Of a DNA stretch of 64,000 nucleotides, positions 1 through 64,000 are shown piece after piece. Position 1 is the first letter of the stretch. Every line of letters begins with the position of its first letter. Origin of the DNA: Gammaproteobacteria bacterium (GTDB lineage Bacteria; Pseudomonadota; Gammaproteobacteria; SZUA-229); NCBI GenBank assembly GCA_026195255.1, contig JAPHSS010000020.1, positions 114,887 through 178,886 on the forward strand, in the 5' to 3' direction. Under the pieces are notes generated by a model. The model saw only the letters and a list, made by a program, of their open reading frames with translations, made no database searches and was not told the origin of the DNA. The position numbers and the translations under genes were made by a program.

Positions 1-1
1 T

Positions 2-517
2 CTTTTTCAGTTATACGCAACGGCTCTTTTGATACGAGTCTTATTACAAATGGTTGGTGCTGATTTTTATAACCCGGTATCACAATTCATTGTAAAAATA
101 ACTAATCCTCCTGTTATACCTATGCGTAAAATCATACCGGGATTCGCAGGCATTGATGTTGCCACCTTACTGCTTGCATTTATAGTGCTTGCGATTAAAG
201 CGATGATCATTTATCAAACTATTGAACCGTTATCAATTGGCGTCATCGCATTGGGTGAAACGCTTGTTCTCATCATTAGTATATTTTTATATTCAATAAT
301 TATTCAGGCTATTTTGAGCTGGGTTAATCCAGACCCATACAACCCGGCTGTGAGCCTGTTAAACACCCTGACTTATCCCATACTGAAACACTTTAGAAAA
401 ATGATACCGCCTATGAGCGGCATCGATATTTCGTCTTTTTTTGCCATTATAACGCTGCTTTTTGTGCAGTATTCTGTGCGTTATATTTTTGCTTCGGTAT
501 TCGGCATCAATATTTAA
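2..517 (+). CDS. yggT: YggT family membrane protein (5' end outside window)
   Basis: The reading frame is open to the window edge. The residues upstream of the first possible internal start (TTG at 29) continue a typical YggT N-terminal hydrophobic segment, so the real start lies outside the window. Two YggT-type repeats are visible: each has hydrophobic segments and a motif of the form FYNP or YNPA followed by a short loop ending in PxxGxD (RKIIPGFAGID and RKMIPPMSGID). The family consists of small inner-membrane proteins of poorly defined role, linked to osmotic tolerance and cell division-associated loci. The usual neighbours are proC/yggS upstream and yggU downstream; yggU follows here after 9 bases, so the two are probably co-transcribed. 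Confidence 0.9.
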   Translation, partial: LFQLYATALLIRVLLQMVGADFYNPVSQFIVKITNPPVIPMRKIIPGFAGIDVATLLLAFIVLAIKAMIIYQTIEPLSIGVIALGETLVLIISIFLYSIIIQAILSWVNPDPYNPAVSLLNTLTYPILKHFRKMIPPMSGIDISSFFAIITLLFVQYSVRYIFASVFGINI

Positions 518-526
518 TTAACACAG

Positions 527-814
527 ATGTTTTATGAATGGAATGATAATGACCCGCTGCTTTGTTTAAAGGTTCAACCTAAAGCAAGTAATGATGAGTT
601 TTGTGACATTACAGGCAATAGTCTGAAGGTTCGTATAACGGCGCCGCCAGCTGATGGAAAAGCCAACCAGCATTTAATAAAATTTCTTGCCAGGCAGTTT
701 AAGGTTAGCAAATCACAGGTAACGATTTTAAGCGGAGAAACTAATCGTGAGAAACGATTCAGAATTTCCAGTCCGAAGTTACTGCCGTCTTTTATACTAA
801 AAGATAATCGATAA
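527..814 (+). CDS. yggU: DUF167 family protein YggU
   Basis: A 95-residue cytosolic protein of the DUF167/YggU family. The family hallmarks are visible: LxLKVQPKAS near the N-terminus, then KVRITAPPADGKAN around residues 35-48, then a basic LSGETNREKRFRI stretch. The length matches the family norm of about 90-100 residues. The biochemical role is unknown. It starts 9 bases after the yggT stop, and the yggT-yggU pair is a common proteobacterial arrangement. The next feature downstream is a large palindromic repeat, so the operon very likely ends here. Confidence 0.9.
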   Translation: MFYEWNDNDPLLCLKVQPKASNDEFCDITGNSLKVRITAPPADGKANQHLIKFLARQFKVSKSQVTILSGETNREKRFRISSPKLLPSFILKDNR

Positions 815-861
815 ATTAAAACAGACTCGTTTTAATTTAATTAAAGATATAACTACACTGC

Positions 862-1034
862 TTTGGCCCATCTCCATCGGGGAAAGGTCACCGCTTTTTG
901 GTGCCCTGTCCCCTGTTGTGATGCCATCAAGAGTTTTACGGAGTCGTCATCCTACACTGTCAACTCTCAGTGGTATGGGTTAAGGGGACAGGGCTTAAAA
1001 AGCAAGACCTTTCCCCGATGGAGATGGGCCAAAA
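862..1034 (+). repeat. long palindromic repeat element, copy 1
   Basis: Two nearly perfect inverted arms of about 50 bases (862-913 and 983-1034) enclose a loop of about 70 bases. The outer part of each arm is GGCCCATCTCCATCGGGG followed by AAAGGTC, and the inner part is GCCCTGTCCCC. The loop carries TGATGCCATCAAGAG and a CTACACTGTCAACTC segment. Element 38008-38172 has the same architecture and shares both loop motifs (the second on the opposite strand), so this is a dispersed repeat family. The 66-residue ORF inside it (863-1063) is a by-product of the arms. It separates yggU from the convergent small gene at 1041 and could act as a bidirectional terminator. Confidence 0.85.
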
Positions 1035-1040
1035 CACTGA

Positions 1041-1319
1041 CTATCGACGTCCACCTCCCGTAGAACGATTTGTATTCGTTTGACGACTCATAGAACCACT
1101 ATTCATATTGCCCTGCTGAGACTGATTGTTATTTCTATACCTGTATTGATTCTGCTTACCTTGCTGTGCTTTAGATGCATCATCAGCAGGTGTTTGTATA
1201 CGCTCCTGAGCTTGTGTGCGAGTACGTGTCATATCACCTTCTTCGGCAACAACAGCGCCCATTGAACCCAACATTAATAACGCTGCCGCATTAATTGATA
1301 ATCGTTTAAATTTTTTCAT
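1041..1319 (-). CDS. small exported Gln/Asn/Arg-rich protein
   Basis: A 92-residue protein with a clear signal peptide: a basic start (MKKFKR), then a hydrophobic AAALLMLGSMGAVVA ending in a plausible AxA cleavage site at about residue 25. The mature part is about 65 residues of low-complexity polar sequence rich in Gln, Asn, Arg, Ser and Thr, ending in GGGRR. It has no recognisable domain and no cysteines. A GAGGAAAA ribosome site sits just upstream of the ATG. I do not recognise the family. It is probably periplasmic and disordered. It lies in the same orientation as the propeller gene at 1369-2811 and about 50 bases after it, so the two may be co-transcribed. Confidence 0.7.
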   Translation of the reverse strand: MKKFKRLSINAAALLMLGSMGAVVAEEGDMTRTRTQAQERIQTPADDASKAQQGKQNQYRYRNNNQSQQGNMNSGSMSRQTNTNRSTGGGRR

Positions 1320-1368
1320 AATATTTTCCTCTATTATTTATTTATCTATTTATTTAATTTTGTAACAT

Positions 1369-2811
1369 TTACATATTTACGCCTTCACCATTCCAGATGA
1401 AGCTACCCATTAAAATATTGCCGCCTATATAGGTTTTGCTAACCTCCCATGTATCAAGGTCAATTCTAAAAAACACACCATCATGACTCGCTGCACTATA
1501 AAAATATTTCATGTCAAGACTTACGCCCGATGTATGTGACTGTGATTTATAATCAGGTGATGCGGATTCTGCCACTTCTACCGTTCTAACAAGTTCATGT
1601 GTAAGCGTATCGATTACACTCATATATGTAGCGTTATGGTTTGTAATAATTGCCTGATTACGCATAGGTAAAAACGTCGTATGTCCCGCACCCGCACCTG
1701 CATCAACCATGGTTTTAATCTGCATTGTATTTTTATCAATAACGAACACATGGCCCTCTGCCGAACCAATGTAGATACTTAAACCATCCGGATGAAAGTC
1801 TGCGTGATGCGAGCCCATCTCTGTCACATCAAGATTCAGTGGATCATAATCATGCAAATTTACCTGTGCAGTTTGCAGCAAAGCGTTTTTTCTAATTTCA
1901 AAACGAATGATACCCGGTGAAACACCTTCAGATTGATTACCTTCTATTACTGCATAAAACACATTTTTATCTTCTAACGTCATTGTTGACGCCGGTGGCT
2001 GAAAAATGTGATGAACAGATGTTGCTGTATTTAATACAGCCAGCTTATCTCCTGCACGATTCCATAACTGGATTTCACGTGCAGCCCGATCAAGCATAAA
2101 AAAGTGATGATCACTCACCCAGAGAGGATGACCTGTAGATAAAGAACCACCAAAATCGTGCGGTGTTGTTAATACATTTTCACCAACAACTTTAGTCACT
2201 TTATTCATATCTGTACGAATAATACTGGTCATGGCTTTATCTCCGCCGGAAACCAGTGACAATAAAGTGTTGGCGTTAAAATTAGTCGAACGTGGTTTAT
2301 GTTGTAACTCAATGACCCCGTCATTCTCAATCGAATAATTATCAACAACAGTAAGTGATTGCGTTTTGCGTGTCAGCGCATAGGCTTTATTCGGCCCTTG
2401 CTGATCAATACCGTAAGGACCATCACCTGTATTTTCTACCGTTTTTAATAGCGCCATATTATCTACATCAATAATATAAACACGATTCGAATCCCAGTCA
2501 CCATAGTAGGCCAGGTTATCAACTCCATATATATTTTCTGTTATATATGCATCCTGATTAACATATCCAGGTTGCCTAAAACCAAATGGGCCATGGTTTT
2601 TATCTATTGTTTGAAACTGACTCAAATCAGCTGAATTTGTCTTTGCTAAAACTTCTGCATCTTCAATAACATCATTAACTTCACTGACTGTTTCTTCATT
2701 ACAGGCACTCATACCCAGCGCCATCGTGCCACTCAAACAAACAACCATAATTCGCCGTTGATTGTGATTTAACGCACTTCTGATTTTATTTTTCAATGTC
2801 ATCGTTTTCAT
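1369..2811 (-). CDS. lipoprotein with YncE/N2OR-like beta-propeller
   Basis: A protein of about 480 residues with a basic N-terminus, a hydrophobic stretch and a lipobox (LGMSAC) giving a lipidated cysteine. The rest is a seven-blade-type propeller with repeated blade motifs such as RVYIIDVDNM, HVFVIDKNTM and TYMSVIDTLT. Histidines recur in loops: GHPLWVSDHH, SVHHIFQ, GSHHADFHPDG, GAGHTTF, TNHNATY and SQSHTSG. This recalls nitrous-oxide reductase or cytochrome-type propellers that bind metal in the central channel, but no CuA domain is present. I chose the ATG at 2811 because an AGGA box lies just upstream; the frame is open to 2847. The function is unknown. The promoter region is shared with the divergent DUF6502 gene. 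Confidence 0.7.
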   Translation of the reverse strand: MKTMTLKNKIRSALNHNQRRIMVVCLSGTMALGMSACNEETVSEVNDVIEDAEVLAKTNSADLSQFQTIDKNHGPFGFRQPGYVNQDAYITENIYGVDNLAYYGDWDSNRVYIIDVDNMALLKTVENTGDGPYGIDQQGPNKAYALTRKTQSLTVVDNYSIENDGVIELQHKPRSTNFNANTLLSLVSGGDKAMTSIIRTDMNKVTKVVGENVLTTPHDFGGSLSTGHPLWVSDHHFFMLDRAAREIQLWNRAGDKLAVLNTATSVHHIFQPPASTMTLEDKNVFYAVIEGNQSEGVSPGIIRFEIRKNALLQTAQVNLHDYDPLNLDVTEMGSHHADFHPDGLSIYIGSAEGHVFVIDKNTMQIKTMVDAGAGAGHTTFLPMRNQAIITNHNATYMSVIDTLTHELVRTVEVAESASPDYKSQSHTSGVSLDMKYFYSAASHDGVFFRIDLDTWEVSKTYIGGNILMGSFIWNGEGVNM

Positions 2812-2853
2812 ATCCTGTCCTGTTACATGGTGATTAAAATACATCATGATATA

Positions 2854-2907
2854 ACGTGGGATAAATTCCCACGTGCCAATAACTTTATGTGGTAATTATT
2901 CCCACGT
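2854..2907. promoter_or_regulatory. paired palindromic operators in a divergent promoter region
   Basis: Two 21-base palindromes of one design: ACGTGGGA-N5-TCCCACGT (2854-2874, perfect) and ATGTGGTA-N5-TCCCACGT (2887-2907, two mismatches). Their centres are 33 bases apart, close to three helical turns. They sit between the divergent starts at 2811 (minus) and 2949 (plus). On the minus strand TTGACG-N17-TAAAGT and TTGGCA-N18-GTTATA can be read across them. On the plus strand a TATACT -10 candidate lies at 2913-2918 with the second palindrome over its -35 region. The palindromes are seen directly; their operator role is inferred. Confidence 0.6.
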
Positions 2908-2948
2908 CAAGCTATACTCAATATTCCGATGAGCCAGATCAATAAACT

Positions 2949-3845
2949 GTGAGCTGGTTTGCAAACTTCCTCCCCCCGGAAATAACAGAGAACACAGCAG
3001 TTATGAGCCAAAATGGATACACTAAAACTCAGGCAGCATTAACAAAAGCCGTCACCATGCTCTGTAGGCCACTGATTCGCCTGTTAATTGAAAAAGGCAT
3101 AAGCTTTCCACAGTTCCGAGACTTAATGAAAGCGCTTTATATTGATGTCGCAAGCAGTGAGTTTTCTCTAGATGACAAAAAACCCAGTGATAGTCGTATT
3201 TTTGTACTTACGGGAATTCACAGGAAAGATATCAAGCGTATCCGTGAGAATTCAGATCTAATCGCATCGAACGTTAGCAGCAGCGCTTCTTTAAGCGCAG
3301 AGATTATCGCTCGATGGAGCAGCATGCCAGAGTATCTGGATGAAAAAGGCAAACCCGGAAAATTAAAGAAAAACGCAGATCAAAACCACGCTGGTTTTGA
3401 ACAACTTGTGTCAAGTGTAAGCAAAGATGTCCGACCAAAGGTAATTCTTGAAGAATGGTTACGTCTTGATATCGTAAGCCTCAAAGATAACTTTATCAGC
3501 CTCAATAAATCTGCATTTGTTACCAATAAAGAATTTAAAGAAATGGCTTATTACCTTGCTCATAATGTCCATGATCATATCGCAAGCTGTGTAAACAACA
3601 TCCTGGGCGAAGAAGAACCTATGCTCGAACGCAGTGTTTATTACGCATCTCTTAGTGAGTCATCAATAAACAAATTACGTAACATTGCCGATAAAAAAGG
3701 TAATGAATTACTGCAACTTTTAAATAAACAGGCAATCAAGTTTTATGATGCTGACAAACATAAAAAACATGCAACGCATCGTATGCGTCTCGGTGTTTAC
3801 TGGTACCAGGCACAGCTTGATGAAAACAGGAGGCCTGAACAATGA
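2949..3845 (+). CDS. DUF6502 family protein, possible DNA-binding regulator
   Basis: About 298 residues from a GTG at 2949; an ATG at 3003 (MSQNGYTKTQ) is an equally plausible start and begins closer to the conserved region. The body starts with a helical segment (CRPLIRLLIEKGISFPQFRDLMK), followed by SRIFVLTGIHRKDIKRIR. That reads like the recognition helix of a winged helix-turn-helix (RIsxLTGxHRKDV) and is the signature I associate with DUF6502. The C-terminal half is helical with no known motif. It overlaps the next gene by 4 bases (ATGA), so the two are translationally coupled. It lies directly downstream of the twin palindromes, so self-regulation is a reasonable guess, not shown. Confidence 0.7.
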   Translation: MSWFANFLPPEITENTAVMSQNGYTKTQAALTKAVTMLCRPLIRLLIEKGISFPQFRDLMKALYIDVASSEFSLDDKKPSDSRIFVLTGIHRKDIKRIRENSDLIASNVSSSASLSAEIIARWSSMPEYLDEKGKPGKLKKNADQNHAGFEQLVSSVSKDVRPKVILEEWLRLDIVSLKDNFISLNKSAFVTNKEFKEMAYYLAHNVHDHIASCVNNILGEEEPMLERSVYYASLSESSINKLRNIADKKGNELLQLLNKQAIKFYDADKHKKHATHRMRLGVYWYQAQLDENRRPEQ

Positions 3846-4822
3846 AAGCACTTCATAAATTTTTATTTTTACTGCTAATCGTTATGAGCTTCACAGCCTG
3901 TACCTCAATACCTTCGGACCTAACAAAAACGGATGATGAAGATAGTGATATTGGTTTAGGCGGCACGGGTTTATTAGCCAACAATTCAATAGATGAAAAA
4001 GCCATAGGCGGCACAGGTATTCTGGGAAAAATAACCGGCTTTGGCAGTATTTTTGTTAACGGCATTGAAGTTGAGTATAACGATAAAACACCCTTTAGCA
4101 TAAACGGAAAAACAGCAAAACATCAACAATTACACATTGGCGATATTGTTGAGATACTGACCGAAGATACAAACAAATATACGCACGCGATTGCTATCAA
4201 TTTACGCCATGAGGTAATTGGTGAAGTGACATCCATTGACCCTGAAACTTATAGTTTTATGATTAATAACCAAAAAATCATTCAGCCCATAAATACATCA
4301 AGTTTTCCAAAAATCGGCGAACGTGTTGCAGTCGCGGGGTTTAGAATTAACAAACAAACAGTAGTATCTAGTCGTATTACAGCAACAACTAGAGCCAATT
4401 TATTGCGCACTCATATTGATTTACCCTTTAAGGACAAAAGCAAGCAGTGGCTTGTACAGTTGTATGTTAACGAAAAAGCCAGCTTTATGTTAAACGGAGC
4501 ATCTCATACCATTAATATAGATAAAGCGGATACGGCAATGGTTAATTCACTTAATATTAAGATTCTTAAGTTAAAAAAATCGGCATCTAAAGGGCTTATA
4601 TTAAAAGAGTCAATTAATCCCGCCGACATACCTGCAGGGAGACCTCAACTTGAGCCCACTAACTGGAATAGTCGGCATAAAACACCTAATCAACAACCCT
4701 GGGTCAAACCGAGGCAATGGCAAAATAATGGCGCTGGTTCAGGCTCAGCTTCACCCTCAGGAACAGGCCCCAGGAACTTTCAAAATGGAAATAACAGGGG
4801 CCAGAAAACCTTAAACAGATAA
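3842..4822 (+). CDS. DUF5666 domain lipoprotein
   Basis: 326 residues with a lipoprotein signal (hydrophobic core then SFTAC at about residue 20). Two Gly-rich segments follow (GLGGTGLL and AIGGTGILGKITGFGSIFVNGIEV). The latter is the start of a DUF5666-type OB-like beta domain: FGSIFVNG, GDIVEIL, EVIGEVTSI, then a second domain with GERVAVAGF. The C-terminal 60 residues are low-complexity, rich in Pro, Gln, Asn and Gly, and probably disordered. The ATG overlaps the DUF6502 stop; DUF6502-DUF5666 pairs recur in proteobacteria as I know them. The function is unknown, and envelope location is inferred from the lipobox. Confidence 0.75.
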   Translation: MKALHKFLFLLLIVMSFTACTSIPSDLTKTDDEDSDIGLGGTGLLANNSIDEKAIGGTGILGKITGFGSIFVNGIEVEYNDKTPFSINGKTAKHQQLHIGDIVEILTEDTNKYTHAIAINLRHEVIGEVTSIDPETYSFMINNQKIIQPINTSSFPKIGERVAVAGFRINKQTVVSSRITATTRANLLRTHIDLPFKDKSKQWLVQLYVNEKASFMLNGASHTINIDKADTAMVNSLNIKILKLKKSASKGLILKESINPADIPAGRPQLEPTNWNSRHKTPNQQPWVKPRQWQNNGAGSGSASPSGTGPRNFQNGNNRGQKTLNR

Positions 4823-4907
4823 GGGGGTTTTATTTATCAAACCCTCTTATCGCAGGTAAATCTCATCTTACAGAATATTAAGCCCGATATCTGACTAGTT
4901 AGTTGCA

Positions 4908-5600
4908 TCATTTCATCAATGAATTAAATGACAAATAAAAACTCCAGACGGCAAATAAAATAACCAGGCCTCCTGCTAAATTTCTGACGGCCTGTTTTTG
5001 CACAAACTGCTTTAACTGATTTGCAAAAAAACCCATTGCCAGTAAATTAGGTAGTGTTCCCAGGCCGAAACTTAACATTAACAGGGCGCCTTGCTGGAAA
5101 CTTGCAGCAGAAACTGACCACACTAAAACGCTATACACAAGACCACAGGGTAACCAGCCCCATAACAAACCAAGAGTTATTGCCTGAACAGGCGTTTTAA
5201 CCGGTAACAGTTTTTGCGCAAATGGCTGTATTTTTTGCCACACAACTGAAGCAGATTTTTCTAATCTGGCCAGACCTAACCACCAACCTGAAATATACAG
5301 CCCCATCATTAACATAAAAATAGCTGCAATTAGCTGTAATAAAACCTGAATAAATTGAATATCAGTCCACACAGCCAGCATCCAGCCAAGTGACCCCATC
5401 AACCCACCAGCCAATGTATAACTTAACAATCGACCAAAATTGTAGGCTAACAACAAACTAAATAGTGCTAAAAATCGCGGGTTTGCATCCTCTTTACTGG
5501 CGAAACTTAAAGCCCCAACAATTCCGCCACACATACCAACACAATGGACACCTCCCATTAATCCGACAGTAAATGCTGTTATATAAGTAAATTCTTGCAT
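4908..5600 (-). CDS. TauE/SafE-like (UreH-type) membrane protein
   Basis: A 230-residue polytopic inner-membrane protein with about six hydrophobic segments. The family motifs are visible: GLMGGVHCVGMCGGIVGAL near residues 14-32 and GLLWGWLPCGLVYSVL around residues 145-160. These Cys-containing motifs typify the UreH_2/sulfite exporter TauE/SafE-like group, which often lies beside cytochrome oxidase or metal-handling genes and is thought to move metals or sulfur compounds. No such neighbours occur here, so the substrate is undetermined. It is divergent from the HU-like gene, with about 120 bases between the two starts. Confidence 0.8.
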   Translation of the reverse strand: MQEFTYITAFTVGLMGGVHCVGMCGGIVGALSFASKEDANPRFLALFSLLLAYNFGRLLSYTLAGGLMGSLGWMLAVWTDIQFIQVLLQLIAAIFMLMMGLYISGWWLGLARLEKSASVVWQKIQPFAQKLLPVKTPVQAITLGLLWGWLPCGLVYSVLVWSVSAASFQQGALLMLSFGLGTLPNLLAMGFFANQLKQFVQKQAVRNLAGGLVILFAVWSFYLSFNSLMK

Positions 5601-5723
5601 ATTTTCTTAACTTTTTTAATAAAACCCTTGTATTACAGCGCAAAAGCACTAACAATCCATGCATTGAATAATTTTTATTTATTCATTCAACTGATTAAAC
5701 TAAAAACTATAGGAGCGTCTAGT

Positions 5724-6092
5724 ATGGCGGTTAAAAAGAAAGCTGCAAAGAAAAAAGTAGCCAAGAAAAAGGTTGCGGCATCTGCTGTTAAAAAGCCACC
5801 AACCAAAAGTGAAATTCTGAATCACATTTCTGCTGAAACAGAGTTAAGCCGTAAAGAGGTAACTGCGGTACTAGATAGTCTTTCTGGGCTGATTGAAAAA
5901 AACATCAAGCCTAGAGGCCCTGGCTTCTTTAACCTGCCCGGTCTATTAAAGATCAAGGTAATTAAAAAGCCTGCGACGAAAGCTCGTAAGGGAACTAACC
6001 CTTTCACTGGCGAAGAAATGATGTTTAAAGCTAAACCAGCACGCAAAGTAGTTAAAGTGCTACCGCTAAAAGGTTTAAAAGATATGGTTTAA
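5724..6092 (+). CDS. HU-family DNA-binding protein with lysine-rich N-terminal tail
   Basis: 122 residues. The ATG at 5724 is preceded by AGGAGCGTCTAGT, a good ribosome site, and is preferred over the in-frame start at 5595. Residues 1-27 are a histone-H1-like tail of KKKxAxKKK repeats. Residues 28-122 match the HU/IHF fold: TKSEILNHISAETELSRKEV, the dimerisation helix VLDSLSGLIEKNI, and a basic beta-arm with NPFTGEEMMFKAKPARKVVKV. HU proteins bind and bend DNA non-specifically. The tail is an added DNA-compacting module also seen in some actinobacterial and beta/gamma-proteobacterial HU-like proteins. A strong terminator follows, so the gene is probably monocistronic. Confidence 0.85.
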   Translation: MAVKKKAAKKKVAKKKVAASAVKKPPTKSEILNHISAETELSRKEVTAVLDSLSGLIEKNIKPRGPGFFNLPGLLKIKVIKKPATKARKGTNPFTGEEMMFKAKPARKVVKVLPLKGLKDMV

Positions 6093-6111
6093 CAGCCATT
6101 TCCAGCTTTTT

Positions 6112-6158
6112 AAACGGGATTATATAGCACTTAATACCTGCCATATAATCCCGTTTTA
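6112..6158 (+). terminator. rho-independent terminator after the HU-like gene
   Basis: A 14-base inverted repeat AAACGGGATTATAT / ATATAATCCCGTTT with a 17-base loop and a short T run, starting 20 bases after the HU-like stop codon. Confidence 0.8.
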
Positions 6159-6203
6159 CTTTGCTGACAGAAAAATGACCAAAATTCACCACTTGTTACC
6201 GCA

Positions 6204-6231
6204 TTGAAACAATATTTTCAGGGCATAATAG
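6204..6231 (+). promoter_or_regulatory. candidate sigma-70 promoter for the gspC operon
   Basis: TTGAAA (6204-6209), a 16-base spacer and TAATAG (6226-6231), ending about 59 bases before the gspC ATG. It is the best match in the gap between the HU terminator and gspC. Confidence 0.35.
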
Positions 6232-6289
6232 ACATAATCCCTCTAAGCTAATTGGAACTGCTCGCGCTATTCTCTATAATGAATTAAAT

Positions 6290-7171
6290 ATGAATACACT
6301 GGCAGACAAACTACCTAAATCTATAAATCTTAACGAAGCTAACCTGGCCAGGTTGAATCGTGCATTACCCCCTTTATTTACGGTTATATTAATTATTGCC
6401 TGTAGTTATACTCTTTCACAAATAACCTGGTCATTAATTCCCGGCGATGAATCTTTAGCACCCGGTAAAATTCAGCCTAAAACAGGAATTAAACAGGCGC
6501 CTAAAGCTTATAATGAAATTACTGACGCTCATTTATTCGGCATCTTCCAGCAAAGCGCAACTAACACTGAACAAACCATCGCACCAGAAACACGCTTAAA
6601 CCTGCAACTTAAAGGCGTGCTCGCCACGAGCCCTATGGAATATGGCAGCGCTATTATTTCTAAAGGTAAAAACGGCCAGGAAGATACTTACTCGCTGGGT
6701 GATAAAGTTTCCAGTGCTACTATAAAAGAGATATATTCTGATCGGGTTATTTTAGAGCGTGCTGGTAAACTTGAAACACTTCGCATGCCTAAAGATGATA
6801 ACGCCAGCCTGATTACATCATCAGCCGATACTACTCCATCTATTAGAGACTCGAGCCCCGGTGCAGTATTATCCGATATTCGCTCACAAATACTTAAAAA
6901 CCCGACATCTTTCGGGAAATATGCAATACCTATCCCTTATAATGAAAACGGTCGTTTACGCGGTTATCGTTTGCAACCCCAGGGTGACCGTTCACTATTT
7001 GATAAAGTAGGGCTGGACCCGAATGATGTTATTGTTGCAGTAAATGGCGTTGAACTAAATAATCCTACCAAGGGCCTAAAGGCATTGCGTTCATTACAAA
7101 GCGCTAAATCTATAGACCTGACAGTTTTACGTAATGGCGCTGAATTACCATTGCATTTTGATATACCTTAA
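6290..7171 (+). CDS. gspC: type II secretion system protein GspC
   Basis: A 293-residue bitopic inner-membrane component that links the inner-membrane platform to the secretin. A single transmembrane segment at about residues 32-50 (PPLFTVILIIACSYTLS) is followed by the periplasmic HR domain (THLFGIFQ-like DAHLFGIFQQS at about residues 82-92, then LNLQLKGVLATSP). The C-terminal PDZ domain runs from about residue 205, with GRLRGYRLQPQGDRSLFDKVGL and DPNDVIVAVNGVELN. The HR domain binds the GspD N0 domain and the PDZ domain helps select substrates. It is first in the gspC-D-E-F unit, with gspD starting 14 bases downstream. Confidence 0.93.
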   Translation: MNTLADKLPKSINLNEANLARLNRALPPLFTVILIIACSYTLSQITWSLIPGDESLAPGKIQPKTGIKQAPKAYNEITDAHLFGIFQQSATNTEQTIAPETRLNLQLKGVLATSPMEYGSAIISKGKNGQEDTYSLGDKVSSATIKEIYSDRVILERAGKLETLRMPKDDNASLITSSADTTPSIRDSSPGAVLSDIRSQILKNPTSFGKYAIPIPYNENGRLRGYRLQPQGDRSLFDKVGLDPNDVIVAVNGVELNNPTKGLKALRSLQSAKSIDLTVLRNGAELPLHFDIP

Positions 7172-7185
7172 CAGAGACAACTATT

Positions 7186-9264
7186 TTGAATTTCCAGGGC
7201 TCCAATTACAAACACTTACTGACCATCCCAGCAGGCCTTAAACGATTATTTATAATCTGCTGCCTGTTGTGCACTGGCCTATTACCTGCCCAAAATCTGG
7301 TCGCCGCAGAAAACCAGATTACCCTGAACTTAAAACAGGCTGACATACGCGCCTTAATTAGCACTGTTTCAAAGTTTACCGGTAAAAACTTTGTTATTGA
7401 CCCCAGGGTGAAAGCCAAAGTAACCGTAATCTCATCAAAAACCATGTCTGAAACCGAAGTTTATGAGGTTTTTCTATCGGTTTTACAGGTACACGGTTAT
7501 GCTGCTGTGCCTGTTGGCAGTGTGATAAAAATTGTTCCCCAGGTAAATGCAAAACAGGGCCCTTTACCTGTTGTTCGTGGATCTAATAACCGCGGTGACG
7601 AACTAATTACTAAAGTTATTACGCTTGATCACGTACCGGCAGCGCAACTGGTCCCCATACTTCGACCTCTGGTTCCACAACAGGGACACCTTGCTGCTTA
7701 TAACCCGACCAATACACTTATCGTTACAGATCATGCAGCAAATATAAAACGCCTGGTACAAATTATTCGACACATTGACCGCCCGGAAAGTGATGAACTG
7801 GAAATCATTCCTTTAAAACACGCATCAGCTTCTGAACTTGTTCGCATATTGAATTCACTTCAATCAGGTAGTGGTGCCGCTAAAGCGGCAGCAAGCAAAA
7901 AAATCACACTGGCAGCAGATGATCGCACTAATAGCATATTAATGAGCGGTGAACGTTCTAGCCGATTAAAAATTCGGGCAACTATTGCTCACCTTGATAC
8001 ACCGCTAGAAAATGAAGCGGGTAATACCCATGTCATTTATTTAAAATACGCCAAAGCAGAAGACATTGTTACCATACTCAGCGGTGTACAAAAAAACCAG
8101 GAAAAAACTAATAAGAAAGTTAATAAAGCGGTCGCTGCTACAAAACAAACCGATGCTGATATACAGGCAGATGACGCGACCAATTCATTAATCATTACAG
8201 CTGGCCCAGATGTTGTTCGCCGAATGAGATCAATTATTCGCCAACTGGATATTCGTCGTGCCCAGGTGCTGGTTGAATCAATTATTGCTGAAATATCCAA
8301 TAATACAGGTAAGGAATTTTCTTCACAGTTTGTTATAGGCCCACCTGAAGATAGCAGTAGTAATACCGTTCCAATTGGTGTTGGCAACTTCGGCGGTGCT
8401 GGCGGCATTATCGGTTTGTTCAGTGGCGACCAGGCAACTATTGGTAGCTCAATTGGTGACGGCATTACTTTTGGTTTCGGCAGTGACAACGGAACTCGTT
8501 TTGCCTTTTTGTTAAAAGCGCTTTCCGCTGACGCGGCAACCAATATTTTATCAACGCCGAGTGTTGTCACACTGGACAACCAGGAAGCAAGCATTGTCAT
8601 AGCACAAAATGTGCCTTTCCTGACGGGCTCATTCACCACAACGGCAGATGGCGCAAATAATCCTTTTCAAACTGTAGAACGCCAGGATGTGGGTATTACA
8701 CTTAAGGTGACCCCACAAATTAATGATGGCAATACAATTAAACTGGAAATAGACCAGGAGGTTTCAAACGTATCCTCTTCTGCTGCATCAAACGGCGACA
8801 TCATCACTAACAAACGCCAGATAGCGACCACTGTATTAGTTGAAGACGGTGAGATTTTAGTGCTTGGTGGTTTGATAGATGATCAATTACGAGACACGGT
8901 TTCTAAAGTACCGATTCTCGGCGACATTCCTCTTTTAGGCTGGCTGTTCCGCTCACACAGCACATCTAAAGAGAAACAGAACTTAATGGTATTTATGCGC
9001 CCCAGCATCATGCGTGATGCAAACACAGCTGCTTACCATACTAACCAGAAATACAATTATTTGCGTGCCCAACAAATCGATGCTGGCATCAATGGTTTTG
9101 GTTTGCTAAAAGAAGAAAGCAGCCCCTTATTACCCCCATTACAAAATTTAGTTAGGCCTGCTGATACACCTGATGGCAAACTACAGTCACCTCTAAATCA
9201 AAATAAAAAGAAAACAATCAAAGAAACCTCAGAACTTGATCTTGATGGCGAAGACTTTGACTAA
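7186..9264 (+). CDS. gspD: type II secretion system secretin GspD
   Basis: 692 residues; forms the outer-membrane channel of the type II system. The start is TTG at 7186; no in-frame ATG precedes the mature region, and the TTG start gives a full signal peptide (hydrophobic FIICCLLCTGLLPA, cleavage near residue 40). In order: N0 domain from ITLNLKQADIRAL, N1-N3 domains with repeated LxHxxAxELVRIL motifs, a linker at about residues 285-320 (basic, KKVNKAVAATKQ), and the secretin core at about 345-610 with the conserved VPILGDIPLLGWLF. A polar C-terminal tail follows; a pilotin partner is not visible. Its stop overlaps the gspE start region. Confidence 0.95.
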   Translation: MNFQGSNYKHLLTIPAGLKRLFIICCLLCTGLLPAQNLVAAENQITLNLKQADIRALISTVSKFTGKNFVIDPRVKAKVTVISSKTMSETEVYEVFLSVLQVHGYAAVPVGSVIKIVPQVNAKQGPLPVVRGSNNRGDELITKVITLDHVPAAQLVPILRPLVPQQGHLAAYNPTNTLIVTDHAANIKRLVQIIRHIDRPESDELEIIPLKHASASELVRILNSLQSGSGAAKAAASKKITLAADDRTNSILMSGERSSRLKIRATIAHLDTPLENEAGNTHVIYLKYAKAEDIVTILSGVQKNQEKTNKKVNKAVAATKQTDADIQADDATNSLIITAGPDVVRRMRSIIRQLDIRRAQVLVESIIAEISNNTGKEFSSQFVIGPPEDSSSNTVPIGVGNFGGAGGIIGLFSGDQATIGSSIGDGITFGFGSDNGTRFAFLLKALSADAATNILSTPSVVTLDNQEASIVIAQNVPFLTGSFTTTADGANNPFQTVERQDVGITLKVTPQINDGNTIKLEIDQEVSNVSSSAASNGDIITNKRQIATTVLVEDGEILVLGGLIDDQLRDTVSKVPILGDIPLLGWLFRSHSTSKEKQNLMVFMRPSIMRDANTAAYHTNQKYNYLRAQQIDAGINGFGLLKEESSPLLPPLQNLVRPADTPDGKLQSPLNQNKKKTIKETSELDLDGEDFD

Positions 9265-10816
9265 TATCTCCACCAGTGAAATAGAAAATAATACTACCCA
9301 TATTGAGGCACTGGAAGTTGACCCGACTTCAGTCCAGGCTGCCGAATTAAATGCGCAAAGCATTTCTTATGCTTTTGCAAAACGTCACGGCGTTATGCTT
9401 GGGCAGATTGATGATGACAAAGCTCAGGTTTTATATCGAGGCACTTTAAACCCTCAGGCCATCGCTGAAGTAAGACGAATTATTGGTCGTCGTGTCGAAC
9501 TATCGACTATCACTGATGAACAGTTTGAAGCATTGATTACACAAACTTATGAACAGGATTCCGATCAGGCTATGGCCATGATGGAGGGCGTAAGTGATGA
9601 GCTTGACCTTGACCAGCTTGCAGAAACAATTGAACCGGAAGATTTACTGGGCGCTGAAGATGATGCGCCAATAATTAGATTGATTAATGCGGTACTGACA
9701 GAAGCAATAAAAATAAACGCCTCTGACATACACATCGAAGCTTTTGAAAACAGAATGCGAATTCGTTTTCGTGTTGATGGTGTTTTACGTGAAATTTTAC
9801 AACCACCAAAAAATATCGCACCTCTGGTTATATCTCGCATAAAAGTTATGGCGAAACTCGATATTGCTGAAAAACGCTTACCACAGGATGGCCGTATTTC
9901 TTTAAAGGTCGCGGGTAGATCGGTTGATGTGCGTGTATCCACATTACCTTCAGGACATGGCGAACGTATTGTATTACGCTTATTAGACAAACAGGCTGGG
10001 CGCCTGGATCTGCAACATCTGGGCATGTCTGATAATGATAGAGAGCGTTTAACGGATTTATTACGCCATCCCCACGGAATCATATTAGTCACTGGCCCCA
10101 CCGGCTCAGGTAAAACAACAACTCTGTACGCGGGTTTAACACAGCTCAACGATAAAAGTAGAAATATTTTAACCGTTGAAGACCCCATAGAATATTACCT
10201 CGATGGCATTGGCCAAACCCAGGTTAACAATAAAGTTGAAATGACCTTTGCCAAAGGTTTACGGGCCATTTTACGACAGGATCCTGATGTAGTAATGATT
10301 GGTGAAATACGTGACATTGAAACCGCATCCATTGCGGTTCAGGCGAGTTTAACCGGTCATCTTGTATTATCAACATTACATACCAATACCGCCATTGGTG
10401 CGATTACCCGTTTACGCGATATGGGTGTAGAACCCTTTTTATTAGCGTCTAGTTTAATCGGCGTGTTAGCTCAACGCCTGGTTCGAAAGTTATGCCCTCA
10501 TTGCAAAGAGGCACATACCGCCTTAAAAAGTGAATGTGAGTGGTTAGGTATTGAGGTTTCACAGGCACCTGAAATACACACCCCTAAAGGCTGCGATAAA
10601 TGTAATCAGCTTGGATATAATGGCCGCACCGGTGTTTATGAATTAGTCCCCATTGATAACAAACTTCAACAAATGATTCATGACGGCGAAGGTGAGCAGA
10701 CTATGGAAAAATATGCGCGTAGCTTTACAACAAGTTTACGCACAGATGGAAAACGCCTGGTACTGGAAGGCGTGACTTCGCTTGAAGAAGTTTTAAGAGT
10801 TTCACGTGAAGACTAA
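9245..10816 (+). CDS. gspE: type II secretion ATPase GspE
   Basis: A cytoplasmic hexameric ATPase that powers pseudopilus assembly. Visible features: the N1/N2 region; Walker A GPTGSGKTTTLY; Walker B around DPDVVMIGEIRD; His box LTGHLVLSTLHTN; and a four-cysteine zinc motif, CPHC followed about 38 residues later by CDKC. I prefer the ATG at 9245 (MAKTLTNIS) over an in-frame TTG at 9236; both overlap the 3' end of gspD by about 20-29 bases. The C-terminus ends in the typical EGVTSLEEVLRVSRED. Length is normal for the family. Confidence 0.95.
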   Translation: MAKTLTNISTSEIENNTTHIEALEVDPTSVQAAELNAQSISYAFAKRHGVMLGQIDDDKAQVLYRGTLNPQAIAEVRRIIGRRVELSTITDEQFEALITQTYEQDSDQAMAMMEGVSDELDLDQLAETIEPEDLLGAEDDAPIIRLINAVLTEAIKINASDIHIEAFENRMRIRFRVDGVLREILQPPKNIAPLVISRIKVMAKLDIAEKRLPQDGRISLKVAGRSVDVRVSTLPSGHGERIVLRLLDKQAGRLDLQHLGMSDNDRERLTDLLRHPHGIILVTGPTGSGKTTTLYAGLTQLNDKSRNILTVEDPIEYYLDGIGQTQVNNKVEMTFAKGLRAILRQDPDVVMIGEIRDIETASIAVQASLTGHLVLSTLHTNTAIGAITRLRDMGVEPFLLASSLIGVLAQRLVRKLCPHCKEAHTALKSECEWLGIEVSQAPEIHTPKGCDKCNQLGYNGRTGVYELVPIDNKLQQMIHDGEGEQTMEKYARSFTTSLRTDGKRLVLEGVTSLEEVLRVSRED

Positions 10817-10858
10817 TACACAATCGGTTTACAAAATTTTTAGTACAAAACCATAATT

Positions 10859-12079
10859 ATGGCAGCATTCGAATACATAGCACTTGACTCAAAAGGCCGT
10901 GAAAAAAAAGGCGTTATTGAAGGCGACACACAACGTCAGGTTAGGCAAATGTTACGCGACAAAGACATGATGCCACTACAAATAGATAGCGCTGCTAGCC
11001 AGGAAAAAAAACAGCAGGATAAACCAGTACAGATTTCGCGACGCAGCATAGGTGCTACCGATCTTGCTTTATTTACGCGTCAGTTAGCTACACTGGTTCG
11101 TGCCGCCATCCCGCTTGATGAAGCACTTTCAGCTGTCGGCCAGCAAACAGAAAAGCCGCGCATCAAAAGCATGGTATTTGCCTTACGTTCAAAAATTCTA
11201 GAAGGCCACACACTGGCAGCCGGACTTGCAGATTTTCCAAAAATATTTCCACAACTATTCCGTGCCACCGTTGCAGCGGGTGAGTCATCAGGTCATTTAG
11301 ATGTCGTATTAGACCGCCTTGCAGACTACACGGAAAGCCGTCAGAAAATGGCATCAAAAATTGCACAGGCAACAATCTACCCGGCCATTTTAACGATTAT
11401 GGCCTTTTTGGTTGTTACCGGTTTATTAATGTTTGTTGTGCCACAGATCGTAGAAGTTTTTGAAACCTCTGGACAGCAACTTCCGGGCATCACCCGTGCA
11501 ATGATATGGATAAGTGAGTTTTTACAAAACTGGTGGTTTATTTTAATTTTATTATTTATCGCTTTATTTTTTATGGCAAGACACCTGTTGTCTATTCCCG
11601 CCAACAAACGTCGCTTTCACTTCTTCTTATTAAAACTACCCGCGGTAGGTAAACTTGTTAGAGGTTTAAATACCGCGCGTTTCTCACGCACTTTAAGCAT
11701 TCTTTCATCTAGTGGCGTTCCCGTTCTGGACGCACTGCAACTGGCGGCGCCTGTAGTTGCAAACTTACCCATGCAGGATGCGGTAATTGATGCAGCAGAG
11801 AAAGTAAGAGAAGGTTCGAGCATTTATGCGGCACTTGAGCGCAGTAAACTATTCCCGCCCATGACCTTACATTTAATTTCTAGTGGTGAGCGATCTGGCA
11901 ATTTAGAAGGCATGTTAGATAAAGCAGCAGAACAGCAGGAACGCGAACTGGAATTATCCATTTCCATGTTTATGGGGTTATTTGAGCCCCTGTTAATTGT
12001 TGCCATGGGCGGTATTGTGCTGATAATCGTTCTATCTATTTTATTACCCATTATCAACATGAATGATTTAATGCAATAA
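10859..12079 (+). CDS. gspF: type II secretion inner-membrane platform protein GspF
   Basis: 406 residues, normal for GspF. The N-terminal AFEYIALDSKGREKKGVIEGD and two T2SSF domains are visible, each with a FTRQLATL / FSRTLSIL motif and an aGExSGxL motif (AAGESSGHL and SSGERSGNL). Three hydrophobic segments lie at about residues 170-195, 220-240 and 375-400. The protein is the central polytopic platform that contacts GspE and GspL. It starts 42 bases after gspE and ends 8 bases from the convergent rhombosortase stop, with no obvious terminator between them. Confidence 0.95.
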   Translation: MAAFEYIALDSKGREKKGVIEGDTQRQVRQMLRDKDMMPLQIDSAASQEKKQQDKPVQISRRSIGATDLALFTRQLATLVRAAIPLDEALSAVGQQTEKPRIKSMVFALRSKILEGHTLAAGLADFPKIFPQLFRATVAAGESSGHLDVVLDRLADYTESRQKMASKIAQATIYPAILTIMAFLVVTGLLMFVVPQIVEVFETSGQQLPGITRAMIWISEFLQNWWFILILLFIALFFMARHLLSIPANKRRFHFFLLKLPAVGKLVRGLNTARFSRTLSILSSSGVPVLDALQLAAPVVANLPMQDAVIDAAEKVREGSSIYAALERSKLFPPMTLHLISSGERSGNLEGMLDKAAEQQERELELSISMFMGLFEPLLIVAMGGIVLIIVLSILLPIINMNDLMQ

Positions 12080-12087
12080 AACCACAA

Positions 12088-12681
12088 CTATTTTTTAACT
12101 GATAATTTAAAAACGTCTTTTAAAAGAAAAATAGCGCCAGCTAACCCACCATATAAATGCGCATTAACCGCCACCCTTCCACCAGCCACTGACTCTGAAC
12201 CGGGTAACGCCCCATACATTTGCTCCCACACCAGCTTAGCTATAATAATAAACATTAAAACCAGACCACTGATTTTATAACGCTGCATTTCGCAACGCGC
12301 ACCAATTATAAATAAACCATGTAAAACACCTGAGAAACCCACATAACGTTCTAACTGATTATCTAACAATAAACCCGCACTACACAATAAAGAGATAAAT
12401 AACAGTGCCTGCGCCCAGTAACGATTTGACCTGTATCCCGCAAAAAAGATAACCACCATAGCTAAACCGGCCATATTGAGTAAGAAATGACTCCAGTTCA
12501 GGTGTGTTAAATGACCGCTAATTAAACGCCAGACCTGCCACCGCTCAATTAACTGTCTATCAAAGCGAAATTCAGGCTCTAAATGTAATATTTGTATAAA
12601 AAAACATATAATAAATAGAACTAGCCATAATTTTTGGCTTCTAAGTTTATATAAAATATCCATACGTAAAAATTGTGACAT
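12088..12681 (-). CDS. rrtA: rhombosortase (rhomboid-like intramembrane protease)
   Basis: 197 residues with about six transmembrane segments. Rhomboid hallmarks are present: WRLISGHLTHLNWSHFLLNM near residues 50-70, the catalytic serine motif GFSGVLHG near residue 115, and the catalytic histidine in NAHLYGGLAG near residue 175. This short form matches rhombosortase, which processes exported proteins carrying a C-terminal GlyGly-CTERM tail; those substrates are known to leave by type II secretion. It lies antisense between gspF and gspG inside the secretion cluster, which supports the assignment. No GlyGly-CTERM substrate is encoded in the window. Its start is 70 bases from the gspG start, so the two are divergent. 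Confidence 0.88.
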   Translation of the reverse strand: MSQFLRMDILYKLRSQKLWLVLFIICFFIQILHLEPEFRFDRQLIERWQVWRLISGHLTHLNWSHFLLNMAGLAMVVIFFAGYRSNRYWAQALLFISLLCSAGLLLDNQLERYVGFSGVLHGLFIIGARCEMQRYKISGLVLMFIIIAKLVWEQMYGALPGSESVAGGRVAVNAHLYGGLAGAIFLLKDVFKLSVKK

Positions 12682-12751
12682 ACTCGCTTACACCAGCATC
12701 TGTTATGATAACGCCACAAAGTTTAACCATTTATTGACTACGGAGCCATCT

Positions 12752-13183
12752 GTGAAAGCACCTCAAATTAAACAACAGGGATTTACCTTAATTGAAATTA
12801 TCGTTGTTGTTGTTATTATCGGCATATTAGCGACTTTTGTTGCGCCTAAATTTTTAGGCAAAACAGATGATGCGCGTATTGTGAAAGCGAAAAACGATAT
12901 TCAGGCACTGGGAAGCGCCCTCGACCTGTACAAGCTTGATAACTATACCTACCCAACAACGGATCAGGGTCTCGACGCACTCATCAATGAACCCACCAGT
13001 GACCCGGCACCCGCCAACTGGCAAAAGGGCGGTTACGTCAAAAAACTACAAAAAGATCCGTGGCAGCGTGATTACTTATATTTAAGCCCGGGTGAACACG
13101 GTGAAGTCGATATTTATACTCTTGGCGCAGATGGTGTTGAAGGCGGCGAAGGCCCAAATGCGGATATTGGCAGCTGGGACTAG
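12752..13183 (+). CDS. gspG: type II secretion major pseudopilin GspG
   Basis: 143 residues from a GTG at 12752. CGGAG lies 6 bases upstream of this GTG, which favours it over an in-frame TTG at 12734. The prepilin signature is a short leader ending QQG, then FTLIEIIVVVVIIGILATFVAPK, cut by a prepilin peptidase before Phe. The globular domain has the GspG features DIQALGSALDLYKLDN, YPTTDQGLDALI, DPWQRDYLYLSPG and DIYTLGADG, the last being part of the calcium-binding loop. It begins the gspG-N unit after the antisense rhombosortase. Confidence 0.95.
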   Translation: MKAPQIKQQGFTLIEIIVVVVIIGILATFVAPKFLGKTDDARIVKAKNDIQALGSALDLYKLDNYTYPTTDQGLDALINEPTSDPAPANWQKGGYVKKLQKDPWQRDYLYLSPGEHGEVDIYTLGADGVEGGEGPNADIGSWD

Positions 13184-13204
13184 TCGGTTACACGGTTGTT
13201 AAAG

Positions 13205-13849
13205 ATGCGCGAACAACTCTACAACCGTAATCACAATCTCAAAAGAGGCTTTACCCTGATTGAATTACTGGTGGTTATTGTAATCATTAGTCTTTCAATC
13301 GCGGTTGTTGTGGTCAATATCTCAACTGGCGGAGAAGATGAACTGGCAGAAGAAGAAATTCTTCGACTGCAACAAATTTTACGCTTTGCCCATGAACAAT
13401 CTGTTATTAGAGCAGAAGAATACGGCGTACGTTTTTATGAAACCGGTTATCGTTTTATGCTTTACGATGAAGAAACAGATAACTGGTTAGACATAAACAA
13501 GGACAAATTATTACGTAGCAGAACCCTGCCCCAGCCTCTTGAGCTAGACCTGTATATTGAACAGGTACCGGTAGAAATACTCGAATCACCTAAAGATGAT
13601 CCTGACACTGAACAGGAAGCAGAAGAAAATAAATTAGCCAGTGCCGCATCTGATCTAAATCTAACAAACCAGCCTACAGCAGAACAAACTGAAACCGAAA
13701 AGATCACACCTCAGGTATTTCTACTCTCCAGCTCAGAATTAACTCCTCAGTTTGAAGTACGTTTACGCATCCCCGGCAGTGACATTGAAGAACTGCTTGA
13801 AGGCTTGCCACAGGGTGAATTCAAGCGGGTACAGCAAGCGAATGAATAA
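13205..13849 (+). CDS. gspH: type II secretion minor pseudopilin GspH
   Basis: 214 residues from the ATG at 13205 (a TTG at 13196 is in frame). Prepilin leader ending KRG, then FTLIELLVVIVIISLSIAVVVV. The globular part has the GspH pattern RLQQILRFAHEQSVIRAEEYGVRFYETGYRFMLYDE. An acidic low-complexity insert at about residues 125-170 (rich in Asp, Glu, Gln, Thr, Ala) separates the last strands; I do not recall this from standard GspH. The minor pseudopilin caps or stabilises the pseudopilus tip. It overlaps gspI by 8 bases. Confidence 0.88.
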   Translation: MREQLYNRNHNLKRGFTLIELLVVIVIISLSIAVVVVNISTGGEDELAEEEILRLQQILRFAHEQSVIRAEEYGVRFYETGYRFMLYDEETDNWLDINKDKLLRSRTLPQPLELDLYIEQVPVEILESPKDDPDTEQEAEENKLASAASDLNLTNQPTAEQTETEKITPQVFLLSSSELTPQFEVRLRIPGSDIEELLEGLPQGEFKRVQQANE

Positions 13850-14273
13850 ACTCAAAGGTTTTACTCTGATTGAAGTAATGGTCGCACTCACCATAATTGC
13901 GATTGCACTTGCTTCACTTATCAAGGCATCTGGAGGTCACACTAACTCTGCTGCATACCTTAAAAGCAAAACCCTGGCCCATTATGTTGCCATGAATGAA
14001 GTGACCCAGTTACAAGTTGATAAAGCATGGCCCGATCTGGGCACAATCCGAAAATCCACTGAAATGGCCGGCGTTGAATGGTTCTGGACACGAGAGATAA
14101 AAAAAACAGGTGATGTAACAGGCAATATTCGGGGTTTAAAATTTACTATTTTTCTGGATGAAGAAAGAACTCGAAATCTGGCTCAGATTCAGGCATTTAT
14201 TTCTAACCCGACTCAAAACATTTTACCTGTGGCCGCACCTGTTAACTCAGGTGCAAGTGGCGCCACACAATGA
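13842..14273 (+). CDS. gspI: type II secretion minor pseudopilin GspI
   Basis: 143 residues from the ATG at 13842, which directly precedes the prepilin leader MNKLKG and FTLIEVMVALTIIAIALASLIKASG. An upstream in-frame start at 13752 would lie inside gspH and give no proper leader. The globular part has the GspI-type AHYVAMNEVTQLQ and WFWTREIKKT. It interacts with GspJ and GspK at the pseudopilus tip. It overlaps gspH by 8 bases and gspJ by 4 (ATGA). Confidence 0.9.
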   Translation: MNKLKGFTLIEVMVALTIIAIALASLIKASGGHTNSAAYLKSKTLAHYVAMNEVTQLQVDKAWPDLGTIRKSTEMAGVEWFWTREIKKTGDVTGNIRGLKFTIFLDEERTRNLAQIQAFISNPTQNILPVAAPVNSGASGATQ

Positions 14274-14890
14274 AATTGAATTCTTCAGCCAGGTTATCTG
14301 GTTTCACCCTTATTGAAGTCATTATAGCAATGTCAATTTTTGCTATCGTTTCACTGCTGGCTTATACCGGTTTGCATTCTGTCATCACTTCAAAATCACA
14401 TACTGAAGGATCATTAGAAAGACTTCGAGAGTTACAGATGACCATGTTAACCCTGAGCGGTGACATGCAACAGCTAACTGATCGAAAAGGCCAGGATGCA
14501 CTGGGTGGCACATTATTAAATGTTTCAACCCAGAACAGTGATTATATTCTGACCTTTACCCGTGGTGGCTGGCGAAACCCTGCCAATCTGCCGCGTAGCA
14601 CTCTACAACGGGTTGCCTACAGATTAGATGAAGACAAACTCATTCGACTTTACTGGACACATGTCGATAGAGCAGATGATGAACAACTTGTTGAACGCAC
14701 CTTAATTAGTAATATTGAATCGTTAGAGTTACGTTTTCTTGATGATAAAAACCAGTGGCAAACTAACTGGCCTACAGCTAATAACCTTGCCTCGGCAACG
14801 CCCTCAAACGCTCTGCCTATTGCGGTTGAAGTTATCCTGAAAATGCATGACTGGGGTGAGATACGGCGTCTGATCAGGGTCGCAAACTAA
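14270..14890 (+). CDS. gspJ: type II secretion minor pseudopilin GspJ
   Basis: 206 residues. Leader ending LSG, then FTLIEVIIAMSIFAIVSLLAY. GspJ features include LRELQMTMLTLSGDMQQLTDR, the FTRGGWRNPANLPRSTLQRVAYRL region and ESLELRFLDDKNQW. It forms the tip complex with GspI and GspK. Translationally coupled on both sides: ATGA overlap with gspI, and a one-base overlap (TAATG) with gspK. Confidence 0.93.
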   Translation: MKLNSSARLSGFTLIEVIIAMSIFAIVSLLAYTGLHSVITSKSHTEGSLERLRELQMTMLTLSGDMQQLTDRKGQDALGGTLLNVSTQNSDYILTFTRGGWRNPANLPRSTLQRVAYRLDEDKLIRLYWTHVDRADDEQLVERTLISNIESLELRFLDDKNQWQTNWPTANNLASATPSNALPIAVEVILKMHDWGEIRRLIRVAN

Positions 14891-15870
14891 TGACGAATAT
14901 TAACAGACAACACGGTGTTGCCATTATCGTCGCCTTGCTTGTGGTATCACTTGCCACTGTGCTGGCGGTATCACTGGTCAAACATTTAAATTATGATATT
15001 CGCCGCACTGAAAACATCTTACGTCTTGATCAGGCACATTTATATAATGCCAATGCGGTAGAATTTAGCATGTTACTAATAGAACTGGATCGTAAAAACA
15101 ATGAATACGACGGCCTTGATGACATTGCCTTATTTCATGAGCAAGCATCCGTATTCCCGGTAGAGGGCGGCATGGTATCCAATAAACTTACTGATTTACA
15201 GAGCTGCTTCAATTTAAATAATCTATCAAAGACAAATACTGAACTGGCAGCTTATCGCGCCCAATATATAAGACTGCTTGAAGCATTAGAGGTTGATAAC
15301 AGTGTGCACGTTGCATTAACCGACAGCCTGATAGACTGGCTGGATCAGGATGATTTTCCCGAACCCCGGGGCGCTGAATTTGATTATTATATTGGGCTTG
15401 AAAAGCAGCCCTATCGCACAGCGAACAACTTGTTAGTAAGCCCTAGTGAACTTCGCCTGGTTAAGGGTTATACGCCAGATATTATTAAACTCATTAAAGA
15501 TGAGGTATGCGTTTTACCCGCAGTTAGAACTGCCATCAATATCAACACAGCCAGTAACAAAATGTTAGAATCTATTGCAAATTTAGAAGAGCGTCACAGC
15601 GAGCAAATTATTAAACGTCGTGATGCGGGTGCTGAAAGCACAGAAGATGATGATCCATTTACAAGTTTGAATATCTTCAGAGAGTATGTAACAGGAACTC
15701 TAGGTGTGAATAATTTTAGTACAAACGGGCTACAGACATACTCTGAGTATTTTCTGCTACAGACCAATACACAGCTTGGCGCGGGTGAAATGAAGTTATT
15801 TAGTATAATTTATCGAGATCAAAGTAGTGGAAAAACAGAGCTTATTCGACAAACAGGCGGTGCACTCTAA
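14890..15870 (+). CDS. gspK: type II secretion minor pseudopilin GspK
   Basis: 326 residues, the large tip pseudopilin. The leader is short and atypical: MTNINRQHG then VAIIVALLVVSLATVLAVSLV, with Val rather than Phe after the cleavage Gly and no Glu at position 5, as is normal for GspK. The globular domain includes LTDSLIDWLDQDDFPEPRGAEFDYY and a helix-hairpin-helix-like INTASNKMLESIANL. Coupled to gspJ and gspL by one-base overlaps. Confidence 0.93.
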   Translation: MTNINRQHGVAIIVALLVVSLATVLAVSLVKHLNYDIRRTENILRLDQAHLYNANAVEFSMLLIELDRKNNEYDGLDDIALFHEQASVFPVEGGMVSNKLTDLQSCFNLNNLSKTNTELAAYRAQYIRLLEALEVDNSVHVALTDSLIDWLDQDDFPEPRGAEFDYYIGLEKQPYRTANNLLVSPSELRLVKGYTPDIIKLIKDEVCVLPAVRTAININTASNKMLESIANLEERHSEQIIKRRDAGAESTEDDDPFTSLNIFREYVTGTLGVNNFSTNGLQTYSEYFLLQTNTQLGAGEMKLFSIIYRDQSSGKTELIRQTGGAL

Positions 15871-17111
15871 TGAATGAATTTTTAATTATTCATTATAAAC
15901 CCGGGCATAAATCTAATTTACACTACTGGGCTATGGGTGCTGACCAACACCCTTCCATAACCCTGGGTCATGGCAGTCTTGATGAATTAAAGGCAATTTC
16001 CCGTGGTAAAAAAGTCAGTGTATTAATAGATGCGCATTACACCACCTTAGAGTGCGTCAAAATTCCCAGTAAAAATCGCAGCAAGCAGTTACAGGCAATA
16101 CCCTTTGCCATGGAAGATCAACTGGCAGAAGATATTGAAGACACTCATTTTGCACTGGGTAAAGCCGATGACAATACGGTACCGGTAATTGCTATCAAAC
16201 GTGAGCTTTTACAGGAAACTATCGATCTTTTTAAACAACAAAATATTCATATTGAAACATTAACAGCAGATAGCATAGCGCTGCCTGGAAATAAATCAGA
16301 CTGGTGTGTATTACTTGATGAAGACAGCGCATTAATTAAAACCGGCCCTTCACAGGCACACTGTTGCGACCGTGAAAATTTAACGGTGATTTTGCAGGCA
16401 TTACTGTCTCAAAATAACAACAGCAATGATAATAACACTCAGCCCGAGACTATCACTTACTACTACAAAGAAGATGATAGTGAAGCTGAAGCTCTGTTGC
16501 AAAATATTGAAATTAATATAAAGGCACAGCCCTATAAAAATCACGCCTTAGAAATATTTGTTCGGCACTTAAAAGAAGTACAGGCCTTTAATTTATTACA
16601 GGGTGAGTTCACCCCTAAACGCGAGAGCGTTACCTGGCTAAAACCCTGGAAGTCTGTTGCAATTGCCGCCTCAACCTGGATGGTTTTGCACCTTGGTTAT
16701 AACGGCATGCTTGCCGCGGATCTTGAAAAAAAGAATTTAGTTTTAACAAAACAGATTGAGACAGAGTTCAAACGCGCCATACCCGACGCGAGAAAAATGA
16801 CCAACATGCAAAAACGTGTTGAACGCCGATTAAAAGAATTAAAATCAGGCGGTGCCGGTTCAAGCGAAGGTGGTTTTCTAGAAATTTTATCAAAAGTATC
16901 TCCTGCGCTATCTAAAAACGACCGCACCAATATAAAAGCCGCGGTTTATAGAAACAACTACATTGATATAGATTTAACCGCAAAATCTTTACAGGACATC
17001 GAAGCACTAAAAAACAAGCTAGCCGCCATACCCGGCATCAAAACAGTGCTCTCAACTACGGTCGAAAAAGACAGCGTTAAAGGCCGCTTAAGACTGGAGG
17101 TTAAAGGATGA
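15870..17111 (+). CDS. gspL: type II secretion protein GspL
   Basis: 413 residues. The cytoplasmic N-terminal part is an actin-like ASKHA fold that recruits GspE (QLQAIPFAMEDQLAEDIEDTHFALG pattern at about residues 75-98). A single transmembrane segment follows near residues 262-282 (SVAIAASTWMVLHLGYNG), then a coiled-coil-prone stretch and a periplasmic ferredoxin-like domain ending VEKDSVKGRLRLEVKG. Length and order match GspL. It overlaps gspM by 4 bases. Confidence 0.92.
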   Translation: MNEFLIIHYKPGHKSNLHYWAMGADQHPSITLGHGSLDELKAISRGKKVSVLIDAHYTTLECVKIPSKNRSKQLQAIPFAMEDQLAEDIEDTHFALGKADDNTVPVIAIKRELLQETIDLFKQQNIHIETLTADSIALPGNKSDWCVLLDEDSALIKTGPSQAHCCDRENLTVILQALLSQNNNSNDNNTQPETITYYYKEDDSEAEALLQNIEINIKAQPYKNHALEIFVRHLKEVQAFNLLQGEFTPKRESVTWLKPWKSVAIAASTWMVLHLGYNGMLAADLEKKNLVLTKQIETEFKRAIPDARKMTNMQKRVERRLKELKSGGAGSSEGGFLEILSKVSPALSKNDRTNIKAAVYRNNYIDIDLTAKSLQDIEALKNKLAAIPGIKTVLSTTVEKDSVKGRLRLEVKG

Positions 17112-17623
17112 AAACTCTAAATGATTTACTCACTCCTCTGAACCAATGGTTAGATACATTAGAACAGAGAGAACGTTATATTGTTATAGCAGGTTCAATT
17201 AGTCTGCTGATTATATTGTTTTATTTAATTGTCTGGGAACCCATTACCTCCAAACACGAGCAACAACAGTTACAATACGACTCACAACGCCAGCTTTATA
17301 GCTGGATGAAAAATGCCAGCAGTGAGATTCACAGTATTAATTCTGCAGGCGGTAATAATATTTCGCGCTTTCGAAACCAGTCAATTTCAAGCCTCGCCGA
17401 TAGGAGTGCTATTACCTCTGGTGTGAAACCATTTATTGAAAAAATAGATCAGAGCAAAAAAGGCGTAAAAATCAGACTGAAATCAGCCAACTTCGATCAA
17501 ATTATAATCTGGTTGTCTGATCTACAAAACAAATATGGCATTATCGCCTCAAAAGTTACGCTTGAAAAAACCAAATTGCAAGGTGCTGTTGATGCACAAA
17601 TAACACTGGAGCGCTCATCCTAA
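17108..17623 (+). CDS. gspM: type II secretion protein GspM
   Basis: 171 residues, bitopic. A short cytoplasmic start with LEQRERYIVIAG leads into one transmembrane segment (SISLLIILFYLIVWEPI at about residues 30-47), a periplasmic coiled coil (EQQQLQYDSQRQLYSWM) and a C-terminal ferredoxin-like domain with IIWLSDLQNKYGI, the GspM signature. It pairs with GspL in the assembly platform. gspN follows after 44 bases. Confidence 0.92.
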   Translation: MKTLNDLLTPLNQWLDTLEQRERYIVIAGSISLLIILFYLIVWEPITSKHEQQQLQYDSQRQLYSWMKNASSEIHSINSAGGNNISRFRNQSISSLADRSAITSGVKPFIEKIDQSKKGVKIRLKSANFDQIIIWLSDLQNKYGIIASKVTLEKTKLQGAVDAQITLERSS

Positions 17624-17667
17624 GAGCTCATTTTAAACGAGCCTGTCTTTTATAAAAGCATACATAC

Positions 17668-18438
17668 ATGAAAAAACGTTATTATATTTTAATTGCAGTC
17701 TTATCCTATTTATTTTTCACTTTGGGAAATGTACCCGCGGCAAAGGTTATTTCCTTAATAGAAAAAAATTCAAATATACCTGTAAAACTGTATGGCGTTT
17801 ATGGCAGTTTATGGAACGGCGGTGCGGAGAAATTACTGGCACAGGGACAACCCCCGGTTGACAACCTTAAATGGTCTATCAATCCAGCCATGTTATTACT
17901 GGCTCAACTAAATGGAGAAGTTAACGCAAGCATTAAAAACCAGAATCTAATAGGCAATTTTAATGTTTCAGCACTCGGCACCGTTAGTGCGTCAGATGTT
18001 CGCGCAAGAATTAATGCTGCCGTTATGCAAGAGCTGATTCAGATGCCTCTTGGGGAATTAGACGGTGTTTTTAATATAAATATTGAATATCTGGAATTAA
18101 AGCAACAGGCTATTCCCCTGGTTAAGGCAAATTTAAAATGGGAAAATGCTAAAATAACTATGCTCGAATCAGTTGAGCTGGGTTTTGTCGAGTTATCCAT
18201 AATATCAAACGATAACGATCAGCTGACAGCAAACATATTAAATAAAAAGGGTCAGATTTTAATTGATGGTAACGCTGACCTTGATAATAAAAAAACATAC
18301 AATTTAAATTTACGCTTAACACCCGATGAAACAGCGAGTGACAATATTCGACAAAGCATGGCCATGTTTGCACGACGCCAAACTGATGGTAGCTATCTGC
18401 TTAAACGCAAGGGTAATTTGCGCGACTTAGGGTTATAA
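17668..18438 (+). CDS. gspN: type II secretion protein GspN
   Basis: 256 residues with an N-terminal membrane anchor (YYILIAVLSYLFFTLGN). GspN features include the PAAKVISLIEKNSNIPVKLYGVYGSLWNGGAEKL region, KWSINPAMLLLAQL, and the late LTPDETASDNIRQSMAMF motif. The role of GspN is not settled and many systems lack it. It is the last gsp gene here; gspO (prepilin peptidase) and gspAB are not in the window. The next gene begins 4 bases after its stop. Confidence 0.9.
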   Translation: MKKRYYILIAVLSYLFFTLGNVPAAKVISLIEKNSNIPVKLYGVYGSLWNGGAEKLLAQGQPPVDNLKWSINPAMLLLAQLNGEVNASIKNQNLIGNFNVSALGTVSASDVRARINAAVMQELIQMPLGELDGVFNINIEYLELKQQAIPLVKANLKWENAKITMLESVELGFVELSIISNDNDQLTANILNKKGQILIDGNADLDNKKTYNLNLRLTPDETASDNIRQSMAMFARRQTDGSYLLKRKGNLRDLGL

Positions 18439-18442
18439 TTTT

Positions 18443-18844
18443 ATGTCTATTTCTATTCCTATTAAACCTGCTGTTGAGATTACCAGCGAGAATAAATGCA
18501 GCTTTTGCACGGGCTCAATATGTTGCACCTATATCACTCAACATATAGACACCCCTCGCTCAAAGTCTGATTTTGAACATCTTTTGTGGCAAATTTCACA
18601 TGCTAATATTCGAGTTTATAAAGACGAAGACGGCTGGACGCTTTTAATTGAAACAAAATGCCTGCATCTTCAAATAGATGGTGGCTGTGGTATTTATGAA
18701 AACCGCCCAACTATTTGTCGTGATCATACGAATGATTATTGTGAGTATGATGCGCCCTCAGAAGACGGCTTTGAGCTTTACTTTCCTGATTATGATGCTT
18801 TAAGGGCTTACTGTATTAAACGTTTTAAGAAATGGGATAAGTAA
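18443..18844 (+). CDS. YkgJ-family cysteine cluster protein
   Basis: 133 residues with clustered cysteines: CSFCTGSICC near residues 19-28, then CLHLQIDGGCGIYENRPTIC and later CEY and CIK. This is the CxxCxxxxCC plus CGIYxxRPxxCR layout of the YkgJ/UPF0153 (PF03692) family, thought to bind zinc or an iron-sulfur cluster; the physiological role is unknown. It starts 4 bases after gspN and is probably transcribed with it, although the link to secretion is only positional. It is convergent with the RDD gene. Confidence 0.8.
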   Translation: MSISIPIKPAVEITSENKCSFCTGSICCTYITQHIDTPRSKSDFEHLLWQISHANIRVYKDEDGWTLLIETKCLHLQIDGGCGIYENRPTICRDHTNDYCEYDAPSEDGFELYFPDYDALRAYCIKRFKKWDK

Positions 18845-18860
18845 TATCGAAAGTAACAGT

Positions 18861-19337
18861 TTACTTATTTCTAACACAAACAGTGCCTGCTAACTTATCA
18901 TGCCAACCCTGTTTCTTTTTATCAAAAGCAACCCAGATCATTCCAAGAAACAAAGGTATCATCGATACAAAATAACCAAAGTATCGGCCAACACTTTGCC
19001 CTTTAGTTAAAGCAGCCCCCGTTTTATCATCTATAATTTTTATATTTAATAACATTTTTCCCGGTGTTGCTGAACGGTATATCCAAAACATAATAATGAC
19101 TAAAGCAGGGAATATATACGAAATTATAATATCCCATGTGCCTTTAACCATTGTTTCAGCATTATAGTAATCATCACCATAAATACCTATTAATACCGGC
19201 CAGGTAACAATCATAATCAATATAGTATCTATGATTGAGGCGCCTACTCTAATCCAGAAACCCGCATATACTCTTTGTTGATTATCTTCTGTTGTAATAT
19301 CAGCATCTGGTGACTGGTATGGATTTTCAGACATCAT
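18861..19337 (-). CDS. RDD family membrane protein
   Basis: 158 residues with a polar N-terminus (MSENPYQSPDADIT) and an RDD-type membrane domain: GFWIRVGASIIDTILIMIVTWPVLIG, then SATPGKMLLNIKIIDDKTGAALTKGQSVGRYFGYFVSMIPLFLGMIWVAFDKKKQGWHDKLAGT. The first Arg of the family motif is kept (WIRVGASIID), and the PGK...KGQSxGRY...QGWHDKLAGT pattern is strong. Function is unknown; some members affect ion transport. Same strand as the downstream end of chrA. Confidence 0.85.
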   Translation of the reverse strand: MMSENPYQSPDADITTEDNQQRVYAGFWIRVGASIIDTILIMIVTWPVLIGIYGDDYYNAETMVKGTWDIIISYIFPALVIIMFWIYRSATPGKMLLNIKIIDDKTGAALTKGQSVGRYFGYFVSMIPLFLGMIWVAFDKKKQGWHDKLAGTVCVRNK

Positions 19338-19374
19338 TTATTCCTTTATGTTTTAACTAATATTTTTTTGATCT

Positions 19375-20724
19375 TTATGTTATAAAACTATAAACCAACC
19401 CTAACACAGCACATATGCCAATAACCGTAACTATTCCCATTTTTAACCTGAATAACGCAAAAAAGGCCAGCGCGCCAATGAATGCTGAGAACCATTCAAA
19501 TTGCCCATCAAAACCCTGTGGCCAGAGAACATGGTAAGCAAAGAAAACAGCCAGGTTTAATATCACCCCAACAACGGCTGCGGTAATCCCTGTTAGTGGT
19601 GCGGTAAATTTAATATCACCTCGAGTTGCTTCAACAAGCGGCGCGCCCAATAGAATAAATAAAAATGAAGGCAGAAATGTAAACAAAGTAGCAATACTTG
19701 CTCCCGCAGCTCCTGCTAACAACAGATTATCCGCGCCAAAAATTTCTTTCGTCCAGCCACCGACAAAACCCACAAAAGAAACAACCATAATTAGTGGGCC
19801 AGGTGTTGTTTCGCCCAGCGCGAGACCATCGATCATTTGTGTAGCGGTTAACCATTCATAATGCTCTACACCACCCTGATAAACATAGGGTAAAACCGCA
19901 TATGCACCACCAAAGGTAACCAACGCAGCCTTGGTAAAAAACCAGCCCATTTGAGTTAACGGTCCTTGCCAGCCATAAACGTTTGCAAGCCACAACATAA
20001 CTGCGGCCCAGATAAATAAACCAATACAACTAAAAATAATAAAACGTAACCATTTGAATTTTGCGTGTGCCGGGGCAGGGGTATCATCATCAATAATAGC
20101 GACACCATAACTCTCTTTTCCTATACCGCTATGCCCACCCGCTGTAAATTTATCCGGGGCATACTTTGATCCAGCAAATGCAATAAAACCGGCCATTAAA
20201 ACAATATAGGGAAAGGCAATATTAAATGCAAAAATAGCAATAAACGCCAAAACAGCCATGCCACGTAATACATTATTTTTAAGTGCCCTGGAGCCAATTC
20301 TATATGCTGCAAAAACGACAATGGCAGTTACTGCAGGTTTAATACCATATAAAACACCTTCTACAGCCGATACATCACCAAACGATAAATAAACCCAGGT
20401 TAGTGTTATTAAAATAAATAACGATGGCAAAACAAATAAAACACCCGCCGCAATGCCTCCCCATACGCCATGCATTAACCATCCTATATATGTCGCTAAC
20501 TGTTGTGCTTCCGGTCCAGGTAATACCATAGTGTAATTTAAGGCGTGTAAAAATCTGTGCTCTGAGATCCAGCGTCGCTTCTCTACCAGTTCCTGATGCA
20601 TCATACTAATCTGACCTGCGGGGCCACCAAAACTAATAAAGCCGAGTTTTAGCCAGTATAAAAGCGCACTTTTAAATGTCATCTTTTCAGCTTGATGCTC
20701 TATTGTTGCTGGTTTATCAGACAT
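19375..20724 (-). CDS. chrA: chromate efflux transporter, CHR family (long form)
   Basis: 449 residues with two homologous CHR halves. The first has LGFISFGGPAGQISMMHQELVEKRRWISEHRFLHAL and LPGPEAQQLATYIGWLMHG. The second has KAALVTFGGAYAVLPYVYQGGVEHYEWLTATQMIDGLALGETTPGPLIM. Both halves keep the FGGP/FGGA and PGP signatures. The family exports chromate driven by proton motive force. About 10-12 hydrophobic segments are visible, with a soluble loop at about residues 185-225. No chrB regulator is adjacent. Confidence 0.9.
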   Translation of the reverse strand: MSDKPATIEHQAEKMTFKSALLYWLKLGFISFGGPAGQISMMHQELVEKRRWISEHRFLHALNYTMVLPGPEAQQLATYIGWLMHGVWGGIAAGVLFVLPSLFILITLTWVYLSFGDVSAVEGVLYGIKPAVTAIVVFAAYRIGSRALKNNVLRGMAVLAFIAIFAFNIAFPYIVLMAGFIAFAGSKYAPDKFTAGGHSGIGKESYGVAIIDDDTPAPAHAKFKWLRFIIFSCIGLFIWAAVMLWLANVYGWQGPLTQMGWFFTKAALVTFGGAYAVLPYVYQGGVEHYEWLTATQMIDGLALGETTPGPLIMVVSFVGFVGGWTKEIFGADNLLLAGAAGASIATLFTFLPSFLFILLGAPLVEATRGDIKFTAPLTGITAAVVGVILNLAVFFAYHVLWPQGFDGQFEWFSAFIGALAFFALFRLKMGIVTVIGICAVLGLVYSFIT

Positions 20725-20759
20725 TATTTTCTCTCATTTATTTTTGCTATATCACAGCA

Positions 20760-21572
20760 CTACTTTAACTGGTATTTAACCCGCTCTAATCGAGTTGGAC
20801 ACATAAACTCCAGCTCTACCGAACTCAACTGCAAGTTCAGATCTGTGTTTTTTGTACCATAAAGCCTGTCTCCAACAATCGGATAACCCAAACCCGACAG
20901 ATGACGACGTATTTGATGTTTACGCCCTGTTTTTATTCTTATTTCAACAACAGTTTGTTGTTTTTTATCATTTTTACTTATCGCAAGTATTTCTGATATG
21001 GAAATTTTTCCATCCAGTTCATTCTTAATCTCGTAAGGTAATTTTATGTTTTCGATCAAACCCTCAACTACTGCTCGATACTTTTTATTTATTTCATGCA
21101 ACTCAAACATGTTTGAAAATTTAGCGGCCACTTTTTTCTTATGCGCAATAATAATTAATCCATTAGCCGCCTTATCAAGTCGATGCACTATAAACGCTGG
21201 CCTCTGTGGCAATAGATGCTGCTCTGCCCATCTATATATAGTGTGGTGATCACCCCATTTAGTACCCTGCGAATACATACCGCTGGGTTTGTTCCATATT
21301 GAATAGTCAAGCTCATCAGCAATTAACAAAGCCTCTGGTGGGGTTGAATCATGAATTTCTGCGTCATAATAAATATGCAGGAACTCACCTTTATTAACTT
21401 CTTTTTTTGCTCTACGAACGCGATTAATACCATATTCAGACTCAAGCCAGACAGCTCCGTTTTGCATTACTTTTTTTAACTGCTGTTTACTCAGCTCAGT
21501 GTTATTGCTCAAACATGCCAAAGTTGTTTGAGATTCGTTTACTTCTATATGTTTTTCAAATTTCATAGACAT
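20760..21572 (-). CDS. RluA-family RNA pseudouridine synthase
   Basis: 270 residues. An N-terminal S4-like region (LSKQQLKKVMQNGAVWLESE) precedes the catalytic domain: SIWNKPSGMYSQG, then FIVHRLDKAANGLIIIAH with the catalytic Asp in HRLD, then KYRAVVEGL and the late KTGRKHQIRRHLSGLGYPIVGDRLYG. This is the RluA/RluC group, which isomerises uridine in rRNA or tRNA; the exact target cannot be told. The start lies upstream of chrA on the same strand, with 35 bases between the two. Confidence 0.87.
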   Translation of the reverse strand: MSMKFEKHIEVNESQTTLACLSNNTELSKQQLKKVMQNGAVWLESEYGINRVRRAKKEVNKGEFLHIYYDAEIHDSTPPEALLIADELDYSIWNKPSGMYSQGTKWGDHHTIYRWAEQHLLPQRPAFIVHRLDKAANGLIIIAHKKKVAAKFSNMFELHEINKKYRAVVEGLIENIKLPYEIKNELDGKISISEILAISKNDKKQQTVVEIRIKTGRKHQIRRHLSGLGYPIVGDRLYGTKNTDLNLQLSSVELEFMCPTRLERVKYQLK

Positions 21573-21884
21573 TTATTCAGGTTATTCATCAGGTATATCA
21601 AAATAAGCTCTAACATTTTCAAAGCATACCCGCCCAGTGGAATGACATCGACTTTCTATCCAGTTTAAGCATTTGCTGTGAATTTAATTTCCCTCCGGTC
21701 TAAATACGCTATGTTTAGATACGTCAAATAGATCTCCATTAGAATATTTTCCCTTAAACGTTTCCAGCAAGGTATTTTTAATTTTCATATGAACAGACAA
21801 CCGGTATTGAATAAAGGATTAATTGTTACTAAATATAGTTTATTGCTTTTTTTTGCAACGATAACATAAGAGCAGTTAGTAAAC
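21573..21884. other. intergenic region between divergent genes
   Basis: About 310 bases between the divergent pseudouridine synthase and DUF2244 genes. No ORF with coding character, tRNA or strong hairpin is visible. The sequence is AT-rich near the plus-strand gene and carries the promoter candidate listed separately. Confidence 0.5.
21807..21835 (+). promoter_or_regulatory. candidate sigma-70 promoter for the DUF2244 gene
   Basis: TTGAAT (21807-21812), a 17-base spacer and TAAATA (21830-21835), about 50 bases before the ATG at 21885. Confidence 0.4.
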
Positions 21885-22376
21885 ATGATAACTCCCATGT
21901 TAAATACCGATGGCTATACCGGGCATATATTAATCGAGCCTAATAGGTCTATCAGTTGGCAGGATAATGTTCGATTTATCAAAATTTTTACTCTGTTATC
22001 TTTTATAATATCCAGTTTCGCTTTTTATCAGGGATTTTTTCTGGTATTGCCGTTTTCAGGAATTGAAGTGTTATTCGTTTCTGTATGCCTTTACCTGGTT
22101 TATAAACATTACACTATTTGCCAGGTTATTCATTTCACAAACAACAATATAATCGTTGAGACAGGTGATCGCAATGCGTTACAACGGGTAAAATATCAGC
22201 GTTACTGGTCAAAATTTCATATTGACAACCGGGGAAACCACAATATCCCTCGCCTTAGCATATGTTCTAAAGGAAAATCTACAGAGATAGGTCGTTTTTT
22301 AAGTCACAACGACAAGTTAATACTGATTAAGCTAGTAAAAGATATTACAGATAAATTTCAGATTCAGCATCATTAA
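21885..22376 (+). CDS. DUF2244 family membrane protein
   Basis: 163 residues. PNRSISWQDNVRFI is followed by two transmembrane segments (IFTLLSFIISSFAFYQGFFLVLPFSGIEVLFVSVCLYLVYKHY) with the family's LPFxGIE turn, then a cytoplasmic beta-rich domain with LQRVKYQRYWSKFHI and IGRFLSHNDKLILIKLVKD. DUF2244 proteins are common in alpha- and gammaproteobacteria, often near cytochrome oxidase genes; the function is unknown. It is convergent with gshA. Confidence 0.8.
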   Translation: MITPMLNTDGYTGHILIEPNRSISWQDNVRFIKIFTLLSFIISSFAFYQGFFLVLPFSGIEVLFVSVCLYLVYKHYTICQVIHFTNNNIIVETGDRNALQRVKYQRYWSKFHIDNRGNHNIPRLSICSKGKSTEIGRFLSHNDKLILIKLVKDITDKFQIQHH

Positions 22377-22437
22377 ATCATTGCCTCAAACTTCTGCTCG
22401 TATAATAAAATTAACTAAGTGTTACAAATTGTTAATG

Positions 22438-24018
22438 CTAAGTCTGCTTAAAATATGCCTGTAAATAGTCATCAAGGCTTAAAGTATCAGATGCTTCTAT
22501 TTCTTTTTGTTTTTCTATTGATTTTTTAGCGGCATCATCAAAAAACTGGTTGCGTTCTTCAGTTAAACTTAAACTGGTAAAATATTTATTATGATTTTCA
22601 GACATGCGTTTTGCAAAATGATAAAAGCCTTCTTTTTTTTCTCTCATTTCATTAAGCATTCTTGCTGAAGGCGTTAATTCAGGATCCATTATTTTCTCAC
22701 GTTGATAATTCAATGAATCCTGGTAAGGCGTTGTCTCTTTATGTTGATCCAACAGCTCACTAACTGATTGCATGCCATCGAGTATATTCAAAGCCCAGTC
22801 TTTTAACTTTAACTGTTTTGCATTATGATTTAACTTCAACCCTGGATCACGCCCATGATGCGCCACAAGCAATTCGTTCTGATCTATGTCTTCTCTTTCG
22901 CTAAAACAAATCTGTTCACTTTCTGCAAGCAGACAAAACAACATAAATATTTCAATAAAACGTAACTGCGTTTCATTAATCCCTAAAGGATCAAACGCAT
23001 TGACATCAAGTGAGCGTAATTCAACATATCGCACACCACGTTTTTTTAAAGCAACTATTGGTTTCTCATTAGTTTGAACTATTTGTTTGGGTCTTACCGT
23101 ACTATAATATTCATTTTCTATTTGTAATAAATTGGCATTTAACTGCTGGTATTCTCCATTTACCTTAACACCAATTTTTTCATATTCAGGAAACGGTGTT
23201 TCGATAGCGCATTGTAAAGTTTGCACATATGAATCGAGATTTCGATAACAGGCTTTGACACCAGATTCATTCTCTTTATTATTCTGATATCCAATATCCC
23301 CCATCCTCAAGGATGTTGCATAAGGTTCATAATAAGTGTTTTTATCAAAATCTTTTAAATTAGTTTCTGCTCCTCCAAGAAATGATTTACAAACCGCAGG
23401 AGATGCACCAAACAAATAAGGCACCAACCAGCCATAACGCTGTAAATTACGAACTAATGAAAAATACTGCTCTGACTGAAAGTCTTTTAATGACAGTTCA
23501 CTGTCACCTATCAAATCTTTATATATTGGCCAGAAGCTTTCAGGCAGTGAATAATTAAAATGCACGCCTGCTATAACCTGCATTGCCCTGCCATATCTAT
23601 GCCCAAGACCTCGACGATAAATACTCTTCATCTGACCTGCATTCGATCTACCATAATTGGCTATGGGTATGCTGCTCTCACCTGCTACAACACAAGGCAT
23701 ACTGGTCGCCCAGAGGATTTCATCCTGCTGCAGTTTTTTATATACATATACCTGTGAATCACGTAAAAAATCGAGAACCGATTCAATATGTTCATATGGA
23801 GGCGTAATAAACTCTAATAAGGCTTCTGAATAATCAGTTGTGATATACGGGTTTGTCAGCGCAGAACCTAGTGAAATGGGATGTTCAGACTGGGAAATGC
23901 TTCCTTCAGGAGATACCCTTAAACTTTCTTTTTCCACACCTATCTGGCGACCATTTAATAAACCGTCTGTATTGTATTTAAAGAGTTCGTTAACTCTCGA
24001 TTCTATTAATTTAAACAA
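22438..24018 (-). CDS. gshA: glutamate-cysteine ligase
   Basis: 526 residues, matching the gammaproteobacterial GshA family. It joins L-glutamate and L-cysteine, the first step of glutathione synthesis. Visible motifs: GRQIGVEKESLRV near the N-terminus, TTDYSEALLEFITPPY, MQVIAGVHFNYSLPE, GASPAVCKSFL, SLRMGDIGYQN, and VRYVELRSLDVNAFDPLGI. The start appears to be TTG at 24018, preceded by GGGAAAGATAA; no ATG lies nearby that would keep the conserved N-terminus. It appears monocistronic. Glutathione-dependent proteins (two thioredoxin-fold proteins at 35 kb) occur elsewhere in the window. Confidence 0.94.
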   Translation of the reverse strand: MFKLIESRVNELFKYNTDGLLNGRQIGVEKESLRVSPEGSISQSEHPISLGSALTNPYITTDYSEALLEFITPPYEHIESVLDFLRDSQVYVYKKLQQDEILWATSMPCVVAGESSIPIANYGRSNAGQMKSIYRRGLGHRYGRAMQVIAGVHFNYSLPESFWPIYKDLIGDSELSLKDFQSEQYFSLVRNLQRYGWLVPYLFGASPAVCKSFLGGAETNLKDFDKNTYYEPYATSLRMGDIGYQNNKENESGVKACYRNLDSYVQTLQCAIETPFPEYEKIGVKVNGEYQQLNANLLQIENEYYSTVRPKQIVQTNEKPIVALKKRGVRYVELRSLDVNAFDPLGINETQLRFIEIFMLFCLLAESEQICFSEREDIDQNELLVAHHGRDPGLKLNHNAKQLKLKDWALNILDGMQSVSELLDQHKETTPYQDSLNYQREKIMDPELTPSARMLNEMREKKEGFYHFAKRMSENHNKYFTSLSLTEERNQFFDDAAKKSIEKQKEIEASDTLSLDDYLQAYFKQT

Positions 24019-24234
24019 TTATCTTTCCCGGAATCATGGCTAGTTCCACTCGTGGCGCATTGTATCAGTCAATTACAGTATTTAAGGATGTTCTAAGATG
24101 ATCAGCTTATAACAGGATAGCATTTCCCTCAATAGCTACTTAATTGATGACGATCAATATCTCAAACGGACTAATTCACTACTCTTTACGCTCGTTTGTA
24201 TTTATCAGTACCTATTAATTAGTCAAGAAGACAC

Positions 24235-24555
24235 ATGCAACCAGATCATCATAACAGCAAGCTCAAAAGCGTGCCTGATACGAACAATCAGCACAATGCC
24301 GTACTATTGAAAGGACAATACCAATTCATTCTGAACTGGTACAAAATTAATGGTAAAAAACTTCTTGATGAAGAGGTTTTAGATGACCTGCAAATTAACA
24401 CCTTAATGAAAATACTAGGCAACCCTATATGGAATGACATTTACCACTGCTGGGCGGTAGAAATTAAACACATGAACAACTTACAGCCTTACACAAAGCA
24501 CAAGTTTAACCCTGATAAATTCACGTATTTTATCGAAGCCTATCACAATAAATAA
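24235..24555 (+). CDS. hypothetical small protein
   Basis: 106 residues, unrecognised. A polar N-terminus with many Asn, His and Lys precedes a more ordered part: GQYQFILNWYKINGKKLLDEEVLDDLQINTLMKILGNPIWNDIYHCWAVEIKHM. No signal peptide or membrane segment. Composition with several Trp, Tyr and regular hydrophobic spacing suggests a real folded protein. The gene stands alone between the divergent gshA and the convergent TPR gene. An AGTCAAGAAGACAC stretch upstream gives only a weak ribosome site. Confidence 0.5.
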   Translation: MQPDHHNSKLKSVPDTNNQHNAVLLKGQYQFILNWYKINGKKLLDEEVLDDLQINTLMKILGNPIWNDIYHCWAVEIKHMNNLQPYTKHKFNPDKFTYFIEAYHNK

Positions 24556-24610
24556 TACTTTGAATACTTTAAGGTATTTATTCATTAATACAATTTTTAA
24601 TATAAAATAT

Positions 24611-25144
24611 TCACTTCAGCTCTTGCATAACCTGTTCGGCATCCCTCACTAATGGATGTTGTGGGTATTCATTTATAAATGTCTTAAATGATTTTATACT
24701 GCCTTCATTCTCGCCCATTGCTCCCATGGTTAATGCTTCTGCAAATCTGGCATTTGGCTTTAAATCACTTGTTGGGTACCTGGTTATAAAATCATTAAAC
24801 GCTTTATTGGCACTTTCTAGATCACCTCCATCGGCCATGCCTTGAGCTTTCGCAAAATCTTCAAGTTGTAACATAAACTTTTCATCACTTGTTTTATCAT
24901 CTTTCCAGTAAGGCTGCAATATTGTGCTCGTCGTTTCAGCCCCACGAATCCCCATTGTCACACTTGTGTTACGCACTGCAATCTCGTTTTTTGGGCTCAA
25001 TGATTTGAACTTGTTCCAGACAGTGTAGAACAAACCTTTAAATGCATTGTCTTTCTCTTCTTTTACTACTACCTTCGAATCAATCTGTTCAGCGAAAGCA
25101 GAATTAATTATAAAAAAAATACTCAGTAAAATAATAATTTTCAT
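24611..25144 (-). CDS. exported TPR-type protein, partner of the giant NHL/TPR protein
   Basis: 177 residues from the ATG at 25144, with GGAG six bases upstream (a TTG at 25147 is also in frame). Signal peptide MKIIILLSIFFIINSAFA. The middle has EIAVRNTSVTMGIRGAE, which resembles the VxxGIRG stretch of FecR-type domains but is too short to call. The C-terminal half carries two TPR/BamD-like repeats: AFNDFITRYPTSDLKPNARFAEAL and SFKTFINEYPQHPLVRDAEQVMQEL. It starts 22 bases downstream of the 1671-residue gene and is surely co-transcribed with it. Probably periplasmic; function unknown. Confidence 0.7.
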   Translation of the reverse strand: MKIIILLSIFFIINSAFAEQIDSKVVVKEEKDNAFKGLFYTVWNKFKSLSPKNEIAVRNTSVTMGIRGAETTSTILQPYWKDDKTSDEKFMLQLEDFAKAQGMADGGDLESANKAFNDFITRYPTSDLKPNARFAEALTMGAMGENEGSIKSFKTFINEYPQHPLVRDAEQVMQELK

Positions 25145-25166
25145 CAATGTCTCCGTTTAAATAATT

Positions 25167-28100
25167 TCAACGACTCAATAACTGATCAAGCCCTGCATAT
25201 TGTTGAGTAATATTTTTATCAATTATTCGTGCTTCTTCATACTTTTCCCTGGCATTTTCTAACTGGCCTAGCTGATAATAAGACATCGCTAGATTCACCT
25301 TGACTCCCGCATCATTCGCGGCAAGCTGTTCCGCATAACCATATGTTTCTATTGCACGATCAAACTCGCCTTTTGAATAAAATATATTTCCTCTATTATT
25401 ATGTACTGCACTATTATTCGGACTTTTTTTAAGTATTTTATCAAATGTTTTGTCCGCCTGAGAGTACAGACCATTTTTAGCATATATAATAGCCACCTGC
25501 ATTAGAGAGTCTGTATTTTCCGGATGCATTTTAGAAATAATCTCATAAGGTCGTACAAGTCGATCCAGACTTTTTTGCATCAATATACTTTGTTCACGAT
25601 TTACCAGAAGTTTTACCCGTGATTCGCTGGGCACTTCAATAGAGTAGCTGGCAGGTTTCAAGGTAACCGGCAAATACTCTTCCCAGGCATTAGTAAGAAT
25701 AATAGTCTTTAAAGATTTCTCCTGCTTGAATTTAAAATACTTTCTTGCTCCTTCAGTCCAGGCTTCTGAAAATGATGTGCCTATCATTGTTGCTTCTACT
25801 GGTATCCATATATTTCCTTCATGCTCTACCATCAAGTTATCCTGTAGACTAATGCGATCTTTATCAGAAACAGGAAATCCGGAATCAAACATCATCAACA
25901 AATGCCCTGGGACGTCTAAAATTGCCGTTTTTACACCCAGATTTTCCAGACCTGCACTCATTAATACGGACAGGTCATCGCAGTCTCCACTTTTTATTTT
26001 TAAAGTTTCCCGACTGAATTGCACATAGTCAACTCTCTTATTATCGACTTTCGAATAGGGACTATTAGGATCAACAACATAACGAATACCATGTGCACTA
26101 TATACATCAAACAAAGTCATAGCCGTCACTATATTATCGCTTAGTGGGCCCGGCTCAGGTTTATTTTCATTGATCGACTGGCGCACAAAATCTCTCAAGG
26201 TATCATCTTTAGGTGTTACAAACGAGCCTACCATATTTGAATTTGACCAGAGAATTGCATTTTTACCATAGATGGTAATTGGCTGAGTTAGCTTGATCGC
26301 ATCTTCTCGACCATCTCTAAAAAAATTAAGTGCTACTTCTACCTGCACACCGGTATCTTCATCTATTTCTAAAATTCGATTATTAAATGAAGCCAATAAG
26401 TCTATTTCCTGAGTTTCATTGGCGGCCAGTTTTTCAATGTTTTTTGTAGTAGGGAAATCCATATAACCTTTTATAGAAAAACTAATTTTTAAATCACCGT
26501 AATCTGTTCCGCTCTTATTCTGGATTCTTATCTTGCCGACTGGTTTACTAGCATATTGTTTGTAAGCTGCCGAAAATATTTGCTCGAGACTTAAATCTTT
26601 AAGAACAATTTGTGGTGCATTTGATTTGAATTCAAGTGACTTTTTTTTCTCTGCATACGCCTGATCTAATAACAGTTTATTATTTGCACCAGGGGCTAAT
26701 GCAACAGCTTTATCATATGACGATATGGACTCATCAAATAATCGACGCTTTAAAAACAAATCTCCCAATAAAACATGTGGCTGGTATGCACTCGCATCTA
26801 ATAAAATTGCTTTTTCTAATTGTTGCCTTGCCTTGTCAAATAAGTTATTTTCACTATATAACTCACCCAGGCTAATTGTCAGATCCAATGAATTAGGTTT
26901 CTTTTCCATTGCCTGTTTCATATATTCAATAGCTTTACCAATTTTTCCCTGTTTATTTGCAACTGTAGACAACAGAACCAGCGCATCCACATCATCCGTT
27001 TTTAATTTTTTTGCTTCTATCGCCTGTATATATGCCTGATTATAATCGGCCGATTTTAAGGACGCATTAGCTAACAACATTCTCACTGCATAATCATCTC
27101 TACGCATGCCTACCGCGTTATTCAATTGCACAACAGCCGCTGCATATTGCTTTTCCTGCATCTCAAACTTTCCCAACCTCAGAGCAGCATCAAATGATTG
27201 CTTGTCTGCTTTTACAGCGGACTCAAGCGTAGGTCGCAACTTATCTGTCTGCCCCATAACAATATATACATCAGCTAATGCCAACCAGGCTTCTGAGTGA
27301 TTTTCATCTAATCGTGTTGCCTTAATTATTGAAAGCAAGGCTTCACCATTCTTACTTTCTGCGAGGGCGACAAGCCCTAATAAGAACTGCCCCTCAGCTG
27401 CTGTATCTTTTTGCCCGGCAAGTGAAATTGCAATAGTTTTCACCTGGGCAAACTGTTTTTTGTCTAACAATGTTTTAGCCAGTGCTAATTGCGCATCTCT
27501 GTGTTTATTATCTATTGCAAGGGCTTTATTAAACCTCTCAATCGCCTTATCCTGTTTTTTAAGATCCAACATTACAAGACCGCTTCGATACCATACATTG
27601 GCATTTTCGGGCGCTAATTCAGCAGCTTTATCGAACTCTGCCAGACCTTTTTCAATAATACCTAACTTCACATATGCATCACCCATAAGAAAATGTGCTT
27701 CAATACTATTTTTATTTCGTATTAATGCCTCATCGAGACAACTTACAGCACCGACAGGATCTCCTAACTTTAAACTAAGCTCCCCACAATAAACGTACGT
27801 TTCATCTGCTGCCGTTTTTTCTTCTATTACTTTATCAATCACCGCTTTTGCAGCTATATAGTTTTCCGCAGCCACCAATGCTTTAATCTGTAGATTCAAA
27901 CCTTCAACTTCATAACCGGGAAAACGTGACAATTCTCTGAAAGAATGCACAGCCGAATCAAGTTCATTCAGCTCTAGAAGCCCCATACCTATATATTTAA
28001 GCGCTTCTGGTTGTTCAGTATTTTTATCTAGAATTGATTTAAATCCCTCTACTGATTTAACAAATTCTTTTGCAACAAACAACTGATAGGCATTAATAAA

Positions 28101-30182
28101 CGCATCTTCTTCAATTCGAGAAAACTTTCCCTGCGATCCAAGGCCACTAAATGCATTAACTTTATAAAACACGTAATCGGTGTGTTCATTATGATTTATA
28201 ATTACATTATTTTCATTCACCTGCGTTATAAAATCGTAAGGCCCATCTTTTACTTTAGCTGCAAAGATATTGTAACCCTTGATAAAACTACCCGGTGCAG
28301 CAGTCCAGTCTATTTTAGTGCTTTTCACACTACCAACTATTTGAAGCCCACCTACTTTTGCAGGCACCTGCAAATAGCTAAAGTTTAATAATTTTTCCTT
28401 TTCCTCGTCATACACACCTACCAATGTTCTTTTTGACTTTGCCACAGTAATATTTCGCGGATCTTCTAAACCCGCGTCGGTGTCATGCCTTGATGCAAAG
28501 GACATGATTTTTCTCGGTCCATTATAAACCTGAACTGTGTATTTATTATTTTCAGTCGCACATAAAACATATAAATTATTATCTTCGTCTATGGCAATAT
28601 CAAATATTTGCTTGAAAAGCTCCGGTTTTTTATCTTCACCACCCAATGAATACAGATGCCGTCTTTCTTTTGAAAATACATGTAATTGTCTTTTTTCTTT
28701 ATCCGCTACAAATATATTTTCCTGGGCATCCACCACAACGGCAACAGGCTCAGACATAAGTCTTTCATCGTTTATTATGGGACTGTCTATTTTATCGAGA
28801 TAAATACCATCATCAGAATAAATTTGAATTCTTCTGTTACCCGTATCTGCAACATATATTTTTCCATGACGTATGAATACTGAGGATGGTGAACTTAATT
28901 TGCCTACGCCTGAGCCTTCTCCTCCATAACCTTTTCCTTCAAAACTAGCACCACCATTATTATCAAATATTTTTATTCTTGAACCATCTAATATAACTAT
29001 TTTGTCATCTGAAATTGTTGCGGATCGTGGCGCATCCGTTAGTGAAAACTCTGTTATAAGTTTGCTTTTATCTGAATAAATACCTGCTTTATTATTATCA
29101 TGATTAAGACAAAGCGCGCCACCATTGTTTAATCTGTAAGCTTTATTACATTTCATTTTTATAGGCAGGTATCGAGTGACTGTTGGAAGCCTTATTTGTT
29201 CTTCTATTTCTCCGGCTTGTTCCGGCACAGCATATATTTCGATTTTATTATTTTCGCTATCGGCAACCGCAACCTTTCCGTCGTTTAATACAAGCAATGC
29301 GCTTATTTTATTAAATTGTCCTCGCTCATCTCCTTTGCTTCCAAATACAGCCAACTTTTTCTCTGCCTTCCAGTCAAACTGATAAACCCGACCATTTGCT
29401 GAGTCAGCCAAATAAACCAGGCCGGCTTTATCAATTGTCATTGCGCTGAAATCAACTTCAGATGAAAATATTTCAGTGAATCTTTTATGTGTAATCCGTT
29501 TTATTAAACTTCCATCATGATCAAATATAACTAACTGGCCATCCTCTACATCTTCAAATACAAACAGCCTTTCTTTTCTATCTACAAAAACATCTGTTGG
29601 TCGACGTAATTTTTTCTCTTCTGTTATACCCTGCCGGCCAAGTGTTGTAATAAATACACCATCTGAACCAAATACAGAAATTCGATTATTATCATAATCT
29701 GATATATATATGCGTTGATTAGTTGAGTAAGCCACTCCCTTTGGATCTGATATTGAACCCGCACTGGAGCCACTTTGCCCCATACGAACAACTAACTCAC
29801 CCGCTATTGTAACAATGACAAACCGGTTATCACCTGTATTAGTAACGGCAAGCATATCCTCACCCGCAAGGCTTATCCCGCCAAGGCTTTCTGATTTAAA
29901 TATTTTCGATGACTCAGTTAATGACTTATAATCTGTTTTTTCATCTGAAATCTGAATTAAATTGCCTGATTTTTTATCAACTGCAACGATATTTCCATCT
30001 CTCAACTGTTCCATTGCAACAATATAACCAAATGATGCACCCGCTTCAGGTTTATAGGTTTTTTCAAGACTAATAGCCGCTTTAAGGCTTGTTATCGATG
30101 TACAACAAAGGATTGTCAGCAGCATGAGTGTTTGCATCAAAATTGATTTTCTATTTATCGTTTTACAACTTATGTACATCAT
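25167..30182 (-). CDS. giant exported NHL-repeat / TPR / transglutaminase-like protein
   Basis: 1671 residues in one uninterrupted frame. Signal peptide at about 1-36. NHL-type propeller repeats at about 125-320 and 425-575 (IYISDYDNNRISVFGSDG and IYVADTGNRRIQIYSDDG). A fibronectin-III-like segment at about 610-700 (TKIDWTAAPGSFIKGYNIF). About twelve TPR units at about 700-1180. A beta-rich domain at about 1200-1345. A transglutaminase-like core near 1385-1440, with Cys at about 1400 in SGDCDDLSVLMSAGLENLG and His at about 1425 in VPGHLLMMFD. TPRs return at the C-terminus. The combination suggests a periplasmic or outer-membrane scaffold with a possible protease or cross-linking site. An AGGAAATA ribosome site precedes ATGATG. 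The role is not known. Confidence 0.8.
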   Translation of the reverse strand: MMYISCKTINRKSILMQTLMLLTILCCTSITSLKAAISLEKTYKPEAGASFGYIVAMEQLRDGNIVAVDKKSGNLIQISDEKTDYKSLTESSKIFKSESLGGISLAGEDMLAVTNTGDNRFVIVTIAGELVVRMGQSGSSAGSISDPKGVAYSTNQRIYISDYDNNRISVFGSDGVFITTLGRQGITEEKKLRRPTDVFVDRKERLFVFEDVEDGQLVIFDHDGSLIKRITHKRFTEIFSSEVDFSAMTIDKAGLVYLADSANGRVYQFDWKAEKKLAVFGSKGDERGQFNKISALLVLNDGKVAVADSENNKIEIYAVPEQAGEIEEQIRLPTVTRYLPIKMKCNKAYRLNNGGALCLNHDNNKAGIYSDKSKLITEFSLTDAPRSATISDDKIVILDGSRIKIFDNNGGASFEGKGYGGEGSGVGKLSSPSSVFIRHGKIYVADTGNRRIQIYSDDGIYLDKIDSPIINDERLMSEPVAVVVDAQENIFVADKEKRQLHVFSKERRHLYSLGGEDKKPELFKQIFDIAIDEDNNLYVLCATENNKYTVQVYNGPRKIMSFASRHDTDAGLEDPRNITVAKSKRTLVGVYDEEKEKLLNFSYLQVPAKVGGLQIVGSVKSTKIDWTAAPGSFIKGYNIFAAKVKDGPYDFITQVNENNVIINHNEHTDYVFYKVNAFSGLGSQGKFSRIEEDAFINAYQLFVAKEFVKSVEGFKSILDKNTEQPEALKYIGMGLLELNELDSAVHSFRELSRFPGYEVEGLNLQIKALVAAENYIAAKAVIDKVIEEKTAADETYVYCGELSLKLGDPVGAVSCLDEALIRNKNSIEAHFLMGDAYVKLGIIEKGLAEFDKAAELAPENANVWYRSGLVMLDLKKQDKAIERFNKALAIDNKHRDAQLALAKTLLDKKQFAQVKTIAISLAGQKDTAAEGQFLLGLVALAESKNGEALLSIIKATRLDENHSEAWLALADVYIVMGQTDKLRPTLESAVKADKQSFDAALRLGKFEMQEKQYAAAVVQLNNAVGMRRDDYAVRMLLANASLKSADYNQAYIQAIEAKKLKTDDVDALVLLSTVANKQGKIGKAIEYMKQAMEKKPNSLDLTISLGELYSENNLFDKARQQLEKAILLDASAYQPHVLLGDLFLKRRLFDESISSYDKAVALAPGANNKLLLDQAYAEKKKSLEFKSNAPQIVLKDLSLEQIFSAAYKQYASKPVGKIRIQNKSGTDYGDLKISFSIKGYMDFPTTKNIEKLAANETQEIDLLASFNNRILEIDEDTGVQVEVALNFFRDGREDAIKLTQPITIYGKNAILWSNSNMVGSFVTPKDDTLRDFVRQSINENKPEPGPLSDNIVTAMTLFDVYSAHGIRYVVDPNSPYSKVDNKRVDYVQFSRETLKIKSGDCDDLSVLMSAGLENLGVKTAILDVPGHLLMMFDSGFPVSDKDRISLQDNLMVEHEGNIWIPVEATMIGTSFSEAWTEGARKYFKFKQEKSLKTIILTNAWEEYLPVTLKPASYSIEVPSESRVKLLVNREQSILMQKSLDRLVRPYEIISKMHPENTDSLMQVAIIYAKNGLYSQADKTFDKILKKSPNNSAVHNNRGNIFYSKGEFDRAIETYGYAEQLAANDAGVKVNLAMSYYQLGQLENAREKYEEARIIDKNITQQYAGLDQLLSR

Positions 30183-30321
30183 TATTTCCTTATGATCCGT
30201 TTATAACCGGCATCATTACACTTGTTTCAAATAACTTAATATACCTATTTATAGCTCAGAAGAAGGACACTTTTTAACCTATTATCAATTATGTATAATT
30301 AGCAATTAAAAGGCTTAAAAT

Positions 30322-30768
30322 ATGGATGATATTCAACTACTTAGCTTTTCAATAAATAACTGGGGGCACCTCTACTCATTAGAACAGGCTATTTCTCATA
30401 ACAAACAACTAACAGGCCGTAAATTAAGCATTAACAGTCGAATACTAAACAAGCCTTTTTTGAAAAATCATGATACAACTGTCTCGATTGATTTTCTTCA
30501 AGTTGATGTTACACCCGAGTATCCGCTCATTAACCAAAACACCCATGAGTTAGGCAAAATATCATTCGTAAATGGTAAGCTTGAATCAAGCATACATGTA
30601 GATCGAAATGTATTTGAGGAATTAAGAAAAAACTTGATGGAATATGCGGATATAGAAGGCATACATATCATAATAACTCTCGGGATATTAAGTAATAACG
30701 ATCACTGGAAAGAGGGCGAGACGTTACAGATTGTTAAATTAGATTATGCAATGAAAGGAGATGCCTGA
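30322..30768 (+). CDS. hypothetical protein upstream of a HIT protein
   Basis: 148 residues, unrecognised. No signal or membrane segment; mixed alpha/beta composition with DTTVSIDFLQVDVTPEYPLI and GIHIIITLGIL. Its stop overlaps the ATG of the HIT gene (TGATG), so the two are translationally coupled and probably act together. It is divergent from the giant NHL/TPR gene, with about 140 bases between them. Confidence 0.6.
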   Translation: MDDIQLLSFSINNWGHLYSLEQAISHNKQLTGRKLSINSRILNKPFLKNHDTTVSIDFLQVDVTPEYPLINQNTHELGKISFVNGKLESSIHVDRNVFEELRKNLMEYADIEGIHIIITLGILSNNDHWKEGETLQIVKLDYAMKGDA

Positions 30769-31199
30769 TGTCTTTTAAATTACACCCACAGTTACTGGCC
30801 GATTGTTATGATCTTGGTGCCTTAGATGACTGTTCTTTATTGTTGCACAAAAATGCGCTGCTGCCCTGGTTTATACTGGTTCCTCATAGCACAGAAAATG
30901 AGCTTTATAAATTAGAAAGCAATCTACAAAACAGTGTACAAAAAAGCATCAATAAACTGGCTCAATTTGTTGAGTCTCACTTTATTACTGACAAACTTAA
31001 TATAGCCACAATAGGCAATATCGTGCCTCAATTACATATTCATATTATCGGACGATTTAAAAATGATTTTTGCTGGCCGCTGCCCGTTTGGGGGCAGTCT
31101 GAATTTACTCCTTACAAGGACGATAAATTAGACTTGATCAAGCAGGCTTTACTTGAGCAGATAATTAAACCTGATCATTTAGACCACTTATCCAGATAA
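30768..31199 (+). CDS. HIT-family nucleotide-binding protein
   Basis: 143 residues. The histidine triad is visible as NIVPQLHIHIIGRFKND near residue 88, with the upstream family pattern LHKNALLPWFILVPHS. The last histidine position is Gly-Arg rather than His (HIHII followed by GR), a pattern common in the small proteobacterial HIT subgroup. HIT proteins hydrolyse or transfer nucleotides from NMP conjugates. Coupled to the unknown upstream ORF. Its last 25 bases overlap the 3' end of the convergent hydrolase gene. Confidence 0.82.
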   Translation: MSFKLHPQLLADCYDLGALDDCSLLLHKNALLPWFILVPHSTENELYKLESNLQNSVQKSINKLAQFVESHFITDKLNIATIGNIVPQLHIHIIGRFKNDFCWPLPVWGQSEFTPYKDDKLDLIKQALLEQIIKPDHLDHLSR

Positions 31200-32017
31200 C
31201 GTAAAATAATCTGCTGATTAGTGGTTTGTGCAAATATTTGGTTGTGCTGCCCCGTCACTTTCTCAAGATATTTTTCACCTGTCGCCTTATTAAATAATTC
31301 AACAGTATGTTCTGCTGATATCATTTGATCTTCTACGCTGCACATAAATAACCTGGGTATATCAGGTGTAGAGGCAACCACTTTAGCAGGGCTATATTCA
31401 TTACTGATGGTTAAGGAAATTGGCCACTGAAATGCCCAGGTTAACCACGATGTCGCCATCATTTCACGAGCGATCTTTTGATAGTCACTAAAGGCGGAGA
31501 CAAAAATAGCCCCATCAATATGGCCATTATCTTCAGCCAAACTGTAAATGCCCAGGCTGGCTCCCAAACTATGACCCAGCATAAATAATTTTTTATCAGA
31601 TGGTCGACGTGCATTCGCGTATTCTCTAGCAGACTTAATATCCGCTATAACACCTTCAACAAACGCATAACCTTCCGATTTACCATAACCTCGATAATCA
31701 AAAATAAACACATCATATTGATGACGGGTAAGCCAGTGAACCATACCCGAATGTGTACTGATATTTTCACCATTGCCATGTAGAAATAACACGATAGCTT
31801 TAGACTCTTCACTCGCTGGAAACCACCAGCCATGTAAATTAAGACCGGACTCACCCTTGAATGTGATATCTTCATACTCAATATTATATTCTTCAGGTGT
31901 CGCCAGATGCTGCTTCATAGGCTGGAAAAAAAAATTAGTGCATGCTGATAAGCAGAAACAACTACACAAGCATAAAACTGTTAGCAAATTCTGCCCTTTT
32001 GATGCTTTTTTGAGCAT
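31175..32017 (-). CDS. alpha/beta-hydrolase lipoprotein
   Basis: 280 residues with a lipoprotein signal (LCLCSCFCLSAC at about residues 15-26). Alpha/beta-hydrolase features: IVLFLHGNGENIS (oxyanion region), FIFDYRGYGKSEG, the nucleophile elbow LGHSLGASLG, and the late Asp and His positions (SVEDQMIS and TGQHNQIF). This is the BEM46/YqiA-like serine hydrolase group; the substrate is unknown. The lipobox places it in the envelope. It overlaps the HIT gene 3' end by 25 bases in convergent orientation. Confidence 0.85.
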   Translation of the reverse strand: MLKKASKGQNLLTVLCLCSCFCLSACTNFFFQPMKQHLATPEEYNIEYEDITFKGESGLNLHGWWFPASEESKAIVLFLHGNGENISTHSGMVHWLTRHQYDVFIFDYRGYGKSEGYAFVEGVIADIKSAREYANARRPSDKKLFMLGHSLGASLGIYSLAEDNGHIDGAIFVSAFSDYQKIAREMMATSWLTWAFQWPISLTISNEYSPAKVVASTPDIPRLFMCSVEDQMISAEHTVELFNKATGEKYLEKVTGQHNQIFAQTTNQQIILRYLDKWSK

Positions 32018-32179
32018 GATTTATCATCTCCCTGTATGGTGATCATACCAACAAATTCTATCTTGATCACAGAACACAAACTATAAGCCAATTCAGTATT
32101 TGCATAGCTGCTTTTAGCTGCTAGTATAGTTGGTGGAATAAATTGTTTACAAAATAACTCTAAAACGGAGAAGAGCTGT

Positions 32180-32656
32180 ATGAAAAAACTAACGATCGGT
32201 ACTCTATTACTTCTGTCATCTTCAAGTGCATTTGCTGTAGCACCAGGTGGTCCGGGCTGTGGTTGGGGCAACCTATTATTTGACGGTCAATCAGGTTTCG
32301 TTCCTCATTTTGCTGCATCAACAACAAACGGCACATCAGGTAACAATACTTTCGGTATGACGACTGGTACTAACGGCTGCTCTGTAAATGGCAACCTTAC
32401 TTATGCTGGCGCATCTATGCTTGCATCAATGATGGATGAGTTTTCAATCGACGCTGCAAAAGGCGAAGGTGAAGCATTAACAGCAGTTGCTGTAGTGTTA
32501 GGCGTACAGCCAGAAGATCGTGCAAAGTTCGCAGAACTGACTCACGAAAACTTCAACACTATCTTCCCTAGTCAGGATGTAACTGCCAGTCAGGTTATGG
32601 ATTCATTACAGCAAGTAATGAAAGCTGACCCGACTATGGCTAAATATGCAATCTAA
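32180..32656 (+). CDS. DUF3015 family exported protein
   Basis: 158 residues with a signal peptide (MKKLTIGTLLLLSSSSAFA). The mature protein starts with GPGCGWGNLLFDGQSG, then TTGTNGCSVNG, and ends in a helical part (HENFNTIFPSQDVTASQVMDSLQQVM). The GCGWG opening, the two cysteines and the FNTIFPSxD motif typify DUF3015, periplasmic proteins of unknown function. A GGAGAAGAG-type ribosome site lies 6-10 bases before the ATG. Codon use looks biased to frequent codons, which suggests good expression. A clear terminator follows. Confidence 0.85.
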   Translation: MKKLTIGTLLLLSSSSAFAVAPGGPGCGWGNLLFDGQSGFVPHFAASTTNGTSGNNTFGMTTGTNGCSVNGNLTYAGASMLASMMDEFSIDAAKGEGEALTAVAVVLGVQPEDRAKFAELTHENFNTIFPSQDVTASQVMDSLQQVMKADPTMAKYAI

Positions 32657-32670
32657 GCATATTTAATCCT

Positions 32671-32714
32671 AAGCCTGAGTGAATAACATTGCTTATTAAC
32701 TCAGGCTTTTTTTA
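32671..32714 (+). terminator. rho-independent terminator after the DUF3015 gene
   Basis: AAGCCTGAGT and ACTCAGGCTT arms around a small inner GAATAAC-type hairpin, followed by a run of T, 15 bases after the stop. Confidence 0.85.
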
Positions 32715-32735
32715 TACCTAACCAAAATTCTTTCC

Positions 32736-34652
32736 ATGCATGTTGTAAACACCCAATGGCTAAATGCCATTACGCTATTTTTTATTCTCCACCTATTATC
32801 TCCCACCGCTTATTCTGACACTAAACAGGATAACTCTACTGTACCTGATCATTTAATAAACAGTATTAACTCGAAAAAGTTATGGCAAAACAGCGAATGG
32901 CTTAATCTTTTACACTATCAGAAACACGCGGAAGGTGAATATCTGAGTAATGTTGTAGAGGACAAATTTTTCAATGCAGAAGATGGAAAACACAATCCTC
33001 AGACAGAACTAATTGCCACCCTGAAGGCACTATATAATACCGACGTTTCTGTGCCTGACGAACATGCACAGTGTCGTTTTATCTCCCGACTTAACTGGTT
33101 AAATAAACAACTGGACAATGGCTTAACAGAACTACCCACACTTAACTGCCCGCTTTATGAAGAATGGCGCAAACTGATGCCCGCTCATAAAGCCACCCTG
33201 GTTTTTCCGGCCTATCATCTTAATAGCCCGTCATCTATGTACGGCCATACTTTACTGCGCATAGACCCACCAGCTAAAGATAACAGTTCTGCCTGGTTGT
33301 CCATGGCGGTGAACTTCGGCGCGAACATTAACAATGACGATAACTCAATTTTATATGCCTTTAAAGGCCTGTCCGGTGGCTATCCGGGCATTTTCATCGT
33401 CACACCTTATTACAATAAAATTAAAGAATACAATCGATATGAAAATCGCGATATCTGGGAATACCCGTTAAACCTGACACCTCAGGAAACCGAGCGCATG
33501 GTGTTACATTTATGGGAACTCAAGGAAATTAACTTTAATTATTACTTTTTCGATGAAAACTGCTCTTACCGACTATTAGAACTTCTGCAGGTGGCACGAC
33601 CTGGCCTGGAGTTAACTGATGAGTTTGGCTTAACCGCGATTCCGGTAGATACTGTTCGAAGCATTGAGAGAGCTGACCTGATAACAGGCATTGTCTACCG
33701 ACCTTCCCAGTCGACAAATGTATATTACTTACTCAACCAGCTAAGTAGTAAGCAGCAGGATTTTGTTTATCTACTGTCTCAGGATGCCGATCTGGTTAAC
33801 CACGAAACATTTAAACAGTATGAACAACACACGCAAAATATAATGCTCGAAGCGGCCTTCCACTATTTACGCGTCAGGCAGAATGACGAAGTCAGGTCCG
33901 ATAAAATTGCCAAAAATAGCTATAAATTACTTCAGGCCATAAACAGTGATGCCAATTTCACATCAAAAGCCACCGTCTTTAAAGAATCTCAACGACCAGA
34001 GAAAGGCCATCTGAGTAAACGTCTCACATTGACTGCCGGTGAAGGCGATGACCTGAACTACGCCGAAATTGAGTTCCGTATGTCATTCCATAGCCTGGAA
34101 GACCCATTAGATGGTTTCCTGGAAGGTGCACAGATCAACCTCGGCAGTGTTTCAATACGCGCTTATGAAGATGAAGTGCAGATACAACAGTTTGATATAA
34201 TTGATATTTTTTCTCTCACACCCAGAAACCAGTTTTTTCAGCCACTCTCCTGGCGAGTATACTCGGGCCTGGAACAGCAGCTCATTAATGGTAGAGACCA
34301 CCTCGCCGGGCATGTAACTGCCGGAGCGGGTGTCGCGTATAAACCCTGGATTCATGGTTACGCCTATGGATTATTAATGACCCGACTAGAGTTGAACAGC
34401 CAGTTTAGTCGTAATATCGAGCCGGCACTGGGCATCTCAAGTGGTTTATTACATCACTTTTCATTTGGAACAGCACACCTGGAGCTCAGCGGCGAAGAGT
34501 TTCTCAATGATGAATATCGCCATCGAGTGAAGTTTACGCAGAATTTTAACCTGCAACGCAACCACGCTATCCGTTTATCTATGCTGAAACAGCGTCAGAC
34601 CAATGCCGAATTCACCGAGGCCCAGCTCAGTTACCATTATTTCTTCCAGTAG
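32736..34652 (+). CDS. DUF4105 / Lnb-type exported protein
   Basis: 638 residues with a signal peptide ending near TAYS (residue 27). The N-terminal half is the DUF4105 (Lnb N-terminal periplasmic) domain: FPAYHLNSPSSMYGHTLLRID near residues 157-177, AVNFGANIN, and FFDENCSYRLLELL, with conserved His and Cys that suggest a papain-like (NlpC/P60-like) fold. The C-terminal part (about 430-638) is beta-rich with alternating residues and a final aromatic (YHYFFQ), resembling an outer-membrane beta-barrel. It starts 80 bases after the DUF3015 stop, beyond the terminator. The function in this organism is unknown. Confidence 0.82.
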   Translation: MHVVNTQWLNAITLFFILHLLSPTAYSDTKQDNSTVPDHLINSINSKKLWQNSEWLNLLHYQKHAEGEYLSNVVEDKFFNAEDGKHNPQTELIATLKALYNTDVSVPDEHAQCRFISRLNWLNKQLDNGLTELPTLNCPLYEEWRKLMPAHKATLVFPAYHLNSPSSMYGHTLLRIDPPAKDNSSAWLSMAVNFGANINNDDNSILYAFKGLSGGYPGIFIVTPYYNKIKEYNRYENRDIWEYPLNLTPQETERMVLHLWELKEINFNYYFFDENCSYRLLELLQVARPGLELTDEFGLTAIPVDTVRSIERADLITGIVYRPSQSTNVYYLLNQLSSKQQDFVYLLSQDADLVNHETFKQYEQHTQNIMLEAAFHYLRVRQNDEVRSDKIAKNSYKLLQAINSDANFTSKATVFKESQRPEKGHLSKRLTLTAGEGDDLNYAEIEFRMSFHSLEDPLDGFLEGAQINLGSVSIRAYEDEVQIQQFDIIDIFSLTPRNQFFQPLSWRVYSGLEQQLINGRDHLAGHVTAGAGVAYKPWIHGYAYGLLMTRLELNSQFSRNIEPALGISSGLLHHFSFGTAHLELSGEEFLNDEYRHRVKFTQNFNLQRNHAIRLSMLKQRQTNAEFTEAQLSYHYFFQ

Positions 34653-34702
34653 TGAAATACCCTGGCTATTAGCCGCTATTTTAGCTCGTTTTCTTTTGTT
34701 AT

Positions 34703-34738
34703 GAACTCGTTCCCATGCTCACGCGTGGGAATGCATAC
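34703..34738 (+). repeat. REP-like palindromic unit A (inverted pair with unit B)
   Basis: GAACTCGTTCCCATGCTC followed by ACGCGTGGGAATGCAT. The unit folds by itself (TTCCCA..GC with GC..TGGGAA), and the same sequence recurs in reverse orientation 118 bases further on. The core GTTCCCACGCTC..GCGTGGGAA is a repeat type widely seen in gammaproteobacteria. Confidence 0.8.
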
Positions 34739-34855
34739 GGGGAGCGGATGTCTCCCTATCTTAAACTCACCCAAAGCAATAGAGAAACAGTAACTTCTTT
34801 ATGGCTGCACGGTATTTATTACCTGTTTTGAATAAACGAAATACTGTCAGTTGTA

Positions 34856-34902
34856 TATGCATTCCCACGCAGGAGCATGGGAACGAGTTATATTTGCGGT
34901 TT
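34856..34902 (-). repeat. REP-like palindromic unit B
   Basis: Reverse-oriented copy of unit A: TATGCATTCCCACGC, AGGAGC, ATGGGAACGAGTT. It extends into ATTTGCGGTT, which is also found beside the third copy near 42907, so the conserved repeat is longer than the hairpin. Confidence 0.8.
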
Positions 34903-34984
34903 CCCCTGCTTTTGACTTTTAAATACTTTAAGCCCTCAGACCTTTTAACCGCTATTTTGCACAGCACGCCACAAATGCGCTAAA

Positions 34985-35413
34985 ATGACCACCTTATATA
35001 AGCACCACTGGACACACTACATGTTATTAAAATTACTCCGCAATGGTTTAGGTTATCTCATTATTTTTATTAGCTTTTTTATACCCATTAAGCGGTTTTC
35101 TCGATCAGCTGATGAGCAGAAATGTGTAAACGATGTTACTCGCAATATGTCACTTTATCAGTTTCAGGCCTGTCCTTTCTGCCTGAAAACTCGCAGGGCC
35201 ATTAAACGACTTGGCCTGAATATTGAAACTCGCAATGCATTAAAAAACCCGCATCGTGCCGATTTACTAAGCGGTGGTGGCGAAATAAAAGTGCCTTGCT
35301 TACGTATTGATCAGAAAAATGGAACAATCTGGATGTATGAATCGAGTGAAATTGCCACTTACCTTGAACAGCAATTTGGTGAAAGCAGCACACCCTGCAG
35401 TGAACTGAACTGA
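34985..35413 (+). CDS. membrane-anchored glutaredoxin-like protein
   Basis: 142 residues. One N-terminal transmembrane segment (LGYLIIFISFFIPI) is followed by a glutaredoxin/GST N-terminal fold: MSLYQFQACPFCLKTRRAIKRLGL with a CPFC active site, a cis-Pro region (EIKVPCLRI), and SSEIATYLEQQFG. The start may be the ATG at 34985 or at 35021 (MLLKLLRNG); the latter gives a shorter cytosolic head. It probably catalyses glutathione-linked dithiol exchange at the membrane. A GST-like gene follows about 100 bases later on the same strand. Confidence 0.82.
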   Translation: MTTLYKHHWTHYMLLKLLRNGLGYLIIFISFFIPIKRFSRSADEQKCVNDVTRNMSLYQFQACPFCLKTRRAIKRLGLNIETRNALKNPHRADLLSGGGEIKVPCLRIDQKNGTIWMYESSEIATYLEQQFGESSTPCSELN

Positions 35414-35517
35414 ACTTAATATCTCACTTCATTTATCATTACAGGTAACACCTCATAGCCGAATAATGTCACTTTAAAGCCTGCAAACTGACTTGAAATA
35501 ACCACTCAGCGCAACTC

Positions 35518-36168
35518 ATGCCTATGCCAAACCCCCTGCCGATTCTTTATAGCTTCAGACGCTGCCCTTATGCGATGCGTGCACGTTTAGCTATACGTTA
35601 TAGCAATTTACAGGTTGAATTGCGCGAGGTGGATTTAAAAAACAAACCGCCTGAAATGATTTTGGCTTCTGCAAAAGCCACAGTACCTGTTCTTATATTA
35701 AATGATCAAACAGTATTAGATGAAAGCCTGGATATTATGTACTGGTCATTACAACAGAGTGACACTAAAAACTGGCTGCAAAAAAATCACCAGTCTGAAA
35801 TTGAACAACTCATTCAACAGAATGACCAGTCGTTTAAAACAGACCTTGATCACTATAAATATGCTGACCGATTTCCTCAGCAGCCCCCTGTTTACTATAG
35901 GCAGCAGGCTGAACAATTTTTAAAACTGCTAGAACAGCGCCTGACAAAACATACTTTTTTAATTCATGACGCAGCAACATTAGCCGATGTCGCTTTATTT
36001 CCTTTCATTCGACAATTTGCTTATGTTGATATCAAATGGTTCGAAACATCCGTTTACACAAACTTACACCGCTGGTTAACCTACTGGCTTGAATCTGATT
36101 TATTTCTCTCAATTATGCGTAAACACTCAAACTGGTCTTCTGAAAAACAGAACATCACTTACCTCTAA
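35518..36168 (+). CDS. glutathione S-transferase-like protein
   Basis: 216 residues. N-terminal thioredoxin fold with ILYSFRRCPYAMRARLAIRYSNL (CPYA in the active-site position), the cis-Pro motif KATVPVLIL, and DESLDIMYWSL. A helical C-terminal GST domain follows with FLIHDAATLADVALFPFIRQFAYVD. It is closest to the Grx2/GST group of proteobacteria. It follows the glutaredoxin-like gene; a functional link through glutathione (GshA is encoded at 22-24 kb) is plausible. The substrate is unknown. Confidence 0.85.
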   Translation: MPMPNPLPILYSFRRCPYAMRARLAIRYSNLQVELREVDLKNKPPEMILASAKATVPVLILNDQTVLDESLDIMYWSLQQSDTKNWLQKNHQSEIEQLIQQNDQSFKTDLDHYKYADRFPQQPPVYYRQQAEQFLKLLEQRLTKHTFLIHDAATLADVALFPFIRQFAYVDIKWFETSVYTNLHRWLTYWLESDLFLSIMRKHSNWSSEKQNITYL

Positions 36169-36275
36169 TATTGTAATACGTGGTAAATGAGAGCTGGAAT
36201 GACTATACGTAATCAAATTACTGTCCTAGAATAATATTAAAACTAATTGATCATCATTGATAAAAGGAAAATTAT

Positions 36276-37946
36276 ATGACTCATGAGTGGTATTCCAGTT
36301 ATCCCGAAGGCGTTCCCCATGAGGTAGATATTACTGCTTATGACTCTCTGCTTGATGTCATTGAAGAAGCCTGCGCAAACTACAGTAACAACCCCTGTTT
36401 TTGTAACTATGGAAAGTCACTAAGTTATCAGGAAATAAATGATAACAGCCTTAAACTCGCATCTTATTTACAAAATCAGTTCGCCATGAAAAAGGGCGAA
36501 AAGATAGCCATAATGATGCCTAACTTATTGCAAAACCCCGTTTCAATTTTTGCCGCATTACGTGCTGGCCTTACCGTTGTAAATACCAACCCGCTTTACA
36601 CGGGACACGAACTAAAACATCAATTATGTGACTCAGGCGCAACAACAATAATTGTGCTTGAAAATTTTGCATCAACATTAGAGGAAGTTATACAGGACAC
36701 ACCCATTAAGAAAGTTATCGTGACACGCATGGGCGATATGCTTTCATTTCCCAAATCAGCTATTATTAACCTGGTTGTAAAACATGTTAAAAAAATGGTG
36801 CCTGATTTCAAGCTGCCCGGAAATTATGATTTTAAACAATGTTTAGCACAAGGTGATATTTCAAAATATACACGGCCAACTGTTACACAGGACGATTTTG
36901 CATTTTTACAATATACCGGCGGCACAACCGGTGTTGCTAAAGGCGCCATATTAACCCATGGCAATATGGTGGCAAACTTGCAACAGGTTTCAGCGTGGAT
37001 AGAGCCTTTTATAGATAAAGGCAAAGAACATATTATTACCGCCTTACCCCTTTATCATATTTTTTCACTGCTCGCGAACTGCCTGTTTTTTATGAAAGTC
37101 GGTGGCTTAAATCACCTGATAACCAATCCCCGGGATATGAAAAACTTTGTTAAAGAATTAAAAGATTCAAAATTCACTGCAATTACAGGTGTTAACACTT
37201 TATTTAATGGTTTATTAAATACACCTGGCTTTTCTGATGTCGATTTTTCTCACCTTAAAATGACTTTAGGGGGTGGTATGGCGGTGCAGGCCTCGGTGGC
37301 TGAGAAATGGCAGAAAGTCACTGGACAAACCCTTCTTGAAGCCTATGGTTTAACCGAGACATCACCTGCGGTTTGCATTAACCCGATGTCACTCAAGTCT
37401 TACAATGGAAAGATTGGTTTACCCATGCCTTCTACCGATGTCTGCATTATGGATGATGATAATAATATTTTACCCGTCGGTGAAAACGGTGAAATATGCA
37501 TTAAAGGCCCCCAGGTGACCCAGGGTTATTATAATCTCCCTGAAGAAACGGCTTTAGTATTTGATGATAAGGGCTGGTTCCATAGTGGTGATATCGGCTT
37601 TATGGATGAAAAGGGTTACTTTCAAATCGTTGATCGTAAAAAAGATATGATTATCGTATCCGGCTTTAATGTATTTCCTAATGAAGTTGAAGCGGTTATT
37701 GCCAGTCACCATGATGTTTTAGAAGTGGGTGTTATTGGCATGCCCGATGAGCAAAGTGGTGAGTCTGTTCTGGCGATAATTGTCTCTAAAAACACACAAT
37801 TAACAGAACATGATATTCGTCTTCACTGCGAATTAACCCTTACCCGTTACAAAATACCTAAACGTGTTGAGTTTGTTAACGAAGTGCCAAAAACCAATGT
37901 CGGTAAAATTCTTAGACGTGAACTTAGAGACATGTTCGTTAAATAA
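36276..37946 (+). CDS. fadD: long-chain fatty acid-CoA ligase
   Basis: 556 residues, the usual size for FadD. Activates fatty acids to acyl-CoA through an acyl-AMP. Motifs: P-loop-like YTGGTTGVAKGAILTHGN at about residue 213, EAYGLTETSPAVCINP, GWFHSGDIGFMDEKGYFQIVDRKKDMIIVSGFNVFPNEVE, and the late TNVGKILRRELRD with the catalytic Lys. AAAAGGAAAA lies just upstream of the ATG, a strong ribosome site. It appears monocistronic and is followed by a palindromic element. Confidence 0.93.
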   Translation: MTHEWYSSYPEGVPHEVDITAYDSLLDVIEEACANYSNNPCFCNYGKSLSYQEINDNSLKLASYLQNQFAMKKGEKIAIMMPNLLQNPVSIFAALRAGLTVVNTNPLYTGHELKHQLCDSGATTIIVLENFASTLEEVIQDTPIKKVIVTRMGDMLSFPKSAIINLVVKHVKKMVPDFKLPGNYDFKQCLAQGDISKYTRPTVTQDDFAFLQYTGGTTGVAKGAILTHGNMVANLQQVSAWIEPFIDKGKEHIITALPLYHIFSLLANCLFFMKVGGLNHLITNPRDMKNFVKELKDSKFTAITGVNTLFNGLLNTPGFSDVDFSHLKMTLGGGMAVQASVAEKWQKVTGQTLLEAYGLTETSPAVCINPMSLKSYNGKIGLPMPSTDVCIMDDDNNILPVGENGEICIKGPQVTQGYYNLPEETALVFDDKGWFHSGDIGFMDEKGYFQIVDRKKDMIIVSGFNVFPNEVEAVIASHHDVLEVGVIGMPDEQSGESVLAIIVSKNTQLTEHDIRLHCELTLTRYKIPKRVEFVNEVPKTNVGKILRRELRDMFVK

Positions 37947-38300
37947 CAATTTATCGAACAGCGAACTAAACCAGATTAAGCAGCAGGTAAACACCAGCAC
38001 TGTTGAAGAGCGTCTCCCTCGGGGATGGACCGCGTTTTGTGCGCTCCGTCCCCTCATTGATGCCATCAAGAGCTGACAGTGTAGCTTATAGTCTTCGAAA
38101 AACTTTAAGTGTTACAGACTCAGGGAACAGAGCGCCAGAGAGCGGCGGCCTTTCCCCGAGGGAGATATGCCTTAACCGATAATGCCACCAGCTGTTACTC
38201 AAATTGAAATAGTCGACACTATAAACAAAACACAGCCTCGCTAGATCATACATATTCGAGTAAAATACCTATTCATTTCAACAAACACAAAATATCCACA
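37947..38300. other. intergenic region between fadD and purC with palindromic element
   Basis: About 350 bases with no credible gene. The 70-78 codon ORFs here cross the palindromic element. Apart from that element the region is AT-rich and presumably carries the purC promoter. Confidence 0.5.
38008..38172 (+). repeat. long palindromic repeat element, copy 2
   Basis: Imperfect arms at about 38012-38054 and 38130-38172: the outer part is TCTCCCTCGGGGA with its complement, followed by CCGC and GCGCTC stretches. The loop contains TGATGCCATCAAGAG and CTGACAGTGTAG, both shared with the element at 862-1034. The arms are more diverged from each other than in copy 1. No ORF with coding character lies inside. 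Confidence 0.8.
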
Positions 38301-39182
38301 ATGAGCCTTCATACCAGCCACATCAGCAACCTTAATTTACGTCATAAGGGCAAAGTCCGTGACATATATGATATAGACGATGATCATATGTTAATAATCA
38401 CCAGCGACCGCATATCGGCATTCGATGTCATTATGCCCACCCCCATCCCTGATAAAGGCACTATTCTCAATGATATCACTCGGTTCTGGCTCGATAAATT
38501 AGAATACATAATCCCTAATCACCTGGCGGATATTCCATTAAACGAGATTATTACAGATGAGCGGGAACGTGAAGCTGTAGCTCGCCATTCTATGGTAGTT
38601 AAAAAGCTCAAAGCACTACCAGTAGAAGCCATAGTGCGTGGTTATATTATTGGCTCGGGCTGGAAAGACTACCAGAGCACAGGTGCTATCTGCGGCATTG
38701 AGCTGCCCGCTGGTTTACAGATGGCTGATAAATTACCCGAGCCAATTTACACCCCTTCGAGTAAAGCAGATGTGGGCGATCATGATGAAAACATAAACTA
38801 CGCGGCCACAGAAAAACTGCTCGGCGCCGAGATGGCTCAACAGGTTAAAGAGGTTAGCCTTAAACTATATAAGGCCGCGGCTGAATACGCCCTGCAAAGA
38901 GGTATTATTATTGCGGACACTAAATTCGAATTTGGCGTAGATAAGAACAATCAACTGGTTTTAATTGATGAAGTGTTAACCCCCGACTCGTCGCGCTTCT
39001 GGCCAGCCGACCAATACAAACCCGGCAGCAGCCCAATGAGTTTCGACAAACAGTTTTTGCGTGATTATTTAGAAACACTGGACTGGAACAAAACCGCACC
39101 CGGCCCCGAACTTCCCGATGAAATAGTTAATCAAACAGCTAAGAAATATCGCGAAGCACTGACGAGGTTGACTAAGTCGTAA
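38301..39182 (+). CDS. purC: phosphoribosylaminoimidazole-succinocarboxamide synthase
   Basis: 293 residues of the longer PurC type found in many bacteria and yeast. Ligates CAIR and aspartate to SAICAR in purine synthesis. Motifs: HKGKVRDIYDIDDDHMLIITSDRISAFDVIM, AIVRGYIIGSGWKDYQSTG, FEFGVDKNNQLVLIDEVLTPDSSRFWPADQY. The last codons AAG TCG TAA (Lys-Ser-stop) are the first unit of a heptamer repeat array that begins at 39174, so the native C-terminus may have been replaced. bioD follows about 100 bases later. Confidence 0.95.
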   Translation: MSLHTSHISNLNLRHKGKVRDIYDIDDDHMLIITSDRISAFDVIMPTPIPDKGTILNDITRFWLDKLEYIIPNHLADIPLNEIITDEREREAVARHSMVVKKLKALPVEAIVRGYIIGSGWKDYQSTGAICGIELPAGLQMADKLPEPIYTPSSKADVGDHDENINYAATEKLLGAEMAQQVKEVSLKLYKAAAEYALQRGIIIADTKFEFGVDKNNQLVLIDEVLTPDSSRFWPADQYKPGSSPMSFDKQFLRDYLETLDWNKTAPGPELPDEIVNQTAKKYREALTRLTKS

Positions 39183-39276
39183 GTCTTAAGTCATGAGTCT
39201 TAAGTCAAAGTAATTGCGCCGTAGGCGTTTATCTTTTGATTACGACTCATGACTTACGACTCACGACTTACGACTT
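39174..39276 (+). repeat. inverted heptamer-repeat array at the purC stop codon
   Basis: Five tandem AAGTCNT-type heptamers (39174-39208), then a short spacer with a small GCGCC/GGCGT stem, then five or six heptamers of the complementary type (ACGACTY, 39234-39276). The whole folds into one large hairpin. The first unit contains the purC stop codon and the last ends 5 bases before the bioD ATG. The second array at 41336-41458 has the same design. Confidence 0.85.
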
Positions 39277-39281
39277 TCTTT

Positions 39282-39947
39282 ATGAAAGGTTTATTCATAA
39301 CTGGCACCGATACTGATGTGGGTAAAACCTATATTGCCTGCCAGATAGCCTCGGCTTTAAAACAAAAAAATATTAATGTAATCCCTAAAAAACCGGTTGA
39401 AACTGGTTGTGAATTAATTAATGGTGTTTTATTAGCGAATGATGCAAGTTTATTGTTAAAAGCATCACAATCGACTTCATCACTTGAGGATGTTTGTGCT
39501 TACCGTTTCACACAGGCTATATCGCCTAAGGTTGCGGCTAAACTATCCGGTGAATCTCTTTCTCTCAAACAGTTGAACACAGCCTGTATAAAAAACATTT
39601 CTGAAAATGATTTTTTATTAGTCGAAGGTGCCGGTGGTTTTTACTCCCCCATTTGCGAAAATGCATTAAATGCTGATCTTGCAGGTGAGTTAAATCTGCC
39701 CATTATTCTTGTCGCTGAAGATCGAGTGGGAGCCGTTAATCAGGTGCTGCTTGCAATTGACGCTATAGAAAAATATCAACTTGCCATCTGCGCCATAATA
39801 CTTAACTCCACTGAGAAGAAACCTCAAAACGAGCTGTCTAATAATGCCTGCGAAATAATAGCAATAACTCATCATCCCGTTTTCTCGGTTGCATACAAAA
39901 AACCTCTTTCAACTGATTTTCTAAAACACTTAAGCCCATATCTGTAG
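39282..39947 (+). CDS. bioD: dethiobiotin synthase
   Basis: 221 residues from the ATG at 39282; an in-frame start at 39249 would lie inside the repeat array and is rejected. It forms the ureido ring of dethiobiotin from DAPA, CO2 and ATP. Motifs: the P-loop GTDTDVGKTYIACQIA at residues 7-22, KKPVETGC, LVEGAGGFYSPI. The C-terminus is less conserved, as is usual. No other bio genes are in the window. The ribosome site is poor because the repeat array sits immediately upstream, so expression may depend on the array. Confidence 0.9.
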   Translation: MKGLFITGTDTDVGKTYIACQIASALKQKNINVIPKKPVETGCELINGVLLANDASLLLKASQSTSSLEDVCAYRFTQAISPKVAAKLSGESLSLKQLNTACIKNISENDFLLVEGAGGFYSPICENALNADLAGELNLPIILVAEDRVGAVNQVLLAIDAIEKYQLAICAIILNSTEKKPQNELSNNACEIIAITHHPVFSVAYKKPLSTDFLKHLSPYL

Positions 39948-40041
39948 TCTTTTCCTTACGTAGTTTTGCACTTTTAAAGATAGAAATATTCAAACTAATG
40001 ATTTATCCTTCAAGTCTGAAAAAAAAACAGGGAATCAAATC

Positions 40042-40857
40042 ATGACATTTTATAAAAAATTACTATTTATTATTGGCTTAGTATCATCAATCAGCGCCTG
40101 CAGCAGCGACAGTGGGCCTTCTGCAGCTATCATCACAGCCGATAACTCGCAAGATTTAGCTATTGCCGCAACAGAAAGCGCAAAGCAGTCTGTCACCACC
40201 AATAACGCTAACTTCTACTTAAAATCATCAAATGCATCCAGTTCAAGCGATATGATTTCAGAAAAAGTTAGAGATATAGCATTCGAAGCAACTTCACTAG
40301 GCGATGTAAGCCTTATATGCCCAGGTGGTGGAAGCTACAGCGACAACATATCAGCTAGTAGTTCATCTGCATCAGGCTCTATCACCTTTAGCGCATGTGA
40401 CACCGGTGACGGCGTTATTAGTGGTGTCGTTACATTTAGCGGAAATGAAAACAGCTTCACCATCACCTATAACAATGTAACGATTACTGCTCCTGGTATA
40501 TCTGAAACACTGAATGCAACTATAAGCTGCACCAGCACCAATACTTCTTTTGATTGTACAACCACGACATCAATTACAGGTATTGATGGACGCAGATACA
40601 CCGTAAGTAATGCATCAGTATCAGGTAATAGCTTTTCTGGTTACAATGTGAGTGCTACGGTAGTTGACCCAACTCACGGCTCGATTTCTATCAATGCATC
40701 ATCAATTTTATTCAATTGCTCGGCACCTAATGAAGGTCGTCCAAGTTCTGGTAGCATTACGTTTACATCTAGCGGAAAAAGCGGCTCTGTTGTTTTTAAT
40801 AGTTGCAGCTCATACACCGTTACTGTTGATGGTGTAGCCAACTCTTATAACTGGTAA
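40042..40857 (+). CDS. hypothetical Ser/Thr-rich lipoprotein
   Basis: 271 residues, unrecognised. Lipoprotein signal with ISAC at about residue 20. The mature part is rich in Ser, Thr, Asn and Gly, with regular beta-strand-like alternation and seven or more cysteines (for example LICPGGGSY, FSACDTGDG, ISCTSTNTSFDCTT, LFNCSAP, FNSCSSY), suggesting disulfide-bonded beta repeats on the cell surface or in the periplasm. AAAACAGGGA upstream could serve as ribosome site. The terminator downstream is shared with the convergent FKBP gene. Confidence 0.6.
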   Translation: MTFYKKLLFIIGLVSSISACSSDSGPSAAIITADNSQDLAIAATESAKQSVTTNNANFYLKSSNASSSSDMISEKVRDIAFEATSLGDVSLICPGGGSYSDNISASSSSASGSITFSACDTGDGVISGVVTFSGNENSFTITYNNVTITAPGISETLNATISCTSTNTSFDCTTTTSITGIDGRRYTVSNASVSGNSFSGYNVSATVVDPTHGSISINASSILFNCSAPNEGRPSSGSITFTSSGKSGSVVFNSCSSYTVTVDGVANSYNW

Positions 40858-40875
40858 TTACTAAAATGTAAGCAT

Positions 40876-40908
40876 AAAAAAGGCACATCAAATGATGTGC
40901 CTTTTTTT
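40876..40908. terminator. bidirectional terminator between convergent genes
   Basis: AAAAAGGCACATCA-AA-TGATGTGCCTTTTTTT: a perfect 12-base stem with A and T runs on both sides, between the lipoprotein gene and the FKBP gene. Confidence 0.9.
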
Positions 40909-40927
40909 ATAATAAATTATAAAAATT

Positions 40928-41263
40928 CTAACGAATTTCTAACAACTCAACTTCAAAAACCAGTGTTGCATCAGGTGGAATAACACCACCGGCACCGTTC
41001 GCACCATAACCCATTTCTGGTGGAATAGTTAACTTACGTTTACCACCAATTTTCATGCCTTTAACACCTTCATCCCAGCCTTTAATGACCTGACCCACAC
41101 CCAGTGTAAAACTGAATGGATCATTACGATCAACACTTGAGTCAAACTTTGTGCCATCGGTTAACCAGCCGGTGTAATGCACTACCACTAATTCTGCACC
41201 GTCAGAGGCACCGGCTTCAGCGCCTTCACCTACATTTAATTCCACAATTTCTAATTCAGACAT
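40928..41263 (-). CDS. FKBP-type peptidyl-prolyl isomerase
   Basis: A 111-residue single-domain FKBP without signal peptide, so cytosolic. The full motif set is present: [71 protein letters not shown]. It speeds cis-trans isomerisation of peptidyl-prolyl bonds. GAGGAAAAAGC precedes the ATG. It shares the bidirectional terminator with the gene at 40042. Confidence 0.93.
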
Positions 41264-41335
41264 GCTTTTTCCTCTTTCATTTTAAATATGTTTTTATGTT
41301 TCTTAACCCTCTCTTATTTGAGAGAAGTTTTTTAG

Positions 41336-41458
41336 AAGTCTTAAGTCGTAAGTCTTAAGTCGTAAGTCAAAGCGGTCAGGCTTCGCCTGCTTCTTTTGCA
41401 TTTGCTTTTGACTAACGACTTATGACTTATGACTTATGACTTTTTCAACTTACGACTT
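41336..41458 (-). repeat. inverted heptamer-repeat array at the symporter stop codon
   Basis: Five AAGTCNT-type heptamers (41336-41370), a spacer with a CAGGC-TTCG-CCTG-type hairpin, then five or six complementary heptamers (41407-41458). Read on the minus strand it begins with AAG TCG TAA, which encodes the last residues and the stop of the AGCS symporter, the same relation as the array at purC. Confidence 0.85.
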
Positions 41459-42805
41459 TTTTGAATGTTTTTCAAAATACTCATCTTTCATTTTCTTAAC
41501 CAGGGCACTTAACATAACCAGTGCAATTAGATTGGGTATTGCCATCAGAATATTTGTTATATCAGCAATATTCCAGACGAGTTTTAAAGGCACAATCGCG
41601 CCAACAACAATTAATAATGTATAAACAACCCTGTAAGGTAAAACTGCTTTTTCACCAAACATGAATTTTACACTTCGATCACCATAATATGACCATGCAA
41701 TTATCGTGGAAAAAGCAAACAAAGCCAAACCCCCACCGACTATAACTGCACCCGCATCTCCTATTGACTGACTAAATGCATAAGCCGTTAAGGATGCGCC
41801 GGTTATATCATCAGGTGCTGTTATATATGCGCCGGTCACCACAATTGCAAGCCCTGTCATGCTACATATAACTAATGTATCGATAAACGGCTCCATCATC
41901 GCCACCAGACCTTCTCGCACAGGTTCGTTGGTAGTGCCTGCCGCATGCGCCATTGGAGACGAGCCGAGGCCCGCTTCATTTGAAAACAGACCCCTCGCAA
42001 CACCCCAGCGAATGGCTTCACCAACTGCTGCGCCACCTACTGCCCAGGGGTTTAAGGCATGATTAAATATGGTTGAAATGGCCGCCGGTATCTGTTCATA
42101 CTCATTTATCAGAACAATCAGAGCCACGGCGATATAAACAATCGCCATAAACGGCACAATCTTACTGGCTACTTTAGCAATGCGTTTTACCCCGCCCAGT
42201 ATAACCAGGCCAACTAACATCGCCATAATGACACCTACCAGCCAGTTATAGTTTTTAATATCCGGCGCGATAAACGACAAACCGTCTACTACGGAATTAA
42301 CCTGCACAAGGTTACCAATACCAAATGAGGCTATTGCAGCAAAAGCCGCAAATAACATCGCCATTCGTTTCATTTTCAGGCCATTTAACAGGGTATACAT
42401 AGGGCCACCCGAAACACCCTGCTTGTCAATTTCTCTAAACTTTAAAGCCAGGGTACTTTCCGTAAATTTAGTTGCCATGCCTAAAAATGCGGTTACCCAC
42501 ATCCAGAATAAGGCACCGGGACCACCCAGGGTAATAGCGGTTGCTACACCCGCTATATTACCCGTGCCGATTGTGGCTGATAAAGCCGTTGATAAGGCCT
42601 GAAAATGGCTGACATCCCCTTTATCGTCCTTACAGGCATATTTACCCTGAATGATATGAAATGAATGTTTGAAACCTCTTACCTGAATCACACCTAACCT
42701 GATAGTTAGATACAAACCTACGCCTAATAAGCCGCCTAAAGTAACCCAGCTACCCCAGAGCAAACTCGACAAATCACCACTTAACGCCGTTAGTTGATCA
42801 AGCAT
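41450..42805 (-). CDS. alanine/sodium symporter family (AGCS) transporter
   Basis: 451 residues with about ten transmembrane segments. Takes up alanine or glycine with sodium or protons. AGCS motifs: FQALSTALSATIGTGNIAGVATAITLGGPGALFWMWVTAFLGMATKFTESTLA, the GGPMYTLLNGL region, and RGLFSNEAGLGSSPMAHAAGTTNEPVREGLVAMMEPFIDTL. The C-terminus ends KHSKKS, where the last Lys-Ser-stop is supplied by the heptamer repeat array. Orientation is convergent with bioD and its followers. Confidence 0.92.
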   Translation of the reverse strand: MLDQLTALSGDLSSLLWGSWVTLGGLLGVGLYLTIRLGVIQVRGFKHSFHIIQGKYACKDDKGDVSHFQALSTALSATIGTGNIAGVATAITLGGPGALFWMWVTAFLGMATKFTESTLALKFREIDKQGVSGGPMYTLLNGLKMKRMAMLFAAFAAIASFGIGNLVQVNSVVDGLSFIAPDIKNYNWLVGVIMAMLVGLVILGGVKRIAKVASKIVPFMAIVYIAVALIVLINEYEQIPAAISTIFNHALNPWAVGGAAVGEAIRWGVARGLFSNEAGLGSSPMAHAAGTTNEPVREGLVAMMEPFIDTLVICSMTGLAIVVTGAYITAPDDITGASLTAYAFSQSIGDAGAVIVGGGLALFAFSTIIAWSYYGDRSVKFMFGEKAVLPYRVVYTLLIVVGAIVPLKLVWNIADITNILMAIPNLIALVMLSALVKKMKDEYFEKHSKKS

Positions 42806-42906
42806 GTTTTTCCTTTATATCCTTTATCAGTCAGTATAATTTTTTACACAATAGTACACATTTTCAGGTGAAATACTTTAAGTATTTAGAAGTCAAAGGC
42901 AGAAGA

Positions 42907-42952
42907 AACCGCAAATGAACTCGTTCCCACGCGGGAGCGTGGGAACGAGTTA
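42907..42952. repeat. REP-like palindromic unit C
   Basis: A perfect 15-base inverted repeat AACTCGTTCCCACGC / GCGTGGGAACGAGTT with a 4-base loop, preceded by AACCGCAAAT. The same preceding sequence flanks unit B at 34892-34901, so the copies share more than the hairpin. Located between the AGCS gene start and the fba terminator. Confidence 0.85.
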
Positions 42953-43001
42953 AGTTCGTATATAGAGATTTAATCTGGATAAATTTATATTTCTCTTAAA
43001 T

Positions 43002-43032
43002 AAAAAAAGGGAAGCCTAAGCCTCCCTTTTTT
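43002..43032 (-). terminator. terminator of the tkt-gap-pgk-pyk-fba cluster
   Basis: Read on the minus strand: A run, GGGAGGC, TTAG, GGCTTCCC-type stem with one G-U pair, then seven T. It lies about 20 bases after the fba stop. Confidence 0.85.
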
Positions 43033-43054
43033 AATACTTCAAAATAAGCTTAAC

Positions 43055-44092
43055 TTACTTGTAGTAACCAATCATTTTTTCTAATGAGTCAACTTTGATC
43101 TTGTCTGCATTACCAGCACTTCCGAAAGACTCAAAACGTGCTTTACAGATTTCTTTCATTGCCTTAGTAGATTCTTTAAGGAATTTACGTGGGTCAAAGT
43201 TAGATGGATTTTCCTGTAAGTGACGACGTACAGAACCTGTAGAAGCCATACGTAAGTCAGTATCGATATTAACTTTACGAACACCAGACTTAATGCCTTT
43301 AACGATTTCTTCAACGGGAACACCGTAGGTTTGACCCATATCACCACCGTGGTTATTGATAATCGCTAACCATTCCTGTGGAACTGAAGATGAACCGTGC
43401 ATAACCAGGTGAGTGTTTGGTAGTTTTGCATGAATTTCCTGGATGCGATCAATACGTAAAATTTCACCGTCTGGCTCTTTAGTGAATTTGTAAGCACCAT
43501 GTGATGTACCGATAGCAATTGCTAATGCATCAACGTTAGTTTGCTCAACAAAGTCTGACGCCTCATCAACAGATGTTAAAAGCATATCAAGGTCTAATTT
43601 ACCATCAGCACCGTGACCGTCTTCTTCACCCATTTCGCCGGTTTCTAATGAACCCAGGCAACCTAACTCACCTTCAACTGAAACACCGCCAGCGTGAGCC
43701 ATTTTTACAACTTCTTTAGTTACTGCAACGTTATATTCAAAAGAAGAAGGTGTTTTCATGTCTGCTTCTAAAGAACCATCCATCATTACTGATGAGAAAC
43801 CAGACTGGATAGAACGTAAACATACTGCTGGCTCAGAACCGTGATCCTGATGCATAACAATCGGAATGTGTGGGTACATTTCAATTGCAGCAGAAATCAG
43901 GTGACGCAGGAATGGTTCACCTGCGTATGAACGAGCACCAGCAGAACCCTGCATGATAACCGGGCTGTTAGTTTCATCTGCAGCTTGCATGATAGCGTGT
44001 ACCTGCTCCATGTTATTTACATTGAAAGCCGGCATGCCGTAGCTGTTTTCAGCTGCGTGATCTAGTAATTGGCGTAATGAGATTAGTGCCAT
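43055..44092 (-). CDS. fba: fructose-bisphosphate aldolase, class II (Calvin-cycle type)
   Basis: 345 residues. Zinc-dependent aldolase that joins or splits GAP and DHAP; this subtype also acts on sedoheptulose bisphosphate (CbbA-like). Motifs: [33 protein letters not shown] with zinc-binding His, [63 protein letters not shown] with 7-base spacing precedes the ATG. It is the last gene of the minus-strand carbon cluster and is followed by a terminator. Confidence 0.95.
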
Positions 44093-44154
44093 GTTATTTA
44101 CTCCTTAATGTTAAGGTTTGTTTAATCAAAAAAATAAAATCGTTTCTAAAACTT

Positions 44155-45603
44155 TTAGTTATTTGTCGTATCACAAATATTACCAATGTTGACCACCTTC
44201 ATTGCATTGGTGCCACCACCGACCTCACCCAACGAGTCTCCGCGGGTAATAATTATTCGATCTCCATCGTTCACTATGCCTTTATCCTTTAACAGACAAG
44301 CCACAGTAGAACTTACATTGTAATCGCCAACCTGATCAAAATCGATACTGGTTGGGTATACACCCCTGTAAAGTGTCACTTTACGGCGTGTTTGCTGATG
44401 ACGGGTCATCGCATAAATCGGTATACCTGAGCTAATACGTGACATCCATAATACTGTTGAGCCTGATTCAGTGAGCGCCGCAATACCATCAACATTTAAG
44501 TGATTAGCAGTATACATGGTTGCCATAGCAAGAGCTTCGTCAACCCGTCCGAAGGTTAACTCCATACGGTGATCTGAAACCTTGGCTTTGGGATGCTGCT
44601 CTGCAGACTCACAGATACGTCCCATAGCCTCTACGGTTTCAACAGGGTATTTACCCGCCGCCGTTTCACCCGAGAGCATTACCGCGTCAGTTCCGTCATG
44701 CACCGCATTAGCCACATCAAATACTTCTGCACGTGTGGGAATCGAGTTTTCAATCATTGACTCCATCATCTGTGTCGCTGTAATAACGATACGGTCCATA
44801 CTACGTGCTTTAGCTATCAGATCTTTCTGTACAGCGGGCAACTCCGCATCACCAATTTCAACACCCAGATCACCGCGAGCAACCATAATAACATCAGATG
44901 CTATAATAATTTCATCAATACATTCAAGGGCTTCTGCACGCTCAATTTTAGCTACAATCGCGCCATGGCCACCGGCTTCACGTAATAACTTACGTGCCTG
45001 GTGTATATCATCGGCAGTCTTAGGGAAAGAAACTGCAATAAAATCGGCTTCTAATTTAGCCGCTGATTTAATATCTTCTTTGTCTTTATCTGTTAATGCA
45101 GGTGCACTTAAACCACCACCCTGTAGATTAATACCTTTTTTATCAGATAAAAAGCCACTGTGTGCAACTGTACAGTTAATTCTTAAACCCTCGACACTAT
45201 CAACGTCAAGCAACATACGGCCATCATCAAGTACTAAACGGTTGCCTGGTTTTACATCACCCGGCAAGCTTTTATAGGTAATACCGACACCCTCTTTGGT
45301 ACCTGCTTCGGGGTCTAGTTCCGCATCAAGAAAAAACTTATCACCTTCCGTTAAATAAACCTTACCTTCTACAAAACGCTCTGTTCTAATTTTTGGACCT
45401 TGCAAATCAGCAAGCACACCAACTACTCTGTTTAACCTGTCTGCTGATTCACGTACCATATCAACACGTCTGGCATGCTCTTCATGACTGCCGTGTGAAT
45501 AATTTAAACGAACAACATCGACACCTGCTTTTACAAGTCTGTCTATTGTTTCCTGGTCATCTGTTGCCGGACCTAATGTTGCTACTATCTTAGTTCTTCG
45601 CAA
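44155..45603 (-). CDS. pyk: pyruvate kinase
   Basis: 482 residues. Converts PEP and ADP to pyruvate and ATP. Motifs: RTKIVATLGPATDDQETIDRLVKAGVDVVRLNYSHGSHEEH, GPKIRTE, FPKTADDI region, MVARGDLGVEIGDAELPAVQKDLI, ATQMMESMIENSIPTRAEVFDVANAVHDGTDAVMLSGETAAGKYP. The start is TTG at 45603 with GGAG seven bases upstream; starting here keeps the universal RRTKIVATLGP. The gap to pgk holds a long hairpin element. Directly upstream of fba (62 bases). Confidence 0.95.
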   Translation of the reverse strand: MRRTKIVATLGPATDDQETIDRLVKAGVDVVRLNYSHGSHEEHARRVDMVRESADRLNRVVGVLADLQGPKIRTERFVEGKVYLTEGDKFFLDAELDPEAGTKEGVGITYKSLPGDVKPGNRLVLDDGRMLLDVDSVEGLRINCTVAHSGFLSDKKGINLQGGGLSAPALTDKDKEDIKSAAKLEADFIAVSFPKTADDIHQARKLLREAGGHGAIVAKIERAEALECIDEIIIASDVIMVARGDLGVEIGDAELPAVQKDLIAKARSMDRIVITATQMMESMIENSIPTRAEVFDVANAVHDGTDAVMLSGETAAGKYPVETVEAMGRICESAEQHPKAKVSDHRMELTFGRVDEALAMATMYTANHLNVDGIAALTESGSTVLWMSRISSGIPIYAMTRHQQTRRKVTLYRGVYPTSIDFDQVGDYNVSSTVACLLKDKGIVNDGDRIIITRGDSLGEVGGGTNAMKVVNIGNICDTTNN

Positions 45604-45638
45604 AGGAGGAACTCCTTAAAAAATAATTTATTAAAACC

Positions 45639-45745
45639 TTTGCCAACGAGGCACAGAGAATACAGATAAAATAAACATTTTGATTGTCATGCCTTCGGCG
45701 TGACAATCAAAAAAATCTGTGAACTCCATTTCTCCGTGGCAAAAA
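45639..45745 (-). repeat. nested palindromic element between pgk and pyk
   Basis: Outer imperfect arms begin TTTGCCAACGAGG and end CCGTGGCAAA, separated by about 100 bases. An inner, nearly perfect hairpin at 45678-45713 (TTTTGATTGTCA / TGACAATCAAAA around CCTTCGG) forms the core. The outer arm resembles the element at 46970-47070. The spacing puts the element just before the pyk ribosome site, so it may affect pyk translation or transcript ends. Confidence 0.75.
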
Positions 45746-45748
45746 TCT

Positions 45749-46930
45749 TTAGCCTTTCGCTCTTTCTTCTAAAATCGCAACTGCTGGTAATTCCTTGCCT
45801 TCTAAAAACTCCAGAAACGCACCGCCACCTGTTGAAATATAAGAAACCTTGTCCGATATATTATATTTATCAACTGCAGCTAAGGTATCACCACCACCTG
45901 CAATAGAGAACGCAGGCGACTCTGCAATTGCCATAGAGATTGCTTTAGTGCCTTCACCAAACTGATCAAACTCAAATACCCCGACAGGGCCATTCCAGAC
46001 AATCGTACCGGCGTTTTTAATAACTTCAGCAAGTGCCGCAGCAGAATCAGGGCCGATATCAAAAATCATATCGTCATCAGCACATTCATCAACATTCTTT
46101 AAAGTTGCTTCTGCTGTTTCTGAAAACTCTTTTGCACAAACGATATCTGTAGGCACAGGAATTGAACCGCCACGTGCCAGGGCATCAGCTGTTAATTTTT
46201 TCGCTGTATCAACAAGATCTTCTTCATAAAGCGATTTGCCAACATTGTGACCTTGAGCTGCGATAAATGTATTCGCAATACCGCCACCAACAATTAACTG
46301 ATCAACAACTTTAGAAAGTGATTCTAAAACTGTTAACTTAGTTGAAACTTTTGAACCACCTACAATTGCAACCATTGGTCGTGCAGGATTATCTAATGCC
46401 TTACCAAGCGCTTCTAATTCACCTGATAATAAAGGCCCCGCGCAGGCAGTCGGTGCAAATTTAGCCACGCCGTGTGTTGATGCCTGTGCACGGTGAGCCG
46501 TACCAAACGCATCCATTACATATACATCACATAAAGCCGCATAGGCTTTTGATAAAGCTTCATCGTTTTTCTTTTCGCCTTTATTAAAACGAACGTTTTC
46601 TAAAATAACCACTTCGCCATCTGCAACTTCTGGAGCAGAATCAAGATAACCCGTAATTAATTTAACTTCTTTACCTAATTCCTTAGTTAAGTAGTCAGCA
46701 ACAGGCTGTAATGAAAACTCAGCAGCAGGCACGCCTTCAGTTGGACGCCCCAGGTGAGACATCAGCATCACTTTTGCACCGGCTTCGATGCAATGTTTGA
46801 TAGTTGGCATAGACGCTTCAATACGTTTAGCACTGGTTACTTTTCCGTCTTTAACAGGTACGTTTAAGTCCTGACGAATTAACATGCGTTTGCCTGCTAA
46901 ATCTAAATCGGTCATTTTTATTACTGACAT
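45749..46930 (-). CDS. pgk: phosphoglycerate kinase
   Basis: 393 residues. Transfers phosphate between 1,3-bisphosphoglycerate and ADP. Motifs: [155 protein letters not shown] precedes the ATG. Flanked on both sides by palindromic elements. Confidence 0.96.
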
Positions 46931-46969
46931 GGATTACTCCTAAATATATTTTTAAATTTTTTAAACATT

Positions 46970-47070
46970 CTTGCCACAGAGACACAAAGGACACAGAGTT
47001 TTTTGTTATGCGCCTGAGGCACAACAATAAAACTGTTCTTTTCTCTGTGTTTTCCGTGCCTCTGTGGCGA
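46970..47070 (-). repeat. nested palindromic element between the proximal gap and pgk
   Basis: Arms TTGCCACAGAGACACAAAGG and the complementary CCGTGCCTCTGTGGCGA at the ends, about 100 bases overall, with inner TTTTGTTATGCGCC..GGCACAACAA pairing. The left arm resembles that of the 45639 element; repeats of the CCACAGAGACACAGAGG type are widespread in bacteria. It lies 40 bases before the pgk start. Confidence 0.75.
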
Positions 47071-47082
47071 TAACTTATATCT

Positions 47083-48087
47083 TTACTTTGCACTCATTAA
47101 TGCAATGGTAGTATCAATCATACGATTTGAGAAACCCCATTCATTGTCGTACCACGAACACACTTTCACTAAATTTCCACCGCTTACTCTAGTTAGCGTC
47201 GCATCAAAATTTGATGTTGTGCTGGTATGATTAAAATCTACCGACACTAATGGCGCCGCACTATAATCAAGCACTTTGCCATCCGCCGCTTCTTTCATAA
47301 TGGCGTTTATTTCTTCAACCGTTGTATCTCTACTAGCCGTGAATGTTAAATCGACTAATGACACATTTATAGTCGGCACACGTATTGCGAAACCGTCTAA
47401 CTTACCATTTAGTTCAGGTAACACTAAACCAATAGCCGCTGCTGCTCCGGTTTTTGTCGGAATCATTGAGCTGGTAGCCGATCGCGCACGCCTCAGGTCA
47501 GTATGATAAACATCAGTTAATACCTGATCATTGGTATAAGAATGTATGGTTGTCATCAAACCATTATCTATACCGATTTTTTCATTAATCGGTTTCACCA
47601 ACGGTGCCAAACAGTTAGTTGTGCATGATGCATTTGAAATAACCGTATCGGTTGCTTTCAATATTTCATGATTTACACCGTAAACAATTGTTGCATCAAC
47701 TCCGTGTCCGCCAGGCGCAGAGATAACAACTTTCTTAGCGCCACCTTTAATGTGCAAAGAAGCTTTTTCTTTACTGGCAAAAAAACCGGTACATTCAAGC
47801 ACAACATCAACACCTAAATCACCCCAGGGCAATGTAGCCGGATCACGCTCACCTAACACCAGAATTCTGTCGCCATTCACAACCATATGGTCATTATCGA
47901 CATGAACTTCACCGGGAAAACGACCGTGCGCGGTATCATACTGTGTTAAATGCGCATTAGTATGCGAATCACCTAAATCATTAATAGCCACAACCTGTAT
48001 TTCATCGGTACGACCCGATTCATATATTGCGCGCAAAATGTTACGACCTATGCGCCCGTAGCCATTAATAGCAACCTTGATTGCCAT
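47083..48087 (-). CDS. gap: glyceraldehyde-3-phosphate dehydrogenase (first of two)
   Basis: 334 residues from the ATG at 48087 with AAGGTAAAAAAT upstream; an in-frame start at 48111 adds eight residues and is less likely. Motifs: [20 protein letters not shown], the catalytic Cys in [48 protein letters not shown]-like [34 protein letters not shown]. Asp in AINDLG suggests NAD preference. The second gap gene (48496) is clearly different in sequence; this copy is nearer to the Epd/Gap-B-like branch but keeps the GAPDH active site. Which copy is used in which direction cannot be decided here. Confidence 0.93.
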
Positions 48088-48495
48088 ATTTTTTACCTTT
48101 TTATTTATCATTAAATTTTTAATAATAAATGTAATGAGTTAGAGCAGGTCATCAAACGACAACCTCTCAGGTTTATCATTGAAACTTATTTGCTAAATAA
48201 TTTTTAGTGTTTGAATAATTAAACCCACTGGGTTACCGACAAAAACAGTCAGGAACAAGGTGCGATGTAATTAGCTTTAAACAAAAAATCACTTGGAAAA
48301 TAAGTTTAAGGGGGAAAATAAATTACCCCCTTAAAACTATTAATGACCCCGCAGCAAATACCACGAAGTCATTAATTAAGTGAAGATTTTGTTCACCAGC
48401 AAGGCGCGTTCTAATTTAAAAAGCGGAGTGTGCTGTTTTGCACATGAGCATTTTTAAATTAGAGCAGCAACGCAGCTGGCGGACAAAAGCTTCGC
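48088..48495. other. long spacer between the two gap genes
   Basis: About 400 bases with no credible gene. It contains the large palindromic element that overlaps the stop codon of the upstream gap, then AT-rich DNA with an A-rich stretch near 48270-48330 that could hold a promoter for the downstream gap-pgk-pyk-fba part. Confidence 0.5.
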
Positions 48496-48500
48496 TTAAT
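48375..48500 (-). repeat. long palindromic element overlapping the gap stop codon
   Basis: Imperfect arms of about 60 bases: ATTAAGTGAAGATTTTGTTC..CCAGC..TCTAATTTAAAAA on one side and the complement ending AAAAGCTTCGCTTAAT on the other. The centre is GTGTGC-TGTTTT-GCACAT. The outer end ATTAAG includes the TAA of the distal gap gene (48496-48498). Confidence 0.8.
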
Positions 48501-49500
48501 TTGCTGCTACGTGCTCTACGAAACGAAGCATGTTGCATGTGTAACCGTACTCATTGTCATACCATGAAACCAGTTTCACGAAAGTACCGTCTAATGCAAT
48601 ACCCGCGCCTTCATCAAAGACTGAAGAGTAAGAGTTACCACGGAAGTCAGTAGAAACAACTTTTTCATCTGTGTAACCAAGAGTACGACTCATGTCACCA
48701 GTAGTTGAAGCTGCTTTTATCTCTGCACAAATTTCTTCATATGTCGCTTCTTTCTCTAGCTCAACAGTTAAGTCAACTACAGAAACGTCTGAAGTAGGTA
48801 CGCGGAAAGCCATACCTGTTAATTTGCCGTTAAGCTCTGGAAGAACAACACCAACTGCTTTAGCAGCACCCGTTGAAGAAGGAATGATATTTTCTAAAAT
48901 ACCACGACCACCGCGCCAGTCTTTCTGTGAAGGACCGTCAACTGTTTTCTGTGTAGCAGTTGCAGCATGAACAGTCGTCATAAGACCACGTTTGATGCCG
49001 AACTTATCATTGATAACTTTAGCAATTGGAGCAAGGCAGTTAGTTGTGCAAGATGCTGCAGAAACAATTGCCTGACCTGCATATTCGTTGTGATTAACAC
49101 CGTATACAAACATTGGCGTGCCATCTTTAGAAGGAGCTGATTGAACAACTTTCTTTGCGCCTGCATCAATGTGCTTCTGACAACCTTCTTCTGTAAGGAA
49201 GAAACCTGTGCAATCGATAACGATTTCAGCACCAACATCACCCCATTTAAGGTCTGCTGGGTCACGTTCTGCCGTTAAACGAATTTTCTTTCCGTCAACG
49301 ATCATTGAATTTTCATCAGATGAAACTTCACCTGGGAAGTTACCGTGAACTGAATCGTACTTAAGCATGTATGCCAGGTAATCTGGGTCTAATAAATCGT
49401 TAATACCTACGATTTCGATTTCTGGAAAGTCATTAGTTACTGCACGGAATACCATACGGCCGATACGACCAAAACCGTTAATACCTACTTTAATAGCCAT
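48496..49500 (-). CDS. gap: glyceraldehyde-3-phosphate dehydrogenase (second of two)
   Basis: 334 residues, resembling E. coli GapA and the glycolytic type. Motifs: [61 protein letters not shown] with the catalytic Cys, [71 protein letters not shown] precedes the ATG. It follows tkt (86 bases after the tkt stop, with a short hairpin between). Codon use appears strongly biased, as for a highly expressed gene. Confidence 0.95.
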
Positions 49501-49547
49501 TATATTTTTCCTCGGTTAATAATTTAAAAACAAAAACTTTTATAACA

Positions 49548-49570
49548 TCACTCCCACATTGCAGGAGTGA
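49548..49570 (-). terminator. short hairpin between tkt and gap
   Basis: TCACTCC / GGAGTGA, a 7-base stem with a 9-base loop, 16 bases after the tkt stop. No T run follows, so it is more likely a processing or attenuation signal than a full terminator. Confidence 0.45.
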
Positions 49571-49586
49571 CAACAAAAACAGTTAG

Positions 49587-51560
49587 TTACAGTATGCCTT
49601 CTACTGCTTTAACAACATTTTCAACAGTGAAACCAAACTCTTTAAATAGCTGGTCTGCAGGTGCTGACTCACCGAAGTGATCAATACCTACAACTGCATC
49701 TGCGTACTTGTACCATGCATCAGTAACAGCTGCTTCAACAGCAACAGTTGGCACACCTTTGATTAATACAGATGATTTGTAAGCTGCATCCTGTGCGTCA
49801 AATATGTTTGTAGATGGCATAGAAACAACACGAATTTTCTTACCAGACATAGCTTCTGCAGCACCTGTTGCCAGGGCAACTTCAGAACCCGTGCCGATAA
49901 TAATTGCATCTGGCGTGCCGTCGCAATCTTTAAGAATGTAACCACCCTTAGTGATTTCAGCAATCTGCGCGTCGGTACGAACCTGATGTGGCAGCCCCTG
50001 ACGAGAGAAGATTAAGCAAGAAGGGCCTTCTTTACGTTCAGCCGCCTGCTGCCATGCAACTGCAGATTCAACTGCATCACATGGACGCCATACAGCCATG
50101 TTTGGAATCATACGTAATGTAGGAATCTGCTCAACGGGCTGGTGAGTTGGACCATCTTCACCCAGACCGATAGAGTCATGAGAGAAAACAAACAGACTGC
50201 GAATCTTCATCAGTGCTGCCATACGTAAAGCATTACGCGCATATTCAGAGAACATCAGGAATGTTGCACCAAATGGAATTAAACCACCGTGTAATGCAAT
50301 ACCGTTCATGATGGCTGACATACCAAACTCACGTACACCGTAGTTCAGGTAGTTAGCGTCTGCATTATCGATCATTGGCTTGTAACCAGACCATTCAGTC
50401 AGGTTAGAACAACCCAGGTCAGCAGAACCACCAAACAGTTCAGGTAACATTGGTGAGTAAGCTTCGATAGCAGCTAAAGATGCCTGACGAGTTGCAGGGC
50501 TTTTCGCATCTGTATTCACAGAAGCAATATAGTCAGCTGATTTAGCTGCCCAGTCTGCTGGTAAATCACCCGCCATACGACGTTCGAACTCAGCTGCTAA
50601 TTCAGGGAAAGCCGCTTTATATGCAGCAAACTTATCATTCCATGCCGCTTCAGCTTTAGCGCCTTTTTCTTTCGCATCCCAACCCGCATATACATCTTTA
50701 GGTACTTCAAATGCACCGTGATCCCAACCTAAAGCCGCTTTAGTCAGGTTAATTTCTTCTTCACCTAATGGCGCGCCGTGACATGCATGGCTGCCCGCTT
50801 TATTAGGTGAACCAAAACCGATTGTTGTTTTACAGCAAATCATTGTTGGCTTGTCTGTCATAGCTTTCGCCATTTCAGTTGCTTTAGCGATAGCTTCTGG
50901 ATCGTGCCCATCAACGTCAGCAATCACATGCCAGCCATAAGCTTCAAAACGCTTTGGTGTATCGTCAGTGAACCAGCCTTCTACGTGACCATCAATAGAA
51001 ATACCGTTGTCATCCCAGTAAGCAATCAGCTTACCCAGACCTAAAGTACCTGCCAGAGAACAGGCCTCATGCGAAATACCTTCCATTAAACAGCCATCAC
51101 CCAGGAACACATAAGTGTTGTGATCAACAATATCGTGACCTTTCTGGTTGAACTGACCCGCCATTGTCTTTTCAGCAATCGCCATACCAACAGCATTTGT
51201 GATGCCCTGGCCTAATGGACCCGTTGTGGTTTCAACACCTGGCGCATAACCGTACTCAGGATGACCCGGCGTTTTAGAATGCAACTGACGGAACTGCTTA
51301 AGATCTTCAATAGACAGATCATAACCCGTCAGGTGAAGTAATGAGTAGATCAGCATTGAGCCGTGACCATTAGAAAGTACAAAACGGTCGCGATCTGCCC
51401 AGTTAGGGTTAGCAGGGTTGTGGTTCATGTTGTCGTTCCACAACACTTCAGCTATATCAGCCATACCCATAGGTGCACCCGGGTGACCAGAATTTGCTTT
51501 TTGTACTGCATCCATACTTAATGCGCGGATTGCATTAGCAAGCTCTTTGCGTGATGACAT
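49587..51560 (-). CDS. tkt: transketolase
   Basis: 657 residues from the ATG at 51560, with GGAG eight bases upstream; a start at 51578 would add six unconserved residues. Transfers two-carbon units with ThDP. Motifs: [57 protein letters not shown], ThDP-binding [40 protein letters not shown], and [22 protein letters not shown]. It is the first gene of the carbon cluster. Such tkt-gap-pgk-pyk-fba clusters serve the Calvin cycle or gluconeogenesis/glycolysis; the rest of the Calvin cycle is not seen here. Confidence 0.95.
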
Positions 51561-52028
51561 AGGATCTTCTCCAATCAAGTTTTAAAATTTGCGTTACCCG
51601 GAATGCCCCGGTAACAAGAATCTGGTTAATTAATGAGCCTGTAATTAAGCCGAAGGGTTTTCACCCACACTAATAAAGGGGCGCTATTTTCCCTTACTTC
51701 GAGCCATTCGGCAACTCTATACTGGAATTACATGCCGAATTATTAAACTTACAAGATTATTTTTATCATTTACAGGCCAAAACAAATCCATTTAATATTA
51801 AAGATATCAACAAGATACAAGCACAAAATAACATCACCTTACTATGAGTGATTTTATTCCCCCATAAGAAACCATGAAGAGCCCATTGATGCAGGCAGCC
51901 GACGATTAAGCCAGCGCATTTGTCATCGCAGTCTGCAGAAACCTGCCTGCTCCACTCGGCCTGTATCCCATGTAATTATGACCACAGACCAGCCTGTAGT
52001 GCTCTAAACGTTTTCGGCCTGGAAAAAA
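51561..52028. other. intergenic region upstream of tkt
   Basis: About 470 bases with no credible ORF. It should hold the main promoter of the carbon cluster. I see the leader hairpin listed separately, an AT-rich stretch at 51740-51850, and a more GC-rich stretch at about 51880-52020 without a recognised family. Confidence 0.5.
51593..51615 (-). promoter_or_regulatory. imperfect palindrome in the tkt leader
   Basis: GTTACC-C-GG-AATG-CC-C-CGGTAAC-like palindrome 32-54 bases upstream of the tkt ATG. It could be an operator or a leader hairpin; no consensus is recognised. Confidence 0.35.
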
Positions 52029-52589
52029 CTAAGCTTCCTTCCATTTAATTGAGCAACCCATACTTGGCACCTGCTCTTTTGGCCCTTTACCTGTCTCTGC
52101 TACTGTTTTCATGCCCTCAAACAGATCGCGTCGCACATTATCAGGTGCAGCTTCTTTACGACTTTCGTCCAGCCGACCACGATATTGCAGCTTCAAATCA
52201 GCGTTATAACCAAAAAAATCAGGCGTACATACCGCGCCATAGGCTTTTGCAACCTGCTGGGTTTCATCTATTAAATAAGGAAAACCGAAACCGTATTCAT
52301 CCGATACCTTTTTCATATTTTCAAATGAGTCTTCTTCATACTCAGCCGGGTCATTCGACATTATCGCAACCGTATTAACACCCAGCGCCTTTAACTCACG
52401 CGTATCTCGCACTATTCTGTCTCGTATAGACTTCACATAAGGACAATGGTTGCAGATAAACATAACCAGCAAGCCTTTCTCACCAGCACAATCTGCCAAA
52501 CTCCAGTTCCTTCCATCAATGCCCGGCAAATCAAAATCAATTGCCGGTTTATCAAAGTCGCACACGGGGGGCTGTAAACTAACCATCAT
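52029..52589 (-). CDS. thioredoxin-family (redoxin) protein
   Basis: About 186 residues. ATG ATG at 52589 and 52586 follow AGGTGAG; a GTG at 52595 is also open. AhpC/TSA-like fold: FDLPGIDGRNWSLADCAGEKGLLVMFICNHCPYVKSI with a CNHC motif, then NTVAIMSNDPAEYEEDSFENMKKV and VCTPDFFGYNADLKLQYRGRLDES. This is a widespread thioredoxin-like group (DUF953/redoxin type) of unknown substrate. Cytosolic, as no signal peptide is seen. It is divergent from rpoD. Confidence 0.85.
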   Translation of the reverse strand: MMVSLQPPVCDFDKPAIDFDLPGIDGRNWSLADCAGEKGLLVMFICNHCPYVKSIRDRIVRDTRELKALGVNTVAIMSNDPAEYEEDSFENMKKVSDEYGFGFPYLIDETQQVAKAYGAVCTPDFFGYNADLKLQYRGRLDESRKEAAPDNVRRDLFEGMKTVAETGKGPKEQVPSMGCSIKWKEA

Positions 52590-52690
52590 TCTCACCTATA
52601 TTTTTATTACTATTAACCTGCCATTTTACCGCAGCTATCTTATACCCACAAAAGCCATTAATTTCCACCTTAAAACATCAATTTAATTAA

Positions 52691-52719
52691 CTGACGGTAT
52701 AGCAACACTCTTATATACA
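52691..52719 (+). promoter_or_regulatory. candidate sigma-70 promoter for rpoD
   Basis: CTGACG (52691-52696), a 17-base spacer and TATACA (52714-52719), 53 bases before the rpoD ATG. Confidence 0.4.
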
Positions 52720-52771
52720 TGCTAAAATTCGTAGTTCAGTTTTAAAACCTTGTAATCTTTAGCGGAAGAAC

Positions 52772-54697
52772 ATGAGTCAGCAGAAAAAGCAGTCAAAAGC
52801 CAAGACAAAAGACAAGAAAGTCGCGCTCAAAAGCAGCGCAAAAAAAGCAATCAAAGATTCAGAACAGGAGCAAGCCACTCCAGAAGGCACAGTTGCCGCG
52901 CCTCAAGATAAACAATCCCTGCTTAAACAGCTGATTGCCAAAGGAAAAGAACAGGGTTACCTGACTTATGCCGAAGTAAACGATCACCTGCCAGAAGAGA
53001 TTGTCGACCCCGAACAGGTTGAAGACATCATTAATATGATCAACGACATGGGCATTACTGTTCATGAAGTTGCACCAGATACCGAGTCGCTGGTATTAAC
53101 CGATGCGAGCGCCACAGATGATACTGCCGCTGAAGAAGCCGCAGCAGCACTGGCGTCCATCGAAAATGAATTCGGTCGCACCACTGACCCGGTACGCATG
53201 TATATGCGTGAAATGGGCACAGTTGAGTTATTAACTCGTGAAGGCGAAATTTCTATAGCCAAACGCATTGAAGAAGGCCTTAAACAGGTAATGCGTGCAC
53301 TGGCAACCAACCCCCGCTCTGTTCACCAGGTTCTTAAAACCTATGAAGCCATCAAAGCCGAAGAAACACGCCTTACCGATTTAATTAGCGGTTTCCGCAG
53401 TGATGACAGCGATGAAATTGCCCAGCCAGCATCTGGCCCGGCTGATGAGCGCGATGACGATGAAGAAGTAGTTATTGATACTGGCCCTGACCCAGAACGC
53501 GCCAATGAACAGTTTGTGTTATTAGAAAAAGCCTATAACAAAACGATTAAAGCACTAGAGAAAAAGACCAAAACAGCAGCTAAATGCCGCGAAGAAATGG
53601 CAGAAATCTTTATGGAACTAAAGTTTCTGCCTGTTATTGTTATCGCAATGACCAAAGAGTTACGCAGCACAATTGACCGCGTAAGAACTCATGAACGTTT
53701 CATTCTTAATCTGTGTGTTAATAAATGCCACATGCCACGCAAAGCATTTATTCAATCATTTCCAGAGAACGAAACAAACCAGAAATGGATAGACCAGTAT
53801 TTAACCGGTCACGAGTACTCTGAGGCATTAAGCGAATACACAGCAGAAATAAAACAGGCACAGTTGAAACTGTCTCTGTTAGAAAAAACCTACGGCCTTG
53901 AAATTACAGACATAAAAGAGATCAATCGTAAGATGTCTATCGGCGAAGCAAAAGCACGCCGCGCCAAAAAAGAAATGGTTGAAGCCAACTTACGGTTAGT
54001 TATTTCTATAGCGAAAAAATACACCAACCGTGGCCTGCAATTCCTCGATTTAATTCAGGAAGGCAATATCGGCTTAATGAAAGCCGTTGATAAATTTGAA
54101 TACCGTCGTGGTTACAAATTTTCAACCTATGCAACATGGTGGATTCGCCAGGCAATAACACGATCTATTGCCGACCAGGCACGTACTATCCGTATTCCGG
54201 TTCATATGATTGAAACCATCAATAAACTGAACCGAATTTTCCGTCAGATGTTACAGGAAAAAGGCCGCGAGCCAACCCCTGAAGAACTCGCAGAAAAAAT
54301 GGAAATGCCAGAAGATAAAGTTCGCAAAGTGCTTAAAATTGCCAAAGAACCTATCTCAATGGAAACCCCCATCGGTGATGACGAAGACTCAAACCTGGGT
54401 GACTTCATTGAAGACATTAACATTATGTCTCCAGTAGATTCAGCTACAGGTGAGTCATTACGTGAATCAACAAAAGATATTTTATCTACGTTAACACCAC
54501 GTGAAGCAAAAGTATTACGCATGCGTTTCGGCATCAATATGAACACTGACCACACATTAGAAGAAGTCGGCAAACAGTTTGATGTAACACGTGAACGTAT
54601 TCGTCAGATCGAAGCCAAGGCACTGCGTAAACTACGTCACCCTTCACGCGCAGAAAATTTGCGCAGCTTTATCGGTGAAGACAACAACAACAATTAA
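52772..54697 (+). CDS. rpoD: RNA polymerase primary sigma factor RpoD
   Basis: 641 residues, the size of gammaproteobacterial sigma-70. N-terminal Lys-rich leader, region 1.1 ([25 protein letters not shown]), region 1.2 ([22 protein letters not shown]), the long non-conserved region with an acidic stretch at about residues 210-245, region 2 ([59 protein letters not shown]), region 3, and region 4 with the [33 protein letters not shown] precedes the ATG. dnaG, the common upstream neighbour, is not here. Confidence 0.97.
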
Positions 54698-54717
54698 AAT
54701 AAATTTAACTTGTTGTT

Positions 54718-54751
54718 ACGCACGTTATATTTATAATGTGCGTTTGTTTTT
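54718..54751 (+). terminator. rho-independent terminator of rpoD
   Basis: ACGCACGTTATA / TATAATGTGCGT stem with a small loop and a TTTGTTTTT tail, 20 bases after the rpoD stop. Confidence 0.85.
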
Positions 54752-54782
54752 GCAAGCCAAAAACATAAAAATAAAAACGTCG

Positions 54783-54805
54783 TTCCCGCAATTTTCTAGC
54801 GGGAA
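54783..54805. repeat. short palindromic repeat between rpoD and the tRNA
   Basis: TTCCCGC / GCGGGAA arms around AATTTTCTA, followed by TCCAGTG. The CGTTCCCGC..GCGGGAATCCAG design is a common dispersed repeat in proteobacteria. Confidence 0.6.
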
Positions 54806-54855
54806 TCCAGTGACCTTTTCACCGGGCTCCTTACATGAGTGACAATAAAAATAAA

Positions 54856-54932
54856 GGGCCCGTAGCTCAGTTGGTTAGAGCATCCGACTCATAATCGGCA
54901 GGTCGAGTGTTCGAGTCACTCCGGGCCCACCA
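54856..54932 (+). tRNA. tRNA with CAU anticodon (tRNA-Ile2 or elongator tRNA-Met)
   Basis: 77 bases including an encoded CCA. Acceptor stem GGGCCCG/CGGGCCC, D-stem GCTC/GAGC, anticodon loop CTCATAA with CAT, T-stem GAGTG/CACTC. The outermost anticodon-stem pair is T opposite C, a mismatch. A formyl-initiator identity is unlikely because the acceptor pairs fully at the first position. The lysidine-type Ile2 is favoured because the E. coli ileX tRNA has a similar CGACTCATAATCG anticodon arm and also lies near rpoD, but Met cannot be excluded. Confidence 0.9.
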
Positions 54933-54984
54933 TTTTCCCCTTTGAATTCTTGTGCTTGTGCACGAAACCATAATGTGGCCGTTT

Positions 54985-55022
54985 TGGCCAGTTTAGGGTT
55001 ATTTGAAAACATAAACTGGCCA
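54985..55022 (-). terminator. hairpin between the tRNA and the defence block
   Basis: TGGCCAGTTTA / TAAACTGGCCA, a perfect 11-base stem with a 16-base loop, 3 bases after the stop of the minus-strand metallopeptidase gene. No clear T run; an adjacent TGGCCGTTTTGGCCA palindrome overlaps it. Confidence 0.55.
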
Positions 55023-55025
55023 GCC

Positions 55026-55742
55026 TCAATACGACCAGTTCTCATGCGCCAAAGGCATATTATTCAATAAATTTCTTTTTTCACGCCAGTTCGGCATCAA
55101 TTTTTCTAGATGCGCACGAAAGCGCTCGTTATGATGCCGCTCTAATAAATGCACCAGCTCATGCAGCAAAATATACTCCAGACACTCTATTGGTTTTTTC
55201 GCCAAATCAAGGTTTAACCATATTCTTTTTTCCTGGATATTACAGCTACCCCATCTGGTTTTCATTTTCCTTACGCCACAATAAGCTACTTCAACACCTG
55301 TACGCTCCTGCCAATCGGGTAACATCTTATCAATTCGAGCTTTTATTTCTGACCTATAAAACTCAGTAAGCACTAACTTTTTATTTGACTGCGTCGTACC
55401 GGGGCTAACATACAAATCCAGCTTTCCATTACCCGCTACCTTCACCTTATGCTTGCCAACACGTTCAATAATATTAAGCCGATAACTCTTTCCCCAAAAA
55501 AAGTGACACTCTCCAGTCACCATTTCTCTTTCTGATTGCCGCGCCTGGCCTGCAAAATTTTTCTGCTGTTTTCTGATCCATGGTATTCGACTCACAACCG
55601 CTGTACGTATGGCCGTATCCGTCATATGCTCCGGAGCAGAAACACGCACACAGCCATCTGGCGGCAACACGCTAATGTGTAAATTTTTAATCGACTTCCG
55701 ATTAAGCTGTAATGACAGTGAGCCAATTTGCATTTGCGACAT
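55026..55742 (-). CDS. YgjP-like (M48/SprT-type) metallopeptidase
   Basis: 238 residues. Zincin motif HELVHLLERHHNERF at residues 194-208 with a downstream His. The upstream family pattern MKTRWGSCNIQEKRIWLNLDLAKKP is also present. This is the YgjP/DUF45 family, commonly the last gene of type I restriction operons. Its ATG overlaps the hsdR stop (TGATG), so it is translationally coupled. Its role there is not established; suggestions include turnover of restriction subunits. Last gene of the minus-strand defence block. Confidence 0.88.
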   Translation of the reverse strand: MSQMQIGSLSLQLNRKSIKNLHISVLPPDGCVRVSAPEHMTDTAIRTAVVSRIPWIRKQQKNFAGQARQSEREMVTGECHFFWGKSYRLNIIERVGKHKVKVAGNGKLDLYVSPGTTQSNKKLVLTEFYRSEIKARIDKMLPDWQERTGVEVAYCGVRKMKTRWGSCNIQEKRIWLNLDLAKKPIECLEYILLHELVHLLERHHNERFRAHLEKLMPNWREKRNLLNNMPLAHENWSY

Positions 55743-58700
55743 CAGTGATATTCCTTCTGTGCTTTAGCAAGCTCCATCACATCTTCTATATCGACATCGT
55801 ATCCAGCCGTCTCTTCCCGAACAGCATTGGCAATTTCACGCTCTTTGAAACGATCACCCACCCAATCAGCTTTTTTGGTATAGCGTATAGCACTATCAAT
55901 CCTGGTTGCTAACACTTCATCATTACCCAAATTATCATAAAACGCGCGCTTGGCCTGAGTGTCCATTGAAGAAGGGTAACTCGAACCGTCTTGCTCAGGT
56001 TTAATCACTTTTTTAGATAATTCGCGAATACGTTCCAGATACTCCTGATAATCAATAGCCTGTTGTCTACGCAGCTCTATCAACTCATCAAGCAACACCG
56101 ACATATGTTCATAGTATTTTGGATTAACCGGGTTTTCATCAACAATCGTTTTGTGCACATTGTTTTCGATAGTTTCTGCCATAGCTTCCTGATTATTACG
56201 AATATCCTCAGGCAGTGAATCCAATGCAGCAGCACCTTTTTCAACAATCAGCTCTATAAGACCAAGCTCTTCAAAATCCATCAATACTTCGCTGTCATCG
56301 GCACGAATATACATATCTAGTAAATGACGCATAGCAGGCTCGAAACGCTTCATGTCCACAAGGTCACCACTTGCAAGCTTTACCTCATCTCGAACCTTTT
56401 CAAAATGCATGACTTCATGTCGAATATTTTCAGAATTTTTAGGAGAAAACCCAGCTTCAGGCATTTCATTTGCAATATTGACGAATGCTCGCAATAATTT
56501 CGCCACACTCTGATACAGAGTTAATCTCAGGGCTTCCTTTTCTGTTAACTCATCCTGGTTAGTACCCGACTTACCACAAAAATAATAAATATAATCTTCT
56601 GTATAGCGCGGTGCTTTTACCGGCTCACATAAACTTCGCACCATTTCCAGTGCATTCTCCAGATCAAGTCGCGTTTGCTCCAGGCGATTCTTTAGTAAGC
56701 CGGTAACATCTTCTTTGTCGTAACCCTCAAAGGCTCCAGCGGTATAATCTGTAATGGCTTTATCAAGCGACCTGAACAAATCTTTATAATCAACAATGTA
56801 ACCATATTCCTTATCATCACCATCCAGACGGTTTACCCGGCAAATAGCCTGAAACAAATTATGATCTGCCATTTGCTTATCGATATACAAATAAGTAGCC
56901 GAGGGCGCATCAAATCCTGTTAACAACTTATCCACCACTATCAGAAGTCGCATCTGTCCAGGCTCTTTTATAAAACGCTTCTTAACTTCTTTTTCAAACT
57001 CTTCTACACGGTTCGCCGCATCGTCTTCAGACTGCTCAAAGTAGTCGGCCAACATTTTTCGATAAATGTCATATTTAAAGAGTTTTTCTGTCAGCCCTTC
57101 ACCGGCTTCCTCGCCTTTAATACTCGCAGCCGTAGGCTGAAAACTGGTAACAATGGCCACCTTACCTGCCAGATCAGACTGGCTAAACATTTCATAGGCT
57201 TTACATGCCTGGTAAACACTGGAACACACCAGCATGGCATTGCCATAACCGTCCATTAATCTGGGCTTAGTATCCATGTCCAGTAAGATGTCATTAACGA
57301 TTTGTTGCAATCGTGACTTACTGGACAACACTTTTTGCATGGTGCCCCATTTCTGTTTAATCTGCGTTTTAGCTATTCTCGATAAGCCACGCGTCTTGGC
57401 TTCAAACCATTCATCTATTTTTTTCTGCGACGTAATATGCTGATCAATGTCACGCGCTTCGTAACGCAAATCTAAAACAACACCATCAGCCACCGCTTCA
57501 TCAAATTTATAGGTGTGAATAAATGGCCCAAATACTTCCACAGATTTTTTCTTGTCCTTCTTCATCAAAGGCGTACCTGTAAAACCGATAAACATGGCCT
57601 CTGGTAAAATAGCCTTCATTGCCTCATGCAACTTACCGGTCTGAGTACGGTGGCACTCATCTACAAACACAAAAAGATCGCCTTTTATCTTGAAGTCTTT
57701 AGGCAGCGATTTTTTTAGCTCATTAATAAATGCTTCAGCCGCTGCATCATCTTCCGATTCAGACTGTCGACCAAACTTATGAACCAACGAGCAAACAAGC
57801 CAGGGGTTAGTTTGATTCAGCGTAGCGATTAAATCAGCCCCACTTTTAGTACGATAGATAGCCTCATCTACACCGGTAAATACTTTTTCAATCTGTTCAT
57901 CTAATTCAGTACGGTCAGTAACAATTAATACACGGCTGCCAGTAATATTTTCTCGTATCCACTTGGCCAGCCACACCATGGTCAGGCTTTTACCAGAGCC
58001 CTGTGTATGCCAGATAATGCCACCTTCACGATGTGCAACATGTTTCTTAGCGGCTTCAATACCAAAGAATTGGTTATGCCGACAGGTTTTCTTTACCCCG
58101 GCATCAAATACAATAAAGTCGTGAATTATTTGTAGAAAGCGCTGCTTATTGCAGATGCGACTTAAATGAAAATCCAATTTATTCTGATACGGATTTTCAA
58201 TTTCTTCCTTCCATTCCAGAAAGTATTTTTCCTGAGTTTCTATAGTGCCATAGCGTAAGCCCTGCGTGTCATTGCCCGCCATTACCAGTTGCATGGTAGT
58301 AAAAAAATTTCGAATGAAGTCTTTTTTCTGATTATCGAGGTTCTGGCGAATACCTTCAGTCACGTTTACCGAAGAACGCTTTAACTCAATAATCCCAAGC
58401 GCAATACCATTCACATATAAAACGATATCAGGGCGTTTTTTATTTTCACCCTTAATGGAGACCTCTTCGGCAATTGCAAAATCATTTGCTGCTGGATTTT
58501 TCCAATCAATCAACCAGACAGTCTGATTCTGCTCACCAGCACCTTCCTTGTCTTTTATGCCATAACGCAGCTGGCGATAGACTTCCTTATTGGCATAATA
58601 CAACTTCTTGCCTTCGCCCAGTGCCGCTGCAGCATCCAGCTGACGAATCGCTCGGGTAATTAGCGCATCACTTACGCCACGCCCTTTAAGCCAGTCAGTC

Positions 58701-58834
58701 AGAATATCAACTTCTATATTTTTATTATTTTCACGCTCCTGCCAGTCACCCAAATATCGATAACCGAGCTCTTGCTGGAAGAACTGAGCAATTCGATTCT
58801 GTGTTACGCGTTCGCGCTGGCCAACCTTAGACAC
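55742..58834 (-). CDS. hsdR: type I restriction endonuclease subunit R (HsdR)
   Basis: 1030 residues. N-terminal PD-(D/E)XK nuclease with RPDIVLY (Asp136) and GIIELKRS (Glu150, Lys152). Superfamily 2 translocase: Walker A HTQGSGKS at 276-283, VTDRTELDEQ, DECHRTQTG at 392-400, GFTGTPL, and the late LLTGFDAPSATYLYIDK and QAICRVNRLDGDDKEYGYIVDY. The start is GTG at 58834 with GAGG upstream. HsdR needs HsdM and HsdS, neither of which is in the window. Coupled to the metallopeptidase gene; separated by 127 bases from the upstream AlbA-type gene. Confidence 0.95.
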   Translation of the reverse strand: MSKVGQRERVTQNRIAQFFQQELGYRYLGDWQERENNKNIEVDILTDWLKGRGVSDALITRAIRQLDAAAALGEGKKLYYANKEVYRQLRYGIKDKEGAGEQNQTVWLIDWKNPAANDFAIAEEVSIKGENKKRPDIVLYVNGIALGIIELKRSSVNVTEGIRQNLDNQKKDFIRNFFTTMQLVMAGNDTQGLRYGTIETQEKYFLEWKEEIENPYQNKLDFHLSRICNKQRFLQIIHDFIVFDAGVKKTCRHNQFFGIEAAKKHVAHREGGIIWHTQGSGKSLTMVWLAKWIRENITGSRVLIVTDRTELDEQIEKVFTGVDEAIYRTKSGADLIATLNQTNPWLVCSLVHKFGRQSESEDDAAAEAFINELKKSLPKDFKIKGDLFVFVDECHRTQTGKLHEAMKAILPEAMFIGFTGTPLMKKDKKKSVEVFGPFIHTYKFDEAVADGVVLDLRYEARDIDQHITSQKKIDEWFEAKTRGLSRIAKTQIKQKWGTMQKVLSSKSRLQQIVNDILLDMDTKPRLMDGYGNAMLVCSSVYQACKAYEMFSQSDLAGKVAIVTSFQPTAASIKGEEAGEGLTEKLFKYDIYRKMLADYFEQSEDDAANRVEEFEKEVKKRFIKEPGQMRLLIVVDKLLTGFDAPSATYLYIDKQMADHNLFQAICRVNRLDGDDKEYGYIVDYKDLFRSLDKAITDYTAGAFEGYDKEDVTGLLKNRLEQTRLDLENALEMVRSLCEPVKAPRYTEDYIYYFCGKSGTNQDELTEKEALRLTLYQSVAKLLRAFVNIANEMPEAGFSPKNSENIRHEVMHFEKVRDEVKLASGDLVDMKRFEPAMRHLLDMYIRADDSEVLMDFEELGLIELIVEKGAAALDSLPEDIRNNQEAMAETIENNVHKTIVDENPVNPKYYEHMSVLLDELIELRRQQAIDYQEYLERIRELSKKVIKPEQDGSSYPSSMDTQAKRAFYDNLGNDEVLATRIDSAIRYTKKADWVGDRFKEREIANAVREETAGYDVDIEDVMELAKAQKEYH

Positions 58835-58961
58835 GTCAATTACATCCTCTGTTTAATGGCTTAAATCAAGCAATAAAAACCTATTATTTACTGTATTATC
58901 AACAACTTACAAACACGATATCACGTTAGGCACTCACTCAGTCAAGCAACGATCAAGCAAA

Positions 58962-60431
58962 TTAGGCCCAATGCGGCACATAACGCATAGCCTTGGTCCC
59001 AGCGTCTGGGTCATATGGACGAACCAAATCTACTTTCATAGTGTCCCTAATAACACGGCTCACCATTGCACTGTTTTTAACATCAATACCCAACCGCTCT
59101 CTAAGTGAAGAGTTATTCATATGCTCTCGATTTACATAGCGTAAACAACAGTGCAAATAACAGGCCCTAATTCGGTCTTCTTTATCCATTTCGGAAAAGT
59201 CTTTATAACTAAACAACACTGCACGTGTATGTTTATCTGTCACCTCAAAAATAGGTGCCGGTAATTGATATAATTCCGTTTGAAAAACAACTTTATCTAC
59301 CCCTGTACCTCGCTCTTCACAAATATTGATACGGCGCATAAAAGAGGCCAAAGCCTCGTTACGACTCTGGGGTGGAGAGTCTAGAAAACGCTCTGTATCG
59401 ACCAGAGGTATGCCTGGATTTGTGATTTCCATACGTGAATCAAACAATTCGATCATAGGGCCGGTACCAGCTATCGAAAAGTCCTGATGAATGATCGCAT
59501 TGGCAACCAGCTCACGAATAGCCAGTTCTGGATACATAGGAACTTCCTTACGAAAGGCTTTTCCAATCTCTTCATTCGATGGCAACAGCGTCTTGATATA
59601 GTCAATCAAGTTTTCAAAACCAATGGCATATCCTTTATTACCCTCAAGCTCACGAATGGTTTCTATACGACTATTGCCACGATACAGAATTAGCCTTACA
59701 GCCTTGCGCCCGAGGTGCTGAAAGTTTTGTAATTTTTTCGCAAACAAAATAGCACCAAGATTAGTAATATCCCATCGCCCACTATCCACTGAATTAATCA
59801 ATTTATCCGCTTTCAATGCCGCTAAAATCCCTTCACGGCCCTCAGGCAAAGGTTGCTCGGTAAGGTCAAAATAAGCAGGATAATCTAACAGCTTTAAAAC
59901 TTCATCTGCTGTGCTATTTTCAGTTGCCACCTGCCTTTCAAATGGTGTTTTATCAAATACACGCCAGAGGTCTCGCTCTTTCTCAGCAAATTCACGAAGC
60001 TTCTTTTTATAAGAACCTACGCGTATATATTCAGCACCATCAAACTGAACAGGGGTATGAGTTGCCGCCTGTATTTCTAGAATAACGACGGGGAATCCAT
60101 CGCTATTCTCAAATTCGTAAAAATAAAAATGAATTTTAGGCACCAGCTTCTGCAACAACCAACTTTCTAGCTCCTGTTTTTTATAGCAAGCACTTGAAGG
60201 CTTAAATATTGTACCAATTACATCATGACTTTCATTATCAACACCCCAAACAATGTAACCCGACTGTTTTCCAATCAGAGCAGCCGAATTTGCGAGCGCA
60301 GATATATACTCACCAATTTTTGGCGCATCATCGTTATTATGTTTGAACTCAACCCACTCCGTTTCTTTATCCAGACGACAAAGCTCACGCAATAGGCTAT
60401 GCAATTGATCTAGTGTTAACTCAGTAGGCAT
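58962..60431 (-). CDS. AlbA_2-domain ATP-binding protein (RloA-like)
   Basis: 489 residues. N-terminal AlbA_2/Schlafen-like domain: ETEWVEFKHNNDDAPKIGEYISALANSAALI and GYIVWGVDNESHDVIG at residues 24-73, with YIRVGSYKKKLREFAEKERDLW. C-terminal half: GHKL-type ATPase (HATPase_c_4) with ELAIRELVANAIIHQDFSIAGTGPMIELFDSRMEITNPG and the ERGTGVDKV motif, then a winged-helix tail. Proteins of this type recur as R-linked accessory genes in type I restriction loci; the function is unknown and may be regulatory. No phase-variable repeat is seen. Confidence 0.85.
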   Translation of the reverse strand: MPTELTLDQLHSLLRELCRLDKETEWVEFKHNNDDAPKIGEYISALANSAALIGKQSGYIVWGVDNESHDVIGTIFKPSSACYKKQELESWLLQKLVPKIHFYFYEFENSDGFPVVILEIQAATHTPVQFDGAEYIRVGSYKKKLREFAEKERDLWRVFDKTPFERQVATENSTADEVLKLLDYPAYFDLTEQPLPEGREGILAALKADKLINSVDSGRWDITNLGAILFAKKLQNFQHLGRKAVRLILYRGNSRIETIRELEGNKGYAIGFENLIDYIKTLLPSNEEIGKAFRKEVPMYPELAIRELVANAIIHQDFSIAGTGPMIELFDSRMEITNPGIPLVDTERFLDSPPQSRNEALASFMRRINICEERGTGVDKVVFQTELYQLPAPIFEVTDKHTRAVLFSYKDFSEMDKEDRIRACYLHCCLRYVNREHMNNSSLRERLGIDVKNSAMVSRVIRDTMKVDLVRPYDPDAGTKAMRYVPHWA

Positions 60432-60553
60432 GACATAGAGACCTTTTAATTTTAAGCCCTATAAACTCAAGGAAGACATATTTATAAATCAATCCCATTC
60501 GTTATCCTTCATGTGTACAACTACCAAATAATTTTTTCTTTGTGTAGCTGTAA

Positions 60554-62758
60554 TCATTTCGCTTCCTTATTGGGAAATATTTTATTAAGTAAGTCTACTA
60601 AAACCATTGGCATTGACACTGTAATTTCTTCGCCTTCAGATTCTGGAATAGAATTTATGTAAAAACCAGCTTTCCCATAGTACAGGCTATAAATCTCTTT
60701 TTTATTCAATATCACTCTCAAATAAGGACTTTCACTACCGTAGACTGCAACATAATGAAATCCAGTTATATCTTCTGGAAGTTCGCCACCTTTTTTCATC
60801 GTATTCATAATTTTTTCAAGAACAAATGTTCTCAACTCCGCATGATACCCGCGGAATGATGATTTACTGAGCAGATGTATAAGATTGCTATCCTTATAGA
60901 CTAAACGATTTGTACAATAACGAATTGCTTCTGGATTCTCGATGAGCAACTGCCGCCAACCGCCACAGTCTGCATTTGCTATGATATTTTTTAGTGACTC
61001 TTCGATATCAACTTCTACGGCATTCACAAGCGTATTGAAAACAGATTTTTTGGCAACCTTAAACCAGTTTTCAGATCGTTCTCGATAGGTCATTCGATTT
61101 GGAACACAGAAACTGTATCTATATCCACTTTCATTGACGAGGTAATCATCCAAAGCCAATAGAGCTCTTTCGAGCAGAAAATCCCGCGTTCGGAGAATAT
61201 CGTCGCTTAACAAAACTGATACCTTACTTGCCGCTTCTTCGAACCTGGCTTGACTGATGTTTTCACCATCGGCATTAGCAACCATGTCGAGTATGAAGCC
61301 AACTTTACCCTTCAAATATGGGTGACATTCAAATCTCGTTAACAGCTCTTCCCATTTCTTGTCTTCAAGAATAAGTCCGGCCTTGAGCGATTCCTCTTCG
61401 CGCTGCTCGCTTGCAAATCCGCTATCCATTCCAGAGCCAGAAAGAAACGCATACAAATCATTACTATGTGTTGAGAGTTCAGAAAGACTACGAATAACTG
61501 GAACAAAAGGCGATAGCTCATCGATACGATGATTGTTTATCAAGTTATCCGTAACTCGCTTCCAGCGAGTTAAATTTTCATCATTCTCTTTCGTCCATGT
61601 TTCCGATTCCATTGCTTGTTGGACAAATTTGATATACGCATAGAATTTCGACTGACTGACATAATCATTACTAGTTAATCCATCAGTAAGAACCTTGAAA
61701 ACACTATCGTTATCCAGATTAACAAAGAAATAATCTAAAATCGATTCAAGTCTATGTATACTTTCTTCATCGAATGATTCGAATTTTTCATGATCAGTGA
61801 CCGAAAGATAACCATCCGCCACCCTAAGCTTTCGCAACCAGATTTGCCGAGGCTTATCAAGATAAACAAAGCTCCCTTCAACACGTTCACATGCTCTGAA
61901 AAATGCCATCAAGTTGAAAAACCGGAGATATAACTCATCAAACTCTTTGTCTAACTCCAGACTAATCTTCCAGAATATATCCGTCCATTCTTTATCAATC
62001 TTCTTTTCAATTACCTTACCAGTAGTCGTATCATCAAGCTTACCGCATAACCAGGCCTTAAAATTTTCGAACGAAGTAAGTGGCTTACCACGGGCATTCA
62101 TCTTGATATAAAGCTCATCTGACAGTCCAAATGACTCTAGATTCAGATACTGAAATACAATGCGAGGATTAGTCGTATTTATCAACCGCTCGTAAAGTAC
62201 ATCATCGCAACTAGAAAACTGGTGATGCATCGCATTTAACATGGTTAGACATGACTGCACTGTGGGGTCTGACTTCCATGACAAAAAGAACCACTGTTTA
62301 TCTATGATCTGTTCTGCTATAGCACTCTGCGTGCCGTTTAAATTTACATCATTAGCTATTGCCAGAGCATTAAAAAATTCTGCGGCACTTACACGTGTTT
62401 TGTAAGTAAATTTCGAACCGATGTCAGAAACAAATGACGCCTGAAATGATGCGAGACAACCGTCTTTCATTGCCAGGTACCAATGCAATAAAAACAGGGT
62501 AGTTAGTCGCTGCTGCCCATCAAGTACCGAAAATGCGGAACCGTCTCTTCCTTCAAAATTACCGTAGACAAAATCTAGATCTAGTGGCTGTTCTAGATTA
62601 TCCTCCAGCAAAGCATCCTTTATAGAGCCGAGGAACTGTCGTCGAACTTCTGCCGCCTCATCCCGACCTTGTGCATAATCGCGTTGCAGGATTGGAATCT
62701 GAATGACTTCGACTTCATTCATCAACTCAATAAACGACAGGGTGCTTCCTTCTTTCAT
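60554..62758 (-). CDS. DUF262 protein without a recognisable nuclease domain
   Basis: 734 residues. N-terminal DUF262 (GmrS/ParB-like NTPase) domain: QIPILQRDYAQGR at residues 20-32, FVYGNFEG, and VLDGQQRLTTLFLLHWYL at 78-95. FGLSDELYIKMNARGKPLTSFENFKAWL at about 195-225 is the second signature. The rest is long, helical and lacks the DIEHI...NLTLL...N..F..KR motifs of DUF1524, so no HNH nuclease is visible. It overlaps the upstream gene by 4 bases (ATGA). The last 100 residues are beta-rich. It could be a specificity or regulatory partner of the next gene. Confidence 0.85.
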   Translation of the reverse strand: MKEGSTLSFIELMNEVEVIQIPILQRDYAQGRDEAAEVRRQFLGSIKDALLEDNLEQPLDLDFVYGNFEGRDGSAFSVLDGQQRLTTLFLLHWYLAMKDGCLASFQASFVSDIGSKFTYKTRVSAAEFFNALAIANDVNLNGTQSAIAEQIIDKQWFFLSWKSDPTVQSCLTMLNAMHHQFSSCDDVLYERLINTTNPRIVFQYLNLESFGLSDELYIKMNARGKPLTSFENFKAWLCGKLDDTTTGKVIEKKIDKEWTDIFWKISLELDKEFDELYLRFFNLMAFFRACERVEGSFVYLDKPRQIWLRKLRVADGYLSVTDHEKFESFDEESIHRLESILDYFFVNLDNDSVFKVLTDGLTSNDYVSQSKFYAYIKFVQQAMESETWTKENDENLTRWKRVTDNLINNHRIDELSPFVPVIRSLSELSTHSNDLYAFLSGSGMDSGFASEQREEESLKAGLILEDKKWEELLTRFECHPYLKGKVGFILDMVANADGENISQARFEEAASKVSVLLSDDILRTRDFLLERALLALDDYLVNESGYRYSFCVPNRMTYRERSENWFKVAKKSVFNTLVNAVEVDIEESLKNIIANADCGGWRQLLIENPEAIRYCTNRLVYKDSNLIHLLSKSSFRGYHAELRTFVLEKIMNTMKKGGELPEDITGFHYVAVYGSESPYLRVILNKKEIYSLYYGKAGFYINSIPESEGEEITVSMPMVLVDLLNKIFPNKEAK

Positions 62759-64000
62759 GCCGTCACTCCATCTACTACAAATAATGTTGTTAGCATTTCA
62801 ACCATCGCAGACTGGTGGTTTTCGCTATCCCGCGCATGCCAGAACATCATATTATCCACACGATCACTATAATATTTGAGGAAAGCATTTTTAGTGCAAA
62901 CCGGCACAAATGTAGCGGTCTTATCGAGCCTGATAATACGATTGCGTTTAATGGGAAAAATAGCATTTTGATAACTGCGATTTGTTGAACTATCGAGCAA
63001 CGTTAAATTACCTATAGAATGATCCGTTTCTTCATTACCATCGGGCACATAAATTTCAAGCACACGAGTGAACAGACTTTCGAACGCTACTGAGTCAAAG
63101 GTTTTCCCTGCAATAATGTCTTTTGCGCTTTTAAGAATGTCGGTAAGACTGATAGACAAATCCTCAGACATCGAGCTTTTATCTACAACCTCATTTTCGA
63201 TATAATCAGCTACCCCTTCAAGCCAGGCCTTTTGTCGATCCTTGCTTTTCGGAATCTCACTTGCCACAGATCTTATATGCTCAATATCCCAGGATTCATT
63301 TTTAAAACGATCAAACTGAAATCGAACATTTGTTTTTGCATTAGCTAATAGTGTCGCAACATTAAACAACAACAGCGCCGATACCAATTGCGGCCTTGGC
63401 GAACCATAAGAAAGCTCTGCCAGATATTCATCAATCGACTGCCGTAAATCTGCACGACTCTCATAGCTATTTATCTCCTTTAATCCTGGCATTGATCTTT
63501 TGAAAACCATATTTGCCAGTTCATGACGATATTCTTGTTTAGTAGCGCATACTTGAAAGTCGTTCAATAAATCGTTTACCTTAGCCCCCGTAGAAACCAG
63601 GTAACCGATCAGGTGAAAGATTGTTCTGTCTTCATGCCACTCTCTTAAGGTCATAAAGCATCGTTTTACTTTTTCCCAATTTCTCTCAATCGATTCATCA
63701 CTTTCAGAGAGCCAGCGTGAAAAAGTGAGAAACACAAAAAAGGGATCGTATTTTGGGATTGCCTGATCATCATTAGTTAACTGACCGGCCACAAGATCTA
63801 GCACAAATTCGATGCGATTTGCCTGCATCTTCTTGTTACTAATAAAAAACCAGAAATCATCCGACTGAAGTGCGCGTTCAATTTCATCCCATTCCTGTGC
63901 AATTCTGAGTTGGCCAAGGTAACGGTCGCTGTCGTTAAAATTACTGCCTTTCAAAAATAACGCTTTAATCAGTTCGGCATTGGTGAGTGGAATTTTCCCA
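62755..64000 (-). CDS. GmrSD-like DUF262 + DUF1524 nuclease (5' part outside window)
   Basis: The frame is open to the window edge. Translating the last bases gives GKIPLTNAELIKALFLKGS directly ahead of the apparent TTG start at 63954; this is the end of a DUF262 domain, so the gene continues beyond 64000. The C-terminal part holds the DUF1524 HNH motifs: ESWDIEHIRSV (near 63280), then SIGNLTLLDSSTNRSYQNAIFPIKRNRI (near 62930-63010). This is the layout of GmrSD/SspE-type modification-dependent nucleases, which use NTP hydrolysis by DUF262. It is coupled to the second DUF262 gene by an ATGA overlap. Confidence 0.87.
   Translation of the reverse strand, partial: GKIPLTNAELIKALFLKGSNFNDSDRYLGQLRIAQEWDEIERALQSDDFWFFISNKKMQANRIEFVLDLVAGQLTNDDQAIPKYDPFFVFLTFSRWLSESDESIERNWEKVKRCFMTLREWHEDRTIFHLIGYLVSTGAKVNDLLNDFQVCATKQEYRHELANMVFKRSMPGLKEINSYESRADLRQSIDEYLAELSYGSPRPQLVSALLLFNVATLLANAKTNVRFQFDRFKNESWDIEHIRSVASEIPKSKDRQKAWLEGVADYIENEVVDKSSMSEDLSISLTDILKSAKDIIAGKTFDSVAFESLFTRVLEIYVPDGNEETDHSIGNLTLLDSSTNRSYQNAIFPIKRNRIIRLDKTATFVPVCTKNAFLKYYSDRVDNMMFWHARDSENHQSAMVEMLTTLFVVDGVTA

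Follow-up and report, generated by a model that had tools for sequence, protein, structure and literature searches.

Two palindromic sites between the divergent propeller and DUF6502 genes are very probably operators of the adjacent DUF6502 protein, which would act as a DNA-binding autoregulator. The palindromes lie in the predicted promoters of most, though not all, DUF6502 genes, a position that fits an autoregulated one-component transcription factor. The protein belongs over its whole length to the Pfam family PF20112 (DUF6502; 101.7 bits against a cut-off of 27), a family with no described function; new here are the operator, the autoregulatory promoter layout and the candidate regulon. 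In the literature searched, neither DUF6502 nor the half-site words were mentioned. By family search, 76 of 274 gammaproteobacterial genomes, about a quarter of those sampled, contain this family of unknown function, which can now be tested as a regulator and has a defined operator.

The two sites and their promoter context

The window, that is the whole stretch of 64,000 nucleotides analysed, contains only these two matches to ACGTGGGA-N5-TCCCACGT when up to three mismatches are allowed, with 0.08 matches expected by chance from dinucleotide shuffles. A preliminary description of this DNA had reported twin palindromes of this form; their coordinates and the 33 bp between their centres were confirmed, but the sites are not identical, since site 1 has no mismatch to the form and site 2 has two. 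In one half of site 2 GTGGTA stands in place of GTGGGA, and this asymmetric deviation is common to 7/7 close ortholog loci, kept as though a weaker site had been selected. Both sites and the flanking TCCCACGTCAA are kept in 7/7 close DUF6502 loci of 65-93% protein identity, counting loci in which the upstream region is covered, and site 1 is conserved in the orthologs L009-L016. The centres of twin pairs (20 pairs, from relatives and the window) are 29-39 bp apart, mostly 32-33 bp, so the strict helical phasing proposed in the preliminary description is not conserved. Dimeric and cooperative binding is what we infer from the palindromes themselves. Elsewhere in the window, a strong inverted repeat at 42924-42945 (TTCCCACGCGGGAGCGTGGGAA) carries the TCCCACG word in the opposite arrangement and is likely a hairpin, not an operator.

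Features of the window locus (promoter boxes are predictions from sequence; a dot marks a site with no strand)
Feature	Position	Strand	Remarks
Small secreted RTQ-rich repeat protein	1041..1319	-	50 bp behind the propeller gene
Beta-propeller-like lipoprotein	1369..2811	-	lipobox GMSAC; proposed divergent target
Putative operator site 1	2854..2874	.	perfect ACGTGGGA-N5-TCCCACGT, reading ACGTGGGATAAATTCCCACGT
-10 box TAAAGT, propeller promoter	2882..2887	-	predicted; relatives have TATTAT/TAATAT/CATAAT here
Putative operator site 2	2887..2907	.	imperfect palindrome ATGTGGTAATTATTCCCACGT
Weak -35-like TGGTAA, DUF6502 promoter	2890-2895	+	inside site 2
-35 box TTGACG, propeller promoter	2905..2910	-	predicted; composite consensus TTGACG-N17-CATAAT
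-10 box TATACT, DUF6502 promoter	2913..2918	+	predicted; TATAAT in most orthologs
DUF6502 protein, 280 aa	3003..3845	+	PF20112, E=4e-29; ortholog alignments
HTH-like segment SDSRIFVLTGIHRKDIKRI	residues 62-80 of DUF6502		read from sequence
DUF5666-like lipoprotein gene	3842..4822	+	weak PF18914 match, E=1.6e-4, below Pfam cut-off

Predicted promoter boxes were found on both strands, in agreement with the earlier proposal that the sites overlap promoter elements in both directions. The spacer of the propeller promoter is 17 bp long and is filled by site 2; counted from the predicted transcription start of the propeller gene, site 1 extends from +1 to about +21. The same arrangement around the operator emerged from 17 composite sites of relatives, which gave the consensus listed in the table. 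On the opposite strand, site 2 abuts the DUF6502 promoter. On the minus strand at 2926-2942 the window has TTGATCTGGCTCATCGG, and the same leader occurs in L009-L015; this is a TTGAT-N4-type half-palindrome, FNR/DNR-like. In most close orthologs (L012, for instance, has TTGATCTGGATCATCAA) it comes after the -10 box of DUF6502.

Ortholog comparison placed the DUF6502 start at ATG 3003 and not at GTG 2949. The likely start of the propeller gene, ATG at 2811, yields a lipoprotein signal peptide. The gene following DUF6502 overlaps its 3' end by 4 bases and scored 22.4 bits against PF18914 (DUF5666; cut-off 27). DUF5666 is clear among the DUF6502 neighbours in relatives, and the genes beside the own-genome paralogue (L138) pass the cut-off; the window gene is proposed to be both operon partner and target of DUF6502.

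Pattern searches of the own genome (3.56 Mb in 70 contigs) found the perfect 17-bp core GTGGGA-N5-TCCCAC at three places: in the window, at C17:88115, where it lies between divergent genes with a second site 32 bp off, and at C11:4569, immediately ahead of a CRP/FNR-family gene. Weaker matches at C4 and C29 were taken as chance, both being within coding sequence. The motif is thus not common at random positions, and it is present upstream of homologous loci; the suggestion that it could define a regulon gains weight from both its rarity and its conservation. No N5 site was found by the pattern scan in G001, a genome of the same genus (99% complete) without the ortholog.

Palindromes across the DUF6502 family

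Relatives were collected from 58 related genomes, with DUF6502 genes recovered down to 20-30% identity. When every gapped palindrome in front of 54 of the DUF6502 genes was counted, TGGGA-N6-TCCCA ranked first (24/54), against 0/162 in control regions and a shuffled maximum of 2, with TGGGA-N5-TCCCA following as the next distinct palindrome. Since this count came after a first look with the TGGGA half-site, it serves as a controlled check and does not amount to a blind discovery. Of 90 unique DUF6502 genes from Proteobacteria, 57 have an exact N5 or N6 site in the 4.5 kb upstream, compared with 2 that have one downstream; no recognised site was seen for 24 of 105 DUF6502 rows. No DUF6502 relatives were found in viral contigs.

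At the start of DUF6502 the N6 palindrome ends 2-4 bases ahead of the ATG. It usually holds a TATAAT-like -10 located 16-17 bases past a TTGACA-like -35, and the ATG follows 6-8 bases after the -10. This layout suggests a leaderless promoter with the operator placed on the -10.

The pattern TGGGAWWWWNNTCCCA was present in 46/76 genomes with DUF6502 and in 33/198 without it (Fisher p=5e-12, a value that overstates independence, as the genomes are related to one another). Matches numbered 135 against 13 for a reversed-pattern control in genomes with DUF6502, and 46 against 26 in those without, and the control itself does not differ between the two groups. The exact GTGGGAWWWWWTCCCAC is found in only 10/274 gammaproteobacterial genomes, and in 8 of these 10 it lies within about 0.2 kb upstream of DUF6502; in the remaining genomes DUF6502 is elsewhere in one and was not found in the other.

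The spacer type follows the protein. On both trees, a quick IQ-TREE tree and a FastTree tree which agree on this point, the N5 genes group in a single clade, in which the only other rows are those that have no site. A single change of spacer type accounts for 81 genes (28 N5 and 53 N6), whereas shuffled labels required at least 16. Although 11 of the 81 labels were set with one mismatch allowed, exact sites only (27 N5, 43 N6) gave the same result. Five newly found N5 genomes fell in the N5 clade, as predicted before the test. In addition, three genomes (G000, G002 and G004) carry one N5 and one N6 paralogue each, every copy with its own spacer type. Both kinds therefore occur in single genomes with their own spacers, and the spacer tracks the protein and not the genome. 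This agreement between spacer and protein tree argues for DUF6502 as the likely binder, a candidate already implied in the preliminary description. A family that has changed its operator spacing and kept its half-site, and of which one cell can hold both types, also offers a natural experiment in how such a change comes about.

A conserved segment of the protein, S-R-I-x-x-L-T-G-x-x-R-K-x-V-x-R, has helix-turn-helix-like spacing; the helix-turn-helix of DUF6502 is proposed from the sequence alone. Within it, every protein of the N5 clade (28/28) has H73, whereas the N6 clade has mostly T/S/N, and this difference would be a place to look for the choice of spacer. A second helix-helix-strand-strand stretch at about residues 132-167 of the model may, with low confidence, be winged-helix-like. 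AlphaFold gave a weak model of the whole window protein (pLDDT 44, with 7 alignment rows) and pLDDT 63 for residues 11-110. Foldseek and VIA-align searches with the weak model of residues 11-110 produced no convincing match, a result that says nothing either way. A profile search against solved structures returned nothing significant for DUF6502, and Pfam and NCBIfam scans of 14 DUF6502 members gave no convincing HTH family match. Membership of the MerR family was considered and rejected, with no MerR match in these scans of the 14 members and a spacer of 17 bp.

Proposed mode of action and alternatives

The likely binder is DUF6502 itself, probably as a dimer. With its HTH-like segment, a symmetric DUF6502 assembly (in the simplest case a dimer) would recognise a pair of TGGGA half-sites, which are 5 bp apart in one clade and 6 bp apart in the other. 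Protein bound at site 2 would block both the propeller promoter and, back to back with it, the DUF6502-DUF5666 promoter; protein bound at site 1 would mask the start of the propeller transcript. Given these positions, default repression with negative autoregulation is most likely, and the repression would be relieved by a signal. That repression is the main action is judged only from where the operators lie. One-component autorepressors of the TetR, MarR and LexA type share this arrangement, in which a palindromic operator sits in the regulator's own promoter or in a divergent one and the autoregulation is apparently negative; unlike them, DUF6502 is about 280 aa long, has its HTH-like segment at residues 62-80 and lacks a convincing match to an HTH family.

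DUF6502 could also bind these sites as an activator or as a MerR-like remodeller of the promoter. We regard this as unlikely, though deserving consideration; it is a variant of the repressor reading, and confidence in the one overlaps with that in the other. Like the operators of the MerR family, site 2 is flanked by a -35 and a -10 box, and the promoter on the DUF6502 side has a poor -35 (TGGTAA). However, MerR-type promoters have long spacers of 19-20 bp, whereas both the window and the composite consensus have 17 bp, which is already optimal for sigma-70. An activating role would also have to be reconciled with the N6 palindrome overlapping the -10 of promoters that have a good TTGACA-like -35, and with the predicted start site being covered by site 1.

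That a different regulator encoded elsewhere, for example of the CRP/FNR, TetR or MarR family, binds the palindromes and DUF6502 is only a target is improbable. Such a regulator could be suspected from the own-genome site before a CRP/FNR-family gene, from the failure of DUF6502 to match any solved DNA-binding protein, and from a few genomes having sites without a detected DUF6502, such as G101 and G238 (88% and 81% complete), where the sites lie beside cytochrome clusters. An unlinked regulator, however, would need a preference for spacer length that changes exactly in step with the DUF6502 paralogue, even inside one genome. Moreover, the sites occur far more often in genomes that have DUF6502, and DUF6502 with its DUF5666 partners is the only family seen constantly beside them.

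Could the palindromes work in RNA, as hairpins for translational control? The short distance between the N6 palindromes and the ATG is in line with such a role, but with the -10 inside the palindrome and the ATG so close behind, most or all of the palindrome would be missing from the transcript; site 2 of the window, located between a -35 and a -10, is outside both predicted transcripts. The hairpin explanation is very improbable for these reasons. Chance palindromes in AT-rich intergenic DNA have no weighty support and can practically be dismissed in view of the expected number in the window, the conservation in orthologs and the empty control regions.

Candidate targets of the two spacer types

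In clusters of the order DUF5666-DUF6502-DUF5666, N6 sites precede both DUF6502 and the adjacent DUF5666 lipoprotein gene. Lipoproteins of PF18914 are frequent neighbours of DUF6502, and the operator is borne by DUF6502-DUF5666 pairs as well as by stand-alone DUF5666 genes; the latter had an N6 site at 4 of 11 remote places examined, a proportion that is illustrative because the places were picked by hand. DUF5666 has no function assigned; in the literature searched, four papers name it, once or twice in each text. Other remote sites are located ahead of multihaem cytochrome genes (G000:C48, and clusters in G087, G101 and G238) and ahead of a Beta_propel lipoprotein in G309. N6 operators were also noted beside multihaem c7-type cytochrome genes in L143, L211 and L217, and in L211 beside a ferredoxin/pyridine-nucleotide oxidoreductase as well.

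The N5 sites of the window clade accompany the DUF6502-DUF5666 pair, the propeller lipoprotein, small secreted repeat proteins and a TPR/beta-barrel outer-membrane protein. Relatives of the RTQ-rich repeat protein in L198 and L203 have a twin operator of their own. In the own genome, an N5 site further belongs to the CRP/FNR-family gene mentioned above, which adjoins molybdopterin oxidoreductase and multihaem cytochrome genes (L006, G000:C11:1-5844).

We infer that the targets may be envelope and redox proteins under one signal. In its widest form, which we hold to be evenly balanced between right and wrong, the proposal is that DUF6502 is a new regulator family of several Proteobacteria classes with two branches that share a half-site and differ in spacing, and that the promoters on which one branch acts are leaderless and self-embedded. 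Both branches together would govern a single envelope-redox regulon made up of DUF5666 and beta-propeller lipoproteins and of multihaem cytochromes of the extracellular type. This gives a possible common control for DUF5666 lipoproteins and for several envelope and cytochrome genes that are so far uncharacterised.

Two loci show a further arrangement, in which secreted repeat proteins (L005, 5639-6085; L200, 1772-2098) lie across a twin operator, divergent from a TPR/BBP2-like outer-membrane barrel protein. These repeat proteins had no Pfam match; the mature part starts with AHHPA, and the protein of L005 has DMTRDM repeats. At L202 (G063:C332) a shortened DUF6502 copy has kept its twin operator intact and is followed by a protein judged by eye to be like four-helix copper-storage proteins, and by an outer-membrane efflux protein, a gene order hinting at a link to metals.
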